In this document: piece after piece, positions 1-64,000 of the stretch
Numbering within the stretch: position 1 is the first letter of the stretch
Layout of the letters: each line of letters starts with the position of its first letter
Source: Saksenaea vasiformis B4078
Taxonomy: Eukaryota > Mucoromycota > Mucoromycetes > Mucorales > Saksenaeaceae
NCBI GenBank assembly: GCA_000697055.1
Contig: JNDT01001273.1
Location: 1 to 64,000, forward strand
Length of the DNA stretch: 64,000 nucleotides
Direction: 5' to 3'
The notes under the pieces: generated by a model
Told to the model about the DNA's origin: nothing
The model's input: only the letters and a program-made list of their open reading frames with translations
The model's database searches: none
Translations under genes and position numbers: made by a program

Positions 1-1909
1 GTACCAAAAAGCGGCAGATCAAGGAAATGAAGATGCGCATATTAAGCTTGGAGATATTTACAGATATGAAAAGGAAGACATCGACAAAGCTATTGGATGG
101 TACAAAAAAGCTGCGGATCAAGGAAATGAAGATGCGCATATTAAGCTTGGAGATATTTACAGTTATGACAAGAAAGACATCAACCAAGCAATTGAATGGT
201 ATCAAAAAGCAGCGGATCAAGGAAATAGACACATGCAAGTCAGACTTGGGGATATCTACAAATGGGAAAAGAAAGACATCGACAAGGCAAATGAATGGTA
301 CCAAAAAGCGGTGGATCAAGGACATGAACACATCGAATGGCACCAAAGACCAGTGTATTGGAAAAACGTAAATCTGCAAATCGAACTTGGAGATATCTAC
401 AGAAATAAAATAGGAGACATCGACAAAGCAATCGAATGGTACCAAAGATCAGAGTTTTGGAAAAACGTAGATCCGCAAATCGAACTTGGAGATATCTACA
501 GAAAAAGAATAGGAAACATCGACAAGGCAATTGAATTGTACCAAAAAGCGGCAGATCAAGGAAATGAAGATGCGCATATTAAGCTTGGAGATACTTACTA
601 TCATGGAAAGGAAGACATCAACCAAGCAATTGAATGGTACCAAAAAGCAGCGGATCAAGGAAATGAAGATGCGCAACGCATACTTGAATATATCTATAGA
701 TATGAAAATATAGACATCGACAAAGCGATTGAATGGTACCAAAAAGCAGCGGATCAAGGAGATGGAGATGCGCAACGCGATCTTGGAGATATCTACAGAA
801 AAAAAATAGGAAACATCGACAAGGCAATTGAATGGTACCAAAAAGCGGCAGATCAAGGAAATGAAGATGCGCATATTAAGCTTGGAGATATTTACAGATA
901 TGACAAGAAAGACATCAACCAAGCAATTGAATGGTATCAAAAAGCAGCGGATCAAGGAGATGGAGATGCGCAACGCATACTTGAATATATCTATAGATAT
1001 GAAAATATAGACATCGACAAAGCGATTGAATGGTACCAAAAAGCAGCGGATCAAGGAGATGGAGATGCGCAACGCGATCTTGGAGATATCTACAGAAATA
1101 AAATAGGAAACATCGACAAGGCAATTGAATGGTACCAAAAAGCGGCAGACCAAGGAAATGAATATGCGCATATTAAGCTTGGAGATATTTACAGATATGA
1201 AAAGAAAGACATCGACAAAGTGATTGAATGGTACAAAAAAGCAGCGGATCAAGGAGATGGAGATGCGCAATGCGATCTTGGAGATATTTACCTCAATAAA
1301 AAGAAAGACGTCGACAAAGCTATTGAATGGTACAAAAAAGCAGGGGATCAAGGAGATGGAGATGCGCAATATAGATTGGGAGAGATTTACAGAGATGAAA
1401 AGAAAGACATCGACAAAGCTATTGAATGGTACAAAAAAGTAGCGGATCAAGGAGATGGAGAAGCGCAATGCAATCTTGGAACTATTTACAAGAATGAAAA
1501 GAAAGACATCGACAAAGCTATTGAATGGTACAGAAAAGTAGCGGATCAAGGAGATAGAGATGCGCAAAAGACACTTGGATATCTTTACCTCGATAAAAAG
1601 AAAGACGTCGACAAAGCTATTGAATGGTACCAAAAAGCCGCGGATCAAGGACATGAATATTCAAGATGCAAACTTGGAAATATTTACAGAGATGAAAAGA
1701 AAGACATCGAAAAGGCAATGGAATGGTACCAAAAAGCAGTGGATCAAGGAAGTAAATATGCGCAACTCAAACTTGGAGATATTTACAGATATGACAAGAA
1801 AGATATCAACCAAGCAATTGAATGGTACCAAAAAGCGGCGAACCGACGAAATAAATATGCGCAACTCAGACTTGATGAATTAAAGAGAGAAGGATACAAA
1901 ATTGATTAA
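1..1909 (+). CDS. Sel1-like (TPR-like) repeat protein, 5' end outside window
   Basis: The frame is open from base 2 to the TAA ending at 1909, so the start lies upstream of the window. It encodes about 19 back-to-back units, nearly all exactly 33 residues (99 bp), each with the pattern YQKAADQG...A...LGDIY...KDIDKAIEW. This is the Sel1-like repeat signature (WY.KAA.QG, LG.IY), but the usual GxGV loop is shortened, giving 33 instead of the typical 36-44 residues. Unit 4 (299-439) is irregular and 47 residues long. Sel1 repeats form helical solenoids that usually act as protein-protein adaptors; the partner here is unknown. Neighbouring units are almost identical in DNA, which indicates recent amplification. 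The 3' flank resembles that of the second array ending at 4777, so the two loci are likely tandem paralogues, and an upstream MACPF-like part may lie outside the window (inference). Confidence 0.85.
   Translation, partial: YQKAADQGNEDAHIKLGDIYRYEKEDIDKAIGWYKKAADQGNEDAHIKLGDIYSYDKKDINQAIEWYQKAADQGNRHMQVRLGDIYKWEKKDIDKANEWYQKAVDQGHEHIEWHQRPVYWKNVNLQIELGDIYRNKIGDIDKAIEWYQRSEFWKNVDPQIELGDIYRKRIGNIDKAIELYQKAADQGNEDAHIKLGDTYYHGKEDINQAIEWYQKAADQGNEDAQRILEYIYRYENIDIDKAIEWYQKAADQGDGDAQRDLGDIYRKKIGNIDKAIEWYQKAADQGNEDAHIKLGDIYRYDKKDINQAIEWYQKAADQGDGDAQRILEYIYRYENIDIDKAIEWYQKAADQGDGDAQRDLGDIYRNKIGNIDKAIEWYQKAADQGNEYAHIKLGDIYRYEKKDIDKVIEWYKKAADQGDGDAQCDLGDIYLNKKKDVDKAIEWYKKAGDQGDGDAQYRLGEIYRDEKKDIDKAIEWYKKVADQGDGEAQCNLGTIYKNEKKDIDKAIEWYRKVADQGDRDAQKTLGYLYLDKKKDVDKAIEWYQKAADQGHEYSRCKLGNIYRDEKKDIEKAMEWYQKAVDQGSKYAQLKLGDIYRYDKKDINQAIEWYQKAANRRNKYAQLRLDELKREGYKID
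638..1231 (+). repeat. Higher-order tandem duplication: 2 x 297 bp (three Sel1 units each)
   Basis: Bases 638-934 and 935-1231 are adjacent 297-bp blocks, each holding three 99-bp Sel1 units in the same order (an RILEYIYRYENID unit, an RDLGDIY unit and an HIKLGDIY unit). They are nearly identical base for base. This is a block duplication on top of the simple 99-bp periodicity and suggests unequal crossing-over or slippage. Confidence 0.85.
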
Positions 1910-2234
1910 AATGATTGACGATTCTATTTTGTTTTTGGACATTGTGTCATGTAATCCGATAAGAAAAGAAAAGAAATAAACTTCCCTCAGCGTCTGTGCT
2001 CAATGGTTTGCTGTACTCTTTGGATAAAAGACTGTTATGCGTCCATCACTGCTGCATCCGGGAACATACAAATCTTGTATGTCTGGAAGTGCTTGTGCTT
2101 TTCCATTGTAAGATAGTGAGGCGCATGGCGTCTCGCGTCAGCTTATATGAACCTTGACGGGAACTAAATGGCGGCGTTCCGACCACTTGTGTTGATAAAA
2201 GGATGACAGACGCTACATCTTCTTCTTCTCCTCA
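1910..2234. other. Intergenic; 3' flank shared with second Sel1 locus
   Basis: No gene is seen. Shared words such as TTTTTGGACATTGTGTCATG and CATCACTGCTGCATCCGG resemble those downstream of the second array (about 4835-4975), showing that the homology between the two loci extends past the stop codons. Confidence 0.6.
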
Positions 2235-3748
2235 ATGACCTTGTACGACACGACAGAGAAATTATCATCGAATGTAATAAGACAAACTCATTTCTTCTAT
2301 GCGTGTTCAACAAATGTTTTTGACAGCTTACTCAATTGTTGACGTACGATGTTGTCAACCGATGTACCCGAGGTATCCATTTTGACGGATACACCGCCGA
2401 GTACTCTGCAATAGATATTGAAGAGGGAAAGGAAAATGTTCTAAGGCTCATTCAGACCCATCCTCCCGAAAATCCATTTGTGGAACATACGTGTACGAAT
2501 TTCATCCAGGCGGATACTTTCATGAACGAACTATTGATGGATGACAGCTTCCACCGCTCGCCGTCCAGAACGTTTGCCTATGATGCTGCTGCAGAAGTTA
2601 TCTGCAGTGCGCGTAAACAGTGCCAACCGACTTTTGGAGAAATCTCGGTTGAATACACCGTTTCGTATGTTTCTTGGGGAGAAGTAAGTGACAAAGCAGA
2701 CGTTTACCGATGGTTCAATTCATAGGACTCCTACAGGTACACCTGTCTTCGGAGTATGCCAAAGCAACGGACCGTTTCAGGAAAGCTGTGCAAAATGCTT
2801 TGAAGGAAGAAGCCAATAAGAAGAAGTATGAAGCCCTGCAAACTGTATTTGAGCGATTTGGATATTACTATCCGTCGAAAATCTTGCTTGGTATAGTGAT
2901 TAACATACGCGTAACGCTATATAACTCCCTCCATGGTACAGGTGGTCTACTCGCTTGTAAGAAAGAGAGTTCAAAGGTGCAGAATGGGAACGCGTGCGAA
3001 CTGGAAATTGAACGTAACACGGTCCGGTCCATTCGTCAGATAGTAGAAGACGTCGCGGATGTAATCAAAAGTTACAAAATCATTGGTAATATCCATCACG
3101 TATCTGTAACACTTACCGGACAAATTTATGGTAGGTGGTGACCCTGGATTATTTTTCGTGGATGGACCAGAAAGCTGGAAACAGTCCACTACGTCCGAAC
3201 CAGCCATCATCCAGTTCAAAGAAATGAAGCAGATATATAGCATTCTTGAAGATAATGAATGGCTTCAAGTAGAGGAGGTTTACGACAGGGCATTTTCCAA
3301 TAACGAGCTTGGACATGCGGTGGAAGAGAACCCCGCTGCGGTTTTCAAACAGTGTGTTAGAAGCAATGAGAGTATAGGAGACAATGTTGAAGACATAAGT
3401 TGGTTACAAGTTCTGGACCAGGGCAGCAATAGAGCCGTAGACAATGGACACGAAAGCTTGCAGAACGAACCTGACAAAGATATATTCAGCGATGACTCTG
3501 ATGATGACAGAAATACCAATGATATGAACATACGATCCAACGTTGTTAACCGAGACACTGAAGTGACATCAAACCATTCTAACGGTCTACCTGACCATGA
3601 AGGTATTTTGCACGGAGAAAAGCAAGACGCCCATCCGAGTAACAAAGCAGCCAATAACGAAAATGAACATGAACAGAGGCTGTCCAGCGATGGGGATCCT
3701 GAGGATGACGGCGATATTGACCATACCGACAGTAGAAAAAGCAGATGA
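2235..3748 (+). CDS. MACPF-like domain protein with acidic linker (likely 5' part of a MACPF-Sel1 gene)
   Basis: A five-exon model is supported by splice sites and continuous frame: 2235-2273, 2327-2683, 2737-2890, 2942-3085 and 3135-3748, with introns of 49-53 bp. ATG at 2235 is the only start that joins in frame to exon 2. Two features resemble MACPF (perforin-like fold) proteins: an aromatic-rich FERFGYYYP segment followed across the third intron by an LGG motif, and an IIGGDPGLFF...W segment created by the fourth splice, the GGD...W pattern usual near the end of the domain. The last exon is a long acidic Asp/Glu/Asn-rich linker ending in TGA at 3748. Just beyond it, remnants of the same linker style and Sel1 units continue in shifted frames, so the gene probably once ran into the array ending at 4777. 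MACPF proteins may be pore-forming or act in other ways; activity here is unknown. Family assignment is by motif only. Confidence 0.5.
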
Positions 3749-4006
3749 TCACAAACCTAAAGATGCGAAAGATGGACGCGAAGATACACGGAGTCATGAA
3801 GGAGGCGTAGACATGGACAGCAGAGGTGATATTAGCCTGCACGAAGATTCGATTGATTGAAACGATGAATGGAAGCAGTTCGAGCTTGGCGAGAAATATT
3901 ACCGCGGAATAGAGGTGGATAAATACTACGTCAAGGCAATCGACTGGTTTAAAAAAGCAGCCGATCAGGGAAATTCTGATGCAGAAACTACAGTAGACTT
4001 GGAGAT
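3749..4006 (+). pseudogene. Broken junction between MACPF-like part and Sel1 array
   Basis: Coding-like sequence continues after the stop at 3748 but not in one frame. The reading frame changes at the A5 run near 3736-3740, an in-frame TGA lies at 3858-3860, and the frame changes back near 3994-3998 inside a recognisable Sel1 unit (about 3879-4000). I looked for an intron that removes these lesions and found none with compatible phases. The region therefore looks decayed, or carries assembly errors. Confidence 0.5.
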
Positions 4007-4777
4007 ATGCACCGATACGGACGAGGTGCAGATCGAGACGATAAGAAAGCAGTTGAATGGTACAAAAAGGCGGCGTATCAAGGAAATGCCAATGCACAAA
4101 CCAAACTTGGGTACATGTACTGTAGCGGGCGTGGTGTAAATCAAGACAGTATTGAAGCAGTTGAATGGTACAGAAAGGCAGCAGATCAAGGACATGGAAT
4201 TGGACAATATAATCCTGGATGTATGTATCGGTATGGGTGCGGTGTGGAACAGGACAAGAAGAAAGCGAAGAGATTGCTCTCCAAGGTGTATGAATGGTGC
4301 AAAAATGCAGCTGATCAAGGAAATGAAGATGCGCAAATCACACTCGGATATATTTACTATAATGAAAAGTACGACATCAACCAAGCAATTGAATGGTATC
4401 GAAAAGCGGCGGATCAAGGAAATGAAGAGGCGCAAGTTCGATTGGGATATATTCACGAATGGGAAAAGAAAGACATCGATAAAGCAATTGAATGGTACCA
4501 AAAAGCGGCGAACCAAGGAAATGGCGATGTACAAGACATGCTTGGAGATATTTACTACTATGAAAAGAAAGACATCGACAAAGCAATTGAATGGTACCAA
4601 AAAGTGGCTGATCAAGGAAATGAACGCATGCAAATCGAATTTGGAGATATCTACAGACATAAAATAGGAGACATCGACAAAGCAATCGAATGGTACAAAA
4701 AAGCAAAGCGTAATGGAAATCGGTGGGGGGAAATTATGCTTCTTACTTTAAAGAAAGAAGGGTGGAAAATTGTTTAA
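4007..4777 (+). CDS. Sel1-like repeat protein (3' part of second locus)
   Basis: This 256-residue open frame contains about seven Sel1-like units. The first units are classical, with the GRGVNQD-type loop (RYGRGADRDDKKAVEWYKKA, CSGRGVNQDS); later units are the shortened 33-residue type found in the first array. The C-terminus (LKKEGWKIV) matches that of the first locus (LKREGYKID). The ATG at 4007 lies within a Sel1 unit, so it is probably not the ancestral start; the frame most likely was joined to the MACPF-like exons at 2235-3748. If expressed alone it would be a small solenoid adaptor. Confidence 0.6.
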   Translation: MHRYGRGADRDDKKAVEWYKKAAYQGNANAQTKLGYMYCSGRGVNQDSIEAVEWYRKAADQGHGIGQYNPGCMYRYGCGVEQDKKKAKRLLSKVYEWCKNAADQGNEDAQITLGYIYYNEKYDINQAIEWYRKAADQGNEEAQVRLGYIHEWEKKDIDKAIEWYQKAANQGNGDVQDMLGDIYYYEKKDIDKAIEWYQKVADQGNERMQIEFGDIYRHKIGDIDKAIEWYKKAKRNGNRWGEIMLLTLKKEGWKIV

Positions 4778-5864
4778 AACGATTGACGGTTTTTATTTTA
4801 TTTTATTGTTTTCTTAGTCTCTGTATTCCATTTGTTTTTGACGTTGTGTCATGTAATACGAAAAGAAAGACGTACATTTTCCTTGGCATCTGTGCTCATC
4901 ATTTTGTCCAGTCTTTGAATAAAAAGCATATGGTTTGCTGTCATGTGTCCATTCACTGCTTCATCCGGCAGTGCTTATCCATACAATTTATATTGCAAAT
5001 AGCAATGGAACGCGGCATTCATCTTTGGAGAAGTAATGTGCTTTGGATCACTTGGCATAGTTGAAGAGGCGCGGTTGAAGAAGGAAACCAGAAGTGGTAA
5101 AGGAATCGGTAGCTAGCGTGGGGCGTGGAGAAGGTACGGGAAAGAGAAACAGATAAGCGTTTCCGTAAGGTGTTAGAGGTGCAGCGCGGAGGAGAGAAGG
5201 ACTTGACGTAGGGAACGTAATGCCCGATGGAAGAGTTTTCCAAGGAAAGGCCATACTAAGGCCGAATTTTCTGTACCTAAATAGGAAACTCTACAGCAGG
5301 ATACTGCAGTTCCCTCAAACTCAAATGTTTCTGAGAGCTAACGGAATATAATGCCCGTTGTCGTCACTGAGCTGGTCTGAGTGATGAATGCGGTGAAGTA
5401 AGGCGCCCCAGAAAAGGCAAAGCGACCCGATTGACAACGTTCATTGAGTCATAAAGTATCTCGGACAACGCAATGCTATGAACAAAAAGTAGCTTAGAAG
5501 TAGCAGTACTTATTAAACGTCAGATTGTTCTAAATGATGGATATATTACAAAATAGCTAGTGGTTTTGCATGAAATCCGGATGATAGAGTGCCCATTGGA
5601 ATATTCCCTGTAAATTTCGACTACTATGTCTCCAATATGTATATCTATCCGCGCCTCATCCATAGAAGTACGGAATAACTGCCGTGAATGACTACGTTAT
5701 TGTCATTACCGCAGCGCATAGACATAGCCGCAGTATCAAAGGCACATCATATTTGGGACACAGATGAGTCACAGATGAGCCAAAATGACAGAGGTAAAAC
5801 AGGTACATGTTCCTATTTTTAGCCGAAGGATTTTTCTTCCTTTCTTGAACCACAGTGCAGCATA
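4778..5864. other. Intergenic region, no gene recognised
   Basis: About 1.1 kb between the Sel1 array and the RNA ligase. The first 200 bp repeat the 3' flank of locus 1. Open frames here are short and show no family features. The ligase promoter should lie at its right end, but no clear TATA element was recognised. Confidence 0.5.
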
Positions 5865-7126
5865 ATGACCAATCCCAGCGACAATGACCTTACTATACCA
5901 GATCTTCAACGATCAGCAGATGATCCCGATGATCATGACGTGATTAAGCGGCTGTATCAATTCGCGGACTCATATAAGAAGGAGCTTCGCCATAAGACAT
6001 ACAATGTAAACGATTCCTCGTGGGTGAGCTGGACCATGCGCGAGAGTGTTTACAGAAAGAAGAGGAACCAATGTCCCACCATGGCACGCGGCCTCTTTAC
6101 GACGATGCGTAAAAATAAACATGTGATAGTTGCACGGGGATACGACAAGTTCTTTAACGTCAACGAAACCACAGCTACCCAGGTAAATAGTAGCCCTAAA
6201 TACCAGCGACCATGCCCTTATGCTATTCCTAGTGGCATGAACTAGAGAAAGAGACAACAGGACCATATGAACTGACGGCAAAAGAAAACGGGTGTATTAT
6301 TTTTATAGCGGCAGTCCATAAGGATGCTGTAGTCGTGACATCAAAGCATTCGATCCCGGATCCCAAAGACGATGTGACCGCACATGGTGGTGTAGGCTAT
6401 CGCTGGTTGCTCAAGCACCTCAAATCAGCGGGAAAATCCGAGCAGGATCTTGCTCGATGGCTACTTGATAAGGACGTAACGTTGGTGGCAGAGGTACAGG
6501 TACCAACGCACCCGGGAGTAGGTACTGACGAAGGTATATAGCTTTGCGATGATGATTTTGAGGAACATGTTTTACCCTATTCCGAGAAGGATCGTGGACT
6601 CTACCTTCATGGTATCAATTACAACACTGCCGCTTTTCATACGCTTCCTATTGCCACGGTTCATCAAGTAGCCAAATCATTTGGCATGCGAACTGTTACA
6701 TACACCACGCATTCGGATATAAAAGCCATCAAAAAAGTGACTGAAGAAATGCAGCGTGCAAAGCTTTATGAAAATCGTGAAGTGGAAGGAATAGTGGTTC
6801 GCTGCAAACGTGGTGGGGAGGATTTCTTTTTTAAAATCAAGAATGAACACTATCTTATTTATCGAGAATACCGCGAAGTTACCAAGGCATTGTTAAACGT
6901 ATCATCCAGTGGAGTAGTCAGCATAAGAAAAGACAAGCATCCAAAGATCACGTATGAGAAGACGAGATACTATATCCAATGGCTGAGCCAGCGCGTCCGC
7001 GATCATCCTGAATGGTTCAAGGACTATGCGAAGAACAAGAACATCATAGAAGTCCGACAGAGATTTGAAAAGATATGGGAATCCGGGCATTTAAACTTTG
7101 GAGGAGATCCGGCTGAAAATGAATAA
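5865..7126 (+). CDS. RNL: Monofunctional tRNA-splicing RNA ligase (Trl1 ligase-domain homologue)
   Basis: Three exons: 5865-6182, 6233-6493 and 6542-7126; introns of 50 and 48 bp join in frame to give 387 residues. The protein aligns by eye with the adenylyltransferase domain of fungal Trl1: ARGLFT and IVARGYDKFFNV near residues 70-100, the lysine-nucleophile motif I as KENG just after the first splice, LYLHGIN, motif IV as VEGIVVRCK, and motif V in FFFKIKNEHYLIYREYREVT. It would seal 2',3'-processed exon ends of tRNA (and possibly HAC1-type mRNA) with ATP. Ascomycete Trl1 is a single ~800-residue protein with kinase and phosphodiesterase domains; this protein stops after the ligase domain, matching the separate ligase described for Mucorales. 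End-healing enzymes must be encoded elsewhere. The 3' end faces the Fanzor gene, 34 bp away. Confidence 0.88.
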
Positions 7127-7160
7127 AGACATGACGGTCATGCATTACAGTATCTGAACC

Positions 7161-10100
7161 CTAGGTCTCGTCTGTGACTGAAAAGAAGGGAGGTCAGGAT
7201 CGGGCTTAATGCCGTGTTTGCTTACTCTTACCTGACTTAGAGTTCCTAATAACTCCCGTCATGGCGACAGGTCCCGGTCCACTTAGCCTACATTGAAGAA
7301 AAGACATTAATTACAGAAAGCGAAAAACCATATACGTACTCTTTGTAGAGCTGCTGCGGAGGGTTCACGCACCTACGTAGCAAGTGAAATAAGTATAAGC
7401 AAAAGGATCCTGAGCAATACGTACCGATGGTAGGTGGCGCCGGGTACAAATGGTTTGCCAGCCGATAACTTGCTGGGATTGAATGGTGACAGAGTGCTCC
7501 TGTCGGCAGAGAGAAGATTGCTGGCGGATGCAAGGCCTATGGCCAGGGCTGCTTGTATGTCCCGATTTTGTGTCGTGTATCCAGCTTGATACGCGACGCA
7601 ACCTGGATTCACGCATTGTGATGCGCCGTTCACCCTCATCATTTTCCACTCGCCGTTTTTCTTCCTTCGGGCCTTTGGTCTCTCGACTCGTTCAAAACAA
7701 TAAACACAGAGCTGCGAACTTCTATGTTCGTTCGTCATAGATATTGGTACATGTCTGCGATGGCGTTTTCGGACCCATGCTCCACCTCGTTTGATGTGGC
7801 CTTTTAACCGGGAGCCAACTCCAGTACCCTGTGTTCCGATGGCCATGATAGGCATGACCTTTTGTACGCCACCTTTATCTCGGGTCACAGCTGTTTTGAC
7901 AAGCCTTCTCTCCTCCGCAGCAACTTGGTCGTAAACACGATCGGTGAATAACTGCTGTGTGCGTTTCTCGTGGTGCGCACGGTTCGAATGATAGAACTGT
8001 CGTAATTCATTGCGACAGCTTCTCTTCACCTAATATCAAATAAGATCAGATTAAAAGTAGGACGAAAACAAAAGAAAAATACCGCTTGTGACGCGATAAC
8101 CTGTTGAACTGTGATGGCGGCGGCAGACGAGGATTCTTGAAGCTTTTTTTCTATCTCATGAATCGCTGGTTGCCTCTTGAGTACAGAATGAGTATCGTAT
8201 TGTCCGATTACTGTTGGTACTGTACCTTTTTCCTCCTTTCGCGTTTCTTGCGAAATTTCCGACAAAAAGTCTTCTCCTCAAGATAGCCTGCCTTGATTTT
8301 TATCGGCTTGGGTAGCTTCAGCATTTCTTCAGTGATAGATGGAGTGGGGTGCGTACCACCGAATTTTTGATTGTAAAAGTCCAAGTGCAGAGCAGCACGT
8401 TCCGTCGTAATTGGGACAGTCGTCGCCAAGACTCTCAAACCGTAATCTGTTCCACTAAAAGTGATAGCCTTCTTGGAAACTTGAGAGGTTTCTTGACATA
8501 GGTTTCCGATATCTAAATACTGTGTACTGGCCTCGCAGCCTGGACGATCCCAGCTTTCGGGTTTACACATCTTAATCCTTTCTTTTTCCTCGTCTTCTTC
8601 GTCTTGATCATCGTTTTCTTGCTTCTTCTTCTCTTTCTTTAGTGTTTCAAGCCGCTGTTTTTAAAACACCTTAGTAGAATGCTCACTGTTGCGTATGCTT
8701 TCTTTCAGTCACCTTCTGCAAAATGTACCGTTCTCTGCGCTCGTCTGCGAGCTCTAATCGTATCCTGCTTAAATCGTGCAGCATCTTTGTACACTCCAAT
8801 CTAGATGCTTTTAAATCTTGGTAAGCCTCCGTCTGATGCTGTTTCTCTGCTGTTTCGGTTGTATGCGCTGCTTTTCGCTTCCGCTTGTCTCGTATTCTTC
8901 CCTGACTATTAGCCTTTCCTTTTTGGTAAACCTTGGTCCGAGATTCAACAACGTCTTCTATTTTCTTGAGATTTTTCTTGCGTTCCCTTTCAGCGGACTC
9001 CAACAGCTTTATCTTTCCCTTTGCGTCTTGCAGGGAAGCCGAGACTTTTGATATATCTGCATGCGATTCGTTCTCAAAGGAGGCAAGACTACCTTCTCGC
9101 CTGGATTTTTTTCTTGTCTCCTCGTAGTGAGATACCTCTATTTTCCGCCCTTTTTGAACATCTCCATCGATAACGGCTATTCCATGTGGTGTCACGGTGG
9201 TTCTCCAGCGAGGTTCTAACCCGCGATCGTGACATAGTTTCACAATTTTGTCTTTGTCAAAAAATGAACAAATAGTATCACACTTATTTGCTCGTGCTTG
9301 CGCCATGTTGTCAATTGTATTTCCGTCGGATTTGTATAGATCATATCGTGCTGATGTGGAACCAAATATCTCGTACATTGCCGCTGAATCTAGAGGAAGC
9401 GAATGCACGGAAGCGGGAGTGATCATGGGACAAATAGCCCCAGCAAACTTGGAGTATCCCACAGCGCAAAGAATTGCGTTTGATAGGGATACGAAACGAA
9501 GCCGCAAGGGAATTGCAGAGGTTGATCGTCCCTGGGGGATGTATGGCCGGAAAGCGTTAGCAAGCGTCAGCACAACATCTATTTCTCCCTTCACAAGTTC
9601 GTCATCGTCGTTCCACAGTTGTGTTACGTCGTTAGCTTTGACTTCCTCGTCTATATCTGCGGATAGTAATAGCTTCTTTGTGACAGCCTGGATCCTCGTT
9701 AGTCTTCTTCGGCTAGGCTCTTTCTTCACTTGTTCTGCCGCAGCTAGTTTCTCTCCTCCCTCTTCCTCTTCCTCCTCTTCCTCTTCCTTCTCAATCGCTT
9801 CTTCTATTGCCTCTTCGATCCCCTCATCCGTCATTCCGCGTACGTCAACAGTTTCAGACAGATCCTCAACTGTCTCCTCGAGCTGAATATTCTGTTCCGC
9901 GAGTAAGTATATCGATAATACTGTGTGCGATGTTACCTGTTTTTCTTCCTTTTTATCTTTCTTTTCGTCTTTCCTAGGTCTATACGTCTCTTTCAGACGC
10001 TCTTCCAGTCGTACGATTGCATCGCCGCATGACGCCTCGCGGCGTAACAGTATCGCTCTCCGATTGCCATTTTCTTCTTTGTTTAATTGTTTTTTCAGTC

Positions 10101-11435
10101 GTGCCAAGTCCTTGCGTTCGCGCTTTAACCTCCCTTTTGTCTTGCTTCTGAGCTGTTTCCTTTTTCCTTTAATGCTCTTTGATTTCTGTTCTTTCTTCTC
10201 CTCTTTCTCTTTCGCCTTTTTCTCTGATACTTTCCGGACTTTAGCCTCCCGTTCAGGCGTTAAGTTTATTTTCAAAAGGATCCGAAGCAAATGATTGATT
10301 GATTTGTGGTAAAGTGGGCCTTCCCACATGTTTTTCAGATTCGTAGCGTATTGCCTTAATTGCTGGTGCATGACAGTACTCAAGCCTGCCGGTGGTTTTG
10401 GTTGTTCTGTCAGTGCCTGGTGTTCAAGAGCCGACCAGACTTTCCGCTTTCCCGCTATATATGATTGTCGACCAAAATAGTTTGAGTGGATGAACTGCAA
10501 ATGCGCCTCGCTGAAAAGGTTCATGAATTCGTCGTTGTTCTTCTTTGGTAACATCTTGAGATACGTCGTGGTGTTCTGAGGAAGCGGTAATATAGGAATG
10601 AGATTGGAAAATTTCGTGGCATCTTGGTCATGTACGTGTGCTTTGGGTATCACGGATGAGATATCGAAGCCTTCATGCTCCTGTCTCTGTCCCAAAGCTG
10701 CTGTCTTCGATACCGGGTCTAACAGCACAGAGCACCCAATATAGTGCAGCATCGTAGCATGTACTACCGCAGCAAGGTCGCTAATGTAATCAGTCGCATG
10801 CTCTGCGGTGGCGGAAACGGTTTCAAGAAAGTCATTTTTCATAGTTTCGTCCAAGTCTTGCCTAAGGATAGAAGATATGCGGACTGAGACGGTTCTGAAT
10901 CTGTTGTCTTCATCCTCTGCTTCTTCTTCAGCTATATCCTCGGAACCTCGTTCTCTGGAGCTTCCAGCTGATACTCCAGCCCTTGTCGATTTACTCTCGT
11001 TGCTGTTCCTTGTTTTTATCACGGTGCTATCAAAGTTGTCAATAGCGTACTTTCTCCAAAGCCCTCCGATTGCTCCTCTATCAGCATATCTGGTGGAAAG
11101 AACACGACGAGTTGTCCCAGGAGGCACGTTTAGGCTATCATCCGCCTCTTCAAGGGACGATCGAGGCAATCGATCTGCTTTTTGTAGGCGCTCCCGTAAT
11201 TCTTGCAGTTTTTTTTTTCAATCTTTTCTTCTCTTTTGCGAGCCGACTGTCTGCGTGTCTTGTTCGCAGATCTTTTCCTGGGCTTTTCTTCAATTTCTTT
11301 CGAGATCAAGTTTGTAAGATGTCGATCGAAGAAGCTATCTAACGCCAGCAGCGCTTCATTCAGGGACAGATCCACTTGAGCTTTCCTTTTTCTTTTTCCT
11401 CGCGTGCCACGCAATTGTGGCAGTGGGACAGTCAT
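7161..11435 (-). CDS. Fanzor (eukaryotic TnpB/IS605-OrfB-like) RNA-guided nuclease candidate
   Basis: Exons from 5' to 3' on the minus strand: 11435-8713, 8654-8226, 8175-8083, 8029-7425, 7372-7340, 7287-7232 and 7177-7161, about 1318 residues. Catalytic features: RuvC-I GTDYGLR (Asp codon 8445-8447); a glutamate in NEHRSSQLC (7727-7729), the relocated RuvC-II position typical of Fanzors; a zinc ribbon CVYC...CVNPGC; and RuvC-III TQNRDIQAA (Asp 7559-7561). The segment CDTICSFFDKDKIVKLC occurs in related fungal proteins as far as I recall. The first ~900 residues are a Lys/Glu-rich extension with a long Glu run, unusually large for the family. The 11435 start and the main frame are joined only if the A10 run (complement of 11209-11218) is read with one extra base, so it is either a sequencing error or a frameshift lesion. 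The AAG-ended intron 8176-8225 is the weakest junction. Known Fanzors bind a non-coding guide RNA; activity here is inferred. Confidence 0.75.
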
Positions 11436-12416
11436 AACTAGAAAAAATCGCTAGATTTTGTTAGCATCGCCTCCAACAATAGTATTTAGCAGGTATTCAC
11501 CTTTGATTTGTTTGTGTGTATTATTATTATACGAAAGAAAAAAAATTGATATGTGGAAAGTGAGGGGAAAAGGAAAGGGAGAAGTTGTTGTCAGTATTCA
11601 ATGACCCAGATCGTGGGATTTTGTTGAAAGCTTTAACAGTCCCACGCATAATTGATCAACACTACCTATCCATAAAATGAAACGAAAGCAGGAATAAAGT
11701 ATTCACCATTCATGGAACTAGATAAGCATCAAGACAAGTTCAACGCAAACAGGGAAACAAAAGCAAAGGACTCAAGTGCTCCAATCACAGATATATTTCC
11801 GGAATGAACGAAAACTGGTATATAATCTGATTATTAACATCAATCGAAGCAGATGTTATGAACATGGATAGATTACCTCAAACATTGATGCAAAGGTATA
11901 TAAGCTGTTACGTGACTATTGCCACTTTTTCATTCAATTGCTTATTTTTTGTAGTAAGTAAGCAAGCATAAATGTCCAAATAGGAGTTTGGAACAAAGTG
12001 GAGTAGAAACGGGAATGTTCATTGATAAAGTTAGAAGAGCACTGAAAGGTCTTTCTGGATAGTAACAGTTACATCAGCTATATGCTTAATACATTACCTG
12101 GAAATTGGCGGTAGACTCAAGAAGAAGCAGTGCTATAATGAATTTTAGTGTAAAAGTTGCTAACATAAATGCCGTAAAGTCTATTTACAGGAATAGGGAA
12201 ATCACGCTGTACAAGGACATGGAATAAAGTTTTACATACTATTTATGAGAAATGGGTACCTTCCAAATTGTTGGTTTACGCGTAAAATCGCAAGATATTT
12301 GACAGCGAGAATTTAAAAAGTTCCCGTAAGTGTTTCCTTCTCAACTTGAATTTCAGTGAGTCTCAAGTCTCAGTCTGGGCTTAGCCCAAAAAGATACCTT
12401 CACAGTACTTCCCACC
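11436..12416. other. Divergent intergenic region between Fanzor and FANCE-like genes
   Basis: About 1 kb, AT-rich, with no recognised gene. A TATATAAG element sits at 11897-11904 on the plus strand, but the first ATG after it is followed by a stop within a few codons. Promoters for both flanking genes should be here. I saw no terminal inverted repeats marking a transposon end. Confidence 0.45.
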
Positions 12417-13850
12417 ATGTCATGTTCTCAATTCAAAGAAGAAGCGTTAGAGCAGTTGCGATTGGCATTAGCTGACGATGACTTTAAGTTCTCGAAACGT
12501 TTAAATAATACATTTCTTCAAGGAGTCGCACGCGATGCAGGCAAGAAAGCTGTCAGCTATGCATCATGTCCTTCGATCTAACTCCATGTGATCAGTTCTG
12601 CGCTCATGGCGACCCGCAGTTTCGACTTTAGAACCTATTATCATATCCTTTTCATTTTCATAACTGCTCACTACTCTTGACGTTAAATCATCCTTAACCA
12701 GAGAACAATACATAGCTAGAGAGAGTATTAAACCCAAACAACGACGCCGGCATTTGAGAAGCGTAGCAACGCAAGAATCCGTGAAAGATACAACAATGGA
12801 AGATGCGACGGATAAACAAGACATGATGAACGAGCTGCGACCATTATTCGAATCGCTTCGATTGCTGACGCAGGACGAACCTTCGCAATCTCAAGTCAGA
12901 CGTAACATTTTACAAGCTTTCGTGATGCTGCCTTCAAACAAAGTAGGCGTTGTAGAAGAAAATGCAAAGGAAAGCTGATGCCAACGTTTTGTAGCTACAT
13001 GTCGCGTGTGAGAGCATTGAATTTCAGACATGGTCGGTGCAGGCCGTGGATGAACTTTATGATATCATTCATATCTCTGAAATCCCTCATCCATGTGCCA
13101 CCCTTCTAATACGGAAGGTCATGTATCCTCAAGTAAGTGAGTATAAGCACGTTAGAATTCGCGTGTACGACGTTTCTTTCTTAGATTGTCAATCTTACAT
13201 CGTTATTACCACGAACCCGGATGAAGTATGTCTTAGCCCTGAGCGACGAGAAGGGAAAAGCTTTGCTTGACGGACTTGTAATTCCTCTCCTGGTTAATGC
13301 ATCCCTCGGTACGTGAGAGTCTGTAGGAATAGCATGACTCATCTCATTACCAGGTAAACCACAAATGGATGTAGTAAACAAATTTATTCAAAATACGACA
13401 CCATCTGTGCGGTCGATGCTCGTCAGGTAACAGAAAGGTTAAAAAAGAAGAAAACTGTTAGAGTTGACATCATTTCAATGCTACAGAGCGATCCTATCTG
13501 ATTTTAATGCATATCAGGGAGAAATACAAAAACAGCTGCGGCCATGGGATGAGACTATCCTTCAAGTCCTGTGCTCTACACTAAGTGTACAACCGTTGAT
13601 AACACTCGATGCTGTCGTATTACGCGAACTTATCCATTCGATCCATGCCACCGTTCTTGCACGGCCCAAGGACAAAGGCAGCATGCAGTTATTATTAATG
13701 CTTACGCAAAAATATTCTCAAGCGCTTGTTGAAAACGAATTTATTAATACCGTGGAAGAGGTCGCTAGCAAAAGCGAAATGTTTTTGAAGAAGTCTATTC
13801 TCAGTCAAGTTGCATCCATCAAAAATAAGATTCAAAGTCTGCAAGCCTGA
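12417..13850 (+). CDS. FANCE-like helical-repeat protein (Fanconi anaemia core, tentative)
   Basis: Supported exons: an open stretch inside 12664-12942, then 13028-13132, 13185-13308, 13354-13426 and 13487-13850, with introns 12943-13027 (85 bp), 13133-13184, 13309-13353 and 13427-13486 that all keep frame. The 5' end is unresolved: an ATG in a strong CCCACCATG context at 12417 opens 54 codons, but its link to the next exon is not proven. The C-terminal part is all-helical and contains LRPWDETILQVLCSTL, LLLMLTQKYSQALVEN and MFLKKSILSQVASI. The pattern W.E..L.vL, followed by a leucine-rich LL..L..KY helix and FLKKS, is what I remember from the FANCE C-terminal repeat domain, which in animals and plants bridges the Fanconi core complex to FANCD2. 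It could instead be another helical-repeat protein. Confidence 0.5.
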
Positions 13851-14220
13851 GTCGTTAACGTACGCGAAGCAACAAGTTCATTTTGCATCGCGTATACCGT
13901 TCAACTGATATGGTCATGCTTTTCCGGCGACCACGATAAGATCGACTATGATACCCACCATACCATTGGGTACCACTCAATGCAAGGTAACCTTTTCTTC
14001 CGAAAATTCCTGAGCAGTGGATACGTGAATAAAGATGCATTTGTACCCATATATTCCAAATAAGCCACAGTCCAATTGCGTCATGGTTGATTTTTTTGAG
14101 CCCTGGTCGAATTTTTTTGCGCGACGTTGGCCCCGACAAGTTTGGCAAACAGTCCAGCCGAGAGTATACACTTCTTTGTCGTAATCTCTCCCCCTTCCCC
14201 TCCCCACTCTCGACAACCTA

Positions 14221-15755
14221 ATGGCCTCCAGACTTCTTTCCAAAACCCTCAGTACTGCACGCACTGGATTGACGAAGCAGGTATAGCTTACCTTGACGCG
14301 CTCATGTCGACAGCTCACTGACAATACCTAGTTCGTCCTTCCCGCTGCTGCTTACTCGACACGCACTACCGTTCTTCCTAATGGTTTGACCATTGCAACC
14401 GAAGAAAACTCAAATGCTGGTGTTGCGACCGTTGGTGTTTGGATCGACGGTGGATCCCGTGCCGAGAAGATCAACGGTACTGCCAATTTGCTTGAACACA
14501 TTTCCCTCAAAGTGAGTAAGAACGCGAAGCGAGGGAGAGAGAGAGTCATCATAATTCAATTTACTTATATGCGTTGAACGATTATGCAGGGTCGTGAATC
14601 CTCATTTAACAAGTTGGGTGGTGTCCTTCGTGCCAACACCGGACGTGAACAGAGCGCTTACGGTGCTAAGGTTTTGGGTTCCAACGTGCTGGAAGCTGTC
14701 GAAATTCTTGCTGATGTCGTCCAGTCGCCCGTCGATGCTTCAGCCTTGGAAAACGCTCGTGAATCCGCATTGCAACAACAGGCAGCCAGCGAAAAGCAAT
14801 TGGAAAACGTCGTGTTTGATCATCTTCATGCTACTGCGTTCCAGGGCGAGACCTTGGGCCGTCCCGTCACCGGTATTCCCGAAACCTTGTCGTCCTTGAC
14901 CGCCGATGATTTGAGCGCATTTAAGAAGGAGAACTATGTTGCGGACCGTATCGTTCTCGTTGGTGCTGGTGATGTCGAGCACGACGCCCTTGTCAAGTTG
15001 GCTGAACAAAAGTTCAGTCAACTCGAGGCTGGTGTCGAAGCTTCTGAACCCAAGGCCATCTTCACTGGTTCCGAAGTCCGTCTGCGTGACGATCTCCTTC
15101 CCCAGGCTCACATTGCCATGGCCGTCGAAGGTGCCCCCTACCTCTCGCAGGATTACTTCAACTTGGTTGTCATGCAGCACCTCATCGGTTCCTGGGATCG
15201 TACCTTGGGTGCTTCGGCCAACTTGAGCTCGAGATTGTCGACTGTTGTCCATCAAAATCACTTGGCTAACTCGTTCGCATCGTTCACCCAAGGTTACAAG
15301 GACACTGGTCTGTGGGGTCTCTACTTTGTGACTGAGAACCGCGAACAAATCGATGACTTTGTGCACTTCATGCAGAAGGAATGGAACCGTTTGTTCACTA
15401 GCGTGACTAGCGACGAAGTTGAGCGCGCTAAGCAGCAAGCTTTGGGTAGCATCTTGTTGAACTTGGACTCTACCTGCTCCGTCGCCCAGGATATTGGTAG
15501 CCAAGTGTTGGCCACTGGTAAGCGCTTGAGCGCTGAAGAGATCAAGGCCACCATCCGCAAGATCTCGGTCAAGGATGTCCGCAAGGCCGCTGACAAGTAC
15601 ATTGCTGATCAGGAAATTGCAGTGGCTGGTCTTGGCCCTGTCGAATGTTTGACAGATTACACCAGAGTGCGCGGTAACATGGCTTACAACAGGTAAGAGT
15701 TAGTTCCATATAAGATTTTCGTACTGACAATCAAATGTTTTTTTTTAGATTCTAA
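14221..15755 (+). CDS. QCR1: Cytochrome bc1 complex core protein 1 (MPP-beta/M16 family)
   Basis: Exons 14221-14280, 14332-14511, 14590-15692 and 15749-15755 give 449 residues; the last exon adds only the end of one codon plus Phe and stop. The N-terminus is a basic, Ser/Arg-rich mitochondrial presequence followed by YSTRTTVLPNGLTIATEEN, the family's conserved opening, and GVWIDGGSRAEK. The M16 zinc motif HxxEH is altered: the sequence reads TANLLEH, so the first His is Asn. This favours the structural core-1 subunit of complex III over the active processing peptidase beta. It would sit on the matrix side of the inner membrane. Codon use is strongly biased, as in highly expressed genes. MPP-beta remains a possible alternative name. 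Confidence 0.85.
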
Positions 15756-16603
15756 ACGATACATCTTATAAACTACGCAAATAAAATGAAAACAATTTAA
15801 AAATAAATGACAAGAAGCATTCCATTTCGTTCTATATTAAGAAATCGATGAAGAGCTTAATGCATTTGCTTGGAGTGAAATCCCCGCATTCAAGCGGAGA
15901 TCTACTTACAGCTTTTCGACTGTAACTTCAAGCAAGCAAAAATGGCCTTTTGCTTTCCGCTTTACACCATTTGATTAATACGGTTCAGGCGAAGTATGCG
16001 TTATCTAATCCAACCAAGGTCTACACGGTAGTTGGTGCGAAGGAAGGTATCCATTTATTTTTTTAAAGAGGTCATGTTTCTGGTGTTCATGTAAGCTTTG
16101 ACACTGTTCTTCTTACCAAAAAGTGAGATAAAATTATGGAATGGTGCTGGAAGCATCAGACTGAAACATTGCTAGGAGGAACCTTGATAAAACGTGAACA
16201 TATGTAAAATGTCGTGAGCCAATGACGGATGGTGACATAATGATAGACTAGACTGGGAAAGAAAATAAAGGAGCCCTCTGTCTTTCTCCTCTCTTGACTT
16301 CTGATTTGCTTCTCTTGGCCTCTCGCTATTTTATCACTTTGTTTCCTCTCTTGTTTTATCTTTGATCGCTTGTTCATGCAGATAGCTTCGATCCATCAAT
16401 AATGGAACCCAGCCTAAATCAAGTGAGGCACCGATCCAGGGAGCAGAAGAAAGTGTCGACAAATAAACGAAGACCGAAAGCCGTGACGCAGCACGCATGA
16501 GGCGCGAAATGTCGATCAGCGCGTCCATATCACCCTGTCCGACGTGTATTCGTGATAACAGGCAGGACACAGCGTTCACACACAGTCGTTCCGGCCATCA
16601 TCT
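15756..16603. other. Intergenic, no gene recognised
   Basis: The 3' flank of the QCR1 gene followed by about 800 bp with only short frames on both strands. No promoter or RNA gene is recognised. Confidence 0.45.
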
Positions 16604-17183
16604 ATGTCCCTTCCAGCAAACAGGAAGAAGACAACAGCTACATCTGAAGTTGGCGCTACAAAGCAAATTGCGCGTAAAATGGGACCGGAGGCATTACTGA
16701 ATATGGCCAGCAACGACTACAAGGAACAATTACTGAACAGAATATACGACAGTCGTGTGTTTCGTGCGAGAAACAATAATCAAATCCCATTTATTCATTA
16801 CATCTTACGTCTATATAGAGCTACGGTAGATGTTCAGACATTTTGTAAATACGAAATGGTTTCCTGATTCGCAAGATACCGCTGTACGATAGTACAGACA
16901 TTTCTAAAGGAAATACATTCGTTTTTATTTAGAAAAAGTCTCTTGAAAGAGATGACGCGTGGTGCGCGAATACACATCATTCACTCAACTTTTGGACGTT
17001 CTGGAAACACAGCCATCCTCCTACAACACGATCTTTCGCTGTCAAACAAACTTGCTTATTCACGTTGCGAAATCAAAGAGCTGGCAAAACGAAAACAGTA
17101 TCTATTCAGTCAGTATACTGACAAATTTACTGCTATTTTCTTCTAATTCTTCTCAATCATTCGTCCTGATTATGCTTTCTTGA
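16604..17183 (+). pseudogene. Unrecognised coding-like fragments (possible decayed or spliced gene)
   Basis: Two open stretches look protein-like although short: 16604-16867 (charged then aromatic: GPEALLNMASNDYKEQLL, IYDSRVFRARN, FIHYILRLYRAT) and 16959-17183 (amphipathic: REYTSFTQLLDVLETQ, CQTNLLIHVAKS). A GTAGAT donor near 16826 and several acceptors exist, but I found no splice pattern joining both without stops. I do not recognise the family. It may be the remains of a gene or an unspliced small gene. Confidence 0.25.
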
Positions 17184-17497
17184 TCACCATTACCACATCG
17201 CTTGAATTTGGATGGATGCAACTATGCATTTAATTTGCACTTCGTCTCGATTTGTAGTGAAAACACTGTAATTCAAAAGTCATATGTCATAATCGTGCAA
17301 CAAGCTCTTTGACCATTATGTATTCATCTGTTTCAATATGCTAAACCATCTGATAATACCAAGTTGGCAAGAAACAAAAGAGTGGATAGGTTGTGCAAAA
17401 GGGAAAACATTTAGAGTTCTGGCCAATGACAATCGATCACCCCATGATGACCATGAATCCTAAATGCGATATTTTTTTCGCACGCTCTTGTCATCCA

Positions 17498-17505
17498 TAT
17501 AAATT
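17498..17505 (+). promoter_or_regulatory. TATA box of methylmalonate-semialdehyde dehydrogenase gene
   Basis: TATAAATT lies 66 bp before the ATG at 17564, followed by a pyrimidine-rich leader. Spacing is normal for a fungal TATA promoter. Confidence 0.6.
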
Positions 17506-17563
17506 ACCACACATTTTCTCACACTTTAAATTTTTTTATTCTTCTTTACTTCACCCTTTACCC

Positions 17564-19548
17564 ATGTTGTCTTTGTTGAAATCCACAACGTTGTTGAGGT
17601 AAAGAATTAAAGGTGAAAGGAAAACATGCATCCAACACTTTCGTCTCTCTTAGTGCTAAGGCTCCATGTCGTCGGGCTTTCTCTACTCATTTACCTGTGT
17701 TACAACAGGTGGCATCTGCGACAAGACCTGGGTCGGCACCCACCGTGAAGAACTATATCAACGGTGAAATGGTGGAATCACAAACCGATAAGTGGATTGA
17801 ACTTCGCAATCCTGTAAGAAAAAAAAAAAGGGAAGCAAAACCAAGTGTCCTCACTCAACCCTTTTTCCTGTTTTTATAGGCAACTCAAGAATTGATCGGT
17901 TTGGTCCCAGAGACCACCCAAGCCGAGATGAATGAGGCTACCTCTGCCGCAGAGGCTGCTGCTAAGGAATGGCGCAAGACGACTGTCTTGGCTCGTCAGA
18001 AGGTCATGATGGATCTTCAGTACCTGATCCGTCAAAACCAAGATAAAATTGCAGAGAATATCGTACAGGAACAAGGAAAAACCTTTGTGGATGCTAAAGG
18101 TGACGTTTTCCGTGGTCTTCAAGTTGTTGAACAAGCTTGTGCCTTGACAACGCACTTGATGGGCGAAAAGTTAACCGTCGCCAAAGATATGGAAACATGT
18201 AAGTGGTGTTTATTGTTTACGACATATGTTCGTTAACAGCAAATTCTTCTTTTTTTTCCGTTTCTAGACATGTACCGTGAACCTTTGGTAAGAACTAAAA
18301 TATTAACTTTATCGATGGGAATTGACATGACATAAAAAAAAAAGGGTGTTGTCGGTGGTATTTGTCCCTTCAATTTCCCCGCCATGATTCCGCTTTGGAT
18401 GTTCCCCCTGGCTATTGCTGCAGGCAACTCGATTGTTATGAAACCTTCCGAACGTGACCCTGGTGCGATGATGATGTTGGCTGAACTGGCTGCTGAAGCT
18501 GGTGTGCCTAAGGGTGTACTAAACGTGATTCATGGTTCCGTTGACTCTGTGAACCATATCTGTGATGACCCACGTATCAAGGCTATTTCTTTCGTCGGTT
18601 CGGACCGTGCCGGTGAACACATCTATACACGTGGTAATGCCAATGGCAAGCGTGTCCAGGCAAATCTGGGAGCCAAGAACCACGCTGTGATTCTTCCTGA
18701 TGCAAACAAGCAAGCTACGTTGAATGCCGTGGCTGGAGCTGCCTTTGGCGCTGCTGGCCAGCGTTGTATGGCATTGAGTACCTTGGTTATGGTTGGTGAA
18801 TCCAAGGACTGGCTTCCTGAGTTGGCCGAGCGCGCCCGTCAACTCAAGGTCGGTTACGGTATGGATCCTGAGACCGATGTTGGTCCCTTGATTACCGTCC
18901 AATCCAAGGAACGTGTCGAACGATTAATCCAAAGCGGTGTCACTGAAGGCGCAAACCTCTTGTTGGATGGACGTGGTGTAGTCGTCAAGGGATACGAAAA
19001 GGGCAACTTTGTCGGTAAGTTTTATACAGAGTATACGTCTGAAATCTTGGACTACTGCTCACACACACAATTATTCTCAAGGTCCTACCATTTTGGCGGA
19101 TGTCAAACCAAACATGGAATGTTACCGTGAGGAAATCTTTGGTCCCGTTTTGGTTTGTCTGACCGTCGACACTATCGATGAAGCCATTGAATTGATCAAC
19201 AAGAACCCCTATGGCAACGGTACTGCTGTCTTCACCAACTCCGGCCCGAATGCCCGTAAATTCGAGCATGAAATTGATGTCGGTCAAGTTGGTATCAACG
19301 TCCCTATCCCCGTTCCAGTGCCACCCTTCTCCTTCGTAAGTTTTGGAAAATCCCCATTTCTAAAATGGCTTATTGACTTACAACTTATCCCGTAGACTGG
19401 TTCCCGAGGAAGTATTCTTGGTGACATGAACTTCTATGGCAGAAGTGGTCTCCTCTTCTACACGAAGCCCAAGACAGTCACTGCCTTGTGGAAGGAAAGT
19501 GATGCTGATCATACCCGCTCCGCTGTCTCGATGCCTACCATGCACTAA
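17564..19548 (+). CDS. Methylmalonate-semialdehyde dehydrogenase, CoA-acylating (ALDH6 family)
   Basis: Seven exons: 17564-17598, 17654-17813, 17880-18198, 18268-18287, 18345-19014, 19082-19335 and 19396-19548, 536 residues. Exon 4 is a 20-nt micro-exon encoding the MYREPL segment. Conserved features: KNYINGE and [11 protein letters not shown] early on, [33 protein letters not shown], the catalytic cysteine in [16 protein letters not shown], and [14 protein letters not shown], all characteristic of ALDH6. The enzyme oxidises methylmalonate (and malonate) semialdehyde with NAD+ and CoA to propionyl-CoA (acetyl-CoA) in valine and pyrimidine catabolism. The Arg/Ser/Ala-rich N-terminus fits a mitochondrial presequence. 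Two introns end in AAG rather than CAG/TAG. Confidence 0.93.
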
Positions 19549-19971
19549 GGAAATAGATAGTAAAAAAAGAAAAGGAAAAAAATAGTTTTTAAGAAAAAGA
19601 CGTTGATCGCATGAAATAATAAATAGTTATGCTTTTTCCAAGCCTTGAGATGTCTCTATATCCATCACCATCAGAGAACAGTCAACAGGCATTGAAGCAA
19701 ATGGGAATCCACACACTACCGTTGTATTGACTCGCACCCCTTATTGTTGCTTTTTTTTTTAACTGACAGTTAGGCAATGAAATACTTGGCAGGGATCTCT
19801 TCAACGCACACGCCGCCATAGTTCGGGGATGTGCGTGTGTGTGGTACTGACCACAACTCTATCCATATAGATGGTTTTGTTTTTGCCCCTGTTACCTTGT
19901 GTTCTCCTTTGCTCCCCCAACATCCTCCCTCTTCAAATCCCCCAAAAAATTTCGAGGGGAATTACTTCGAA

Positions 19972-19978
19972 TATAAAC
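19972..19978 (+). promoter_or_regulatory. TATA box of small membrane protein gene
   Basis: TATAAAC at 138 bp before the ATG at 20116, followed by a T-rich leader. Confidence 0.4.
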
Positions 19979-20115
19979 ACGTTTTCGATGGCACAAGTTT
20001 AAACTGTATATCATCTTTGTGGCAATTTCTCTTTTTTTTCGATCTATAAAAACTAGCGTCTTTCCTTTTTTCCTTCCTTCTTATTTCCGTTTGCCTTTGC
20101 TTTTTTAAAACAAGG

Positions 20116-20511
20116 ATGGAAGGCAACCACAACCACACGGCACCGATAAAGACTTCCAGCAGTCCTATACCCACGACGACGCTAGGACCCCTCACGATTG
20201 GCCTGGTGGTTGGGTTAGCACTTGTTACCTGCATGATTCTCCAATGTGGTCGAATTCGTCGCCAGGTCTTTGAACGACGGATGCTTCGTCGAACACAATC
20301 CAATAAAGATCACGAATGGTCTGCAGGCAGTTCATATGATACAATTGAATCCTATGCTACAAAGCCATCCCCAACCAGGCAACTCAGCACGGTGGCCGGA
20401 AACACACCCCATCCTGTTTTGCCTCAACGAGCAAAAATTGCAGACACGACACGAATTTCTTACGGCAGTTCTCAACACCACCCCATCAAGGCCAACTACT
20501 CTCCAGGCTAA
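20116..20511 (+). CDS. Small single-pass membrane protein, function unknown
   Basis: Uninterrupted 131-residue frame. Residues about 23-45 (LGPLTIGLVVGLALVTCMIL) form one hydrophobic helix. It is preceded by a short His/Thr/Ser/Pro-rich segment and followed by an Arg-rich stop-transfer stretch (RIRRQVFERRMLRR), which predicts an N-out, C-in orientation with a ~80-residue Ser/Thr-rich cytoplasmic tail. No enzyme motif or signal peptide cleavage site is evident. A TATA box upstream and a terminator-like T-rich downstream region support a real gene. I do not recognise the family. Confidence 0.65.
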   Translation: MEGNHNHTAPIKTSSSPIPTTTLGPLTIGLVVGLALVTCMILQCGRIRRQVFERRMLRRTQSNKDHEWSAGSSYDTIESYATKPSPTRQLSTVAGNTPHPVLPQRAKIADTTRISYGSSQHHPIKANYSPG

Positions 20512-20798
20512 TGGCAACCCTAACCCCGGGGGAACAATACCGCCTACTTAACGAAAAAAGATAAAGAAGAGAGGGAAAAAGAAACAAGATATTATTCTGC
20601 ATAGGGAAGAAGCACCAATTTTGTTTTCTTTTTTTACATGTATAGGAGCTAGTTCTCTTTATATACTTCTCTCTCTCTCTCCATTGTTACAATTTTAGCT
20701 TAGAATCCCCTAACAGTCATTTGTTTTAGCATAAACACGAATAACTCATGCTAAGGGGAAAGGAAGAAACTCAGAAATTATAACAAAATAGTTATCGT

Positions 20799-20847
20799 AA
20801 AAAAAAAAAAAAAAAGAAAAAGAAAAAAGAAAAAAGAAAAAAAAAAA
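20799..20847. repeat. A-rich low-complexity tract
   Basis: Interrupted poly(A)/AAAAG tract in the shared 3' region between the membrane-protein gene and the convergent BCAS3-like gene. Confidence 0.6.
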
Positions 20848-20994
20848 GAGGTTATCTTCTCTGGATTGACATGGTTTCAATATGTACAAGACCTTTGCAT
20901 GCGAAGCGTCTGGAATAAAAAAAAAAAAGAAATAACACACACACATACGGGAAAAAGGAAGGAGGATGGGGAGGATGAGGAGGGAAGGGAGGAG

Positions 20995-20998
<4 letters not shown>

Positions 20999-21044
<46 letters not shown>
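20999..21044. repeat. (AG)23 microsatellite
   Basis: Perfect AG dinucleotide run of about 46 bp preceded by GGA-rich sequence, 15 bp beyond the stop codon of the BCAS3-like gene. On the mRNA strand it is a (CT)n tract in the 3' UTR. Confidence 0.95.
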
Positions 21045-21047
<3 letters not shown>

Positions 21048-21059
21048 AAGAAAAGGGTT

Positions 21060-24000
21060 TCACTCGTTAAATGTGGGATCGCTAAGAATCGATTCGGCTG
21101 GATGACCCACTTCGTTATCGCCGTCTGGTGAGAAGACTTGATCTCCTTGTAGATCCATATTATTGTATTCATCGTCCTCATCTTCATCTTCAAGTCGAAT
21201 CGCATCATCGGATTTTTTGTTTTCATCGTCAAAATCATCTCCATCAAACTGAATCAAAGAACTACGCTCCAGATTATGTACCAACTCCTGGCGCTTGACG
21301 CCATCTGTAAGATAGTCCTGACCCGAATACATGGTTTCCAAACCAGGTGCTCCTCCCAAGTTAATAAGGTAGGCGTCCTCAAATGAAAGAGATGCATTTC
21401 GATTCAAAGAAAGTCGCATGGGCGAACCGCTGAGTGCTGCGCCAGCACTGGACGATAATCGTTTGAGACCTGACGGACTATTGGCAAGTGGCGTCTTCAA
21501 CGTGGGAGAAGGCGTGAACGATGTTTGCATCGCCTTGGATAGATTTTCTAGCATCAACCCATTAGCAGCTTTCCTCTTTCCCGTCCTTTTTTTTTTTACA
21601 AACCTTCTAATTCTGCCAAAGCATCGTCTAAGTTTTCGTCTTCTTTGTTTGCTATTCGTGTCTTGGTTTTGCCAACTCTGTCAATACGGCTGGAATAAGG
21701 CTCCGGCATCTCCTTTCGGACTGTGACGACTTGACAGACAGGTATCATTCCGGATGCCAACTCCTGGCGGAGATTTTCTGAGGCGTAGTTCTGGAAACTG
21801 AACTGACAACTTGTCCACAATGCCGCATCTGTCGCGGAGTATGTTGCAATCTCCGCATTCGAAAGCCATGCTTTCGTGATGTTTCCTTTGTTAAAATGTT
21901 TGTCCTTTTTCTTCTTTGACTTCTTTGCAGGCGCGTCCTCCTGAACAGTCGTCTGTGGATTCAACGATACCTTGACCTCATCCCACTCCGATGTCCGTGC
22001 GACACGCCATTCCGCAACATCCTCTTCCTTGATGGAAAGTTCTAGTTTCTCCACATTTCTGCCGTTTTCCCGTTTCTTGACAATGCTCTTGGTGACCCAG
22101 CACCGATGCAACGTGAGTATACCCGAAGGATGGAAGGAATAGAGATCTTGGTATCCCATCTCATCATTTACAATCTTGGCCGCATCATCATCCATCGATG
22201 ACTCTTCCTCGTCAAAACCAAATAAACGATTGTCACTGGTTTTATCATTCGCCGAGGTCCATGATGCCGCTCGATGCTGATGCGGCAGGAAGGAGGAGAT
22301 CTGTGTACTAGCTACGGTCGATCCAAAGTTGGATAGAATCGAACCGAGGCTGGAAGCTTGATTCTTTAGCGACGCTAGTGAAGGAGGTTGTGTGGAAGGC
22401 ATATTATTGGAAACCACTTGCCTCGTTGCTCCATTGCTCTGCGGCTTTCCGAGCATATCCCCATGGGTTACAAACGAAGGCGACCGCATAGTCGACAAGA
22501 ACGCAGCCACAAGCTTTGCACGGTGTCGTTGCCGAGGAGACCGTGACGTGAGGGACGTCGACGTCGAAGGTGTCGGAACCTGGTAGGGTAAGGAGGTCAT
22601 TGCCAGGGGTATACCATTCATGCTAAGCGGAAATAATTCATCGTGCTGATTTGCATCACTTGGCATAGGTCGACGCTGCTTGATACGCACAACAGACCCT
22701 AATGAAGTAACCTAACACCAACCCCTTGTTTTTTAATGATTTCGCTAGCTAAAATGTCTCGGTACTTTACTTGTAGAGGTTTCCGCAGCGAGGATGCCAT
22801 AGGATCATACACAGGATTGTTGACCCGGCCATTGATATGACCGATGATCTCTGGCTTTCCTCCACAGGGATTAATGGCGTAGACATGAGTGGTTCCACGA
22901 GCGGTACTGATAGCACACCACATGGAATCGACCGAGAACTGGCAGTCCTCCACTTGTGCATCCGTATATCCTCGTGACAGACTGTAGGTGTGTGATACAT
23001 TTCCAGGACCACCGCCATTAACAAGGATAGAAAAGATATGGAATGTATGTCCTTGTTTTGATACAGACATCAGCAATGTCCCAGCATCATTGAATGTAAG
23101 ACAAGTGACAGGATGAGCATGAGGCCGAAAATGGGCAACAGTGGATGCCAATAAATTTCTGCTTGACGTCGGTAGTTTCAGGGTATCTCGTATCATGATC
23201 TACGGGGTAAATTGTGTCAACCAAACGGTATAAATCATGGCAAATTTTTTTTGTACCATGCCAGAAGGCGGTGCTTTTTTCTTTCCGGGGGTTGTTTTCT
23301 CGGATAAATCATGTCGGCCAGGTGAAGGCGCTATATTCACACGGCGCGTCGAGTTTGGGCTGCCAACCATTGCATCCGGAGAATTTGAGAAGTAATTGGA
23401 CAAGGTTTGGTACCCATACTCACTTATCGTTTTTACCCCATTCACCATTTCCTTGGCAATATCCTTTGCAGCACCTTTCATATCCTTCTCCCCATTAAGC
23501 ACACCGAGGCTGGCACCACTGATACCGCCCTGCATTGTCATGACACTGTCGGAATTTAAAACGGGGGCATTGGTTGCATAAGCCAAAAATCGCGAACCAA
23601 GAGCAAACGTAGGTCCATGAAGAGGATCGTGGAACACGTCCATCAAAGGTGCCGCATGCGGAGTTAAATCAAATGCAGAAAGAAGATGAAGTGACGAATG
23701 ATTGCGACATTGACGTCCCTAAAACAGAAAGGTGTCATTTTATCAGTAAAACCTCTTTTCGTCCTTACCACAACAATGAAACGTTGATTGCTCTTCACAT
23801 TCGTAATGATGGCATTTTCCTCGTCTTCTCCAAACTCGGTCACTTCATGAACAAGCTCTTGGGTTTCTAAAGAATAGAATAACAGTCTGCTCTTATCCTC
23901 CTCTTCTGTCTCCGACGCATTTTTAGCCGAGCTACTACTTTTTTCTTTTGGGTCAGTAGCTTGCTTGAGACAGGAAAAAAACCTACACAATGGCTAATAA

Positions 24001-24636
24001 AGGTCGTTTATCAGCATAGGAGTCGTCTCGTTCGTTTGTACGTGGGTGCGATAAGACATGAAGATAAGACACAGTGCCAAAAGTATCTTCATCCCGGACC
24101 GAACAGATTTCATGCACATTGTCGGGATCTGTTACATCCCATACTTGGAAGCCATCGGTATAACCAAGTAAAAGACATGATCGTCTGTAATGGATATCAG
24201 CTCATCTCCTTACATAACAATGTATATGATTGTTTTTTTTTTTACCTCATGACTTTGCCTTTGCCAGATGACCGCAATTCAATTTTTTGAAAGGAAGCAA
24301 AGGTTACTGGTTCATCCGCAGTCTCTTCTTCCACGGGTTGTTTGGAGGGAATGGGCTGCGGCTGTGGCTGCGGTTGAGATTGCTGCATGAGAAGGTCCGT
24401 CGGTAATGACTGAGGAAAACTCGATTTTCGTTTTGGTAGATTGGATACAACATAGGACGAAAGACGGACAATGCCCGACGAGATGGATTCCAATGATGTC
24501 GGATCCCTAGCACCAATATTTATCGATAAGCAGAAAGTTCGATGGGGAACGGATAAAGCTACCTAAGGAACTTTGGTTCCGCTCGGACACCTGGACACCC
24601 GGTGGGAATTTGATCATTCTCTACATTGTCCATCAT
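21060..24636 (-). CDS. BCAS3: BCAS3-like WD40 protein (phagophore/Atg18-related family)
   Basis: Eight exons on the minus strand: 24636-24563, 24506-24246, 24184-23987, 23934-23769, 23718-23257, 23199-22771, 22711-21604 and 21547-21060, 1061 residues; all phases agree. The N-terminal half is a beta-propeller: LLLGYTDGFQVWDV, SRLLFYSLETQELVHEV, GSRFLAYATNAPVL, then a BCAS3-type pair of blades with FRPHAHPVTCLTFNDAGTLL and GTTHVYAINPCGG. A BCAS3-domain-like region with LHRCWVTK follows, and the C-terminal ~165 residues are acidic and disordered. BCAS3 binds PI3P and localises to the forming autophagosome in animals and Dictyostelium; the fungal role is inferred. The third intron could use either of two tandem TAG/AAG acceptors, which would differ by one serine. 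Confidence 0.8.
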
Positions 24637-25336
24637 GGGTAAAACGATGCCGTCTTTTCTTTTTGCTGTCTCTGTTTATGTATAGATAGACGTAAAGATT
24701 TCCTTTTTTTCTTGGGTACGTTGTCCCGTTGTGCGTAATAATAGTAAAAAAAGAAAAAGATAGGAAAAAATAATAGAAGACGAGGCTACAAAATTACGTC
24801 AAGTTATGAATGAATGTCAGTTAAGAAAATGAAACGATGAAAAGCCGGAGTATCTTAAACCTAGAGAAGATGTATAAGTCATTCTCATGTACATAACGTA
24901 AAAAGAGCTATTTACGTTTTCAGTCAAAGGGGTCAGGCGAGAACAAGAGGGGATCTGACTCACACCAAACTCAGACTGCATTGATATTCGAAGTGACGTG
25001 GCTAGTCACAAGATCGGGGACATCCCCCAATCAACTTCTTTTTATGCTTCCACCTCGATCGAATCCCCGTGGGGGTTTGGTTTCTTTTTCGCCTGAATGA
25101 GGAAATGAAAACGATCAAAGGTTTATTGTTATGTTACACAAAAATGAGTGCAGACGAATCATTTTTATAGCCTAATGCGCTACATGCAGAAAAAGACACG
25201 CAGGGCGCGGCAGAAAAGCACACAATTGACTTGAAGAAGTTTAACAAGCGAAGAGAGAGTTAAGAGGGACGAGAAACAGAAAAAAAAGAGGAAGGAGACA
25301 GAATCGTATGTTGTGTCGGCATAACAGGTACAATTC
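24637..25336. other. Intergenic between BCAS3-like start and GMD stop
   Basis: Promoter and 5' UTR of the BCAS3-like gene and 3' UTR of the GMD gene, both on the minus strand. No open frame of note is seen. Confidence 0.5.
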
Positions 25337-26682
25337 TTAATTGTAAGTGTCATTCTTCAACGATCTAGAAATTCGGAAAATTAATACAAACATATCGAAT
25401 TTCTTAAACAACTTACCCCTCGATATCTGCTACAACCATCTCGGTAACCAATTCGTCATAAGTCACCTTACGTTTCCATCCCAATTTTTCATGTGCCTTG
25501 GTGGGATCACCTAACAACAGTTCCACTTCTGCTGGACGGAAGTATTTGGGATCAATACGGACACGGATCTTGCCAGACTCGGCATCCTTGCCGACTTCAT
25601 TGACGCCTTCGCCTTCCCATACGATCTTACGTCCCGTGACTGCAAAGGACTTCTCGACAAAGCTTCGTACGGTGTGCGTTTCACCTGTAGCCAGCACAAA
25701 GTCCTCGGGTTGGTCCTGCTGCAGCATCAACCACATGCCCTCAACATAATCCCGGGCATGGCCCCAATCACGTTTGGCATCAATGTTGCCCAAATAAAGA
25801 CACTCCTGACGGCCGAGATGGATGTCGGCCACTGCTCGGGAAATCTTGCGGGTGACAAAGGTACGGCCACGACGCGGCGACTCGTGGTTGAAGAGAATAC
25901 CATTGCACGCAAACATGTTGTAAGACTCGCGATAATTCACCACAATCCAGTAACCATACAGTTTGGCAACACCATAAGGAGAACGAGGATAGAAAGGCGT
26001 CGTCTCCTTTTGAGGTGTTTCCACAACCTTACCGTAGAGTTCGGAGGTCGATGCCTGGTAGAACCGGACACGGTCTGTCAAACCACATGTACGGATGGCA
26101 TCGAGCAAACGCAAAGTGCCAAGACCATCGACGTCACCAGTGTACTCAGACATATCAAAAGAGACCTTGACATGCGACTGCGCAGCAAGGTTGTAGATCT
26201 CGGTAGGTTGCACTTGCGAAACAATATGCACCAAACAGGTAGAATCAGTCAGATCTCCATGATGCAGGAAAAATTTGACACCTGGAGAGAATAATGAGCA
26301 ATTTTTTCCTTTTTCTTTGTTTATATTAAATTACCCTGCTCGTGTTGATCCTTGTAGATATGTTCAATACGGCCTGTATTGAAGGAAGAAGAACGACGAA
26401 TGATACCGTGAACTTCGTATCCCTTCTTCAGAAGGAACTCGGTCAAATAAGAACCATCTTGACCAGTGATACCTATGGAAACGCTATTGTCAGTTTCTAG
26501 TTGCCCTGAACATCAAGGATCAGAAGATGGAGTTCCGTGATAACGGTCATCTCCTTCTTCCATCCGTGATGGTGAGTGATTTCTTTACCCGTGATAAGAG
26601 CAACCTTGCGCGCTCTGTACTCCTCCAACGTCATGTTTGAAGATTGAACAATCTTGACGGGAGCAAAAATATTTTCAGACAT
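25337..26682 (-). CDS. gmd: GDP-mannose 4,6-dehydratase
   Basis: Four exons: 26682-26589, 26472-26335, 26281-25417 and 25364-25337, 374 residues, the usual length. The last exon is only 28 bp; it follows a perfect GTAAGT donor and adds a short SLKNDTYN tail. The short-chain dehydrogenase fold is clear: the Rossmann [10 protein letters not shown], then [24 protein letters not shown], the STSELYG catalytic Ser/Thr-Glu and the Tyr-Lys pair in YGVAK, followed by NHESPRRG and [14 protein letters not shown]. It converts GDP-D-mannose to GDP-4-keto-6-deoxymannose, the first step to GDP-L-fucose or GDP-rhamnose-type sugars, in the cytosol. Fucose-containing wall polymers are known in Mucorales, which fits. 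Confidence 0.95.
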
Positions 26683-26839
26683 GGCACAAAGAAAAAGGAA
26701 CAATGAGATGGAAGAGATGCGGTATCCGTTTGTCCTGTCGGACCCTAACTGTATAAAAAAAGGTTTAACGGGGTGTGAAATAAAAAACGCGCTTTTAGCG
26801 CTCCGTACATGAGCGTACACTCTTTTCCAAAAATGAACA

Positions 26840-27120
26840 TCAACTCTTTTTAGGAGGACGGACAGAAGCATTATTGAAGATCATGGCTGTCCTGAGCTTA
26901 TGGATTATACTGTTGATGAATATGAGCACGCTCTTCATAAAGTTAGTTCTCATACTAACTATTTGTGCGCTTTGGCAAATGAGTTTGTTGCTACCCGTGT
27001 CAATGAGGTTACCCACACCTCTGTGTACGCTTACACTACATACATTGGCCAACCCAGCGTCATATCTTTCAAACTGATATTTGAAAGGATTTTGGCTGCA
27101 TCAGTGCTGCAAGGCAGTTA
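26840..27120 (+). other. Unassigned open stretch upstream of transposase remnant
   Basis: A frame reading MDYTVDEYEHALHKVSSH onward is open to the TAG at 27119-27121. It has no recognised family and no clear promoter; it may belong to the same decayed element as the following HTH remnant. Confidence 0.2.
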
Positions 27121-27130
27121 GCATTACGGT

Positions 27131-27376
27131 GTGAGAAGGACATTTGCAGCATTTTTACGAAGCGCCAAACCTGAGCTCTCCCACAAACTCTTAATGAAGA
27201 GCATAAAGCACTTATTTTCGAGTGCACTGATGAAAATCTGTCAGTTTTTTCGAGAACCGGTGAAGCAGCGACTATTTCAGGTATCCTGTGGTCTCAAAGT
27301 ATCCAAAACAACACTTCATCGATTGCGAAGAATAAATGCAATTCAACATTTAAAATCTGGTGATATCTTTGGATGA
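27131..27376 (+). pseudogene. Transposase helix-turn-helix remnant (DDE-type)
   Basis: Two overlapping frames each carry half of the N-terminal DNA-binding part of a Mucorales-type DDE transposase: LNEEHKALIFECTDEN in one frame and GLKVSKTTLHRLRR in another, then CNSTFKIW back in the first. The order fits one ancestral helix-turn-helix region split by frameshifts. No catalytic domain follows. Confidence 0.45.
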
Positions 27377-28519
27377 TCCTTTACTAGTTATGGATAATTT
27401 TGATTAATTATGCGTTACATGTCCGCTGATATTTCAACAACGGACAGATAGGAATAGCATCCATCTTAGAGCCGTGCTCTAACGAAATAGCCAACTCAGT
27501 ACCCTTTACCAGCACTCAACCTTATTATTCTAATCACTGTATAGCGTTGCCTGTCTAGCAGCTAATGAAATTCCTCTTTTCCCTTAGCCACGATGTTCTG
27601 GTCGATAGAGCAAATTGTGACAACTTGCTAAGTAAATCTATCTAGTGCAACTCGTCTCTATGGCCCCTTTTTTGGCCATTTGGTATGGTAGTTTGATGGT
27701 TATATCCTCAGGATATAGATGCTGGTATATCCCGTTTTGGTGCTCGGCAAACAGAAAAAAAAAAAAAATAACAAGATGTACAATGGTTCCAGAGGAGAGT
27801 CTGGCGAATCGGGTGGTTGGTTAGATACAATGTAGCACTTCCTTTTTCACGGACCATAATGGAAATCTTTGATCATATGCATATTGAGCAGAGGCTGAAT
27901 TTCGCAAACAGACCTTGTGCAGTCACCTTGCGCTGGAAACCCTTTCAAACGTCAGGTTAAAGGAATTAATCTTACCTTGGTCAACGTACGTGATGTATGC
28001 ACGCTCAGGGGGACATTTCTTTGATTGTTCATTTTCGACAAGAATATGTAGAAAAGAAAAAAAGAGGTCCAAAGTATTGATATCTTCTACAGGATGAAAT
28101 TACCTCGCCTGTCTGTATGACAACTTTTTGTGAAGATGACGTTTGGATATGGCATCGCAAGCAAAGATTCTTGCATCTCTTTTTGCCGACCACTTCTTAA
28201 TTAGCTTGTAGCATGCCGACAAAAAGAAAAAAAATCCGCAATTTATTCTCTTATTGCTTACATGCCACGTGTATACTTCTTTACTTGTTCTGATCTTGTT
28301 ACTATGCTATCATCACTGAGTAATTTACCTTAAAAGTAAGTAATGCGAGACAGAGAATAGGCACGAGCTTTATAATTTACAATTGTGTTGAAGGAAACTA
28401 TTTACGTAGATTATTAACCTCTTGACAAAAAAGGCTAAGGACATAAAAAAAAAGCGGGGGAACAAGACAAGGGATAGATGAGAGAAGATCTTTTTTATGC
28501 TTTTCGAGTCGAGCACAGG
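27377..28519. other. Gene-poor stretch
   Basis: About 1.1 kb without supported genes. It contains a poly(A) tract near 27760 and ends in the 3' flank of the minus-strand Zn2Cys6 gene. Confidence 0.45.
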
Positions 28520-30754
28520 TCAGCAAAGAAGTGACCGGATGCTCATTTCCATTTTTCGATTAGATTCGGTCTTACCCGCTGCTCGATCATTTCCTGCCAC
28601 TGTATCGCCCGCAGGCCAGATGTCTGTCCTGCCATTCGACCCTCGCGAATGGACCTGCACTGCCGACGCCGCTGCATTAAGCGTACTACTTGATGTTTGT
28701 AAAAAATACTGTTGCGTTGGATGCGTGACAGTAGGAGCCCCGCGAGGCGTTCCTGTCGCGTTTGATGTCCCAGACGAGGGGGCAAACCGATAAGCAAGTG
28801 TCGAATAAGGATTACTTGATTCTTGCCTGCTCATTCCGCTGGAAACATTGTTCAGAATTGGATGGGCTGTCGCCGTCGCTGCAGACTGATATGCCTGCTC
28901 TGATCCACGTCGACCAGCCTGGTTCGTCGTCGGTGCAATATTGACCTTGGGTGTTTCGGGTGTCTTGGCAAAGGAAACTGTGTTGAGATGTGAGTTCACC
29001 GTAAAATGAGCCGGTAATGAATACTGCCGAAGATCGTGGGGAGCTGTGACATGACCAGGACCTATAGAGCCCCAGGTATTTCTTGGAGGCACTGTAGTAG
29101 GCCTTGAAGTGTTTGAAACAGAAGATGGAGGTTGCGCCGATTTACCCAATGATAACACTTTACGAGTACCTGGGCTGAATCGAGATCTAGGCCAAGAAGA
29201 GGGAGCTGTATCGAGCAATGATTTTGCAGAACCATCGCTTCGATGTTTCTTAAACTCGGCCACGAGGTAAAGTTTGGAAAGGCTCGCTGTGACACAAAGA
29301 TCTGCACCAAACCCGGCACCCATGTAGATGGCCATCTCAAACAGTTCCGTCTCATCTGAGCGCTTCTTTATGTGTAATGTGTCTGAAAATCTACTGGACC
29401 CATTGGCCATGGTGGCCAATTGTGCGGGATCTGTTTGGTGGAATAACTCAGATGACGTCCGTTCTGTAGGTGGTGGTTGATTAGGGCTGTAGGATGGATC
29501 ACTTCGTCGGGCAATATCCAACACATTGTCCAGCAACAGTCGGTGTAGCCTCGATAATCGAGCAGAATCCTTCGGTGAAATAAAGTCATATAACGATCGA
29601 TGGGCTAGTTCCTGTGGATAATAGCCCCACAGATCGGTCACTTCGTCCGAAATACGTGCGCAACATAACTCCATCGATAGGAAAAGGGTAATAATCCTCT
29701 GATCTCGTTCTTCTTCTTTTGGACTACATTGTACAGATGGCGATGACATCGAAGAACAAGAGGATGGCTGTGCAGGTTCCATCACGATATTCCTCTGCTC
29801 AGACGGTGGAGCATAAGTAGATAACGCTAAGGATGATGGGTTATATGCAGGATACGGCCGTATAGGTTGAGTTGCAGGTTGCAAAGGTGGAGGAGGTCGT
29901 GTGATCTGAGGCCCCGTCGACAAACGTACAGGTGCTAACAGACGTGCAGATGATGTTGATGTTGATGTTGATGTTGATATTGTTGCTGCTGCTGATCTAG
30001 GCTCAACCAATTTTTCCGGTTCTCGAAAGGATTCAATGGGTTCGTGAATGAACGATATACTCTGTTGAAAACTCTGTCTTGTAGTACTAAATGCGGGCGC
30101 TTGGATCGTTCCACAGATCACCTCGTATTTGCTTTCTGCATTTGGGTCGGTTCCGCAGGTTCGTTTATCACGAAGTTTGGGTCTGCCTCTTTTCTTGTGC
30201 TTGATATCTTGGCATGTGTCCGTCTTATTCATGCTGACACAACGTTTGCAGGGACGGGAGACTACGATATTCTGATAAATTCAAGCTTTTCGTTTGTCAC
30301 TATGGCAAAATTACCATCGCATGCCAAATGCGCCTTTTTACAGTTGATGCCTAATAGGTGAAACCATTTACAACAGCGACTTATAGGCCTTTACTGACAT
30401 ACATGCACTGGGGACATGAGATTTGTATCCACGTTTCGCGGGTGTATTGATTAACAGCACGTCTGGTTTAGTTGTAGGTGATTTCGTTGTGGTAGCAGTT
30501 GCCGTTGTCGTTGGAGTAATAACTGCGTCAGGCTGTATGGAAATGGGGGAAGCAGGTGACGAAACATCCAAAAAAGCTGGCGAAGAAGGAAACATGGCTG
30601 CAGTGATGTCAACAGCTGCTGCCATATCGAGCGCTTCCTCTGTGGAATGCAGTTGAATATCAGATGGTACAGATAGAACAAGATTGGAAGACGGAAGATC
30701 CGAATCCGTTGTAAATGCTGTCCGAGGAATAGGTGATCCTTGAACGACCTGCAT
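28520..30754 (-). CDS. Zn2Cys6 transcription factor with PAS-like domain (ERT1/RDS2-like)
   Basis: Three exons: 30754-30403, 30350-30315 and 30261-28520, 709 residues. The binuclear cluster is assembled by splicing: C-x2-C-x6-C-x5-C-x2-C-x8-C (ACINCKKAHLACD, SRPCKRC, DTC). The 36-bp middle exon carries the second and third cysteines and the KKAHLA loop. A basic KHKKRGRPKLRDKR segment follows. A PAS-like region around LSMELCCARISDEVTDLWGY and LYDFISPKDSARLSRLHRLL lies in the middle, and the rest is low-complexity (Ser/Thr/Pro, a Thr-Ser dipeptide run). A cluster of the C..CK.AHL.CD..RPC.RC type plus a PAS domain is typical of the ERT1/RDS2/AcuK group, regulators of gluconeogenesis and carbon use in Ascomycota; the target here is unknown. 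A strong GTAAGA near the end hints at an alternative last intron. Confidence 0.8.
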
Positions 30755-33517
30755 AAGCCTCTGAAATTCTCACAAACCCAATAGAGGAAAAAAGGACTAA
30801 AAATGCGGGGAACCCCACCATCATCCCAGCTGTGTTTGCTTTTTTTTTTGCCAGTTACAATGACGGGATTTAACAACCCGCGCAAAAACAACATACAGAT
30901 AAATGCACCATAACACTACTACTACTGGAGTTACCCTTATCTGTCTTACCTAGACCTACTTCCATAGCTGCATGGTTTCTGACCTATGCAACTTTTTTCC
31001 ATATTTATTGTTCTTTGGGAAAACCCCGGTGCTCACCATCGTGATGAACTAATCCGATGTCACTTGCCGGATATTCTTACTTGACATTCCGATCCCATTC
31101 TATTCTGCCATCATTAAGCTATCGTGACCACAACCAGAATAGTACATGCTACTTGAGGGCCATTTCGTGTTGACCACTAATGAAAGCATTACTTTGTTGC
31201 ATCCCAAGTAGACCTGAGTAGAATGGCCTTGCGCCAGCATATCAAAGAAACTGTGGATTATTGAATAACTACTTTGATCGCTGTACGTATAGATTCATTA
31301 TCTTATCTGCACGATGGCTGTCTCGAATAATAGCGGCTGCAAATACTCCCAATTCTATTAAGAAGGAGGGAAAAGAACGAGATGTTTTCGCGCAAATTTG
31401 TTTAATATTCTTTCGTATGTCGTGTACCCCGGGCTTGCCAGATGTTGCATCACTTGAAGAGTTTCTGCGACTGGCAATCTTCAACATAACGTCCATTGAT
31501 TCAGATGCGGTGCTGATTTATGTCGCTACGCGAGCATTAGCTTCGGCGTAAGGAACGCATCAGCGTAACGGAAAGCCATCTCTTTTCATATGTCCAAATA
31601 AATTCCACTATGCCGAGAGTCAACTTCACTTAAGCCAACTACGGTCTTATTGTCAATTCGCATACAAGCGATGTTTTCTTGGCGTAGACTTGAGCCATCC
31701 ACTAGTACAATGCTGACTACTATCGACTGCGCTCACCCCTTCCAAGTTCCTATAAATCACAGAGATCACTCATGCATTGAGGTCAAAATTTTTTGCTGGA
31801 AGCGGCATGCTCTTGGATCAGCTATGATAACTTTAGCACTGAATCGGACTCGATAACCTGAACGGTAGATTACTTCCCATACGTTGTGTTCTGGACTACA
31901 ATCTCTTTCTTTGTTTTGTTTAGTTTGATTTCGGCGCTTTCTCCGTCTTTGTTGCCGCAAAGGATAGCGTCACCTATTTATTTACCTCCACTTGTGGATC
32001 AGGCCCCCAAAAAGAAGCAGCCTCTCCCTATTTACCTTGCCTTTATAATATGCTCATATTCGGCATGCATAAAGTACGTCCAAACCGGCGAGTAGCGAAA
32101 CATTGATTGTAGAACTGATAAAGCCTTTTCTGGGCTGCGATGGTACATTTCTTCGATACCGTTTCTAAGCGTTTCGTCATTCAGAAATAGAAGCTGAATG
32201 CTGATAGACAAGCTAGCAGAATCACAATGGATTGTACAGGTGCTAATCAATGATAGGACGTCTTAGTCCTGTTAGCCTGCTTGTGGTATATGCGTCGTCC
32301 AATGAATATTACTCATTTCAACCTGACAAGTGAAGGATTACTTGGATGACTAAAAGTGAGCAATCACTGCAATTTAACCATGAACGTAGATAAAGTGCAT
32401 GCGATGGGGATTTTATCACCATTAACCAGGAAAACTGCGACTGATCATGTTCACGTTAAGAAATTGTAACCGCGGTGTTCATCTCTATTAGGTGCTGGAT
32501 GTGAAGATGACAAGACTGTAATGGTCGCGCCACGTATGGCTCTGATGAATTTTGCTGCAAACGCCAAGAGCAATGATTTGACATAATATTTTCATACCCT
32601 CCTGAATTATTGATAAATCAGCGAGTGCTTTCTAGTTTTCTTGCCACAAAGATGTTGGATTCCTCCTCGTCGATAAGTTTGCGTCGATTCGGTATCAAAA
32701 AGAACTTTAATAACGCCGCTAGTTGCTCAAGACCAACAACTGCTCTTAGTTGGTTGGTCTTAGTGCTCTAGATTACGTTTGTACACCTTGACGAATACTA
32801 TGTATACGATGAAACCCATGTCTGCTCTGAAAGAAGGAAAAACATGGTGAAAACTACTGAACAAATGGATTGTGATGTCAAACTATACAATTCTCGGACG
32901 ATTTCTGTGGTACTGGAGACAAAGCCCCATGTACAATCAAAAGGCGGACTCACATTGAATCCGTCACGGTGGGCTGTTATCATCCATGTCACCCTCGCCA
33001 ACAAAATCATAGCAACTATCAAAAATCTGTTCACTGTCTTGCTCCGATAGTCTGATCAATGTCAAGAAAGCATTGAAGAAATCGTTATCGTGGCGCTTAG
33101 TTACAAGAGGTATAGTAGTAGGATATTCAGGGCTGAGCGCCGAGAGAATCTTGGTCCATCGAATACGATGTTTCTTGAAGCACTTACATCCTGATTTATC
33201 GTGCATGGCTATTCACAAGACTATCAAAACTAGGCTTACAACAACGAAGTTCCTATAGTCTTTTAACCTATAAAGAAATGCTTAAAGTTGTTGCCGCGTT
33301 TCCCAAATGCATGCGTTGCTTTTCCAAAAACGTCTTGCTGCAAATGATTTCTCATGGCGTTTTACGCCAACGGTGAAGTGTCATCTGGCATTGCCACTTG
33401 GGAGGTGGCATAGTCATCTATTCGTTCTTCATGTAGTCGATTTCAAGTTTACTTAATTTTGTAACATTCACTTGCTTTATCAATCGTAAAAGGCGGGCGT
33501 ACGACGAAGCAACGCCG
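30755..33517. other. Gene-poor stretch with weak coding-like fragments
   Basis: No supported gene. Fragments such as the minus-strand frames 32032-32250 (SPEKALSVLQSMFRYSP) and 32964-33206 (ILSALSPEYPTTIPLVTKR) have protein-like composition but match no family known to me and are bounded by stops. A short hairpin (arms AAGACCAAC/GTTGGTCTT) lies at about 32729-32762. It is probably decayed repeat or gene debris. Confidence 0.4.
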
Positions 33518-33526
33518 TATATAAAA
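33518..33526 (+). promoter_or_regulatory. TATA box before small spliced ORF
   Basis: TATATAAAA located 70 bp before an ATG at 33588, with the spacing of a functional fungal promoter. Confidence 0.4.
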
Positions 33527-33587
33527 CGCACGAAACAGGTGCAATATCAGCTTAGCATCACCGTATTTGCAAGGCGCAGTTTAGAGA

Positions 33588-33847
33588 ATGAGTGCCTACA
33601 CCCCTCCGTCTATTCAACAAACTAGTCAACAATCTAGTCAACAATCCAATCAAGCCCTTGTAACACTTTAAAACAGAAGCATACAGTTACTGTACAGGTT
33701 TCTATATGTGTCAATTCCTTTTTTCAGTATAGACTCATTTTGTGTCACGCACAGTTTTTACAACAGCACCCCACAAACTTAAATTTGGAATTTTCAGAAC
33801 AAGAACGCGCCATGGTCTATAATGCGAGAGAAGGAGGCGTATCATAG
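33588..33847 (+). CDS. Putative small two-exon protein, 63 residues, unknown function
   Basis: ATG at 33588 opens 24 Gln/Ser-rich codons (QQTSQQSSQQSNQ). A GTAACA donor at 33660 and a strong CCTTTTTTCAG acceptor ending at 33727 (68-bp intron) join in phase to exon 33728-33847, which continues YRLILCHAQFLQQHP... EFSEQERAMVYN to a TAG. The combination of TATA box, start context and consensus intron is more than chance usually gives in this gene-poor block. No family is recognised; it could also be the surviving 5' end of a lost gene. Confidence 0.3.
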
Positions 33848-34817
33848 AGCAACCGCAAACCCGTCATGGCGTCCTCGGCATCATAAAGACTACCCAGTGA
33901 ATAGGCAACCGATATTCTTGTAATTTTGAGATAAAGGACTGTGACAGGTAGTCAAACAGTTATTGGGGTTGCTGAGTTCAGTGTTTTTGACGCTCTGCAT
34001 CTACTTTGCGTCCCGTTTACCCTAACGCGGTCTATGTGGTATAACTCTTCTTGCATAGACGTACAAGGCACAGAGAATTTGGAAACGAAACTTCATTAAA
34101 AGGATGTCATACTTAGATCCTCAAACCTGAGTGCAACTATCTATAGATCTTGCCTAGCGGAGCGTACGATCAAGACTCGGGGCTTTCACTAGCGGCATAT
34201 CGCTTATAAGACCATGATCCTGAGGTCACCTGCTGGGAACCGTACTGACGGAGTAATTCTGAGTATATAATTTATTATATCCCGTAGGAGAAAGCTATCT
34301 AGACGTGACAGATTTACTTCATGATGCTTACCCAACTTCTGTTCGTCTCTACGTAGTGGAAACAGTAACACGGCAGCTTCATTTTTGGAACGTGTGAGAA
34401 AAGCGTATCACAGTCTAAGCGTAGTGGTTCCCACAGACAAACAGCTACAGTGCTAGTGTTATTGGGAGTAACCTATCGTTGTCAAGATGACATGCTATGG
34501 CAGCATATAAGGCTGTTACACTTTTTTTTTCCCTGAAAGATGGGTAAAGAATGAGTAAGCATGCGTTACGTGGTACTGTGGGGTGCCTGCTGAACTTTCT
34601 TTTCTAGAGAGGACTATCCACAATCGTAGTAGTAGCCACATCACCATTCATGGGAGACAGTTCATACTTGGAAAACAAATGCTTACACAAGATCTGTACC
34701 ACTGTCACAAAGGCACTTCAAACCTAAACCGAGATGCCGAGCTACCATAATACTTTGTGGAAGAAGAAAGTTTGATAGCCGACGTTGACTCAGGAGTCAT
34801 TCTAGTGGAACCCCCCG

Positions 34818-34819
<2 letters not shown>
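33848..34819. other. Gene-poor stretch
   Basis: No supported gene, RNA gene or element end was recognised. Confidence 0.4.

Positions 34820-34860
<41 letters not shown>
34820..34860. repeat. Poly(A) tract, 41 bp
   Basis: Uninterrupted A41 directly preceded by a CCCCCCGG cluster. It could be a retrotransposition tail or a simple homopolymer; no adjacent retroelement frame is visible. Confidence 0.9.
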
Positions 34861-34865
<5 letters not shown>

Positions 34866-35454
34866 AATAAATAGGTTTCGATCAAATCAACTGTATTCCT
34901 ATGATAGCAATGCGTAGCCACCCGAAAAAAGGCGAGCATCAAATTCAGGTTCAATAAGATAGACTGTATACTTGATACCACATTCCTCCAAATGAAAAGA
35001 CTACTGAGCAACAGGAAGATTGAAACCTGACTATGACAGATTTCGGTGCTCTGTCTCGAAATGAAAGATAAAAGTTTGGATGTTTCTTCAACCAGAACAA
35101 GTAAATGATTTGCCATTCAAGATATCGAGAGCACGTGCAATGTCATTTCCCTGCCAGTACTGTACATCTTATACAAGAGGAGACATTTTCCTTTTTCTTT
35201 TTCAGCCTGCTGATGTAACGCATTCTAAGCCATGTTCATGTGTTCCCCCAGAAAGTGTCTGACTGGTATCTAAAACAAAAAGTACTCCCGCCCAAACGTC
35301 TTGTCAAACTTCGCTATTCGTCGGCAAAATGAAATAAATTAAGGTTGGCTTAAAATATATATAAAAAAAATGCTGTGTTCATTTTTCAACAACAGCGACA
35401 TTCTTTTTTGGAAACACTGTATGGAATTGTAATAATTCAAATGGGGGAAAACAA

Positions 35455-35487
<33 letters not shown>
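35455..35487. repeat. Poly(G) tract, 33 bp
   Basis: Uninterrupted G33 about 80 bp beyond the stop of the RasGEF gene (C-run on its mRNA strand). Such runs are prone to slippage and assembly error and can form G-quadruplexes. Confidence 0.9.
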
Positions 35488-35488
<1 letters not shown>

Positions 35489-35566
35489 GAGGAGATTTGC
35501 GTTTGAATTATTTTCACGGGAACATTTGGTATCAAATGAGGAAGTGGCTATGTAACATATGGATAT

Positions 35567-37814
35567 TTAAAAGAAGTGCTCACTTGGTGATGAGGAATAA
35601 TCCACACTCGTTGGTCGACTGTCCTGCCCTGCTGTACTTGCTGTAGCAAATGATCCACTACCAGTACTGAACCGCATCATAGAACTTGAGTTGCTTAGTG
35701 CGGAATTGGTACTGGCGCTCACAGGTCCGCCGCTACCTCGTGTTCCTGCTGAGATACTGCTCTTTTGTCGTGGAGGTTCTCGCAGCATACTGAGATCATC
35801 AATGGTGTTTTGACTAACCCAACTTCTCATCAAAATATATTGAGTTGCCATTTGTTGTTGTTCTTCCAAATTTTCATCTTCATCTTCATCCCCACTGTTT
35901 CCATTTTGGTTTGTATTGTCCGCGCCAAAACCAAACCATCCACCTCCGCTAATGCGACTGATCCCCGATGCACCTCGATGCAGTGCATTTGAAAGTGCAG
36001 GTCGGAAATGATGTTTCTGAGATGCTTTAAGGTATGCGCTGGGTAGGGCGGGGTCATACTTCGGACCCTTTTGAAATTTCGTAATCATATCAAGCAATTC
36101 ACGTATCCGCGGCTCGTTCTCGGGCTGCTGCCCAGCAGACGACGATGATTTGTACGCAGCCAACAAATAAGTGATATCGTGGATAATTGTACCCAAGAAA
36201 GGGACTGTTGGTCTGTTGTAATGCTCCGCTCGAAGTAGCATGACGCTTTTGCCATTGACAACAGAAGTGTTTACCATGCCCATATGTTCCCTGTAACGTC
36301 CATAATTATCCGTTTCTGACATGAGTTCATTGAGACTGTCCAGTTTGGTTAAACTCTTCTTAGGAATATAAGCCCACGTTCGTCGCAGTCGCTGAACAGG
36401 AGGAGTGCCCAGTGCCGAGATGATGGCTTTCAATGTCTGGTAATTGTTGAGATCGAAACACCTCGAGGCAACCTTAATCCAGTAATGGACATGCTGAGCT
36501 CTAGCAGATGCCTCCTGAGGTAACAGGATAGAATGTTCAATGAAACGTGTAACGTAGTTGAAAAAATCCGTCGAGGCAACGATACGTGGATGTGGATGTT
36601 TCGCTGAATGTTCCAGTAACGAGTGAGGAGGAATGGCGTTGAATATCGATGCTTCAATCAATGTGATCTGATAGGCAATCAAATGTGCTTGGAACTGCAT
36701 CACTGTCGGCACTGTAGCGGCACTCATGTACAACGTTCGAACTCGGTTCAACGTTTTCTTGACATCCGCTACCGCTTTGGTGTTTCGTAAGATGGCCTGA
36801 TTCAATCCGTCTTCTGTCATTGCATCCAAACTCACTCGCTCGCCGCCTTTGGCTGCTGATAGCTGTTGCTTTCGCCTGCGATAATCTTTTAGCGCTGCTT
36901 CGATTGCATCCGACTTTTCCTGTAATAATCTGTGCGTCGTCAGTAAAGGCGGTACAGGGATGAGTGGTGGATGGTCATTTGTTTGTACAGTGGCTGTAGG
37001 TGGACTTAGGCTATCACCAGCGTTCGTCTGTGCGGGTGCTAGATAATTCGGATCGAGCTGTACATCGGCAACAATACGTATGGCGATATCTGTATCATCC
37101 TCCTCCTTTGATATGCTAGTAAGTGGACGTTGCGCGTAAATAGGTCGGCTGTCAGTGGGAGGGGGGAGACTGTGAGGGCGGTCGGTTGGGATGGGTGGTG
37201 CACGTGGTCTGGCGGGTGGTGGCTGATGCGGGTGAAAGTCGGGTGGATTGTCTGTGTGTGTAGTAGTGTGCCGTGTGAACGTTTGCCATTGCCGGATAAA
37301 AGGAAAAACTTACCCTGCAATACACGCCCTTCTTGCGGTGTCAGTTTGGATAAGGCTGCTCGTGAGGGTTTCGGTGGTAGGTGTGGCTTCTGGATTCGGG
37401 ATGGTTTCGGAGGGAGTGGTGGTGGTGATGCCTTGTTGGAATCGCCTGTGCGATGTTGAAGGACCCGCGAAGCAGGAGAATGCTTCTCAATAATTGTCTC
37501 AATGTGTGCCAAGCAAGTTCTGGTGGTTGATAACAACGTCGAGTATTGCTTCGGCTTGGAAAAGATAGCTAACTGCAAAGTGAGCTGAATGGTTTTCCCA
37601 TGCGTCATTTAGAAACGTACAAGACTGTACAAATTTGATGTCGTAAAGTGACTCAAGGGAACGTTGGGCAGTCTGTAAATAGGTCATGTAGGCTTCCTAA
37701 GGTCGAAAATAAGAAATATGGGGGGCGACAAAGAAAGAGCCTTGAGTTTACCTCCACTCGACCATTGTGTTCCAATTCCGCCGCCTTCGTGAGGGAAGAT
37801 TGCACTTCATCCAT
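35567..37814 (-). CDS. RasGEF (Cdc25-type) domain protein with N-terminal MIT-like helix region
   Basis: Four exons: 37814-37752, 37696-37631, 37584-37314 and 37251-35567, 694 residues. Residues 1-75 (AAELEHNGRVEEAYMTYLQT, LESLYDIKF) resemble an MIT-type three-helix module. A Pro-rich stretch with two PPLPPKPSR-like SH3-ligand motifs and a coiled-coil (LLQEKSDAIEAALKDYRRRK) follow. The RasGEF catalytic domain starts near residue 310: LIAYQITLIEASIFNAIPP, NYVTRFIEHSILL, the central HYWIKVASRCFDLNNYQTLK helix, IISALGTPPVQRLRRTW, and P.FLG..IHDITYL. It would exchange GDP on a Ras/Rap/Bud1-type GTPase. The RasGEF_N module is not evident. The C-terminal ~130 residues are Ser-rich and disordered. 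Confidence 0.9.
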
Positions 37815-38521
37815 GATGACGGTGGATGGTGGAAATAGATAGTTTGCGGAAGAAAGGGAAAAACAGGTTACCGCGGGAGATTAAAAACTAAATGGCGGTA
37901 AAGAAAACGGGGAAAGATACGCCGTGATCAGAAAACAATGAAACAAAAAGCCTTGGCGGATTTTGTAGGGTGACTTCCCTTATCTTTTTAAGGTCACAGC
38001 AAGCCCTATCGGTCTCTTTCTCTCCAGAATAGAGAAGAAGCAATCAATGAACGAGTCAGGATGGGACCGTGCACGATCGATTCTGACTTAGACAGGCATA
38101 AGAGTTGATCAAGGGGATACAATGGCATTGCAGGATAACGTATTTTCGTTCCTGGATTTACTTTATCCGTGTTAATCGAAACATATCTGTTACAACCCTG
38201 TTATGGAACTAACCTCAATGGCTTTAAATCGTCTTTCAAACGTCGTTTCCCGTAAACAAGTACATACACTTCAGCCATTAAAATTCTCCGCCGAGAGTTG
38301 CCAAGGGCTTGCTTGTTGTTGCCCTCTGTACACTTGTTAATCAACAGGTTACACCAACTGCGAAAAGTACTCGGTAACATGCCAGCTTCTGCTTTAATAT
38401 AGAAGGAAGGATACACAGAGCTTTCTGAACTGCCCGATTAACAAATTCCCCGAAATACCTTCTCACCATCGGAAGATTCCATTTTTTCTTTTTCTCTTCC
38501 GTTCTAAATTATCTATTTATT
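37815..38521. other. Intergenic, no gene supported
   Basis: Promoter side of the RasGEF gene and 3' side of the stress-protein gene. A short minus-strand frame (38201-38416) is open but has no family features. Confidence 0.45.
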
Positions 38522-39695
38522 TTATTTATGAAAACAAGAAAGTAACTTTAATTTGATTGAAGATATGAGAGATGTCTTGTCAGTCTGGTTCGATGAATGT
38601 AAGGGAGTAGAAATTTGTGTTGGGTCAGATAATGATCGTCTAGGCATATGCTTAATGAAGTCATCGTCCGTAGAAGAGGAGTCCACGGCGTCGCTTGTAG
38701 ACAGCCGCCGAAGAGTGGATATATGATCTTGCACCAAAAGAACAGGTGTCTTTATATGCCTTAAGGCAGTCTTAAAGATACCTGCACCCGAAAAGACATG
38801 TGCAAACGGAAATTGTCTTGCATGGCTGCTAGCAATCACTAAGGATGGCTGATACAGATCAATCTATGCGTATCTTGTCCGTTAGTCGCTAACGAAAATG
38901 AACATCGCCCATGACAGACCATGTTTTGGAGAGCTGTCTCAGGTTTCGCAAATACAAGTTCGATAATAATACTAATCTAGGATAGTGGTAAGGTGAGTGG
39001 CTAAACGTAAAGAAAGGAAAAGATCAAGTATATATTTTTTCTTACCTTGTCACCCGTACGATGAATACTGACTACGTGCTCCATGATCTCGTTCGCCTTT
39101 TGACGACGTGATATCCTTGCATAAGTACCTGAGATCAAAAGCAAAAAATTAGTTTATTTTTATGGAATAAAACACTTTGCTGTTATTTACGATTGCTATC
39201 CATGCATGCGCATACTAATACGAGTTCGTCACCGTCATCCATTAAACTCTGTAAGATAGACCGTCATTGAAAGAATTCCTCCTTTTTTTTAAAAAAAATT
39301 TTTTTTACGTGGATAACAAATTGAATGGCATCTAATGTGCCTTCATTAAGATCGACAGCAACCAAGAATGTTCGTGTGTTACTGCGTCTTTTAAATCCCT
39401 GACTCTTATGTTTTAGGGTAAATGACTGAGCAGCCGGAGGTAAATTAGCGATATTATCAAAGGAGACACGGCGATGGTAGGTGTTATGGTCCGAGTAAAG
39501 AGAAAGACGATTGGTACGAGATCCGGTGGATAAGATAGAAGATCGTCTTGGTCGATGATTAGGTGATGCTGTAGGTAGGTTGTTGTTCTCGCTGTCATCA
39601 TGCCGACCATCAACTGGATCTTTAAAAGCCAGATGGGAACGTTTGCATGAATTTGGAGTGTTGGTATGTGACGATGGATGACTCGGTGCTTCCAT
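38522..39695 (-). CDS. Universal stress protein (UspA) family protein
   Basis: Five exons: 39695-39309, 39248-39191, 39128-39046, 38976-38920 and 38863-38522, 308 residues, all phases consistent. After a ~105-residue Ser/Arg/Pro-rich N-terminal extension comes the Usp fold: FLVAVDLNEGTLDAIQFVI (first strand and helix), GDELVLVCACMD (second strand), ALQNMIDLYQPSLVIASSH (fourth strand) and the end HIKTPVLLVQ. The nucleotide-binding G-x2-G-x9-G(S/T) motif of ATP-binding Usps is only partly visible, so ATP binding is uncertain. A Ser/Asp-rich tail follows. Fungal Usp proteins with long extensions are common and mostly uncharacterised. Confidence 0.78.
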
Positions 39696-40001
39696 TTAAT
39701 AAACAAAAGAACTGCACAATAGATAAAGGGGGGAAAATGAAGTGACTAAGGAAAAAAAAAAAAAGAAAAAGAGAAGAGTAAGGGTGGTGGAATGAAATAA
39801 TGATAACGATAACAAAAAAAAAAAAAAAAAAATTTGATCCAACTCAGCACAGATGTGGTTTCAGTTGTTTTACATCTCAACCCCCAAGTGTACATAATTT
39901 TATTTTTGGGACATGGAAGACCTTTCATTTTGACATCTCTAACAAATGATCAGATGCTTCTGCTGTTTTATGTATATAGTTTGGGAAGATATGTACAAGC
40001 A
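39696..40001. repeat. A-rich intergenic region
   Basis: Two poly(A)-type tracts (about 39750-39775 and 39812-39832) separate the stress-protein start from the stop of the zinc-finger gene. Nothing else is recognised. Confidence 0.5.
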
Positions 40002-40920
40002 TTAATGTAAAGAGGTCCAATGGCTATTTAGTTGTCCAGGAGGTGGTTGCAGCTTAGCGACATGGGCATGTTCGATATGATACTTTAGTCCATTTAAGTT
40101 TTTGTATCGTTTACGGCATGGTCCAATCGTACATCGATAAGGCTTCTGTGCATCTAATTCATTTCCGAGATTTTGTGTGCAATTTCCATGTTCGCGGTGA
40201 TATTTCAAACCATTGGGATTCTTGTAAGCCTTATCACATCCTTCGACTGTGCACTTGTAAGGTTTATTCTCCGCGTCTGGGTTTGATGCAGTTGAGAATA
40301 CAGCAAACAAATGTGTCAGGATCTTACCATTGTTATAAAGTGCTTCTGTTCGGAATAGCATAAGATCATCTGCTGAAAAATTGGGCGTTGTCTGGGCACT
40401 AGTGGTACCAATTGGGGTGGTGTCTGTATCTGTTGTGGCGGTGGCGGCACCTAGTGTGTGGGAAATATCTGCAGGATGGACATGTAAGTCTGGCTCAATT
40501 GGCAACGGCGAAGACGGCGGTGGGGGTGGTGGGGGTGTACTTGCTGCTTCTTGAAGATTTGAGACAGCTGTTAACACTACTTTATGGTGGTCCTCATCCT
40601 CCGCCTGATGGTGATGTTCCTCGTAATGTTGCAACAGCTCGTGTAGGTCATGAAGTTTCTGATCACAACAAACTAAATCTCTACAAAATGCTGATTCAAG
40701 TTCTCGTTGATGTACAAAGCTGTCCCGGTGCTGGAATATCGCTGCCGATACGGAAGCCGAAGTGGGAGAAGAAGAAGATACTGCGGCCGTCGAAGTAGGA
40801 CTGCATCAAATGAAAGATTGTTGGTTACCATACACAAATTTTTTCCTTTTTTCTCAACTGTTATACTAACAATACAATGTTGCTTCCTGGGATGTTGATC
40901 CGATTGGTTGGAGACGACAT
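40002..40920 (-). CDS. SFP1: SFP1-like C2H2 zinc-finger transcription factor
   Basis: Exons 40800-40328 and 40276-40002 are well supported; a first exon beginning at the ATG at 40920 (MSSPTNRINIPGSN) is likely, but its splice junction could not be phased. Near the N-terminus, FCRDLVCCDQKLHDLHELLQ and HYEEHH give a degenerate first finger. The C-terminal pair is diagnostic: YKCTVEGCDKAYKNPNGLKY with H..H, then YRCTIGPCRKRYKNLNGLKY with H..H, the split-finger arrangement of SFP1, a TOR- and PKA-responsive regulator of ribosome biogenesis and cell size in yeast. A poly-Pro run and Thr-rich linker lie between. The intron 40277-40327 is 51 bp with no stop in frame, so retention would insert 17 residues before the fingers. 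Confidence 0.8.
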
Positions 40921-43900
40921 CTTTATTTTAAATGTAATACAAAGATCGTGAAGAGAAGGTAGACACCTGTCGCAGCCAATCGACGATTAAAAGACCGGTC
41001 ACACTGCGATGAGACATTCGATACTGTTTTGGTCTGAAACTTTGGTGCAAGAGAGGTTGGCTTTGGGAGAAGGCCTTTTTTTTTCATGTGGTTACGCTTT
41101 CGGTAAATAACATGACAATTTTAAGACATAAGCTTCTCGCATATCGTACAGTGCTTAATCGAATTCCCTATTCTAATTGGTAAACTACCGAACAGGGATG
41201 CAGTATACACATTTTAAGCAAAAGTTCCACTCGGGAGAAACCCAGTAATAGGTAACGATATCCATTCCTTTTGGAATCAATTGCAACTACCGTAACTGGT
41301 TCAACAAACAAAGACGTGGCTGTTGAAATACCGTCATGATTCACAAGCTCATGCTGATCCTAATGAAGGTTTTGCTCGAAAACTATCAACTCCGATACTG
41401 GTTATTGATCTGCATCACGCAACCATTCAGCGCTTCTGCAATGCATTAACTATAGAGGTATATTTCTCTTATGTAAGTACTTTTTGTGTCACATATACTC
41501 AGAGGGGATGGGGGCACAATCGTTGGATATGGGTTCATGATTTCCGATATAAAGAATTTGCGAAAGTTTGTGCAACGGCTTTGACAAAGTTCTGGCGAAC
41601 GTTATTGATGATACCTGCAAGAATGTGAAGCACAAAGAAAAAAGAAACAGCAAAAAGCCATCTTCTGGAGCTGATGCATGCAGAAGACGAGATAGACTAG
41701 AACAGTCCATGGAATTCGGCTACTGACGGGATGTTCATGTTTCCACTTGCTTTGTAAATCGATGCTCAGTGAGTGGAGATTTATGTCCTGGCTGTGATGT
41801 AGTTGAGTACAATATGATTCATCTTCTATAAACCTTATCCATTTACAACAATAAGGATGTGTCTTAGAAGCATTCACAAATTTATTTCGTAGGACGCCAC
41901 CTGACAACCTATGACATGGAATTGAGGTTTCGCAGGAAAACTACAGTATGCTGTCTAGGCTGCTCAGAAATCTTAAGATGTTGCTGATTGCTTCTGCAAA
42001 GTGACAAATCATCAATGTCGGTACAGCAAGGAGGAGTTTTCATACAAGGAACGGTTTCGCTATCACAGTTGAGCAATCGGAAAAGACGATCTCCCGATAA
42101 ACAGGGTTGCTCTTTGGCATACACATCACGATTATGATCACCCGCCCTTTATGGACAGTCTCGTGCATGGGCCTAGACGTCTGTTTTCTAGCCAGTTATG
42201 TGACTAATGCATTGTGTAATTGATACATTAGCGTGCATACAGAACGGATTAGGCTCTTACTCAGTCCCACTGCAGCAAACGCATCCTGACGAACCAAATG
42301 GCTGAGCAACAGAAATACACAATACTTCCACCACAGTAAGATTGAGACAATCGAAACCCACTGGTCATCAATATCTTCGTTTCATTCACTGTGGCTGCTG
42401 ATCCATATTGGTCCTTCTTCTGCGAAGTAAGATTATGCTGAGATCCTTCTTAGTGATAGCTGGAAACTATGCCGGGTACTAGGTTAGCAATGTCATCTTG
42501 CAATTGACTTCGGAGGTATCGCTAGTTGAGAAATGAGACCTTGTCGGTGTTTCTAATAATGGAAGAAACTCCACTGTAAATAGAAACACGCTGATCTATT
42601 CTTCCTGTTACGGAATCCATCTCTTCAGAGTGAATACTACGACGATTTACATAATACCAAGGATAGATGTATGGTCTTAACGGGACAGGATATGCTCATA
42701 CTCCAATGTTTCGTTTAGAAACGTGTTTAGATTGGAATCAATACCATCGATCGAGTGTCTAGATTCAGATGCAGCCAAAGAAATAGTCTCCATGTAACAA
42801 TAAACAAAATAAAATGCGAGTCCGCAATCTAGCCATGGATATGCTACGACCCATAGACTAAAAAAGTCCAAAGGATTGGCCAAGTAAAGAGGCCTAAAAC
42901 TAATTCAAGATTTCGCACGAGTGGGCACGTTATAGTGAGATACGATTAAGTAAGAGATCCATCTTATTGTTGTATCATCCAAGGGAGACTACCTCGTATT
43001 GGTTATGAGAATGACCACACTCCCACACAAAAAGAGCGCAACTATTTTAACCAATCATTCAAAGCTATTTTGAAAGTCAAGCTTTTTCTCTTTTGACAGC
43101 TTTAACTTTACTGGACCATTTCGCTGGCCTGCTTTTTACGGACATGAACCCAGCTGAGCTTTTCTAATCTATTCGTCATCGGCAGCATATCTAACCCCTT
43201 TTCCTCGTGCATTGAAGGCCCTGGGGCATTTTTTTAGATCGCACTAGTATATTGTCGCACGATTTGATAGTGCATCGTTTCCATGGTAGGTTAACCTCAG
43301 CCCCCAATAATATCCGCGGAATCTGTCTGTTTTTATTGATTATCTACAGTTCTACTTGTCATTCTAAGATAGCATATGCCTACTGGAACACAAGATACTG
43401 TTTTACGTTCTGACAGCTTATGATCATGGCATTTTTCTTCGCGCTTACGTAACTGTAAAAAGAATCTTGTGTTCTCCTACATATCAGATGTCATAAAGGA
43501 TACTCGCTACGATCCTTGATAAGAACAGCGTCTAATAGAAAGTGATGATTCATCAAATGGGTGTATTGCTTGTAAGTGGGGATTTTTTTAATACACCGGC
43601 GCTAACGGAGAATATTCGAAGACTCAGTTTGATTTCCCAAGTTATCCGCGGGTATCCCCAACTTTCAGTCTCCGGACCGGAGAAGACTGTACCACCGTCA
43701 TTTGCATAAATCTTACACTTATACAGCAACAATAAAAGACTTCTCACGCTGAAAAAGTAAAGTAAAAAGATATATCAATTTGATAGAAGAAAAGTATGGG
43801 CTTTAACAGGAACCGAATAGTGTATGCTGTAATCAGTTTGGATCAGATAGAGAATTTCACAGGAAAAAAGAAAGAGTACCCACATCCAAGTATCATTCTC

Positions 43901-44968
43901 AGCTTGTGTGATGTCTCACACTAGCCTGTACCAGAAACAAATACTTGTTTCAGCCATCAACACTGTCTTCCGCTTTTCTTCTTCTAATCTTTGGTAAAGT
44001 ACTTTTTTTTTTATTTTTATGGGGTCATGTGGACCAAAGGAAAAAAAAGTGTTACACGTTTAGGATAATGATAATGTTGTCAAGATGATTGGGAAGTTTA
44101 ATTTGTTAGATTTGATGTGGTTTTTATGTGTTAAATGTTTAAGTATCCCGAGCAAAAAAGAATCGATAGGGTTTCCATGTGGTTTCCATGGCAAAAGAAG
44201 GAATGCGAAGCCAGGTCGTCTGATGCGTCACCGCGGACGAGCCACGTAAAAATGGGCTATCATTAAAAGGAGGTTGTTCTATGTGACCATGTTGGACCTG
44301 TACTACATAAAAAAAGACGTTGGAAATTTGAAAAACAGGTAAAGTGTCTTATAAATTTCATTGCAAATGATGTATGACGAGGGTGCACGGATACGTTGAA
44401 TAGAAAACGAAAGATGCTAGTTTCTTTTTACGTTGTGTAGCCACGCCAAGGCATGGTCCATAGCGAATTTAGAAACGAGAAAAAAATAATTGGCCCTTTT
44501 CGTACCTTCTAAGATGTGGAAGATCATCTTTTTTTTTAAAACTCCACTTTGACGAACCCCTGCGTCCCCCATCACCCGGTGCTCGCGCGAGTGTGCCCAC
44601 GCCCATACACAACCGGGGCAACGATTTCAGTGTCCGCGCATTTCAAAACGTGTCAAAATGCCCCCTCGTCTCCTTTGCGCTGTGTGGGGAGATTTTTGAC
44701 ATAACAACCATCCGGAAAATTATTTACGCCGTCCTGGTGTGTACGACGGCACTCCACTTTTCCCCTGCCTGGATGAACGCCAACTTTTCCGCCTTCCTTC
44801 TTTCTACTTTTTCTTCCTCTTCTTCTTCTTTGTTCACGCTCTCTCTCCTGTTTTCTCATTATTTTAACACAAACTTAAAGCCCTTGTATTTTGTTTTAAC
44901 TCGACGAAGCTTCATTCGCAACCCTAAAAGTTCTTTTTTGTTTTCCTTTTTACAATTAGCATTTCGTA
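40921..44968. other. Long gene-poor stretch
   Basis: About 4 kb. The only coding-like piece is a plus-strand stretch around 41323-41628 (DPNEGFARKLSTPILVIDLH, then WVHDFRYKEFAKVCATALTK after a GTATAT..AG-bounded gap), which may be a gene remnant of unknown family. The last ~400 bp are pyrimidine-rich and are probably the promoter and leader of the WOPR gene. No tRNA or element end was recognised. Confidence 0.4.
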
Positions 44969-46721
44969 ATGTTAGTCGCTGAGACCTTCCACGGTTACAT
45001 TGAGACGACCCAAGACGTTCTTCTTGTTTTTGAAGGCTGCCGAAGAGGCCTCCTGCCACGGATTTGCCGGAGGTTGCAGGAGAGAGAGCGTAAATTGATT
45101 TGCTCAGGTTCAGTCTTTGTATTTGACGAACGCGAGTCAGGTAATAAAGTTAGCTTGATAAAATAGAAAGAGAAAGCGAATGATAAACTAATCTCAAAAT
45201 TATTTTTTTAAAAAAAAAAAAATAGGTATCAAACGATGGACAGATGGCCGAGTTTGGAGTCCTTCGCGTATCCTTGGTAATTTTCTGATTTATCGGGAGC
45301 TTGACAAGCGAGCGTTGAATGATAAAAAAATGTCACTCTCGGATGCCAGACAACGTAGTTACAGTGCAGATCACCAAGCAACGGATAGTACGATTGACCG
45401 TAATCGAGAACGTCAACTGGTAGGCAGCCTTTCGGACTCGTACAAGTTCCGTAAGGATGGACTGATCAAGAAAACGATGTCGATTGTCATGAATGGTGTA
45501 TCACAACATTTGATTTCATACTACCACCCCCAAGATGTTGTCCAAAACAAGTTACGGACACCTTCATCCGTGCCAGAACTGGCAAGTCTTGAAATTTCAC
45601 CCGAACTTTTGGTGAAGCAAAATTTCCGGATTCCACCGATGGTCGAGCCAACATATACTCCCAACGAGGGTTTAGGAGACCCACTGACGCCGCCAGATTC
45701 AGGGTCGGGCGTTTATGGAGGAGGTAAAGATCTCTCTTCTCTTTTTTTTTTTTTTTGATTCGGGGTCAACACTTTTTTTTTTGTTGTGTTGCTCCGTTTA
45801 ACATGGACTCCGATTTATGTGTAATCTCTCTTTTGTTTAGACCGTCGCAACCCTCTACGTAGCATGTCCCTCGGGTCATTGCGCCAAGACATGAATATGT
45901 CGGTTATGTACCAACAGCCTTATCAACGTATGGATGTAGATACCAAGCAATCACCTACCATGTCCTACGCAAGTCAGTCCATGCATATGTATCCTCAAAG
46001 CGGATTCTCGGTAGTACCATCACCGTCAAGCATGTCTTCCTCACCAAGTACACCGATGCTGTCACCTGTTCGGCCATCATTTCAACATCAACGACACTTT
46101 TCTACATCATCTGTTTCACCGTCTCGGTATGATCCACGTAGCTACGGTGGTGGTGACCAACATCATCATCAACAGGCTCAGCACCATCAGAACATAGCAC
46201 AAATCCATCCTCATATGGTAGAGGCGGGGTACTCTGAAGGACAGGAGCCACAACGATACGCGTCCACACCGAATTTGGGTCAATTACTTAATCCGGTCCA
46301 TCCACTCCATAATACTCCCGAATCATCACATCATCCTTCTCTTTTACATTCGATGGCAATGTCTAGTCAACAACCTGGTTATTCTGATTATACAACCTCG
46401 ATGGCTGCGGCGGCAATCTATAACGCAAAACCCGAAATGCCTCAACATAGTCCACGCGCAATACCAAGTAACAGCGGAGGAAACAATGGCAACGCTTCAA
46501 ATGGCGGCAACAGTGGCGGTGGAGGAGGAGGAGGAGGAGGAGGAGGAGGAGCTGGTGAATATATGCTTTATCAACAGCGCCAACAATCTCTTACAAACAC
46601 ATATCACTCGACAAATGATCGTGTGGCTGTTCCGCCTTACAAAAATGGTATGCTGGCGTATCCATACCTTGATGATGATGTTCCCAGTCCAGATTATGCA
46701 GGATCGCTGATGCTAAAATAA
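44969..46721 (+). CDS. Gti1/Pac2 family (WOPR-domain) transcriptional regulator
   Basis: Three exons: 44969-45140, 45226-45723 and 45841-46721, 516 residues. The protein starts directly with the WOPR domain: ETFHGYIETTQDVLLVFEGC, RRGLLPRICRRLQERERKLI, SGSVFVFDERESGIKRWTDG, RVWSPSRILGNFLIYREL, then YKFRKDGLIKKTMSI (second half, about residues 150-165) and HLISYYHPQDV. This family includes Wor1, Ryp1, Pac2 and Gti1, DNA-binding switches controlling morphology or development in fungi. The C-terminal half is disordered, rich in Ser/Gln/His, with a 12-Gly run coded by GGA repeats near 46519-46549. A long pyrimidine-rich leader precedes the start. Confidence 0.93.
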
Positions 46722-47439
46722 TGTACACATATAATGCAACACCAACCATTTTTCACTCAACACTCTCGTACACAAATCTTTTGTTTTTGACATTGAAACT
46801 TTCTTTTATTTTTTTTTTCTTTTTTCTTGAAATAAGGAAGAAAAAAGAAAAAGAAAAAAATGAAAGAGAGAGAGAACACTCCGCTGTTGTTGTTTTTCCT
46901 TTTTGCTTTTCTTTTCCTGTTGTGTTTTGATAGTTTTCCTTTTCTTTCCCTTTTTTCCTTTTGTTTCTTTTAATTTCCTTTTTTTTTTTTTTTAATACGA
47001 CGTTACAACTTAACCCTTTCTCAAAATATCATCTATACAAATCTCAATATGTTATACAAAATGTAGTGTATTGTCATAGGGAAGTTATCTGTTTCCTCGT
47101 GGCAACGGCGGTCATGCGAAGGACAAATATGGTAACCATTCAGAACGATCTTGATTGTGTTCCCATGCGGGATGTGGAACCAATATGAACACACGTCCCA
47201 CCCCCCGGAAACCAATTTTCACGCACAGACGAGCAATACACGAATTTATTTTTCCTTTTTTTTCTTGTTACTCTCTGCTTTAATTAATCAAAATACGCTG
47301 ACAAAAAAAATTGAAACGATCCAATCCAAGGAAATAAGGGTAGCGGGGAAGCAAGAAAAACCAAAAAAGTCCATTATAAAAATATACATCTAAACATTGG
47401 TATCACCGACGTTAAAAAAAGGGACAGATCCGCAACTGA
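46722..47439. other. Convergent 3' UTR region
   Basis: Low-complexity T-rich and A-rich tracts between the stops of the WOPR gene (+) and the MBOAT gene (-). No gene is seen. Confidence 0.55.
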
Positions 47440-48803
47440 TTACAGTAAACTACCGCAGAAATCACGGGCATGGGGCACCTGGCGTAATGTTTCCAACACA
47501 AATGGCCTCAGTGTCTGGAATGGGTTGTCAAAATGTACCCCCCAATGCATGAACCCCCGTAGAAATTGAGGAAAGAAGTAGTACCCAATAGCCGCTACCC
47601 ATAAACGCTGCACTACTTGCGTTACAAACACGCCATTGAGATACGATGGCGGGAATGTCAACCGACTGGCTCTAGAAATTATCTTCTCTAGTAGGACACA
47701 TACACCATGCATCGTAAAAAAGAATACTTGCTGACCAAGGAAAAACCGACGATACACCGTCCATCCAAGATTACACACGATCATATACTCGTGCATCAAT
47801 CCGGACACTATAAACACCGCAAGCGAAGCCATCATCAAAGCCTGTGGTAATGGATTTCTAGTTTTTTTCGCAAGCCAGCGTTGACCAAGCAACCGAACAG
47901 GGCGAAACGGTAAGGCTAACCAAGTGGATCGTAAAAATTGGTGCCACCGGTGCGACCATACTTCATCAAGAGAGATAGCAGCAATAGGATCCGTCATACA
48001 TGGATGCCATTGTTCTATCATTCGAAATGAGAAGCAATGTTGCATGTGATCATCTTGTCTTACCTGACGCATACTCTCCTCCTTCGTAAACAATGACATA
48101 AAATAATTGCAAACCTGTCCCAATAGCATTAAATGCACTGTTAAGCACAAAAACAGCAAGGGCAAAGAAAACAAAGAGGAACATAGGTCGCTCTTTCTCT
48201 AGCTGCATGATATCATGCACTGTGAATGTAGCATAGTAAGCACCCAGGATATCAGTAATGGCCATGTGATAGATCATTGTCGGGAACAGATGGTAAAATT
48301 TCTTTTTTATGCATTGCGCATGAGTAAACCTTCACTAATTTTCTTAAAAAGTATTTACCTTGTCCTTTATAAACGTTTGAACTTTGCCAGTTTTTTTGTC
48401 GGGTTTTGGAAACGTTCGCATACAACTCCATAACTCAATATGGAGACTTTCCAGGGAAGCATAGACTGGACGCCCCTGCAGAAGTGGGCCTACCCAGTAA
48501 AGCTCGACGAAACGTAGGAATGAATTAAATGTCACCATGGCACCAATGAGGTCAAGCACTGAGAAAATGAATAAGATGGTACACTTTGTGTCCATGACAT
48601 TTACCTTTCTGTTGGCTTGTAAAACAAAAAGGAACGAGAATGTCGAGGCATAACAACAGAATGGATAAGTACTGCTTAATCCTCGTCGGTATAGATTGTC
48701 TAGAGACAAGTAATGCAAGTAATGTCGTAGGTGTTGCAAATGTCAAAGCATAGATTGCCGGGTGCAATGTAACACGATCGTCACCTCCTAACAGTAATTG
48801 CAT
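47440..48803 (-). CDS. MBOAT / wax-synthase-domain membrane O-acyltransferase
   Basis: Four exons: 48803-48605, 48558-48359, 48301-48064 and 48014-47440, 403 residues. Several hydrophobic segments are visible (IYALTFATPTTLLALLV, YLSILLLCLDILVPF, FLFVFFALAVFVLNSAF, ALMMASLAVFIVSGL, and two near the C-terminus), consistent with a polytopic ER-membrane protein. The central SLDEVWSHRWHQFLR motif is typical of fungal wax-synthase-like proteins, and the histidine in SG-L-M-H-E-Y is the MBOAT catalytic-type His. It likely transfers an acyl chain to an alcohol, sterol or other hydroxyl; the acceptor cannot be told from sequence. Homologues in fungal terpenoid pathways act as acetyltransferases, but no cluster is visible here. 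Confidence 0.85.
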
Positions 48804-50148
48804 CTTTAGAAAAGAAAAGAAAAAGCTCTGTAGAATAACTCCAACTCGCTAAAGCCACTTTTTTTATTTTCCACTTTTTTTACAAGAAATCAGATTACCT
48901 AACGACACCATATGGACAACCTCTTGACTCATTCTAAATACCTCCGTTTTGTTTATAGTACACTGCAAAGGAAACGAACCACATGTTGTTTTAAAGACTG
49001 TGCATACACTCTTTCCCAAAACAATGTAGCTCTCGGCCAACTGTGAAATCGTATGTTAACAAAATAGACAGATCTGTTTCTCCCGAATCGAATGTTGCCA
49101 CATCAACGAGTCAGAATTCTGAAACCCGGAACGTTTTGCCTCTTTACTGTCTACTGACTACTGAGGCGAGGAGGATCATGATTGAATATCATCATAAGAA
49201 CAAATCCTTTCTTATATTCGTACTCTTCATGTCTTTCAAAGCAAAGTATTTCTGGCTCGGAGAGTTTTAAAAGAAATACCTCGTACCAGGGCGGAAGTAC
49301 CATCATCGCTCCTTGTTTCATTGAGCGGAAAGATTTCGTTGTATCGTACTTGTGCGATAGTAGTAACGATATAAAGACAGATCACAGTAACAGTGAATAT
49401 CGTCTCACTTGTAATTAAGCATGCTGGCGGGCAAGACAACCGAAATGTTTTAAGCTTGTCACTCGCTGCCGCCATTGCTTGCTTGATCTTCTCTTTCATG
49501 GCAAATGTGCATCAAGTTCTCGGCGACATGTCCTCCAGTAACCTGGTCCTGAAATTTTTTTTGGCGAAGAGATATAAACGTGGTATTGTTGAGGTCTGAG
49601 CGGTATGCACTTGATGCAAACAATCGGCTTCGCCACGTTAAGAGCGCCATCAATGCGACTAAAGGAGTCGACTCGGTGGTTAGGGCATAGGAAGGATGCG
49701 CGACATTGATTTAGGAAAGACTGTATGAGATTGGTCATTACAACGCTGATATGCTCCGATTAATCCGCAATCGGTGAAGTCGATTGGCACTGAATCTTGT
49801 CTCTTGCCCTAAAATGCGGGAACTTCACATGATACAATCGAATGACCGCTTCTTCAGTACGACATTAACTACTTGGCTGAACCCTGCAATTTTATTACGT
49901 CGCCTTCTTTGAGCAACCACCATACGTCTTGAAAGAAACAGGGTCAAAAGGTAAATTGTACCATGACGACCTCCGAATTATTTATATTTCCTTGTAAACA
50001 AATTTCCCTTGTTCTTCCCAAAAATTGAACATTCACTAACGCGCTTAGATGTACCCATAGCGCGTGTGTACATCTGTGTGAATTCATCAACAGCTATTTC
50101 CCCAGTTTTTTAAGTGCTGCTGCTTTTCCCGCAAGGCCTGTGTAGCCA
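48804..50148. other. Intergenic with decayed coding-like fragments
   Basis: Minus-strand frames between 49236 and 49738 overlap in a way that suggests one decayed gene (pieces such as PGYWRTCRRELDAHLP and ASDKLKTFRLSCPPACL), but the family is unknown and stops and shifts interrupt it. Confidence 0.3.
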
Positions 50149-50155
50149 TATAAAA
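50149..50155 (+). promoter_or_regulatory. TATA box of SLM-like gene
   Basis: TATAAAA 82 bp before the ATG at 50231. It shows that the in-frame upstream non-ATG extension is leader, not coding. Confidence 0.55.
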
Positions 50156-50230
50156 AAAAAAGAAAGGTCCAGACAAATAGCACACACTGTGCATGTTCTT
50201 TTACTTACCTTCCTTTTATCTTTTTCCCTT

Positions 50231-52708
50231 ATGACAGTCGTCGCTCCACCGCCTCCACGACCTGATAAAAGCAAACTTCGCAATTCACCTGTACCTCAGG
50301 TCTCCACTGATTCTATTCCACCAACTTCATCCTCTCCAGAGCCTATCATGGATTCTCCTGTTCAAGTCGAAACCCCACAATTACCACTGGATAAAATTCG
50401 ACTCCGGAGTCGATTTACAGAGCATTTTGATCATCCTGTTCAGCCTGAACTAATCGAAGCGTTGGCAGACACCGATTTTCATGTGCCCACACGAAAACCC
50501 AAAAAGATCCGACCATTCGCTCTGCAGCACTCTAGTAGCACTTCTACTTTGGAAACCATCCGTGGTTTACCAAGTCCTACAACACCCACCAGCAGCAGAC
50601 GACCTTCGCTCGCCGCCGTGAGCAGCGTTAGCACACCACCTCTTCCCCGACAGCGGCAATTCAGTCTGGCCGAGTGGCCAAGATCATCAACAACCGCGGA
50701 AACACAACAGCCGCCCGTTGTCTCCCCTTCATCATCGTCTACACGCCAACGTCTCGGAAGTAATGCCTCGATCCTACCGAAATCTAGCCCATCCAAAGTG
50801 TCCATGTTCAGTTTGAACCGGGCTGAGGTCATCATCAACAGACTCGAAAGTTGGTTGCAGTTCCTGAAATCGGTCTCGAACTGGTTAGATGAAATGTCCA
50901 AGATCAGCTTGCAGAGTAGTCGTTGCTACTACCAGCGCAGTTTGCCTCAACTCAACGAGAACGGTCAGGAAACAACAAACGCCTCGGCCACCGTGCAAGC
51001 TGGCCTGCAAATGCTAACTATGCAGCTGGCAGCTGAACAGCAGGACTTTGGAAACACACTCCAGCATACTTACCTTCCGGGCTTGCTGAAACTCAGAAAA
51101 GAATGCAAAGAGCGTATCCGAGAACTCAAAGCAGATCCTGCATTGGTACTCGATGAATTACTAAGGAGAGCAGAAACTACTCGGAAAACAATGGCACACT
51201 TAAACAAGTGTTGTAAAAGCAACAGTGAGAGTCAGGATCCCTGGTTGGCGAATCTTTGTAAGTGTCAGGAACGGGACGATCATGCGAAACTGAAACATGT
51301 CGGTCATAGATGTTCTCCGACAACTCAAGCGCGAAGTGGATGAAGAAAACCGACTACGTTTGTTAATGGTACCTATTCAAAAAGAAGCGTTTGCCTTTGA
51401 GACACGGTTATTGGAAACGGTTAAACCAGCTGTTCAATTCTGCTACCAGCGTTTGGCCCCAGGCGCGTGGGATGGGTCGGCGGACGCGGAAACAGCACCC
51501 TTTAAACTGCTGTTGGATCAAGTTGTACCAGATCATGAATGGTCGCAGTTCGTGGAAAGTCAGAAGAAGGAGTTGGTCGACGAACAGAATCCAACCAAGG
51601 ATTACCTCAAGATCAACTATCCCAACAAGATGAATCCATATGTGATGACCTTGCACAAAGGCATATTGGAGCGCCAGTTGGGTGTACGCAAACAATTTGT
51701 CCCACGTTCATTCGCTCTGACTCAAAGTAAATTGTTCTCGGTTTCGATGTCTCAATCGATTAACACGCTATATTTATAGGTGGCTTCTTACATCAGTTTA
51801 GGCTGGATGATAAAGTTTCTCCAGAGCGTTCTATTTACATTCCAAATACAACGATTATTCCCTCCATCGACATCAGTCATCTTGCAAGCCATCACCCAGA
51901 CGATAAGACCCCTTACACCTTTGAAATTCGACGTCCTGCAACTGCTGTCCTGAAGCGCGACAAGGCATACCTGTTCCGCGCACAATCGCGCGAAGAATTA
52001 CTTACATGGTGTCGTCTGCTAGTGGAAGTGGCTAGTCGTCCGGCAACGCAACTCACACAAGTACCTGCACCATCAGGACCATATTCATCCAGCATAGAAG
52101 ATGACATGCCCACTACCTCTTCTTCTGTGGCTCATAGCAGCGACGGTACAGTTGAATTGATCTCGCCCGCCACCAACGTAGAGATATCCTCACAGGTAGT
52201 GGAAGCAAGAAGAGAAGAGAACAAGCAGGAGCATAATGTGGGACAAACCAAGATGAATGAAACTGTGGCGGTGGAGGACGAAGGAATCGTGAGGGTTTTG
52301 GATCCTGCTGCGTATGATTACGATATCGATGATGTTGACGACGTTGATGATGATACGACCAGTTCGACAAGTGTTACGACAGCGAAGTTTGTGGATGAGC
52401 CAGAGCCATTGGAGGAACGGCGGGAATCGTTAGGTAGCAATACAGGTTGTGATGACGCTGAATCCTCTGTGTACTTTTCTTCCACATCTTCACCATCGGG
52501 TTCTCGTCGATCATCCTCCTCAGACGCTCTTGTCGTAGATAGGATTGCATTACCTGGCTTAGAATCCTGTTCACCGAATCAAGAGCCTTCTCCCCATCCG
52601 CGCGCTGCTCCTACGATTGTATATTCTCCACAGCGTCGACCGACGTATGAAGCCGAATTAAATCTGGAAGCCACCGCAATAACCGACGACGATATACGTC
52701 CCTACTAA
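50231..52708 (+). CDS. PH-domain protein with coiled-coil BAR-like region (SLM1/SLM2-like)
   Basis: Three exons: 50231-51257, 51310-51726 and 51780-52708, 790 residues. The first ~190 residues are Pro/Ser-rich and disordered. A helical region (EVIINRLESWLQFLKSVSNW to LEQL-like helices, including QQDFGNTLQHTYLPGLLKLR and YVLRQLKREVDEENRLRLLM) resembles the BAR/F-BAR-like part of fungal SLM proteins. A PH domain follows: GILERQLGVRKQFVPRSFAL, GGFLHQFRLDDKVSPERSIY, then IYIPNTTIIP, and ending AYLFRAQSREELLTWCRLL with the conserved Trp. The tail is acidic and Ser-rich. Slm proteins bind PI(4,5)P2 at the plasma membrane (eisosomes) and act in TORC2 signalling. The start is set by the TATA box and the first ATG. 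Confidence 0.82.
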
Positions 52709-55700
52709 ATTAGCATATTTTAATGACGATTCTTATTTTCATAACATTCTATTAACATTTATTCATTTCCAAGGCATGTCTATATAAGCTGGATCTTTTT
52801 GTACTGCTGATTGGATTGTGAGTTACGTCAGTATTATTTGTTGAAGAACTTCTTCCGCTAAATAAATCTTGCGTCAACGAAAGAAGCAAATCTACGCTCG
52901 TAAATCCTACATGAACTTTGACTCTCGATGGATTGCAATTTATCTGATTCATGTCTAGAATATTTACTTTACTCAACATCCTGAAGGATAACACCATGCG
53001 AAGACGGAAGTAGCTCCACGGGATCAAGCACAGAATCGTTTCTTAGAAGACGTATTGTGAACGTCGTGGAATATCTGGTAAGGGGTTGCACGCTCGAGTA
53101 GCTTTGACAAAGAGGACATACAGGCTAAACGGCACACACGAACTAGCCCTATGTATGTACTATTTTCCAACATGACCTTTCACTGATGTGAATGGACAAA
53201 TAGGGATCTTGTACATTTATACCATAGAAGTATCAGCTTTAGTATTAAGACAGATACTGTAATTAGCTACATGAATCACTTCATCAATAAGCATCTGCTG
53301 CAGCAATGTAGCGTCCTCATGTGTCCAATACATGGAAAGTTTAATAACGGCACACAACTACAAACTAATAGAGTTACATAGTATCTCGATAGCTACAGAA
53401 CTACAGGGTGCTTTGACGATCGTAGAAGAAAATTTCATACTGATAAGCGCTTGAGGCTATGCACGGATTACGAGTGTTTCTTGGAAGGTTGTTCAAACAA
53501 GAAGAGACAACCGTGTCACCTTCCAGAACCTTAATGGGTATAGCTTGAGCTACTTGGTCAATGAGCGCGCTTTTAGCGCGATGTTCGTTTACTATTTGGA
53601 GTTTTACCATTTATCACCCTTCTTTCTATCCAAGGTAGGTCTGGCGGTTGCCGTTTGGCTATGATTCAGCAGGACAACTGGAAAGACGAAAAAAAAAAAA
53701 TACCCCTTGCATCGTTTTCATAGTTCTTTCGGGAGCATTTCCATGGAACACAAGAGTAAATTTAATGCGCTCGAGCTTACAAGTATGCAACTTGTGCTAG
53801 AGCAAGTCGATTTTCATTGGACATACCAAATATACCTTACGTAGCTCTTTGTTCAACATAGGAAGCGTCTTCCGGTGTACCTTACTAATGACACTGTCCC
53901 AACCACGGTAGAAATTGTCTTATTTTAGTCATGCTTTTGAAAACTTTGGCAAGAAGACTTACTACTTAACACAGATTTTAGCACCATACAGGGGCCATGT
54001 CATTATGTTCTTAAAATTCACTAGTGTTTGTTGAGCAACAGCTGCAATCCGGACAGGGCGGTCCTTTCTCGTGATCTTCCAGAGACCACGCCATAGAGAA
54101 AGGCAACTATCCTTACTTCATTTGCTATCGTCAAGACCTATACTATCTCCTTGCTGCATGAAGATAATTCTTACTCCGAAGGAGTCACGAGCCGATCCTG
54201 GCTATTACAAGATCGATGCCCACAAGAACAACTAAAATTCAGGATTATTCCACCGTCAAAAGGGACGCAATGCCAGAAAGAAAATGAGATCTCAATAAGG
54301 TTGTCATTGTATTAGGAGATGTCAAAAGTTGTTAGTATTTCGGCGGTATTGAACAAAAGCATTATTATTATTCTGGGCAAGCTCTGCTCAGCCAAACGTT
54401 TATTGCTATCTCGTAAGCTATCTTATTAAAGGTCATGTGGTTTGAGGGCTGAAGCTTCTCCGAAAGTCACGACGTTAGCGAAATCCATCGGTCATGGCGC
54501 GCGAGATTAGTGCGTGTTAAAATTTTTACCGCGGCATGAATCCACAGCAATGACAGTAACTAAAAAGTCGTTCTAGTGGTGTTATGGGTGCAGTAAGTCT
54601 TTGGACACGTAATGGCATATCAATCAACCTAGCCCCCCTAACTATCACATGAGACCATTGCATTTCCTCTGAAAGTCGATTAGCGTAACAAAGAAAGACT
54701 CGGGATACAAATGTATGCTATAAGCATCAATGGCATGGATTTGGAAAAAATACGGGTTTTCTTGAACCGTAACTCTAGCTGGGTCTTATTATCTCAAACA
54801 TGTAAAGAGAAAAATATCCTCCTTAAAGTCAAATATTCAGTACCACAAGATGCCGATTGCTAATAAACTATTTTTGCGTAATGATCCGCCAACGACCAGA
54901 TAATATTCTCAGATGATCCGCATAGTTAGTTATGTATTATGCGTCCCTTTTTAGAGCTAAACATCGTTTAAGATACTTGATCATGCTGCCTGCTGTACAA
55001 CAAGGTCTGCAGAGTGTTGTCCTTTCCAATCCGGGTTTTGTTCGGGCTTTGCAACTTCAATACTGCGCGCGCTAGTAGCAGGTGCGTTGTTGACACCACC
55101 CTTAGGGTCTAGGTGATGCTATTGGGGGTTTAATACATATTCAGTTGTGTACCACGACTTTGCTCACCGCTACGGATATCCATGCAATTTAACAATCATC
55201 ATCCAGTTACCTGAAAATTTGATCGGCTAATACTTCCAGTTTGATGGGTAGTAATACAGAATGGATAACCTTTTAATAAGTAGCGAACTGCATCTTCTAC
55301 ACTTCCAGAAAAAAAGTATGTCTACACTTGAATAAACTCTGCAAAATGTAAAGACGTAGAATAAGAGAATCACTCACCCTTCCTCGCTTTTTTTGTAGAT
55401 GTATTTTACTTTACCACGATATGGGTCTCAGGTACGACGCTACGAAGCAAAGTTGGTGGAGATATGGTATAAGATACAGAATAGACGGCGTTTATTTAGG
55501 TGTAGACAGACTTTCTTTCTGGAAGTGTATGTAAATCCTCATCTTACATTGCATTGCGTTGAGGCTTCGTTCATCCATGACCTGTTTTCCACGTTTCATA
55601 CCGACCGCGAAAATTTCACGGTGACCTCACGTATGCCAGGAAATCCAACCTTGCACGATTAATCCGATATAAGAAACCTCGCTTTAGTACTTTCCAGCTG

Positions 55701-56328
55701 GTCTCAATAAGCATCGTATTATTTTTCCAGATGACCTGCGATTGGAGATAGAACTATGAGCGCGTTGGTTCCATTTTTCATGTTGTATCCATGATTGGTA
55801 CAGGTAAATTCATGCATCAAAAAACTGTTGTTGCTGGCGGTCATTACAGACCCCGTCGCTGTATCTCACTGGGTTCATATACGACGCGTGCGACCACTAT
55901 TGGCTTGTAGAGCAGTAGTAGTTGAGATTACTGTACACTCTTTGTACAAACAGTATTGTTAAATTCCGTGAAACGTAGCAACATCCGTGCAGAAGTGATA
56001 CTGTTCTCAGCCAATCACTTTACCACTTACGTCAAGATAAGCAATTGCAACAGTCATCTTCTCATCTCTGCATATAAAATGATATCGAGACCGTCTCTCA
56101 ATACACTCTTTGGTCCTTTAATATGTTCTTTTTGTAACGCTCTATTCGATCTTAGCCTTTTTATATCCTACAGTTGTCGGATAACCTGCGCAACCAAACT
56201 GCAAGCTTCAAGCACGCAGGGCAGGCCACACCATTGGACTGCAAGCAAGCCCATGAGAAAAGTGAAAGATTAATGTCAGATACGACATTGAAGAAACAGT
56301 CTCTTTAGACTTCTTTTACGCGCTTTTT
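52709..56328. other. Long gene-poor stretch
   Basis: About 3.6 kb with only short unsupported frames (e.g. 55399-55662 plus strand) and no recognised RNA gene or element end. Confidence 0.4.
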
Positions 56329-56451
56329 CTTAGGAGCCATACCAAATTCCCGGCCCCGAGATCAATAAGGTTTAGGGTAGTTTCGGTGGGTGTGCGGTTG
56401 TGCAAGATGTGGCTCCAAAAAGTGCGGGTCGGATTAGGCGTGGCTCCTAAG
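56329..56451. repeat. Small inverted-repeat element (MITE-like candidate)
   Basis: An 11-bp perfect terminal inverted repeat, CTTAGGAGCCA at 56329-56339 and TGGCTCCTAAG at 56441-56451, bounds a 123-bp GC-richer segment. A further GGCTCC copy lies inside. No clear target-site duplication is seen. Confidence 0.4.
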
Positions 56452-56547
56452 AGATCTGTTCAAGAAACTAAAGGTATTCGCGATTCAAGTAATCAAGAAC
56501 CAAATCACTCTATCAGAGTTGTGTAGGAACGATGAAAAAAGTTGGAG

Positions 56548-56716
56548 TTTTATTGAGAAGCGAACCGCCACACTCCCTTCTTCGTGGCACGACCGCCTGC
56601 TCCTTGTTCAATACCTCGAACTAGTGGCAACCCTATCCGTATATTTAAAAAAAATCCACCCGCTTCATTCCTAACTTCGATTCTTTTTACGTATAGAATG
56701 ATCTTTGCGAAACCCA
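56548..56716 (+). repeat. Dispersed direct repeat, copy A (~169 bp)
   Basis: Closely matches 58931-59102 in the same orientation (shared words include GGCACGACCG, CCACCCGCTTCATT and CTTCGATTCTTTTTACGTAT), with scattered substitutions. Probably part of a transposable element. Confidence 0.8.
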
Positions 56717-57975
56717 GTATCTGTTGAAGCAACTGATGAGTCCTTTTCTACATTGCTACGTTTCTGCATGTTCCGCCATAACTATCATGAAGTGACCCGA
56801 TATAGTGCACCTACAAGTACCACAGCATAGGCGGCTTTCGATCCCTATAGGTCTGGAAAAGTGCTGAAGTAAATACCAATCCCCATTGCAAATAATATTC
56901 CATGTTCTATCACGATGACGTTGCCGTAATGTACTGTTAGCAACATATGTTTGTTCCATTAATGCATGCACGAAAAGAAGGAGGATTATGTATTCCCTAT
57001 TGCTATTTATCAAATGCTTAGAACAGCTATTTCATATACAAACATGTTGGAAAAGTTGTGTTCCAGACACATAGCCAACCAGCCACAATCTTTGTCAGTA
57101 TAGGATGTCGTTCTTTCAGTTCTCTTCTGAAAAGTCCGCTTGTGTTCATCTTTGTGCTTCACACTGTCTAAATCCACGTAGCACTCTGTTCCGTGTCTTG
57201 CAGCTGCACATGAATAAGATCGGTGCTGCAGGTCCAATGAAGGCACTGTTGCCACCCATGGCGTTCCGAACTGTCACAAAAGACCCGCCATCTTGGAGCG
57301 GAGTACGCTAGTCGATCGTTTGCTGGGAAGAAAAATATTACACTGCAGACACCTCTCCCCAACCGCTTTTTTTTTCATTTGAATTGAGTAAATTGTGAAG
57401 ACATTGACCTATTACGTAATTAATAAGTACTGGTTGAACGTTCCGCAGTTTAGTTACCGGGTAGTCGCATAACGGTTCTTTTGCTTTCGTTTCTTGTGGC
57501 ATTGACCTCGTGGTCCATGCATGCGTCGCTCTTTTCTTTCCTTCTTCTTTTTTTTTTTGGTTTTACTCCGTCTGTCATTAGAAATCAGTCGGAAAGAATT
57601 TTTTTTACAGACTCCGAGGTACAGTGACCTCCCAATTGAGAACCGTGCTGTGGAAAAAGGGAAAGTGATAGAATATAGCATGCTACGTACATTGAGTTCC
57701 TGAAGCTAGGCACATATATCTATGTAGCATTTACATCGCAGAAGTGACATATACATTGAATAAAAAAGGAGAAGGCGTTCATTAAAAAGAAAGCGCATTT
57801 TGCACCTGCTCTTGAAGGTAGCCTTCGTCTTTGGAGAGCTAAGATCTCTCAGCAGCAAGGCTTCTTTAAGTATGAAAGAATGAACCAGTATGTATACGAT
57901 ATGTTTATCTTTGCCTTCCATTCATCGTGGCAATTGGAGGTAAGTTTACATGCTAAATAAACAAATTCACCTTAC
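56717..57975. other. Gene-poor stretch upstream of MULE remnant
   Basis: No supported gene. A 5' part of the decayed MULE element may lie here but no terminal inverted repeat was recognised. Confidence 0.35.
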
Positions 57976-58886
57976 ATGCATGCGTATTATGCATCGATGC
58001 TTTTCAAAACATGCGACATAATCTCTTTAGATTCAACGCATAATACTTGCAATGATGGAACGCAAAAGCGTTATCTACTGTACACGTTGGTCACGTTGTG
58101 CAGAGACACGGGAAAAGTACCAAACAGCGATTCGCAATACCCTATGCAAACATGGCTAAGCTGGTTGAGGTCACATGGTAAAACTGATAAAAAGGTCATA
58201 TGGAAGTACACTCCCACAGACGAACATGATCGACAACTCGTCACAGTTGCCGCATCGGCATCTGCTTTTGGCACGTTACGTGTGCATGGAGACTCAAATA
58301 TCAAGACGACGTCCTGCGATAATACTATGGAATAAATACGACGTGACCGAGCTACAACGTTTGAGATGATGCAACAGATGATGTACGCTGACACAGAAGC
58401 CAAATTTGATTACCGGTATGAACAATCCATTTCGTGGCGCGAGGCTAATAATTATTCAGAATTGTATGCATATTTCTCCAGCAATTACCTGGCCTGGCAT
58501 CAGGTATCCGTTACACTGTAGTTTGTATCTACAACTAATAACTCTTTGATTGCAACAGTGCCGAAACTATCATATCAATACAAATAACTACATTGAAAGT
58601 TGGCACCGCACTTTAAAGCAAGTATCCAATCCGAAACCTCAGAAGCCAGCGAGTAGATGGGATGATACATATCCTGTGGGATACGGTAGTCCCTGACGTG
58701 ATGCAAGACTATATCAGAATCACTGCAGGTCTCCAAGTACGTCAACGAAACAAAGCAGAGAGGCAGCGTTGGCATGAAGCATATAGTCTTTCGGGCATTT
58801 TAACATGCTGTTGGAAATATGACTATTTGCAATCTGTTATCCTTACAGAAGAAGAAGCGTCGTCGATGATACTTGAACAACGCTAA
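57976..58886 (+). pseudogene. MULE (Mutator-like) transposase, decayed
   Basis: Three pieces in order and on one strand match MULE transposases: CDIISLDSTHNTC followed by YLLYTLVTLCRDTGK (first catalytic Asp codon at 58030), QYPMQTWLSWLRSHGK, and NTNNYIESWHRTLKQ near the C-terminal side, then ILWDTVVPDVMQDYIR and QRNKAERQRWHEA. Between them the frame changes and stops occur. Sequence is missing after the GK..VP segment, and a frameshift lies just after 58650. One genuine-looking intron (about 58504-58559, CTAATAAC branch) is present. The gene was a DNA transposase but cannot be intact. Confidence 0.7.
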
Positions 58887-58930
58887 GATGGTATCATTGT
58901 ATTATCATTTCCGCATGATCATGATGGTTG

Positions 58931-59102
58931 TTTTATCGAGAAGCGAACGGCCACGCTCCCTTCTTCCTGGCACGACCGTCTTCTACTTGTCCAACACCTC
59001 GAACTTGTGGCGACCCTATTCGTATGTTTAAAAAAAATTCCACCCGCTTCATTTTCTAACTTCGATTCTTTTTACGTATAGGGTGATCTTTGCGAAACCT
59101 AG
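58931..59102 (+). repeat. Dispersed direct repeat, copy B (~172 bp)
   Basis: Second copy of the repeat at 56548-56716. It fills the gap between the 3' ends of the MULE and Tc1/mariner remnants, which point towards each other. Confidence 0.8.
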
Positions 59103-59132
59103 AATATATTAAAACAACCCATGAAAGAAAAT

Positions 59133-60063
59133 CTATGATTGACATTGAACGAAGGACCCTCGGTTGCCACGATGTTCGAAGAGTAATCGTCTGTAAATAA
59201 AGTTTTTCGTTCCACTCTTGAGACATGTACCAAAACATTTAGCAGAATGAGAAACAAAGCCTTTGAAGTCACTTAAATATAAGCTATCGCATGCCTCACT
59301 AATTCTAGTCATCAGCGATCCTTTTTCGAGAAGTTTATTTCGCTTAGCTTTGCCTTTGGCAACGGACCATAACTGCTCAATTGGATTCAGTTCAGGTGAA
59401 TACATGGGAAGATATACATGCCGATATCCTCGAGAGCGGATATACTTTCCTATAACAGTTGAGCTATGAGTAGGAGCATTATCCATGACAAGGTAATGCC
59501 CCTTCACTTCTGGATACTTGTCCATTTTATCAAGAGTAGCTTTAAAAAGGCTCATATAATGCCCTGTCCCTGTTTCTGTGCTATAACCATGAGTTTCACG
59601 TCCAAGCTTTCTCTCTCTGCTATACCCTGGAACCCTCAAGCTGATATTAATTAAGTCAGTGGCTGATATTGTACCCAGAATCGATGATCGATGTTGTGTT
59701 CGCTTTAGTTGTAGGCACTGTAACTATTGCAGGAATTCCCTTCTTTGACCAAGTCATAGTTTGCTTCAAATTAATATGGAAGGCTGATTCATCAAGAAAA
59801 ACGCAATTTGTTGTAAAGCCCAAATCAGTTTGCTGCAGCTTTTGGACCTAATCACACCCTGGCTGAACTTTTCCCTCATTATTTCTTTTAAGCGGATGGA
59901 ATTGTGCCTGTTTAATGGACTGAGTTTTCATGAAGTTATAAACAGTACTACTAGAGACCCTAAAAATGACAACTGCTATAATAAATATTGACAATATGGC
60001 TCTTTGAAAACGACAATTAGGTTTCTGCATTGCGAGGTCGTCTTCCAAACAACCGACAATCAT
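59133..60063 (-). pseudogene. Tc1/mariner-type DDE (DD34E) transposase, inactivated
   Basis: Read on the minus strand: HTH end VSSSTVYNFMKTQ (about 59950), then NCVFLDESAFHINLK (first Asp, codon 59791-59793), TMTWSKKGIPAIVTVP, ISLRVPGYSRERKLG, YLVMDNAPTHSS (second Asp, codon 59481-59483) and YSPELNPIEQLWSVAK (Glu codon 59376-59378). Second Asp and Glu are separated by 34 residues, the Tc1 spacing. Two lesions are visible: a TAG at 59848-59850 where related proteins, as I recall, have Trp, and a 7-bp tandem duplication (ATCGATG twice) at 59680-59693 that shifts the frame. The final 168-residue frame is intact but lacks the first catalytic Asp. Family closely resembles DDE_3 transposases common in Mucorales. 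Confidence 0.8.
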
Positions 60064-61385
60064 TTTTGGTCTAACGACATTTGTTTTTCGCTAACCGACA
60101 AACTCAACCTGCCGCACTGTAACATGGAATTTCAGGAAGCACTTGCCCGAGATGGCGCCTCTTCAAGACGCTTTGCTAAATGGCAAAGGAGCAGCTGTGT
60201 AGTACCAAAGTGGTTTATCGTGTGGTCTAGGAAGGATGGAAAATACAGTCGATCTAGTTGGACACTGTATCCACAAATTTCTTTCCAGGGCGCGGTACTA
60301 ACTCAAGGTCTAATAGAAAGACGTCTTATTTCACTTCGATGACCGGTAAATCTTTTTAAAGCAGGTAGAAAGCTAAAAAAAAAAAATCACTTAATACACA
60401 CTAGCTACGACGTATTGGCGCAATTATTATGTCATCAAGTTATTTATTACCATCCCGATTAACTCAAAAATAAATCGTCAATCCAGAACGCCACTTATAG
60501 TGCACGGCGGGCTATTTGTGTAGCTAGGGCGGTTGGTAAGTCGCGTGAAAGGTATGGGGCCTGTATGCAAACGGATCCCAAAAAGTTATAAAAAAAACAA
60601 ATGCTGACGCTTCAAGGTCTCTGCCTACGTGATATCGGTTCCAGCTGGCACTACGATCATCTTGACTATTTTCATTCATTCATCCGCGTTCGCTCATAAA
60701 ATGTCAAATTGACACGTTCGCTAAGGAGAGGCTCACAACTTGCGTGAATTCGGTTGTTTTTCGGTGAGCAACCAGTCCGTTGGCGAAACAGAAAATATGG
60801 CAAGTACCCAGTCTTGTTACCTTTGTCCATTAATCACAGTTCTAGCTCAGATCTCATGTACACATGAGAACGGGGCAAGTAGAAGATAAAAAAAGAGAGA
60901 GTAGCAAATGCACTTAGCTGACAACAAAAGTCAGGGTTACCTGCGCATACTACAAATCATCACGCTGTTGTCTTTCGGGCACAATAAATTACTCTTCTAC
61001 ATTTCACCACCTTTAATGCTCTACTCCACGTCGTTCGCGTGGTCATGTGTCAATTTTATAAAAGATCAAGGATAGTACATGTAAAAAATTGCAACGATTC
61101 GATCGTCTGTTGATGGCGGTGTGTCAAAATTCACATAGCTCGTGTTCAGTGCAACCAGAAGTTTTTTTAATTTTTTATCACTATTTAAAGTGCCGCCTGG
61201 TGAGACAATGACGGATGGAAGTATGGGATGAGGTGGTAGGAAAAACAAGTTAATAGGTATGTAAGTTAGTGTAATACAATATGTGGCTAGCGGACTACCA
61301 AGAACTGCGAATATGTGTATCGGGTTCTTTGGCTGCCGCAATACTTTTTTTTCTTGAGGAAGGTCAGAGGGGGAACGGAAGTGAA
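60064..61385. other. Gene-poor stretch
   Basis: About 1.3 kb between the transposase remnant and the stop of the transporter gene. Only short frames; no element end recognised. Confidence 0.4.
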
Positions 61386-63101
61386 TTACAAGCGATAGAT
61401 GAAGTTGGGGTTCTCGATGTCTGTAAGGTCCTCATTGGGGTCGACCGGAGGTTGGGGATTGGCTAAACGTTCCCGATTGGTTTTGGCCATTAAAAGATGA
61501 GCAATGATCATCAAGACAGTAGAAATCGTGTTGGCAGCCATATAACCTATCATACCGCCGAGATAAAGAGGTTTTTGCCAATCCACCATCATAAGAGGAC
61601 CGGCGAAATTACCAATCGTGTACATGACGATCATAGCGCAGCTATAAAAGGTCTTCTTAGTATAACCTGAGACGTTGTTGGCCACAGATGCGAGAAGCAT
61701 GGTGTAAGCTGCTGGGAAAGCCCAGCAAAGGTAGAGACCGAGTAACTTGACTTGAGGTTTTGGGATTGCCACGAGTAAAATCAAACCGATCGTGGAAATT
61801 GTCAACAACACGGAGGCAGTGTAAAGTGTATGGCCGTATTTGCGATTGTACCACACGGCAACAATGATGATAATGCAGTCAACCACGCCGGAAGGAACAC
61901 TGAGAAGGATGGCTTCCAGACTCTATCGTGGAAAGTGAGGTTAGCACAAACGCTGGATCCCAAAAAAAAAAAGTTATTCATTTACCGAAAAACCAAACCC
62001 AGCGGTGATGATGGAGCTGAAAGTGCCCAAAGCGCCGTTTTGGATGTTAAGCAACATGGATGCAAAGATGAAGCAGTAGAAGCGAGGTTCCTTCACGGCC
62101 TCGATCATGTGGCTGATTTTGATCTCATTGGTACGGACAACCTTGTTGTCTCTGAGACGTACGTCAACGGCTTCTTGTTCTTCGGGTGTAAGGCGGAGGA
62201 AACGTGACTTGGGGCGATCAATCAGGAAAAAGAAACAGAAAATACCAAACAGGACAGTAACGCCTCCCAGGATGATCATGATCCTAAAAATGAAACATTT
62301 TTAGCGGAATTATTTTTTTGGTGTCAGCTGGTACCAACCATTGCCAGGCACTCTTGCCACCGACGCCATGCATGTGACCAATGCCGTAGCTGACAAAACC
62401 GCCAACAGCCATGGCGATACCGTTGCAAATGTAGATCATGCCAATTCTCGCGGCTTGCTCAGAGCGACGGTACATGGAACTAATAAGCATGATACAGCAT
62501 GGGTACATGCCAGCTTCAAAGAAACCCAAAAGAAATCGAAGAGCAGCTAATTGCTGGAAGTTCTTTCCTTCCGAGGTACAGACCAATACGGCACCCCAGA
62601 CAGCGATCAAACTTCCCATGTATTTGGAAAGAGGAATACGCTGAATGAGAATAGCATTGGGAACCTGAAAAGAGGAAGTCATAAGCTTTTAAATTTTTTT
62701 TTTACACAATCTAATATTTACCTGATAGACAAGGTAACCCAAATAAAAGATAGAACCGAGCCAATTGAATTGCTGACCCTCAAGGTGAGTGTCCTCCTTG
62801 ATGCTCAAGACACCAGCATAATTGATAGATGACTTGTCAAAGAACTAAACATTACAGCGAGTCAAAAATAGGCTTTTTTTTTTGTTTTTCCCAAGATGAG
62901 GTATTTTACCTGCAGAAAATTCAGAATAGCAACAAAGGGCATTACATAAAGGAAATCCATTTTACGGACTAAACTGCGCTCGGCAGCAGTAACAACATAT
63001 TCCTGGTTTCCCTTTTCATCGAAACGAGCTTCCTGCATTACTGTTGTCGAGGTGATCTCGTGCTTCTCATATTCGAGAATATATTCTTCTTTTTCTGCCA
63101 T
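61386..63101 (-). CDS. MFS transporter, DAL5-like allantoate/anion permease family
   Basis: Five exons: 63101-62910, 62844-62722, 62664-62339, 62283-61986 and 61922-61386, 491 residues, all phases consistent. Organisation is the fungal anion:cation symporter family: a ~55-residue hydrophilic N-terminus, RKMDFLYVMPFVAILNFLQF then DKSSINYAGVLSIKED in TM1-2, LGSIFYLGYLVYQVPNAIL, LAALRFLLGFFEAGMYPCC with the ACS-type R.LLG..EA motif, and a long central loop ending RPKSRFLRLTPEEQEAV. Twelve membrane helices can be placed. DAL5 relatives import allantoate, ureidosuccinate, nicotinate or other organic anions with protons at the plasma membrane; the substrate here is unknown. Codon bias is stronger than in the transcription-factor genes. 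Confidence 0.9.
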
Positions 63102-64000
63102 GGTTTGGAAGGGAGAAAGAGCCAAAGCGCGGGCATGCAAGAGAAATTTTTTATGTCAAAAAATTTGGGTCCGACTGAAGCCTGTGCACCGGAACACAAA
63201 CGATTTACCTTAACGACGAAAGAAAAAAACCACAGAGGTTGCACAGAGACACGTTCGGTCAAAAACTTACGACCTCTCCGAGACGCACGATCTCATTTCC
63301 CGGAAAAGTAAAGAGTAAGAAGGGTGTATGCAATTTTACTTGGTTAACGAAGAAAGTTTGTCTATATTTGCGTGAATGCACGTAATACGCATTACTTAAT
63401 TAACTTTGGTTATTGTTGACCATTGTTTTTGAGTCCAACGCTGTATTACAGTCACTAACCTTGAACAGCTACAGTTAATCATTCGTGGGTACCTCGGCAC
63501 AGTTCGTCCGATGTTGGCCTTTGCCGGATACTTAAAAAGGTCCTTGTGTCGATTCTCAGACATGTGTCTACACTCAATACATCACGACTGTGTAAAGCAG
63601 CTGAGAGAATAAGAAATCTTGCCTGATTGTTCAATTCCCTACGGTTGGCGTTGCACAAGTCACTGCTAAAATTCTGCCACTGTGGAACCGGAGATTTAAT
63701 CAAGATCATCCGTTGTCAAAGGCACAAACATTAAGGATCGTGTTGATAGCTTGGTCTTTTGCATTGGTAAGAATTTATTCCTAGTCTAGTCAAGGAAACT
63801 CTGATGTGCAATAGCTAATCGCAACACCGCGACCGTTGCACGAGATCGATCAGTCAAAATAAACAAATCAGCTGGATGAACTTGTCTTCCGTAAGACAAG
63901 AATCGAGACTGATCCTCAGGTTGACGATGAGCTCGTAAAAGCTGTACCAATGAAAGAATAAGGATTTTATACTATTGACTTGCGAAAGTAAACTACACAC
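63102..64000. other. Promoter region of transporter gene and unassigned right edge
   Basis: No supported gene. The transporter promoter lies immediately right of 63101; no clear TATA box was recognised. Confidence 0.4.

Follow-up and report, generated by a model that had tools for sequence, protein, structure and literature searches.

Fanzors are RNA-guided DNA-cutting enzymes of eukaryotes. The described systems closest to the locus studied here include two Fanzor1 proteins: PpFz1 of the mucoralean Parasitella parasitica (PDB 9cf0), reported to have an alternative glutamate, a C-x-N-x2-C ribbon, an FRI insertion and the TAM 5'-ATN-3' (PMC11423790), and SpuFz1/Spu-1 (PDB 8gkh), a 638-aa protein described as the product of a single ORF in an element with terminal inverted repeats, whose omega-RNA scaffold lies at the right end, downstream of the stop codon, with the flank as guide (PMC10432273). 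Fanzor1 elements have also been described in Mucor circinelloides, Rhizopus and Phycomyces, likewise Mucorales, with TSDs given as 6 to 12 bp and with MCi-2 and MCi-5 listed as lacking inverted repeats (Bao and Jurka 2013, PMC3627910). For IS607-family TnpB elements, the published account gives recombination between matching dinucleotides and an alternative Glu in a Fanzor-related clade; it also presents the RuvC-I motif DPG as near-exclusive to Fanzors and part of their fingerprint, and D-Phi-G, with Phi including Tyr, as the usual motif of bacterial TnpBs (PMC10711439).

In the current study, a window of 64,000 nt (the whole stretch of DNA analysed) from Saksenaea vasiformis B4078, contig JNDT01001273.1, was investigated. 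A Fanzor-type gene lies on its minus strand, with the ATG at 11435 and the TAG stop at 7163-7161 (Table 1). We consider it probable that the locus is a fungal transposable element of about 5.25 kb, whose only recognised gene encodes a Fanzor1-derived protein of about 1300 residues, and that a guide RNA from the right end would direct cutting beside AARTAC. The family shares with PpFz1 its mucoralean origin, the alternative Glu and the ribbon, and the AARTAC flank is compatible with the TAM reported for that protein; it differs in its DYG motif and in an N-terminal part of much greater length, PpFz1 being shorter (solved chain of 1259 residues, including a maltose-binding-protein tag). The alternative Glu, the ribbon, ghost copies and, as a candidate only, the right-end scaffold recall the published Spu-1, whereas the element here has 8 exons, no visible inverted repeats and a stop codon inside the candidate scaffold. 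Compared by published description, the TSDs of the Mucorales elements contrast with the dinucleotide found here. A further relative, P0001 (hypothetical protein EC973_007782 of Apophysomyces ossiformis, 1285 aa), is a continuous annotated model with no functional name, and it shares 62% identity over query residues 500-1230, the same 3' ending and DYG.

Table 1. Positions of the element, its gene and its candidate functional features in the window
Feature	Position	Strand	Remarks
Whole mobile element	7150..12402	-	5253 bp; gene and ends on minus strand
Left core dinucleotide TG	12403..12404	-	Same as dinucleotide after right end
Left-flank (target) motif AAGTAC	12405..12410	-	Consensus AARTAC; candidate TAM
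Exon 1	9937..11435	-	Frame break at A10 run 11218-11209
Exon 2	8713..9891	-	Last section of N-terminal part, then IDGD-containing upstream domain and a coiled segment
Exon 3	8226..8654	-	RuvC-I GTDYG; predicted catalytic Asp codon 8447-8445
Exon 4	8083..8175	-	93 nt; splice model from paralog alignment
Exon 5	7425..8029	-	Arginine-rich helix, alternative Glu, zinc ribbon, RuvC-III Asp
Alternative Glu (exon 5)	7729-7727	-
RuvC-III Asp (exon 5)	7561-7559	-
Zinc ribbon Cys codons (exon 5)	7708-7706, 7699-7697, 7615-7613, 7600-7598	-
Exon 6	7340..7372	-	33-nt micro-exon; counterpart translated in P0001
Exon 7	7232..7287	-	56-nt micro-exon; counterpart translated in P0001
Exon 8	7161..7177	-	17 nt including TAG stop; 11 nt left before element end
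Candidate omega-RNA scaffold	7150..7271	-	Last ~122 nt; guide expected from about 7149
Scaffold hairpin	7271-7266/7260-7255	-
Scaffold stem	7251-7230/7171-7151	-	18 bp, closing at element boundary

Gene structure and the N-terminal part

The best gene model comprises 8 exons separated by 7 introns; with exon 1 included, the product would be about 1303 residues long. The original prediction had seven exons and about 1318 residues; the giant size stood, and the figure of 1318 would be 1303 plus 15, while an in-frame intron had been missed. This 45-nt GT..AG stretch (9936-9892) sits where the frame of the paralogs changes, and between the same columns the paralogs carry 39-43 nt, a length indivisible by three in 8/10, so that the comparison with paralogs makes an in-frame intron likely. 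The predicted 3' exons of 33, 56 and 17 nt, with GT..AG introns of 52-54 nt around them, were borne out by paralogous copies and by the annotated P0001. Micro-exon length is kept between the same alignment columns in 10/11 copies for 33 nt (exception C264) and in 9/11 for 56 nt (exceptions C441 and C458), window included. The P0001 model ends in CVNSSRKLCEELREPGPVAMTGVIRTYASVTEEF, compared with CVNPPQQLYKELSGPGPVAMTGVIRNSKSVTDET in the window protein, the last residues being SVTEEF and SVTDET, respectively. The view of the micro-exons as over-reading was rejected, since their lengths and frame are conserved.

The gene had also been described as one spliced frame, and this proved to be broken at one place. 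The exon 1 frame from the ATG and the 844-codon frame from 11217 differ, their junction being the A10 run, and the remaining 1230 codons are open. Either a mutation or an assembly error would account for the break, because of which the window copy is probably inactive as assembled. Over the same stretch, six of the ten other copies read through (C441, C160, C458, C531, C604 and C264) and four (C472, C282, C643 and C270) are frame-shifted in the same exon, each by its own indels.

About 960 residues precede RuvC-I, in agreement with the predicted length of the N-terminal extension; its description as merely a Lys/Glu-rich tail did not hold. This part contains blocks 54% identical to P0001, and, judged against one copy (C441), its coding sequence is under constraint, with dN/dS of 0.33 for 11217-9937; over 1222 codons of the gene, the value against C441 is 0.27. 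The first large exon part found no PDB match at E<=10. A likeness to Gryganskiella P0002 (1731 aa), 21% in a forced alignment, was dropped as it was not significant on testing (best BLASTP E of 0.05 and no phmmer match for the N-terminal part).

Catalytic motifs and family assignment

The motifs quoted in the original prediction are present on the minus strand: RuvC-I GTDYG, the relocated Glu in NEHRSSQLC, the CX2C..CX4C ribbon and the NRD of RuvC-III. The D, the alternative E, the ribbon and NRD are conserved in the family, and six residues lie between the Glu and the first ribbon Cys (E-HRSSQL-C). The alternative Glu is invariant in alignments A1 (10 members) and A2 (6 members); among readable genomic copies it is kept in 26/27 and the RuvC-III Asp in 25/26, the exceptions being C466 and the C441 copy at 219612. 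In a scan of 33 stitched sequences with Asp and Gly fixed and the middle residue free, RuvC-I was DYG in all 23 readable copies, and 10 sequences had no match. Altered catalytic residues occur in the relatives P0003 and P0005, GRD or absence of the RuvC-III Asp is seen in some relatives, and P0007, the sole relative with DPG, combines it with the alternative E. By sequence, the zinc ribbon (TNB) between RuvC-II and III, the RuvC-III Asp and the position of the Glu before the first Cys fit Fanzor1, and DYG departs from the DPG of the published fingerprint (PMC10711439). The D-E-D set of the predicted RuvC nuclease is present. Two AlphaFold2 models, built on an alignment that was too shallow, had mean pLDDT of 41.8 and 48.5.

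The profile of the C-terminal exon family gave four PDB matches at E<=1: PpFz1 (E=1.8e-4, the best match), SpuFz1 (E=0.007), and the unrelated SRP54 (0.044) and a kinesin (0.8). The two Fanzor1 proteins were the only RuvC nucleases matched, and TnpB, Cas12 and Fanzor2 were not found at this threshold. While this profile passed the proposed profile check, the window protein alone was borderline, with a weak single-sequence match to SpuFz1 (E=0.0068). The longer profile A2 found no Fanzor in PDB at E<=1, giving five chance-like or coiled-coil-type matches, and P0001 had just one chance-like PDB match. A missing single-sequence PDB match is weak evidence, since L003, an ordinary Fanzor-type fragment of the same genome, is recognised by Pfam, yet matched no PDB chain at 1e-3 (phmmer). 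Pfam and NCBIfam models had no match in the window exons or protein; Pfam Cas12f1-like_TNB (PF07282) matched 3/10 family members, with the paralog L034 above the curated cut-off (28.4 vs 26.3 bits). At least eight related proteins were found in a 5.8-billion-sequence database (the best ~8000 candidates were scored in two of the searches), and among the matches listed none had been named for a function or given a Pfam domain in precomputed annotation; 23 pattern matches in viral contigs included no relative. Taken together, a Fanzor-like nuclease identity is supported, and the protein probably belongs to a giant, divergent lineage derived from Fanzor1, with an activity predicted from sequence.

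An independent transfer from the bacterial TnpB clade would account for the pairing of DYG with the alternative Glu, the combination reported for that clade (PMC10711439). We regard this origin as very unlikely, as the solved structures yielded no RuvC relatives other than the Fanzor1 proteins of a mucoralean and a chytrid, which share the C-x-N-x2-C ribbon, and P0007 carries DPG. It is also conceivable that a Fanzor-derived protein lost RNA-guided cutting and took up another task, such as that of a DNA-binding transposition accessory, with the N-terminal part as the active portion. The replacement of DPG by DYG, the constraint on the long extra part (dN/dS of 0.33) and an element without a transposase ORF suit such a loss, whereas the retention of the Glu and the RuvC-III Asp, the right-end stem and flank motif that a guide-RNA system would need, and the reported D-Phi-G of bacterial TnpBs speak against it and make it quite unlikely.

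Element ends, copies and right-end pairing

At the DNA level, the copies resemble each other up to 7150 at the right end (20 sequences compared) and up to about 12402-12411 at the left. The right end has 27 matches in the genome at <=2 mismatches, with 0 for the reversed control, and the C-terminal exon has at least 149, itself included (150/183 candidates scored), a number beyond chance. With the left core placed by eye, the dinucleotides match in all eight copies with both ends; eight was reached in 1.8% of all permutations. AARTAC is found in 10/12 copies with a recognisable left end, a count that left out nine further copies without one. Terminal inverted repeats were looked for by eye in the end alignments and none were seen.

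The TnpA of IS607 is a serine recombinase. The locus has the matching dinucleotide core of that type, and its genome yielded no such enzyme, PF00239 giving 0 matches and being present in 10/14 controls. Neither a transposase nor a serine recombinase ORF was found within the element, and the stretch from the left end to the gene holds no coding-strand ORF >48 aa. DUF3504 had 0 matches in the genome, but its control also matched nowhere. Of five Phage_integrase matches, one was on C271, some 80 kb away from a right end of the element, and the contigs of the other four carry no such end. As far as seen, the enzyme moving the element is not encoded within it, nor was it found.

At the right end, 97.3% of the pair cells are paired in the 20-copy alignment, compared with 24-45% when slid, and RNAalifold over the last 120 columns gave -15.7 vs -3.4 +/- 2.0 for column shuffles. 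Two other giant families have a short hairpin of different letters at the corresponding position, B in 3/3 copies and C in 2/3 copies (4 bp). Two-sided change was limited to one stem pair, a count not above shuffles (452 of 500), and the last 130 nt, when folded as single sequences, mostly did no better than shuffles (z of -0.9 for the window, 0.97, 0.18 and -0.08 for family B, and -1.72, -0.95 and -2.67 for family C). The lone compensatory pair, the unexceptional folds and the location of the pairing partly inside coding exons would also suit a DNA feature (a subterminal inverted repeat or recombinase binding site) or coding constraint. This reading seems unlikely to us, given the drop in the slid controls, the recurrent hairpin and a 3' stem strand that passes the stop codon to the penultimate element base. 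The pairing lies where such a scaffold would be expected, and it suggests a guide-RNA scaffold built into the end of the element.

Proposed mechanism and significance

In the mechanism that we propose, the transcript would continue through the right end, and its last ~122 nt would fold into a short hairpin and a stem closing at the element boundary. The adjoining flank, from the core dinucleotide or just after it, would serve as the guide, and the protein would bind the scaffold RNA and, beside the left-flank AARTAC, cut the donor site once this had been restored to its empty state. Repair of the cut site would put the element back, and copies would thereby be maintained to its benefit. The junctions of the element with its target carry a matching dinucleotide, in the manner described for IS607 elements.

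In favour of this explanation we counted the motifs, the PpFz1 and SpuFz1 profile matches, the PF07282 match of L034 and the DPG with alternative E of P0007; the ends and copies, the dinucleotides (8/8), AARTAC (10/12), the stem and the hairpin of families B and C; and the dN/dS of 0.27 against C441 and the lack of a coding-strand ORF >48 aa upstream of the gene. Counted against it were DYG in 23/23 copies, the window protein matching no TnpB/Fanzor model, the null result of A2, the poor AlphaFold2 models, the lone two-sided pair, the single-sequence folds and the left core placed by eye.

More tentatively, and with rather low probability, this may be a separate giant Fanzor lineage whose scaffold encloses the 3' end of exon 7, the intron after it and the stop codon. 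One transcript would then become message or guide RNA, with 3' splicing setting the balance, and the several hundred constrained extra N-terminal residues may provide a function for which ordinary Fanzors depend on other sources, for example recombination at the dinucleotide core.

As the RuvC-I of the lineage lies outside the published Fanzor fingerprint, surveys based on DPG could miss it. With its dinucleotide ends, the element bears a signature of IS607-like insertion in a eukaryote whose genome yielded no serine recombinase. Although about double the reported length of most Fanzor1 proteins, the gene shows constraint in its N-terminal part as well, as judged against one copy, and the anatomy of the right end provides a directly testable prediction of the guide RNA and the TAM.

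Gene structure and the N-terminal part

The Fanzor-type gene on the minus strand runs from an ATG at 11435 to a TAG stop at 7163-7161 and is predicted to contain seven introns of 45-58 nt each, which are backed by alignment with ten other copies in the same genome, the one on contig C264 being only partial. From 11217 to the TAG, the spliced frame comprises 1230 codons and is open throughout. Upstream of 11217, exon 1 uses another frame, the two frames meeting at a run of ten A residues (11218-11209), and the same stretch is read through in six of the ten other copies and frameshifted by indels of their own in four. Therefore, the window copy is broken once as assembled, and this single break may come from either mutation or an assembly error.

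The original prediction of 3' micro-exons seems to be borne out by comparison, since the 33-nt length was preserved in 10 and the 56-nt length in 9 of 11 aligned copies (window counted among them), and since the public annotation of P0001, a protein of Apophysomyces ossiformis (1285 aa; 62% identity over query residues 500-1230), has the same 3' ending.

Features of the window with their coordinates
Feature	Position	Strand	Basis or remark
Intron 1	9936-9892	-	in frame in window; inferred from paralogs with a frame change there
Intron 2	8712-8655	-	paralog alignment
Intron 3	8225-8176	-	paralog alignment
Intron 4	8082-8030	-	paralog alignment
Intron 5	7424-7373	-	paralog alignment
Intron 6	7339-7288	-	paralog alignment
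Intron 7	7231-7178	-	paralog alignment
RNA ligase, T4 Rnl1 type (PF09511)	5823-7126	+	three pieces spanning nearly the whole profile
Repeats, presumably resembling Sel1-type repeats	3980-4777	+
Fungal MACPF-like domain	2692-3141	+	weak match, under cut-off
DDE_3 transposase fragment (PF13358)	59133-59723	-	E 4e-17; second mobile element in window

Approximately 960 residues lie ahead of RuvC-I, and most Fanzor1 members are reported to have 600-700 residues in total (PMC11423790). Between the acidic and basic runs of this N-terminal part lie blocks with good conservation in P0001 (54% identity). The dN/dS against the copy on C441 was 0.27 overall (1222 codons; four stop-containing codons excluded) and 0.33 for 11217-9937; dS was saturated in the comparisons with the nine remaining copies. 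The PDB search revealed no solved relative of this part, and its likeness to the Gryganskiella protein was not significant.

Element ends and the right-end RNA candidate

DNA similarity between copies of the ~5.25-kb element stops abruptly at 7150, after GAGACCTAGGGTTCAGATAC (20 sequences). Searching the genome for the right-end pattern, with at most two mismatches allowed, identified 27 right ends, and the reversed control gave 0. The right ends on contigs C402 and C620 had no Fanzor match among 149 genome matches (150 of 183 candidates scored), and C548 (locus L062) carries a copy with an internal deletion and both ends retained. For the left ends, 21 copies were inspected, and the 12 with a recognisable end were kept and nine without one excluded; the left flank was AARTAC in 10 of these 12, a count that is only descriptive because the core was placed by eye once the data were seen. 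The left dinucleotide (after TAC or TGC) equalled the right dinucleotide (after GATAC) in all eight two-ended copies (six TG, one AG, and one CA), 1.8% of permutations giving eight matches, and TG opens the right flank in 19 of the 27 right ends. For IS607 elements, recombination is reported to take place between dinucleotides that match (PMC10711439). No terminal inverted repeats of the element were seen, and the genome yielded no serine recombinase match.

RNAalifold, applied to the 20 of 27 right ends that were long enough, predicted a hairpin of 6 bp together with an 18-bp stem, 7171-7151 being the 3' strand of the stem. In these 20, 97.3% of pair cells formed pairs, compared with 23.6-44.7% in slid controls, and the alignment energy of the last 120 columns was -15.7 versus -3.4 ± 2.0 for column shuffles; the observed paired cells and covariation score were reached by 4 and 3 of 500 shuffles, respectively. 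The last 60 or 90 columns alone gave no folding signal because the partner strand lies further upstream. One stem pair showed a two-sided change (five sequences), the number of such pairs was not above shuffles (452/500), and single-sequence folds were mostly unremarkable (z 0.97 to -2.67; seven sequences). A hairpin with other letters occupies the same position in two other giant families (5 bp in three of three copies; 4 bp in two of three), a recurrence that is suggestive. In SpuFz1, the Fanzor1 of the Spu-1 element, the scaffold is reported at the right end, with the guide extending 14-15 nt beyond (PMC10432273), and the AARTAC flank is compatible with the 5'-ATN-3' TAM reported for PpFz1, the Fanzor1 of Parasitella parasitica (PMC11423790).

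Concerning the neighbourhood, 23 nt separate the RNA ligase stop codon from the element's right end, and on the outer side of the left end a plus-strand ORF with a nearby ATG heads away from the element.

Family membership and lineage

The conserved residues include the RuvC-I Asp of GTDYG, the Glu of NEHRSSQLC, the ribbon Cys, and NRD. Against the PDB, the C-terminal family profile (10 members) matched PpFz1 (E=1.8e-4) and SpuFz1 (E=0.007), the only RuvC nucleases at E<=1, along with two unrelated chains; the longer profile (6 members) recovered no Fanzor. PF07282 matched three of ten family members, the paralog L034 being above the cut-off, and the window protein on its own had no Pfam match.

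Among 33 stitched sequences scanned with Asp and Gly fixed, 23 matched and 10 did not, and all 23 carry DYG instead of DPG, which PMC10711439 includes in its Fanzor fingerprint. Ribbons readable in that scan kept the alternative Glu in 26 of 27 cases, and the RuvC-III Asp was preserved in 25 of 26 (one chance match excluded). Protein searches gave eight relatives (in two of the three, best ~8000 candidates scored): five from Apophysomyces (four species or isolates), one from Gryganskiella, and two nameless as to organism. Two of the related proteins, P0003 and P0005, look decayed, with Glu or Asp altered. P0007 of Apophysomyces sp. BC1021 has DPG plus the alternative Glu, which suggests that the motif changed within the lineage. 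In open-licence literature on Fanzor, also with Mucor, and on Apophysomyces transposable elements, no listed title or abstract start concerned this lineage.

Genome-wide, at least 137 PF07282 matches were found (150 of 388 candidates scored), some of them ribbons of the ordinary Fanzor type, for example L003 and L008, and two more giant families (L026/L024/L027 and L032/L035/L036) each have their own sharp right end. Ordinary and giant lineages coexist in this genome.
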